DNA of 14,306 nucleotides from contig JADGJA010000593.1 of the NCBI GenBank assembly GCA_027596035.1, positions 1 through 14,306 of the forward strand, in the 5' to 3' direction. Shown here piece by piece: positions 1 to 14,306 of the stretch; position 1 is the first letter of the stretch, and every line of letters begins with the position of its first letter. The notes beneath the pieces are model-generated. The model was not told the origin of the DNA and searched no databases. It saw nothing but the letters and a program-made list of their open reading frames with translations. The stretch is from Thoreauomyces humboldtii (Eukaryota > Chytridiomycota > Chytridiomycetes > Spizellomycetales > Powellomycetaceae). Both the position numbers and the translations under genes were made by a program.

Positions 1-77
1 GACCTTCCGGCCAAGGTGAATTACTTGCTGCCTTCATCAGTGTAGCGCGCGTGCGGCCCAGAACATCTAAGGGCATC
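1..77 (-). rRNA. Truncated 18S (SSU) rRNA fragment, antisense
   Basis: Read on the minus strand, these bases match the highly conserved 3' third of eukaryotic 18S rRNA: the GATGCCCTTAGATGTTCTGG block, then the GCGCGCTACACTGATGAAGG block, then CCTTGGCCGGAAGGTC running off the left edge. The match stops abruptly at base 77. In normal 18S the complement of GGGCATC is followed by ACAGACCTG, but here CTTGACGG follows. What is seen is therefore a broken SSU fragment and not a rDNA unit within this window. I recalled the 18S motif from memory and made no alignment. It could be an inserted rDNA piece, or an assembly joint between rDNA and other DNA. Confidence 0.8.
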
Positions 78-206
78 CTTGACGGTGCCATCGACCAGGC
101 TTTTGCTGCTGTCCGGATCGCTCCCGAGGCCGGCGAACGGATTCTCGCTTCTGCCCGTCATACCCCGTCGTCGATTCTGAACTCATTTATTAATAGCGTC
201 TCTTGA
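3..206 (+). other. Open frame crossing the antisense-18S joint (3' end of an unknown ORF)
   Basis: A plus-strand frame is open from base 3 to a TGA at 204-206 (67 codons, no start in view). Its first 25 codons are antisense 18S sequence. The remainder codes for a helical-looking, Ala/Ile-rich tail (LDGAIDQAFAAVRIAPEAGE, then a Ser/Asn-rich end) with ordinary codon use. The second half may be the C-terminus of a real gene into which rRNA sequence was spliced or inserted. Alternatively, the open frame may be chance. No family is recognised and no start or promoter can be seen, so this is not called as a CDS. Confidence 0.35.
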
Positions 207-407
207 GTTTCTAATGCATTGCACGGCTCATAATTTCTGGACCTCAGCTTGAATATATATTCTATCTTGAATATGGAAAGGGCACGAAATTACTTTCGTA
301 TGTTCATGACAAACTGGAGCTAAAGATCTATTCTACTGGGTTAAACTAAGGGTCCTTTCCTATCTAATATTTTTTCGGGACGTTCGAAATGACCCTTTCG
401 GAAGAGA
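207..407. other. AT-rich gap between convergent reading frames
   Basis: No gene is seen. The stretch is AT-rich, with a perfect 12-bp palindrome GAATATATATTC at 251-262 flanked by the direct repeat CTTGAATAT (248-256 and 266-274). On the minus strand this is the expected 3' UTR of the large gene ending at 408. The only canonical AATAAA on that strand lies at 186-191, about 217 nt past the stop. Confidence 0.5.
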
Positions 408-2046
408 TCAGCAGGCAAATGGAGCCGCTTGAGCTGCGCCTGCGTTTGGACCCGTAAAGCATTGCCGGGTTGCGAAGGCAGGCTCCGTGTTCCAGCCCTT
501 CGTATTCCAGTCAAATTGCACCCTTTGAACCGAGGGAGTGGACGGGCATGAGCTGGAGAACTTGCAGACGCGTTGACGACTAAGGCAGCTTACATCCATT
601 GCGCGTTCACCACTGGCCGTCGTTCCAATCCGGCCGATCAGGAATCCCACCTCTGAGGGTATCCGGGGTGTGCCCTGGTCAAGAACCCACTGTCCCGAGC
701 CTCCCGTGTATTCCTGAAGACCATCCACCCAAGTGGTGGCAAAGTGATGGGAGTGTCCGTCAAACACAGCTTTGACGCCGTTTCTCACGAAAAGTGCAGT
801 TTCGGCTTGTTCGGCTTGTTGAGTGGGAAAAGATTTGGTACTGTAGTCGAAATGCTGAAGAGAGACATTATTAGCATCGAACGAATGCATTCAGAACGGG
901 AGGCATCCACAAATCCACCTGGAAGACCACAATCTCGCCTCCGGGAGGGGCACCATCAATTGCGTTATCAAACCACGTCGCACCAGAAGATTCTGTATTC
1001 ATGTGCTGATCGGATCGGTCCGGAAAATCAGCGCATCCCTGCTGGCAATTGACAAATCTGCGGGGAAACGGCCGTATGAGCTATAGTCGTAATACTGTCA
1101 GGTGAAACAGGCTTACTTACCGTGTCTGGCCCACGTCGAAAGCCCAACGTGGCGGGACTCCCGTCTCGAGGTAACTGTTTCCTTCGTGATAACCCATGCA
1201 AGCCCCTGTCGTAAAGAGTCGATCAGAATTTCAGTCCATTTCTTCGGAGATGCGTTTCGATACTTACATCGAGGTCCGCAAACTAAGTGGCGCAAAATCT
1301 GGTGTCCTACTGGTCTGTCATTGTCGCCCCCCGTCGCTGCAGACGCAGGCTTCTGGACCAGGCTGTTGCCAATGCGTTCCCAGTCTGGTTAAGGCCTCGC
1401 CGGACAGGACTGAGGGTGTACCAAGGTTGTCGATGTCGTATCTATCAAGCAGGAGTCAGCAGGAGCAGTCGGCAGCGCCAGAGGGAGGGAGCCGAGTCGA
1501 CTCACATATCGTGGTTTCCTTGCCCGACAAATGTAGGCACTCCGGTAGACGCAGTTATATCGTAGAAGCGAGTTACGGCATCGTTTGCCCAAACCCTCGA
1601 GTTTTCGCCGGTGTTGACCGCATCGCCGTTGTGGCCCGCAAAGTTTCCGGGCCTTTCACCGACAGTGTCACCGGTGTTCATGAGGAAAGTGAACCTATCA
1701 CGAGAAAATAAATAAGTCAAAGAGGTTCTCGAACACTTTGTCCCCGGTTCTGCAATCTTACGCTCCAGGTGAGCCACCGTGGTGAGGCCACGTGAAAACA
1801 CCAGGAGTCATGTAGTTTTTGATCATCTAGGATGGCTAAGTCAGCAGTCATTCAAGAGCCGTACTACGTCCCCATGATACCTGTGTGATGCCAGCACGCA
1901 TGTTATTCGCCTGTGGGTTCACGTTGGCGTCTTGATTGTGGGTGGGGTCATCGGTCAATCCTGGAAAGATGTGTGAGAAATTGTTTGAAATGCCTGTGTT
2001 CATATTTCTTACTTTCATCATTGAAGTGAATGTCGGTTTCCACCAA
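408..2046 (-). other. Calcineurin-like metallophosphoesterase domain
   Basis: Nine exons (part of 2267-2013, then 1960 to 408) encode a complete dinuclear-metal phosphoesterase core. In order these are ETDIHF (D1049, H1051), MNTGDTV (D1113), QGNHDIYD (N1164, H1165), VVFQH (H1288) and DGHSHHF (H1321, H1323). Every expected metal ligand is present, so activity is plausible. The substrate cannot be told; relatives act on phosphomonoesters, phosphodiesters or nucleotides. The C-terminal part holds several Cys, which suits a secreted protein. Only about 58 residues separate GH18's WAVDLDD from this domain, and there is no signal peptide between them. Confidence 0.85.
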
Positions 2047-5000
2047 GAATGAGAAAGCGTTGTTCAAAGGAAGGTTTGAAGAAACCGGAATATCAGTCTG
2101 AGCTTTTCCGCTGAGAGGAGTCGAAGGAAGACCCGGGGCGGGGATCGACAAGCCGCCTGCGGCCATCACGGCTATTCCCAGAGCACTCTTGCGCTGATCC
2201 GAGCCAATGTCATCCAGATCAACCGCCCAAGTCTGTTTGAAGGCACCAGAGGACGTGAAGACGAATTCTGCAGAAAATTAACTGAACTCGGATTAACGCA
2301 TCAGAGTACCAGCCATGCAGGTTTCCATGGCCCAAATTGTCTTTGATCTGATGGTCTTAGGGTCGTCGAAGGATACCCATTGGTTTCCCCATGTGACGTA
2401 CGCGGCGTTGATGTCAGCGTTGAAATAACTGGGTTGTGAGATGCCGTTCTGAGCCATGAGCTCCTTGATCTCGAAATAAGAAAGAAAGCCTTCTTCATCC
2501 GTGCATCGTCCTTTGGTCCCGCCGGACACAAAAGGGCTAGAACAGGGAATCAAAACTGTCAGGACAGCAAAGTACGCAACAACCTTCCGTGTGTATGACT
2601 CACCACATCAGCGAGTCACAGGAGGGGTTGGAGAGTGTAAACGACCGCCCGTAGTAGGCTTTGCGTACAAAAGACATCAGGTCAGCGGTTAAAAGAAAGC
2701 TTTGCTTCGGTCAGCAACATGCAGAATCCTACCAAGGCCCAGTACAATCTTGTTCATGCCGACGCCGGCCTTCTGTAGCATCACGAGTGATGTTTCGATC
2801 TCATTTTTGGCGGTGTGCGGGCGAACGTAAGGCCCAGTGTCCGATTCCGTCGCGTCCCAAGTGCCGTGCATATCGTATGCCTGTTGGAATTGAGGTCAGC
2901 GTTGCTTGCCAGGCAGTGTTGAGGCTAACGACGCACCATCAGGTTAAACCAGTCGACCGAATTTTAAGTTCTGCACATCGAAACCGCGGAGATACCAGTA
3001 GCCTGTCGGCAGTGTATCGTCAAAAGTTTGCCGCCGAACATAGATTTGCATGTTTGCATTAAAGCAACGAGGCCCGAGGTGTCATTTGGATTGTACGCGT
3101 TGAGCCCGTTTCGATCATCTGCCACAGGGTCTGCAAAAAAACAGTGTAAGCTTATATAGGCTTATAGAGAGGAGGTTACGATGGCCAGTCCTTACATTCC
3201 CAGTCAATGTCGAGCCCGTCTAGACCGTGAGAATTGACGAAGTCGATGGCGTGACCACAGAATGCGCGACGATTGTCGTCGCTGGAGGCTGTACGAGAGA
3301 ATGTACCTTGCGTGGGTCCTATAAATACTGTTAAAACGAGTTTTGGCAACCATTCTCTCAAGACCTCCTACCTGGATCGTTGAACGACCATCCGCCTAGG
3401 GAAAGAACTGCTTTGACACCTTGACTGTGAGCGTCAGCGATCATCGTTCGGAGATCCTTGTCTTCTCCATCCTCCATAGAGATAGTGAAGTCGGGGTTGA
3501 TCCCGCCAAATGAATAGTACTAAGTGCAGGAAAAGAAGAATGAGAAGACACTTCGAGTGTAGGGTGACAAGCAGATCTACCATGTGCGTGTATCTAAGTA
3601 ACGATGTCAGAAGCTGGTCAAAGTGGAATTAGTTTTACGCAGTGAATTGACTTACAGGTTATAAGGGATGTCGCCAATGGGCATACCACATCCTCCCTTC
3701 CCTTCAGCCGCCCAGCCACCGTAGTATCCTATGCGAATAAAAGACGAAGGGTCTGCGCAAGGGGAACGGTCAAAGGAGAGTCCATTCGGGCTTCGAATCT
3801 ACGGTGGTGCTTACTTGGCGAGCAACTGGGGAGGCTCGACGGCATCCCACAGTTTCCCTGACATCCTTGCGAAAGCTCGCAGAACGAAGCGTCACTGCTG
3901 CAGTAGCCCCACTAAGATCATGTCAGACATGGAGACGGGTGTTAAAAGCTGAAAGGATCTCGTACCTCAGAACAGCACGTGTTCAAAGGGCATGCCTTAT
4001 TGCCAACCGATGTTTTGCCGCATTCTAGAAAATCAGGAGTAAGAGATTCACGTCGATAAAGCGGAAGAGTATCGACCGATACCTGCTTGCGGGTCAATGT
4101 ACGGCCACATGCATTGATCAACACAGCCTCCTCCTTGTGCGGGTGTAGCACAGAAGGATTGATCGATTCCGCAATATCTTGAAGATAAATGTCAGGTTTA
4201 TATAGTCTCAAAAACAAATCTCCGGAAAACATACCCGAACGAGGAGCAGCAACCTTCTTCACATTTCTTGCCTCCACTGTACGGGCCGCAGTCTAGTCAA
4301 TGGAAAGCCGTCAGTAGTGTAGCATATAGTTGCTTAGCAACTTTCAAGGTAGCGTACCGAGAGATGGATCGATGTGTGCTGGCATGTTTCCAGGCTAGGA
4401 GATTCAGGCATACAGCGTGAATAAGTGCAAGCGAGACTTTGTCATAGTATTCACAGACTTACCCCCGTGCAAAGCAGTTGGCCAGCGGAGACGGCGCTGC
4501 AATCCAGACCGGGGTTAAAGGACTGCAGCTGATCTAAAGAGATGCCGGCTGCTGTTGCCAGGTCCCAGCAATTGTCCACTACGGAAGCAGTCTGACAGTC
4601 TCCCGCAGCCTTGACAATGCGAAGAAGAGGGTTATGGGAGGACGCCTTCGTCACCTTCGCGAGGCGCTTGGGCTTTGCTAGGATGGGAGCGTGAGGTGCT
4701 CGAAGACCGTTGGAATTGGGGGCGCCGCTTCGAAACAGCTTCGGCTTGTCAGTCTTGAAAAATGTGCTGGGAGCGACGATCTTGGCGGAAGCGGCGGCAG
4801 CAGTAAAGCTCTTTGGGCCGGTGCTTCCGTGTTCCACACCGACTTTCACGCAGAGACGCCAAGTATTCTGGAGAAAGAAAGTCAGGGACTGAGAGCGGAG
4901 TGGAGTAGGAGCCTGGTACGCACATCGATAGAAGGGCAAGATGCGGCCGGAATCAGCGACATGAGCGCTGACATCGTGAGGTTGTTGGAGCTAGCAATTC

Positions 5001-6318
5001 CTTCACATGTCTGACCCTTTATAACCTACGGAAAGAACGTTGGATGAGTTGAAGTTTTGCGAAAACTGGGATGCCACATTCCTTTACCTGCAACCACGTG
5101 CCACAAGCTGGCGCACCGTATGGACGAGTACACAAGTTTGTTCCGACGGTAATCGGACTCGAGCAGTCGAATTGAGGGTTCAGGATTTCAAGAGTGGTCA
5201 TCTGGATACCGTAGAAGGGCGCGATCGTGTTGCACGTCTGCTGAGCAGCTGTAGCTGCGTTACGTTTGCCACACAAGGCCACCGGTGTGGGGGGAGCGGG
5301 TACAGGAGTGGGCGGAACGGGAGTGCCCCTCGACGGGTGCGCCGAATCCGAGATACAGACAGAGTAAGATTTCTGTGCGAAGATATGGAGAAATCCACGG
5401 TGAGCGTAAAGTCACGATGAGGCAAAGGCAAGCAAACATGTTTACCAAGCTTTGCTTGCAGTCGACATAAGGATTCAAGCGCAAGAAGTCATTGCGTGTG
5501 ATCTTGTTGAACGACACAGCACTCGCGCATGTAGAACCAACGGGCAGCAACGGGGACCAAGAGGTACAGGATGTCACGTTGGACATTCGTACGCAAGGAG
5601 TCTGGCCTGTGAAAAGCGCGCCGCAATCGAGCCAGGGGTTCAAGGATAGGAGCGATGCCTGCGACATGCCGTAGGAACGCGAGAGGGTGACGCAGGTGGA
5701 GTTCTCGTTGACCTTCTTGGTCAAGGTGCAGGTTGTGACGTTCGCGGGCAGGGGCGCGGGAGTGGGGACGGCAGGAACATTATTGGGTTTGACGGGATGG
5801 GTCCTCCATTGCTCTGGAGCGCTGCCATCGCAAGAACTGAGATGTGAAGAAAGGGGAAATCGCGCTTTAGTTCGGTTGGCTATCGAGATTTTTCGCCAGC
5901 GTGCACGGAAAACAAACCTGAGCGATCCGGAGACACCAGCTGTCAAGCACTGCAGGGGAAACCCCTGCCCGACGGTGATGTTCGAGGGAGCAGTGAAGCT
6001 GTGAATGACGACGCTCTGCTGAGGTGGAAGATCGTCCGAGCAAGGCTGCATGCCATTGCTGGTGAGGCATGCGGCCGAGTTGTTGTTCATCAGGAGATTC
6101 ATGTTCGGAACGTAGAACCAGGTTTGAAGACTGAGGCCCTTGGCCACAACCCCTGGAAGCTTGCAGGGAGCCATGAAAGTGGTCCCATTGTCGGAAGCAG
6201 AGAAACAAGCTGAGGATCCGGCCCGCACCAGTTGGTAGTTGCCGGTTTGAGCGGCGACGTAAGGACTGGCGAGAAGGGCGGCGGTAGCGACGGCCAGGAG
6301 CCCCGGAACGAGTGGCAT
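408..6318 (-). CDS. Secreted LysM-CBM18-GH18 chitinase fused to a metallophosphoesterase (27 exons, about 1,435 codons)
   Basis: Predicted to be a secreted or cell-wall chitin-binding protein with chitinase (GH18) and metal-dependent phosphoesterase domains. The start ATG (6316-6318) opens a clear signal peptide (MPLVPGLLAVATAALLASPY). Exons, as minus-strand intervals: 6318-5918, 5836-5446, 5372-5088, 5025-4924, 4867-4463, 4394-4358, 4292-4235, 4177-4083, 4024-3966, 3911-3815, 3728-3656, 3593-3581, 3519-3372, 3318-3196, 3130-2937, 2880-2733, 2658-2604, 2536-2310, 2267-2013, 1960-1881, 1826-1762, 1694-1506, 1441-1422, 1384-1268, 1205-1121, 1057-919, 854-408. Every junction is GT-AG and keeps phase, and the stop is at 408-410. 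Order of parts: beta-trefoil-like 24-150, LysM x5 about 168-528, CBM18 x2 about 541-640, GH18 about 644-990, phosphoesterase about 1049-1435. Oddities: compensating indels with an in-frame TAA at 2964-2966; the junction at 2310/2267 is uncertain; intron 1 (81 nt) has no stop, so it could be retained. If the phosphoesterase were a separate gene, its first in-frame ATG would be 2166, without a signal peptide. Confidence 0.7.
2209..3815 (-). other. GH18 chitinase catalytic domain, subgroup-C type
   Basis: It begins RYYGGWAAEGKGGCGMP, followed by YTHMYYSFGG, the substrate-site SxGG motif (LSLGGWSF) and the catalytic DGLDIDWE (residues about 755-762) with all three Asp and the acid Glu present. 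YWYLRGFDVQ, SVDWFNLMAYDMHGTWD, GLAYYGRSF, PFVSGGTKGRCTDEEGFLSY and a closing WAVDLDD (984-990) follow. These are the standard landmarks of subgroup-C enzymes, in order. The active site is therefore intact, but YWYLRGFDVQ lies in a shifted frame (see 2964-3030). The segment just before WAVDLDD carries about 10 unexpected residues, or a mis-predicted splice. Confidence 0.85.
2964..3030 (-). other. Compensated frameshift with in-frame stop inside GH18
   Basis: In exon 15 the frame leaves the GH18 pattern after FGGKLL. The conserved (T)LPTGYWYLRGFDVQNLK is read one frame over, as if one base were missing near 3016-3030. The original frame resumes at SVDWFNLM, as if one base were added near the AAAATT run at about 2960-2967. 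Read without shifts, only one stop appears (TAA, 2964-2966, codon 818). Sequencing error, an allele under decay, or a real null are all possible. The other coding exons of the gene keep phase. Confidence 0.75.
3815..4292 (-). other. Two CBM18 (type-1 chitin-binding) modules
   Basis: The first module starts DCGPYSGGKKCEEGCCSSFG and continues YCGIDQSFC...GGGC after an intron (4178-4234). The second starts ECGKTSVGNKACPL and continues TCCSEWGYCSS...GCQGNCG. Each has the eight-cysteine hevein spacing with the CCS-aromatic-G-YC core. The GCQ.NCG..P..SCSP tail that leads straight into GH18 is typical of fungal subgroup-C (killer-toxin-like) chitinases. Four exons encode the pair, with phases that agree throughout. 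Confidence 0.88.
4463..6318 (-). other. N-terminal module: signal peptide, beta-trefoil-like domain, five LysM repeats
   Basis: After the signal peptide (residues 1-23), residues 24-150 resemble a ricin-B-like beta-trefoil: repeated CLT..G-type turns and a closing CDGSAPEQW (QxW-like). Five Cys-containing fungal-type LysM units follow, recognisable by CxxLA-like helices and 'NP..DC' turns: about 168-217 (LNPWLDC), 221-272 (LNPYVDC), 298-350 (LNPQFDC), 355-406 (GQTCEGIA...LIPAASC) and 480-528 (FNPGLDC...LLCTG). A Pro/Thr-rich linker separates units 2 and 3, and a Lys/Ala-rich linker (about 410-475) separates units 4 and 5. LysM domains bind chitin or GlcNAc oligomers. The beta-trefoil call is tentative; the LysM calls are firmer. 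Confidence 0.7.
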
Positions 6319-6415
6319 TTGAAACAAGACTTGCGCGATGAAGCCGTCTGCGAGGTGAGGCGAGGGGGGCGAGAGCGTACTGGAAAGGGTCTTATTTGTA
6401 CTGTACGAAAGGTGG

Positions 6416-6452
6416 GCCTTCGAGCGGCAACCTTTTTTGGCCGCTCGAAGGC
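6416..6452. repeat. Perfect 13-bp inverted repeat (palindromic site or hairpin)
   Basis: The left arm GCCTTCGAGCGGC (6416-6428) is the exact complement of the right arm GCCGCTCGAAGGC (6440-6452), with an 11-nt loop containing a T6 run. It lies about 100 bp upstream of the fusion-gene ATG. It could be a dimeric transcription-factor site in DNA, or a strong hairpin in the 5' UTR if transcribed. Confidence 0.9.
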
Positions 6453-6792
6453 AAGCATTTTTTGCATGCAAGATGTCTCATTACGAGGAGGAGTTGTGCG
6501 CCATGCACCTTCTGGACACTCACTCGTCCTTCGTTGCGGCATGTGCGCAACGGGAAAGAGGGACGCTACGGCTGCCAACTGCAGAGTGCAAACAAGAAAA
6601 AGGGAAAAAAAGTGATGTGCAGAAAGAACGGCCCTACAGTACTTCGGACCACAAAACCCTGTCGAGGTATGACAGACACAGAAAGACACCGAACAACTCA
6701 CTGGCGATACGGAACCATCGAAACCTTTGCCTTCGAAAGTAAGCGGGCTGCTCACTTCACACAAGGAGTTGTGGCCTTTGCTTCATCATCAG

Positions 6793-6826
6793 TACGATAC
6801 CGGTAAGTGCTGTAACGGTATGGTAC
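6793..6826. repeat. Imperfect inverted repeat GTACGATACCG / CGGTATGGTAC
   Basis: Arms at 6793-6803 and 6816-6826 are complementary at 10 of 11 positions, with a 12-nt spacer. The repeat lies 55-90 bp upstream of the plus-strand start codon, a usual place for an activator site. No factor is recognised. Confidence 0.5.
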
Positions 6827-6876
6827 GATTACTGTCAGTCGGTCCCAAACTCCTAGAGGCAGCCCGGTCAAGATAC

Positions 6877-6884
6877 ATGTAATG
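6877..6884 (+). promoter_or_regulatory. Start-stop uORF overlapping the main start (ATGTAATG)
   Basis: An upstream ATG at 6877-6879 is followed directly by TAA (6880-6882), and the last A of that stop is the first base of the main ATG (6882-6884). The arrangement is seen in the sequence. Minimal start-stop uORFs are known in other eukaryotes to hold initiating ribosomes. Here it would couple termination to re-initiation if the transcript includes it. Confidence 0.5.
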
Positions 6885-8097
6885 TCAGTCTTCGTCAACT
6901 CGTCGGCTTACCAGCTGGTGCTTTTCTGCGTCCTCTCGGTGCTCCTCTCACAATTACACCAGGTCTCTAGCTCCTCGCTCCTCTCCTCCTATCAGGCCGC
7001 CGGCCTCTTATCAACCTCCGCCACAGACTACACCCGCTTCTTCTCCACCTGCTACACCACCTTGAACGTTTCATGTGCTCCCATCAACGAATCCACCGTC
7101 GTGCCCTTTGGGAGCTACGTGACCATCCTCTTGAACACCACCGGGCTCTTCGACGACCCGGATACCGGTTACCTTGCGTCGATGGCGGACCAGCCCTTCG
7201 GGAACCTCACCCTCCAGCTCGCACCTTCCGCAGGTGCGCTCCCAGGCGATGGACCGCGCGGACAACCGCCCCACACCGTTCTGGGTTGCCAAGCCGTGAG
7301 CAAGTATCGCACGCAGCTCGGCTTGCCCGCCGAAGGCTGGCTCCCGGTCCTGGGCCAGCTCGTCGTGGACTTTGTGCAAGATATGTGGGGCCAGACCGTT
7401 ATTTTCACACAGGGCGTCGAGAGAGACGTGTGGATCTACAGTGAAGAATGGCCATACATCCTTGGACAAGATTGGTTCGTGGGAAAATCAGGCATTCCGG
7501 ACTCTGGCGTCGACGCCGTGCAGTGGATCGTCAGCGTCAATTCTGTCCACGCTCCTGCCGGGTTTGCAGCCGGATCCTTCAACCTGTCATACTCGTTGCC
7601 GAACAGTACTTGGGGCCTGTCATACTTGGCGGACCGCCCGCAGGGAAGATCTTTGGACGGCCAAGTTCCTCTCATCTATGGCTGGGGGGACTTTGCTCAA
7701 TGGAAAATAAGAGCGAATCAAGACGATGCGCCGGCAGCAGGTCCTTTGCTCGATGCGAATACCAAAATAGCGATCGCAAGTGAGTCCCCTTGCCTTCACT
7801 CCGTCGGCACTTCGATGGCATTCGAGCTGATGAAACTTGCTCTGGCAGTCTCCATTCCTTCTTGCGTGCTTTTCTTGTCGCTCGTCTTCATTGTCTGCCG
7901 CAAGGGTTACTGCGGAGGACGCAAGGATGCCGGTCCAAGCCGGTCCAAGCCGGTCCAAGCGGCCGACATGGTAAGTCTTCTCACCCTTTTGTCTCTCGAC
8001 CGTTTGCAAATGCATATCCTTATTCGTCTTTGCCTAGGCTGCTGGAGTCCCCGTTGTTCGAGAAGACGTCAAGAACAGAAATTGGGGCACTGCGTAA
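6882..8097 (+). CDS. Unrecognised glycosylated type I membrane protein (359 residues, 3 exons)
   Basis: I do not recognise a family. Exons are 6882-7779, 7849-7970 and 8038-8097, with a TAA at 8095-8097. Both introns have strong donors (GTGAGT, GTAAGT) and keep phase. The first intron (7780-7848) is 69 nt with no stop, so it also reads through. Removing it joins IAIA to ISIPSCVLFLSLVFIVCRK and makes a clean membrane helix (about residues 295-316). The N-terminus has a long hydrophobic signal (about 1-30). The extracellular part (about 31-290) has many N-x-S/T sites (NVS, NES, NTT, NLT, NLS, NST) and few Cys. A short Cys/Gly/Lys- and Arg-rich cytoplasmic tail follows (CRKGYCGGRKDAG...), ending near NRNWGTA. 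It is transcribed divergently from the chitinase-phosphoesterase gene. Confidence 0.75.
7931..7960 (+). repeat. Three tandem 10-bp repeats inside coding sequence
   Basis: CGGTCCAAGC occurs three times head to tail, just before the last donor site of the membrane-protein gene. Because 10 is not a multiple of 3, each copy is read in a different frame. Only three copies together (30 bp) keep the downstream frame. They encode the GPSRSKPVQA segment of the cytoplasmic tail. Confidence 0.95.
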
Positions 8098-8589
8098 CGT
8101 TTGGGGCGGTAGATGTCTGTAAGATAATATGATAGACAAGAACTTGATGTGACGTCGGATTCTCTTCCTGAAGTTTATATGTAACATAAGGGTTGGCCGT
8201 TGACACCGGTACTACTCCCGCCGCTCTCTTTCAATAACCTTCTTGCAACATTTGCTTTCAGAAGCGTCTACAACCCGGCAGGGACGCTTGGATTGTTGAA
8301 GACAGCTCGTGGTAGAGGTCGCCAAACGGGCGATGCTCGCATTGAATCGTCCCGTTTACAGGAAAGCTTTCCAAAGCGACCGTGTTGCCGCGTCCTCCTC
8401 TCATCCACCTTCTCTGCCTTCTCATCCACCTTTCTTCTCCCTCTTCCTCCACCTGTGCCCGGGATCATTGCCACCTCCGCCAGGATGGCCGGCCTCGCCA
8501 CTGCCAGTGCCAGGTGCAATCCTCGTTGGCTCCAGTAGTGCTAAAGACTGTCACGTGGGGGGAATCTGGTTTCCACGATTGATTCTATT
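8098..8589. other. Intergenic stretch with a pyrimidine-rich tract
   Basis: No supportable gene is seen. The region is the 3' UTR of the plus-strand membrane-protein gene and, presumably, of the minus-strand ORF ending at 8590. A pyrimidine-rich tract at about 8390-8460 contains an imperfect direct repeat of CTCATCCACCTT (about 8399-8433). Open frames here are short and low in complexity. Confidence 0.5.
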
Positions 8590-9190
8590 CTAGTAGACGA
8601 GTTTGAAGGAGGGGGAAGCGAACACCTCGTAGGACTCTGGCTTGTCGATCTCGGAAAAGTGCTTGAGGGCGGTCCAACGACTTTGTAGGTTCCAGGGGCG
8701 AGGACTGGCCGAAGGCAGCCTGCTGGTCGGAGGAAGGCGCCAAGGTGACGTTCCCGTTCCACTGGGTCTGGTAACCACCCTGGATGGTTACTGGGAGGGA
8801 AGACGTTGTTAACGCCGGTGGATTCAGCGCGGGTGTGATGGATCGTTCGCCCACATCCTCGTGCTCATCGTCGTCGTCATCGTCTTTGTCGCCGTCATCC
8901 TCGTCAACAGTACCTTTGTCGCAGCCTTCGTCGTTTCCGTCAGCTTCGTCGTCGTTCTCCTGTTCATGGGGCCCCGCCATTTCGGACTGAAATCTTGCAT
9001 TTTCTTCTGGAAGATGTTCGCGTTTTTCAGAGAACTGCTTCTTCAGGACCTCGAGGGAGGGTAACCGATCACTCGGAACTTCTGGTTTGTCGGTCAGAGA
9101 GGTTCGCTGACAGCGGCAAGATAATGGAGGACAACGAACCTTCGGTTCTGGATGGCTTCCTCTTTGCTTGTCCTCTTCGCTTTTCCTCAT
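8590..9190 (-). CDS. Probable acidic protein of unknown function, broken by one frameshift
   Basis: A minus-strand frame from an ATG near 9190 encodes a charged, probably coiled segment (SLEVLKKQFSEKREHLPEEN). A very acidic run follows (DDGDKDDDDDDEHEDVGE, about 8855-8905), then a more ordinary stretch (VTIQGGYQTQWNGNVTLAPS). Codons there end mostly in C or G, as expected of real coding sequence. At a CCCC run (GGGG on the plus strand, 8695-8698) the coding character moves to the next frame. That frame continues SRWTALKHFSEIDKPESYEV and ends at TAG 8590-8592; the unshifted frame ends at 8585. One extra base in the homopolymer would explain this. Upstream introns or exons are likely but not resolved; GTTCGTTGTCC...GCTGTCAG near 9107-9139 could be a short intron. 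No family is recognised. Confidence 0.4.
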
Positions 9191-9298
9191 GTTCTCAAAC
9201 TTATGGTTTTTCTAAGGTTTACATCAGCAGGATGTTAGGGGCAGGATGTTTGACTGTCACGCCTTGCTTCAATTGTGCTCGCTCGTGTCTACCTCGCG

Positions 9299-9526
9299 AT
9301 GAAGATCATACAGGATACGTTCGGCTCCCTCGAAGATTGGATTCGGGATCATGCCCGCAGCGATTGGTCTGTTTTTGAGGCTGCAGTTAGGCGTGACATT
9401 CAGCGAGTTCAAAATGCTTCAGACAAGACCTTCCGTTCCCGGACCAGAAAATCTGAGATTCTCACCAGGCTGGATGGCCTTCTACGAGTAATGCTGGCCC
9501 TTGCTGAATCGTTGTCGGGATCGTAG
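9299..9526 (+). CDS. Small ORF, 75 residues, function unknown
   Basis: The frame runs from ATG 9299 to TAG 9524-9526 and encodes a helical, charged peptide (MKIIQDTFGSLEDWIRDHAR...). It could be a complete small protein, a last exon whose upstream part is not visible, or part of the retroelement relic that begins directly downstream (9508) in another frame. No homologue is recognised. The frame stays open upstream to a TGA at about 9251. Confidence 0.3.
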   Translation: MKIIQDTFGSLEDWIRDHARSDWSVFEAAVRRDIQRVQNASDKTFRSRTRKSEILTRLDGLLRVMLALAESLSGS

Positions 9527-9642
9527 AAAGTGTGCTGATGAGTGCACACCCCGATACCTACCGACTCGACCTGTCCACGACAGTCCTCAAGAACATCTGG
9601 CCATACTTCCACGTCGATATCCTCCGCCTGTACCCCCTATAG
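9508..9642 (+). pseudogene. Relic of Ty3/gypsy-type pol, integrase C-terminal end
   Basis: The frame 9508-9642 encodes HPDTYRLDLS, a short spacer, then PYFHVDILRLYPL and a stop. This matches the signature near the end of Ty3/gypsy integrases: YRL-x-LP, followed about ten residues later by P-x-FHVS-x-L(R/K)-x-Y. Nothing recognisable as protease, reverse transcriptase, RNase H or integrase core lies upstream, and a TGA (9505-9507) opens the frame. It is therefore a truncated remnant. The identification rests on a short motif. Confidence 0.5.
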
Positions 9643-10122
9643 TCCCTCTATGTTATTGCCATCTGTTCGGCTTCTTTGTTCCGACGACTACGCTTGAGGC
9701 TAGTCGCTCGAAGCGTGGTGTTTCCGAATAAAACACGGACACTTCACGTGGTTGCGTTCCGATGTCGTGGCGTGCGATCCTTTCATCAAAGAGATGGCGC
9801 TTAATCACCGCTTCATCTCGGTCGCCCGACGGGGTCACGCGATTGGGACAAGTCGACGGACTTCGCCCGGAGCTGGTGAGCCTGATCAGCCCAGTACTCC
9901 ACTACCTGATGCAAGAACCCTCGGGTCATCAGAAGACCTTCGGGTTCAGGGGAGGTGTGATACGCCTTCCCTTTAGCTATCCAAATTCCCACGTAGTCAC
10001 CCCCTTCTGAATCCCTCACTTCACTGTCGAGCACCTGGTCTCCGACCCTCCCTGCTGTGCCTCGGCTTCCCCTGCTGTGCCACCTAGTCCCTTCTTCCCC
10101 CGGCCGCTCACTCCTTCCCCAG

Positions 10123-10130
10123 TATATATA
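10123..10130 (+). promoter_or_regulatory. TATA box in the candidate LTR
   Basis: TATATATA followed by GCGACC lies in a C/T-rich region. It is the only strong TATA element seen in the window. About 25-40 nt downstream is a pyrimidine-A rich sequence that could hold a start site. No long ORF follows, so the transcript would be non-coding or retroelement-derived. Confidence 0.45.
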
Positions 10131-10445
10131 GCGACCCCCTGCCGATTCCCCCCTGTCACTTAGTACATTCCTCTGAATATACCTACCTTCGACTCTGTGC
10201 GTCTCACAGCGTCCCTGGGTCCTAGCAGAGCGACGCGGAAGGTTCTCGCTTGGTGCACTTGCTCTCGAAGGTGGACTGTCCTTTACTGTCCATCCATCCG
10301 TCCCTTTCGAAGTACACATTTAAGTATTTTCTTCGATAGAATTAACGAGCTTCACTTGCTCGTTCAGATGGTAGTGGTTTCGTAGATGTCCTTGTATCGT
10401 AGTGTATGCAGTGCTACCATGTAGTATCCTCAGGTTGGGTTGCCT

Positions 10446-10461
10446 AGGGGGAATTCCCCCT
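10446..10461. repeat. Perfect 16-bp palindrome
   Basis: AGGGGGAATTCCCCCT is self-complementary over all 16 bases. Two further hairpins lie in the same candidate LTR: AACGAGC/GCTCGTT (10344-10350 with 10358-10364) and ATCATCTAGGG/CCCTAAATGAT (10513-10523 with 10531-10541, one mismatch). RNA structure in an LTR transcript is one explanation. Confidence 0.85.
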
Positions 10462-10604
10462 CGGCAGCGGGCTCGCCCCTTGTCGGTGTGTACCGTTGTT
10501 CTGGCCTACGTAATCATCTAGGGAATGTAACCCTAAATGATAGCTGTCTAATTTGTAGTTAGGAATAAATGAACGAACGCAGCTAGCGCGCTACAGTAGT
10601 GGTA

Positions 10605-10640
10605 GTGTGTGTGGTGTGAGTGTGTGTGTGTGTGTGTGTG
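10605..10640. repeat. TG microsatellite
   Basis: Ten perfect TG units at 10621-10640 are preceded by an interrupted TG/GGTG stretch from about 10605. It lies just beyond the candidate LTR end. Confidence 0.95.
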
Positions 10641-10662
10641 CCAGCAACCCTCCAGCGACAAC

Positions 10663-10749
10663 GCCAGCGAAAAGAGGAAGGAAACACCCTGCTAGAGCTG
10701 TGACTGGCCAGCGAAAAGAGGAAGGAAACAATTGCTGGAGCTGTGATTG
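10663..10749. repeat. Two tandem copies of a 43-44-bp repeat
   Basis: Copy 1 (10663-10706) and copy 2 (10707-10749) both begin GCCAGCGAAAAGAGGAAGGA and end in GAGCTGTGAYTG. They differ by a few substitutions and one indel. A shorter direct repeat GCTGGAAGGGGG follows at 10776-10787 and 10809-10820. No function is seen; this looks like minisatellite-type duplication. Confidence 0.9.
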
Positions 10750-11332
10750 GCCCTGTCCACTCGCAGGTTACAAGTGCTGGAAGGGGGTGATTTTACTAGG
10801 GGAAGAGCGCTGGAAGGGGGACGTTCCAGCGGGGTTTCAGTCACGAGTCACAGTCACCAACCCTCGACCCGACCCGGGACTGGTGAGACAAAAATGGTGA
10901 TTAGGAGTTGCGTTTCCTTCGTTCGTCATCGAAATCCCACGCGATCCGAAGAGGTAAGGGAAATTCAGCAGCAGAGGCCCAACGTCCTCGGGCGAGACGT
11001 CTACAGGTTCTACAACATGAGGAGCCGGCCCTCGAGGGCAACCCTTGCTACTGCGGCCGACACTTCTCCGTGTTCCCTTTCGCGTAAAGGAACCTCCTCA
11101 TGCACCGTCTCGGCATCCAGGTATGCCCAAATTTCCCTCCGGAGGAAGCCCCCCACCCCCGTAGCGCTCTGCGGGCGCAGGGCTCTACGCCCTGCACCCC
11201 AGCTCTAGCACCTTCAGGAGTGGCCTCTGAAGTCTTGGCGAAAAAACGACAAAGTACACAAATCCGCGACATGGGCTCAAATGTATGATCGGGTTGGGGA
11301 GAGGAAAGACCGGGAGCGGGGCTACATCTCAC
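10750..11332. other. Non-coding stretch downstream of the ABC transporter gene
   Basis: No supportable gene is seen. On the minus strand this is the 3' flank of the transporter gene (stop at 11333). A possible two-exon plus-strand mini-gene (10894-11087) was considered and not called. GC-rich short inverted repeats occur near 11160-11200. Confidence 0.45.
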
Positions 11333-14236
11333 TCAGCGGGCACGCGCGGCATACGCCTCGCGCGCAAGGCCGGCGATCAGGGCGGCGTTGGCGTCCCCGG
11401 ATGCGCGAACCAGCGCCGCAAACTCCGAGTCGTCCCTCGCGAGGAGGACGTGGGGCGCGTCGTACTCGACCATGCGCCCTTCCTTCATCACCAGAATGCG
11501 GTCGAACTTCGCCACCGTGTTCAGACGGTGCGCGATGCAGAGCACCGTCGTGCTGGCGAACTGGTCCCGTAGGCACGCTTGGATCCGTGCGTCCGCGTCC
11601 GCGTCCACCGCGGCTGTGGCCTGGAAAATGAAGAGAACGGGGTTTGGTGAGTTCATGGAGAAGACGGTGGGGCGTGCATACGTGTTCTTCTTACCTCGTC
11701 CATGATGAGGACCTTAGGCTTGGCGAGGACGGTGGCAGCGAGGCACACGAGGGCGCGCTGTCCGGCGCTCAGGTTCTTGCCGCCCTCATCGACCTCGGCG
11801 TCCAGCTTACCGGAGAGGCCGTTGACGTACGACTTGAGTCCGACGAGCTCGACGGCTTCCCAGACCTCGGCATCGGTATGGCGGGTCGCCGGGTCGAGGT
11901 TGGTGCGCAGGGTCCCCTCGAACAGGATCGGCTCCTGGGTGATGATGTGCAGGCGCTGGCGGAGGGCGTGCAGGCCGAGGGCGGAGATGTCCCGCGCGTC
12001 GATGTCGATCGAGCCGGCGGAAAACTCCATCATGCGGAAGAGCGCCGCCATGAGCGTCGACTTGCCTGCGCCGGAACGGCCGACGATGCCGATCTTTTCG
12101 CCCGCAGCGATCGACAGGGTCAGGTCGGCGAGCACAGGGGCGGCGTCGGCTTTGTACCGGATCTCGAGGTTGTGGATCTCGATCGCGCCCTGCGATGGCC
12201 AGGGGTCGCTCGCGGCGGGATCGCCGGGGAGGACACGTGGGGGCTCGACGGGGAGGCAGTTTGCGTAGTAGTCGAGGCGCTCGACCGAGTTGAACGAGGC
12301 TTCCAGAGTGCCCATGTTGCGGAGCAGCTGGTTGAGGGCCTGGCCGAGCTGGATGGTGGCGACCAGCGCGAGACCGATGGCAGCGGGAGGCACGACGCGG
12401 CAGCCGGCGAGAATGAGCAGGACAAAGACGACGAACGCCGCGAGAACGTCGAGACGGAGGCCAAGCCAGAAGTTGACTGAGCTCAGAAGCAGGGTCGACG
12501 TGTTGGTCCGATTCAGGCAGACGTTGAGGTGGTTCAGGAAGTTGTCGCGGACGCCGAACGCGGCGATGGTAGGCAGGCCGTTGAGCGACTCGGAGAGGTG
12601 GTGGTTGAGCGGGGAGCGCATCGTAGCGGACAGACGCTTCACTTCACGGTAGGAGCGCACATAAAAGAGGAAGAGGAGCGCAGAGGGGACGCCGAGAAGG
12701 ACGATCACGGCAATCATGTAGTAGGAGGAGTAGCAGACGATGACGAGGCTGACGAGCAGGTTGGAAAGCGAGCCAATCGCCTCAAACACCACCATCATCA
12801 TCCCGGTGTCGAGCGCCGTGATGTCCGTGGTCATGCGGTTGAGGATGCGGCCGACGGGCTGCTCCTGGAAGAAGCTCATAGGAGCCATCGCCAGCCCGCG
12901 CAGGGCGTCGTCGTGGAGCACGATGGCGGCACGGTAGGCCGTGTACGAAACCGCGGCAAGCTCGGGGACCGTTGAGAAGGCGGCGATCATGCCGACGATG
13001 ACGTACAGGTTGAAGTACTGCGCGGTCGTCCAGCCCCAAGAGTCGTTGGTCCAGATTACGAGTAGGATCCTGACGACGCACTGGAGCGCAATGAACACCA
13101 TCGTCGAGAGAACGAGGACGTACGGGCCCCACGCGCCGCAGGCCCTGAAGTATCGCATGATGTGACGGCTGGAAACCGCACCCTGCTTGCGATCTTCTTC
13201 ATCGTCGTCTTCGCCGACCTCGGGCGCTTCAGCTTCGGCCTCAACTGCTTCCTTTAAAGCGACGGGAACGGCCATCAGGTCCGTCTCGTCCTCGAGGCAG
13301 TAGTCCTTCATGAGAATAGTGAGTCGCGAGTCTTTGCGAGCGCGAAGTTCGGCAAATCCGCCCGTCTCGGCAATGCGGCCTCGCTCCATGACGATGACCA
13401 TGTCGGAGCGGGAGAGCAGCTGCAGCTGGTGGGTGACCATCAGGACCGTCTTGTCTTTGAGCGCGCCGCAGATGGTCTGCTCGAAGACCTGCTTTCCGAC
13501 GCGGGCATCGAGCGCTGCGAGCGGGTCGTCGAGCATGAGCACGTCGGCATCCGCGACCAAAGCACGGGCGAGGGCAACGCGGGCTCTCTGTCCACCGGAG
13601 AGCGTGCGGCCGGCCTCGCCGACGCGGGTCTCGATGCCGAGCGGCATCCCGTTCAAGTCGTCGCGCAGACAGCAGGCGTCGATCGCGCGCTGCAGCGCGT
13701 TGGCGGAAGCGCCCGAGTTGAACAGGCCCAAGATGTTCTGTGCGATCGTGCCGCCCGTGACGAACGGCTCCTGGGCGCAGTAGGCGAGCGAACCGTGGAC
13801 GGCGGCGGTGCCGCTCGTCTTGCGCATCTCGCCGAGGAGCGCGGAAAGGAAGCTCGATTTACCGCTGCCCACTGCGCCAACGATGCACACAAGGCTGGCT
13901 CTGGGGATGGAGACCGTCAAGTTATGCAAGCCGAACGCTAGCACCGGGCCGGCGGCGTTCTTGGCGTCAGGAGCAGATTTTCCGGCTGATTTAGCGTCAG
14001 GATCTTCCTTCGCGTCCGTTTCGATCATCGTGACTTCGCTTTCGGCGGCGGGTTCGGTTTTCGCCTTGGGCTCGGCAGCCTCCAGGCTCTTCTCGTAAGT
14101 GAAGTTCGCGTCGTTCAAGACGACCGCGTCGTCCTGGGGAGCGGCGTGGTGTTCGGTGACTTCGAGGGGGTTGACCTCCTCAGCGAGCATGAAGGCAGAC
14201 AGACGGCGGTAGCTGACGATAAATGCCACCACACCC
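11333..14236 (-). CDS. ABC transporter, ABCC/MRP subfamily, 5'-truncated by the window
   Basis: A membrane ATP-driven exporter (MRP type, often for conjugates or vacuolar sequestration; substrate unknown). The visible part is 942 residues in two exons: 14236-11695 and 11620-11333, with a 74-nt intron. The order is the last bit before NBD1; NBD1 with Walker A GAVGSGKSS (about 13852-13878), Q-loop CAQEP, signature LSGGQ (13588-13602), Walker B LMLDDPLAALD and THQ; an acidic linker (EAEAEAPEVGEDDDEEDRKQ); TMD2 with about six helices; and NBD2 with Walker A GRSGAGKST, ITQEP, signature LSAGQ, Walker B and catalytic Glu MDEATAAVD, and IAHR. NBD1 has Asp where NBD2 has the catalytic Glu, the usual ABCC asymmetry. 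The intron falls exactly after the NBD2 Walker B Glu. TMD1 and the start lie beyond 14306. The first visible exon begins after an AG at 14237-14238. The apparent GTG/ATG near 14232 is not the real start. Confidence 0.93.
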
Positions 14237-14306
14237 CTTGGTGAAGAAAATGTAGGGTCAGGAACGGAATGGGGCGACGGAATGTGTGTGTGTGTGTGTG
14301 TGTGTG
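14237..14306 (-). other. 3' part of an intron of the ABC transporter gene, with a CA microsatellite
   Basis: On the minus strand this reads (CA)12 (14283-14306, cut by the window edge), then a C/T-rich stretch and an acceptor TTTTCTTCACCAAG before the exon that starts GVVAFIVSYRRLSAF. The frame before it lacks ABC character and a start, so an intron is the best reading. The donor is outside the window. Confidence 0.6.

Follow-up and report, generated by a model that had tools for sequence, protein, structure and literature searches.

A single gene of the chytrid Thoreauomyces humboldtii appears to encode a secreted, chitin-anchored chitinase–phosphoesterase, a new architecture whose reading-frame breaks would reflect local errors or fresh damage; we place the probability of this reading at about 0.7. 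The gene model occupies the minus strand from 6318 to 408 of the window, the whole 14,306-nucleotide stretch of DNA that was analysed, and all features described below lie on that strand. It comprises 26 exons, with an ATG confirmed at 6318, a stop at 408 and GT-AG boundaries at all 25 modelled junctions, and its Pfam domain order is LysM, two CBM18, GH18 and Metallophos, the last just above its cut-off. The initial annotation had described one fused protein. At the level of the gene this fusion is well supported by a single exon with a shared frame, by unique DNA at the joint and by the deposited annotation, whereas translation of the sequence as it is ends within GH18, and the whole protein may not be made.

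The start codon is followed by a probable signal peptide (6250-6318, residues 1-23), recognised by eye in the translation as a hydrophobic segment with an AxA-like end. The adjoining N-terminal stretch (5790-6240) is weakly reminiscent of a ricin-type beta-trefoil (Pfam Ricin_B_lectin, E 0.0019), its 18.8 bits falling under the cut-off of 29. LysM domains then span approximately 4466-5745 (PF01476, 74.3 bits), where Pfam counts four stretches and a fifth LysM is recognisable by eye, and two CBM18 chitin-recognition domains lie within 3815-4292 (PF00187, 49.3 bits, two stretches).

The GH18 catalytic domain (2209-3752) matches PF00704 with an E value of 3e-52 and 178.7 bits against a cut-off of 29.6, the pieces having been read with X at the breaks. 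The catalytic DxxDxDxE motif is present as DGLDIDWE, which, read in pieces, aligns with the relatives, and the domain ends in WAVDLDD. The GH18 alignment comprises nine sequences, namely eight relatives and C427, the other LysM/CBM18/GH18 gene of the same genome; ten relatives had been fetched from the 35 matched proteins besides P0001, and two of these, P0015 and P0024, were excluded. By eye, P0015 has no insert ahead of its WAID motif, and P0024 lacks that motif.

The frame is not continuous through GH18. At 3010-3020 the conserved sequence carries on in a different frame, at 2954-2962 the original frame is restored, and between these breaks (near 3015 and 2958) the first frame contains a TAA. 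The two breaks therefore cancel in length while the stop remains, and the joined exons, translated directly, meet this TAA in exon 3130-2937. GH18 conserved residues are nonetheless kept between the breaks, and conserved sequence resumes immediately after each of them. Two candidate ways around the pair were rejected: an extra intron inside the GH18 exon, for which there are no frame-keeping choices, and the bypass used by the deposited model, HKX48_007207, whose donor scores -9.0 compared with 1.8-8.9 for the modelled donors and which also drops the conserved YWYLRGFD...DWFNLM stretch.

Chitinase and phosphoesterase meet within exon 2267-2013, whose 255 nt carry the end of GH18, a linker and the start of the phosphoesterase in a single frame without a stop, while both other frames contain stops. 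WAVDLDD (2229-2209) and ETDIH (2040-2026) both fall within this exon and share its frame, as had been proposed; the earlier estimate of about 60 codons between the motifs is close to the 56 residues that separate WAVDLDD (residues 994-1000) from ETDIH (from residue 1057). The joint had also been described as free of a stop, a second signal peptide and an intergenic gap, which is borne out for the first by the open exon frame and for the other two by reading. HKX48_007207, the protein deposited for this contig, spans the joint without interruption in the same reading; it shares residues 1-809 with the present model and then a common 339-residue run that crosses the joint to GNHD. It is thus extremely unlikely that two separate genes are present, with a phosphoesterase transcript beginning inside the 3' end of GH18: there is an in-frame ATG near 2166, but no signal peptide is visible past it, no intergenic space interrupts the single exon and frame, and the deposited model has both parts fused.

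A misassembly linking the chitinase to an unrelated phosphoesterase locus is very unlikely. Such an origin would fit a pairing that is seen in one genome only and a stop codon lying about 400 bases from the contig end, but the joint lies exactly in frame within a coding exon, and GC content is alike on its two sides. GC3 is likewise similar (0.54-0.67 over five parts), as are the introns, which measure 42-81 nt with a GC of 0.45 upstream of the joint and 52-67 nt with a GC of 0.47 downstream. Given this matching composition, and joint DNA that occurs once in the genome with no repeat elsewhere, we see no sign of a misjoined contig. The modelled intron at 2268-2309 is the shortest of the 25 (42 nt, the remaining 24 being 52-81 nt), and its use leaves about nine extra residues directly ahead of WAVDLDD that occur in none of the nine aligned GH18 sequences.

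The C-terminal domain (approximately 600-2060) is a calcineurin-like metallophosphoesterase, matching PF00149 over profile positions 3-190 of 191 with 26.3 bits as a domain alone and 21.9 bits within the whole protein, both above the cut-off of 21.5; an exon-by-exon PF00149 search of the whole genome gave no match on this contig. All five metal motifs reported initially are present by reading; TDIH, NTGD and GNHD share one frame, and FQH and GHSH lie together in a different one. The last exon (408-854) holds motif V and the C-terminal tail up to the stop. Between the two sets of motifs lies a third break (1326-1335), in a run of six G near 1330, and the joined exons permanently lose the frame in exon 1441-1268. 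Alternatively, an unmodelled intron may lie here. A frame-keeping GT-AG intron at 1421-1337 is possible, with a splice score of 6.4 compared with 4.8-16.8 for the 25 modelled introns, although this exon offers 28 frame-keeping choices and finding one is therefore weak evidence. When the frame is tracked by codon usage, a switch appears near 1377, as the third break might produce; the method also gave false switches at 5602-5270 and at 560 and missed the GH18 pair, and its result is not relied on.

The initial annotation held that phase is kept at every splice junction down to the stop at 408, and these three breaks within exons refute it. This gene has three breaks in 4,369 nt, whereas 18 control loci of the same genome have none at 45 joints, which together cover 8,586 profile positions. 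Under a uniform break rate, the chance that this gene would receive all three is about 0.003 (p). Control loci C97 and C124 are nearly identical to each other, which leaves the 18 loci not fully independent. Stops occur inside the matched stretch in 22 of 63 control rows; in the 18 of these that have a locus, examined by eye, each stop is near an edge or within an intron-like insert (the four rows without a locus were left out). Since the control loci are free of breaks, poor sequence across the assembly is an unlikely cause, but because the controls are housekeeping genes, they cannot tell decay and local error apart.

There is about an even chance that the gene is intact and that its breaks stem from local errors in sequence or assembly, the third perhaps being the unmodelled intron. 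The placement of one break within a six-G run, the immediate return of conserved GH18 sequence past breaks 1 and 2, and the avoidance of the third by intron 1421-1337 speak for this reading; the control loci, however, contain no comparable errors, and the 28 intron choices weaken the last point. A recently broken fusion, in which GH18, and maybe the phosphoesterase too, has lost its frame to leave a young pseudogene or null allele, is a possible but somewhat doubtful alternative. It would account for the GH18 pair of breaks, which cannot be spliced out by any intron inside that exon, and for a cluster of breaks missing from the controls, themselves a poor discriminator in this respect. Yet the four open pieces hold no nonsense codon in 1,455 codons (the last piece running for 243 codons ahead of its stop), all 25 modelled introns retain GT-AG, and the GH18 residues between the breaks are conserved. 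Open frames and splice sites that persist past each break favour recent constraint. Against our preferred reading of a single chitinase–phosphoesterase gene stand the halt of translation in GH18, before the phosphoesterase is reached in the sequence as it is, a modest Metallophos score and the failure to find a relative with the pairing.

To determine whether the pairing or the phosphoesterase is found elsewhere, we searched protein, structure, mobile-element and literature collections. The protein searches returned no other protein with a GH18–phosphoesterase pair and no close phosphoesterase relative at E <= 0.001, and the 35 matched proteins besides P0001 align to roughly the GH18 portion of the query and no more. 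PF00149 is listed for none of the 36 matched proteins, in line with the earlier suspicion that this C-terminal partner is unusual, but the 36 include P0001, a truncated form without half of the phosphoesterase, and the missing label is therefore weak evidence. Searches for phosphoesterase-related loci gave four pattern matches on bacterial or archaeal contigs and two on viral contigs, none of them confirmed, and phages gave no match. The phosphoesterase domain matched no NCBIfam family, and solved structures in the PDB yielded two chance matches (E 0.63 and 0.87). In the literature, no GH18–metallophosphoesterase fusion appears among the matches listed; the parts of PMC3853031, PMC4480369, PMC9879509 and PMC10515909 that were available name both domains in separate entries, with no fusion. 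A phosphoesterase term occurs in PMC5346188.

The only alignable relative recovered came from the plasmid search, as a single weak match (E 0.03, 24% across 140 residues) to a metallophosphoesterase on a Rhodococcus plasmid, confined to the part of the phosphoesterase with motifs IV-V. Rv0805, GpdQ and CpdA are class III cyclic-nucleotide phosphodiesterases. The Rhodococcus protein has matches in turn to Rv0805 and to 2zo9/3d03, phosphohydrolase structures that we take to be GpdQ, and provides a partial and indirect link between our domain and this class. Full-length likeness to Rv0805, GpdQ or CpdA was not found, the domain having all its PDB matches above E 0.6 and none in NCBIfam. With other PF00149 enzymes, such as the purple acid phosphatases, the domain shares the set of metal-ligand motifs and a full-length profile match, although its subfamily is not assignable by sequence match here.

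To our knowledge, the long C-terminal extensions of clade-C chitinases are mostly without known function. Like these GH18 enzymes, the T. humboldtii protein begins with what looks like a secretion signal, carries LysM, CBM18 and GH18 in that order and continues well beyond GH18, and so combines the features taken to mark the clade, including the C-terminal extension; it differs in that its extension contains a metallophosphoesterase. The extension of C427, by contrast, has no above-cut-off Pfam match in the two pieces tested, and C427 shows no sign of a phosphoesterase. According to PMC8042737, LysM is no defining feature of clade C, clade-C chitinases owe their larger size to the C-terminal extension, one Spizellomyces punctatus chitinase has many LysM domains, and earlier studies had functionally characterised none of these enzymes.

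Were the protein made in full, its lectin-like, LysM and CBM18 parts would hold the enzyme on chitin-rich walls, where the GH18 part could open the chitin and the two-metal phosphoesterase could cut phosphoesters freed or exposed at the wall, so that one wall would supply the fungus with sugar, nitrogen and phosphate. That the gene specifies a working secreted enzyme with activity on both chitin and phosphoesters, carrying a previously unseen phosphoesterase subfamily as a new clade-C extension that evolved in Powellomycetaceae, is a more tentative proposal, which we put at slightly less than even odds. If the frame breaks are real, the gene would instead illustrate how a fusion enzyme can be lost shortly after it arises. 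A catalytic phosphoesterase at this position would, if confirmed, give the C-terminal extension of a clade-C-type chitinase a concrete and testable function, and would suggest that the chitinous walls digested by this chytrid serve it as a source of phosphate.

The genome of Thoreauomyces humboldtii, a spizellomycetalean chytrid for which PMC7537106 names a culture, JEL0095, comprises 20.7 Mb in 823 contigs, and the window is one of these (C546; 14,306 bases). Read on its minus strand, the chitinase-phosphoesterase gene resolves into 26 exons between the ATG at 6318 and the stop at 408, joined across 25 GT-AG introns. Pfam recognizes four LysM stretches, two CBM18 stretches, GH18 (178.7 bits) and Metallophos (PF00149), the last at 21.9 bits, where the cut-off is 21.5, and at 26.3 bits for the domain alone. 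The full set of phosphoesterase metal-ligand motifs listed in the initial annotation was found by reading the sequence. About 120 residues after the probable signal peptide (6240-5790, minus strand) bear a weak Pfam likeness to ricin-type beta-trefoil lectins (E 0.0019, below the cut-off). Elsewhere in the window, a 438-codon open frame on the plus strand (6816-8132) is directed away from the chitinase; it probably contains a membrane stretch close to its end and matches nothing in Pfam. An ABC transporter encoded on the minus strand (14304-11333) has two ABC_tran stretches plus a membrane region and runs off the contig end, its final part lying in a different frame beyond a likely intron.

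The fusion joint is real. The GH18 closing motif WAVDLDD and the opening phosphoesterase motif ETDIHF, proposed to share a single frame, do so within one 255-nt exon (2267-2013), whose remaining two frames carry stops. GC3 and intron properties are alike on either side of the joint, and a search of the genome's contigs found the joint DNA to be single-copy. The intron at 2309-2268 is 42 nt long, the other 24 modelled introns being longer (52-81 nt), and its use places about nine extra residues before WAVDLDD that are present in none of the nine aligned relatives. This splice may be misjudged, and an additional frame problem is conceivable there; the frame of the fusion joint is independent of this oddity upstream. 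The gene's own deposited protein, HKX48_007207 (1,159 aa), was returned by the homologue search and has its first 809 residues in common with our model, then takes a different path through GH18 for ten residues, and again agrees over 339 residues from AYDMHG across the joint to GNHD, which indicates that it uses the 42-nt intron and the fusion exon. It stops at GNHDM because the intron at 1505 is unused by the deposited model. The deposited annotation thus likewise fuses GH18 and the phosphoesterase, but truncates the latter.

Splicing had also been described as keeping phase all the way to 408, which proved incorrect: the spliced message reaches a TAA within GH18 (exon 3130-2937), and the frame is lost for good in exon 1441-1268. 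Between about 3015 and about 2958, conserved GH18 sequence is read in a different frame, after which the original frame resumes. In the phosphoesterase, the frame changes where six G follow one another near 1330. The four pieces between breaks comprise 1,455 residues without a stop (1,458 positions with an X per break). We aligned the GH18 pieces with eight chitinases and the genome's other LysM/CBM18/GH18 chitinase (on contig C427), the eight coming from 35 homologue hits besides the deposited protein, of which ten were fetched and two left out. Every conserved block is present, so the sequence around the two GH18 breaks is otherwise conserved, and each break is either a lesion or an error. 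Within the GH18 break exon, none of the possible introns of 35-200 nt keeps the frame open. Within the phosphoesterase break exon, 28 such choices do; the best GT-AG choice has a splice score of 6.4. The 25 modelled introns, scored leave-one-out, range over 4.8-16.8 (median 11.7); the value of 6.4 thus falls within their range, close to its lower end, and the third break could be a missed intron.

The frame breaks are local. As controls we used exon-by-exon matches to TCP1/Hsp60 (13 loci) and HSP70 (5 loci) in the same genome, which gave 45 joints over 8,586 profile positions. All 45 joints imply intron-like insertions of 46-218 nt, and none resembles a break. Stops occur inside the matched stretch in 22 of 63 control rows; in the 18 of these that were inspected, the stops sit close to an edge or within an insert that resembles an intron. 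Assuming an equal per-base chance of breaks, the probability that all three fall in this gene is about 0.003. The test is blind to compensating pairs of breaks and, the controls being strongly constrained, cannot separate local error from decay; the 18 loci are also partly redundant, those on C97 and C124 being near-copies. These near-identical TCP1-family genes (C97, L040/L050; C124, L041/L049) differ in their introns and may be either two haplotypes or the result of recent duplication; in the former case, some genes of the assembly may stand as single alleles.

Relatives of the phosphoesterase were sought by searches that require common five-residue words, and so miss remote relatives, in a protein database that may lack other Powellomycetaceae, which limits the absences that follow. 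No relative was found at E 0.001 among 2,669 candidates of about 238-757 aa, and, when the region was searched as part of the whole protein, nothing but the deposited protein at E 1 among 6,563 candidates of about 802-2,551 aa. Searching from GH18 to the end gave 36 matches among 7,994 scored candidates, scoring being restricted to those with most words in common. Apart from the deposited protein, none of the other 35 spans more than 47% of the query region, which is roughly what GH18 accounts for. None of the 36 carries a PF00149 label; coverage is the better evidence, because the deposited protein, with half the domain, also lacks the label. A second phosphoesterase copy was not found in the genome. 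A genome-wide PF00149 profile search matched 16 times across nine contigs, which do not include those of other GH18 genes; this is a weak control since the exon-by-exon search misses C546 too. The C427 chitinase (L031, C427:5500-12500) has LysM, CBM18 and GH18 as here, followed by an extension of several hundred residues in which two tested pieces gave nothing over the Pfam cut-off. Near a CBM18-GH18 chitinase at another locus (L033, C67:2500-8500), open frames at about 3700-4120 contain repeated peptides, e.g. RAKRAQVPS/ERSEP, suggestive of a repeat insertion. By tblastn, the phosphoesterase gave one weak plasmid match, to a Rhodococcus metallophosphoesterase (E 0.03, 24% over 140 residues) related to Rv0805, a possible pointer to class III phosphodiesterases rather than a classification. 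That gene lies amid sugar ABC transporter genes on Rhodococcus erythropolis plasmid pMGMM8_1 (L082 1201-2070).

In the portions available of the literature searched, no chitinase-phosphoesterase fusion appears. GH18 is reported from every zoosporic species studied in PMC6690862. A survey of 373 fungal genomes (PMC8042737) describes chitinase clades that are not defined by LysM or chitin-binding domains and mentions a single Spizellomyces punctatus chitinase that carries numerous LysM domains; its domain screen covered carbohydrate-binding and LysM domains, and 'phosph' occurs once in the accessible text, where it refers to a buffer. Within the scope of these searches the architecture is new; the gene's product is uncertain. 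Members of the Spizellomycetales have a saprotrophic life style. Taken with the domain families, this life style suggests a protein that would anchor to chitin, cleave it and then cleave phosphoesters locally, which may yield phosphate.
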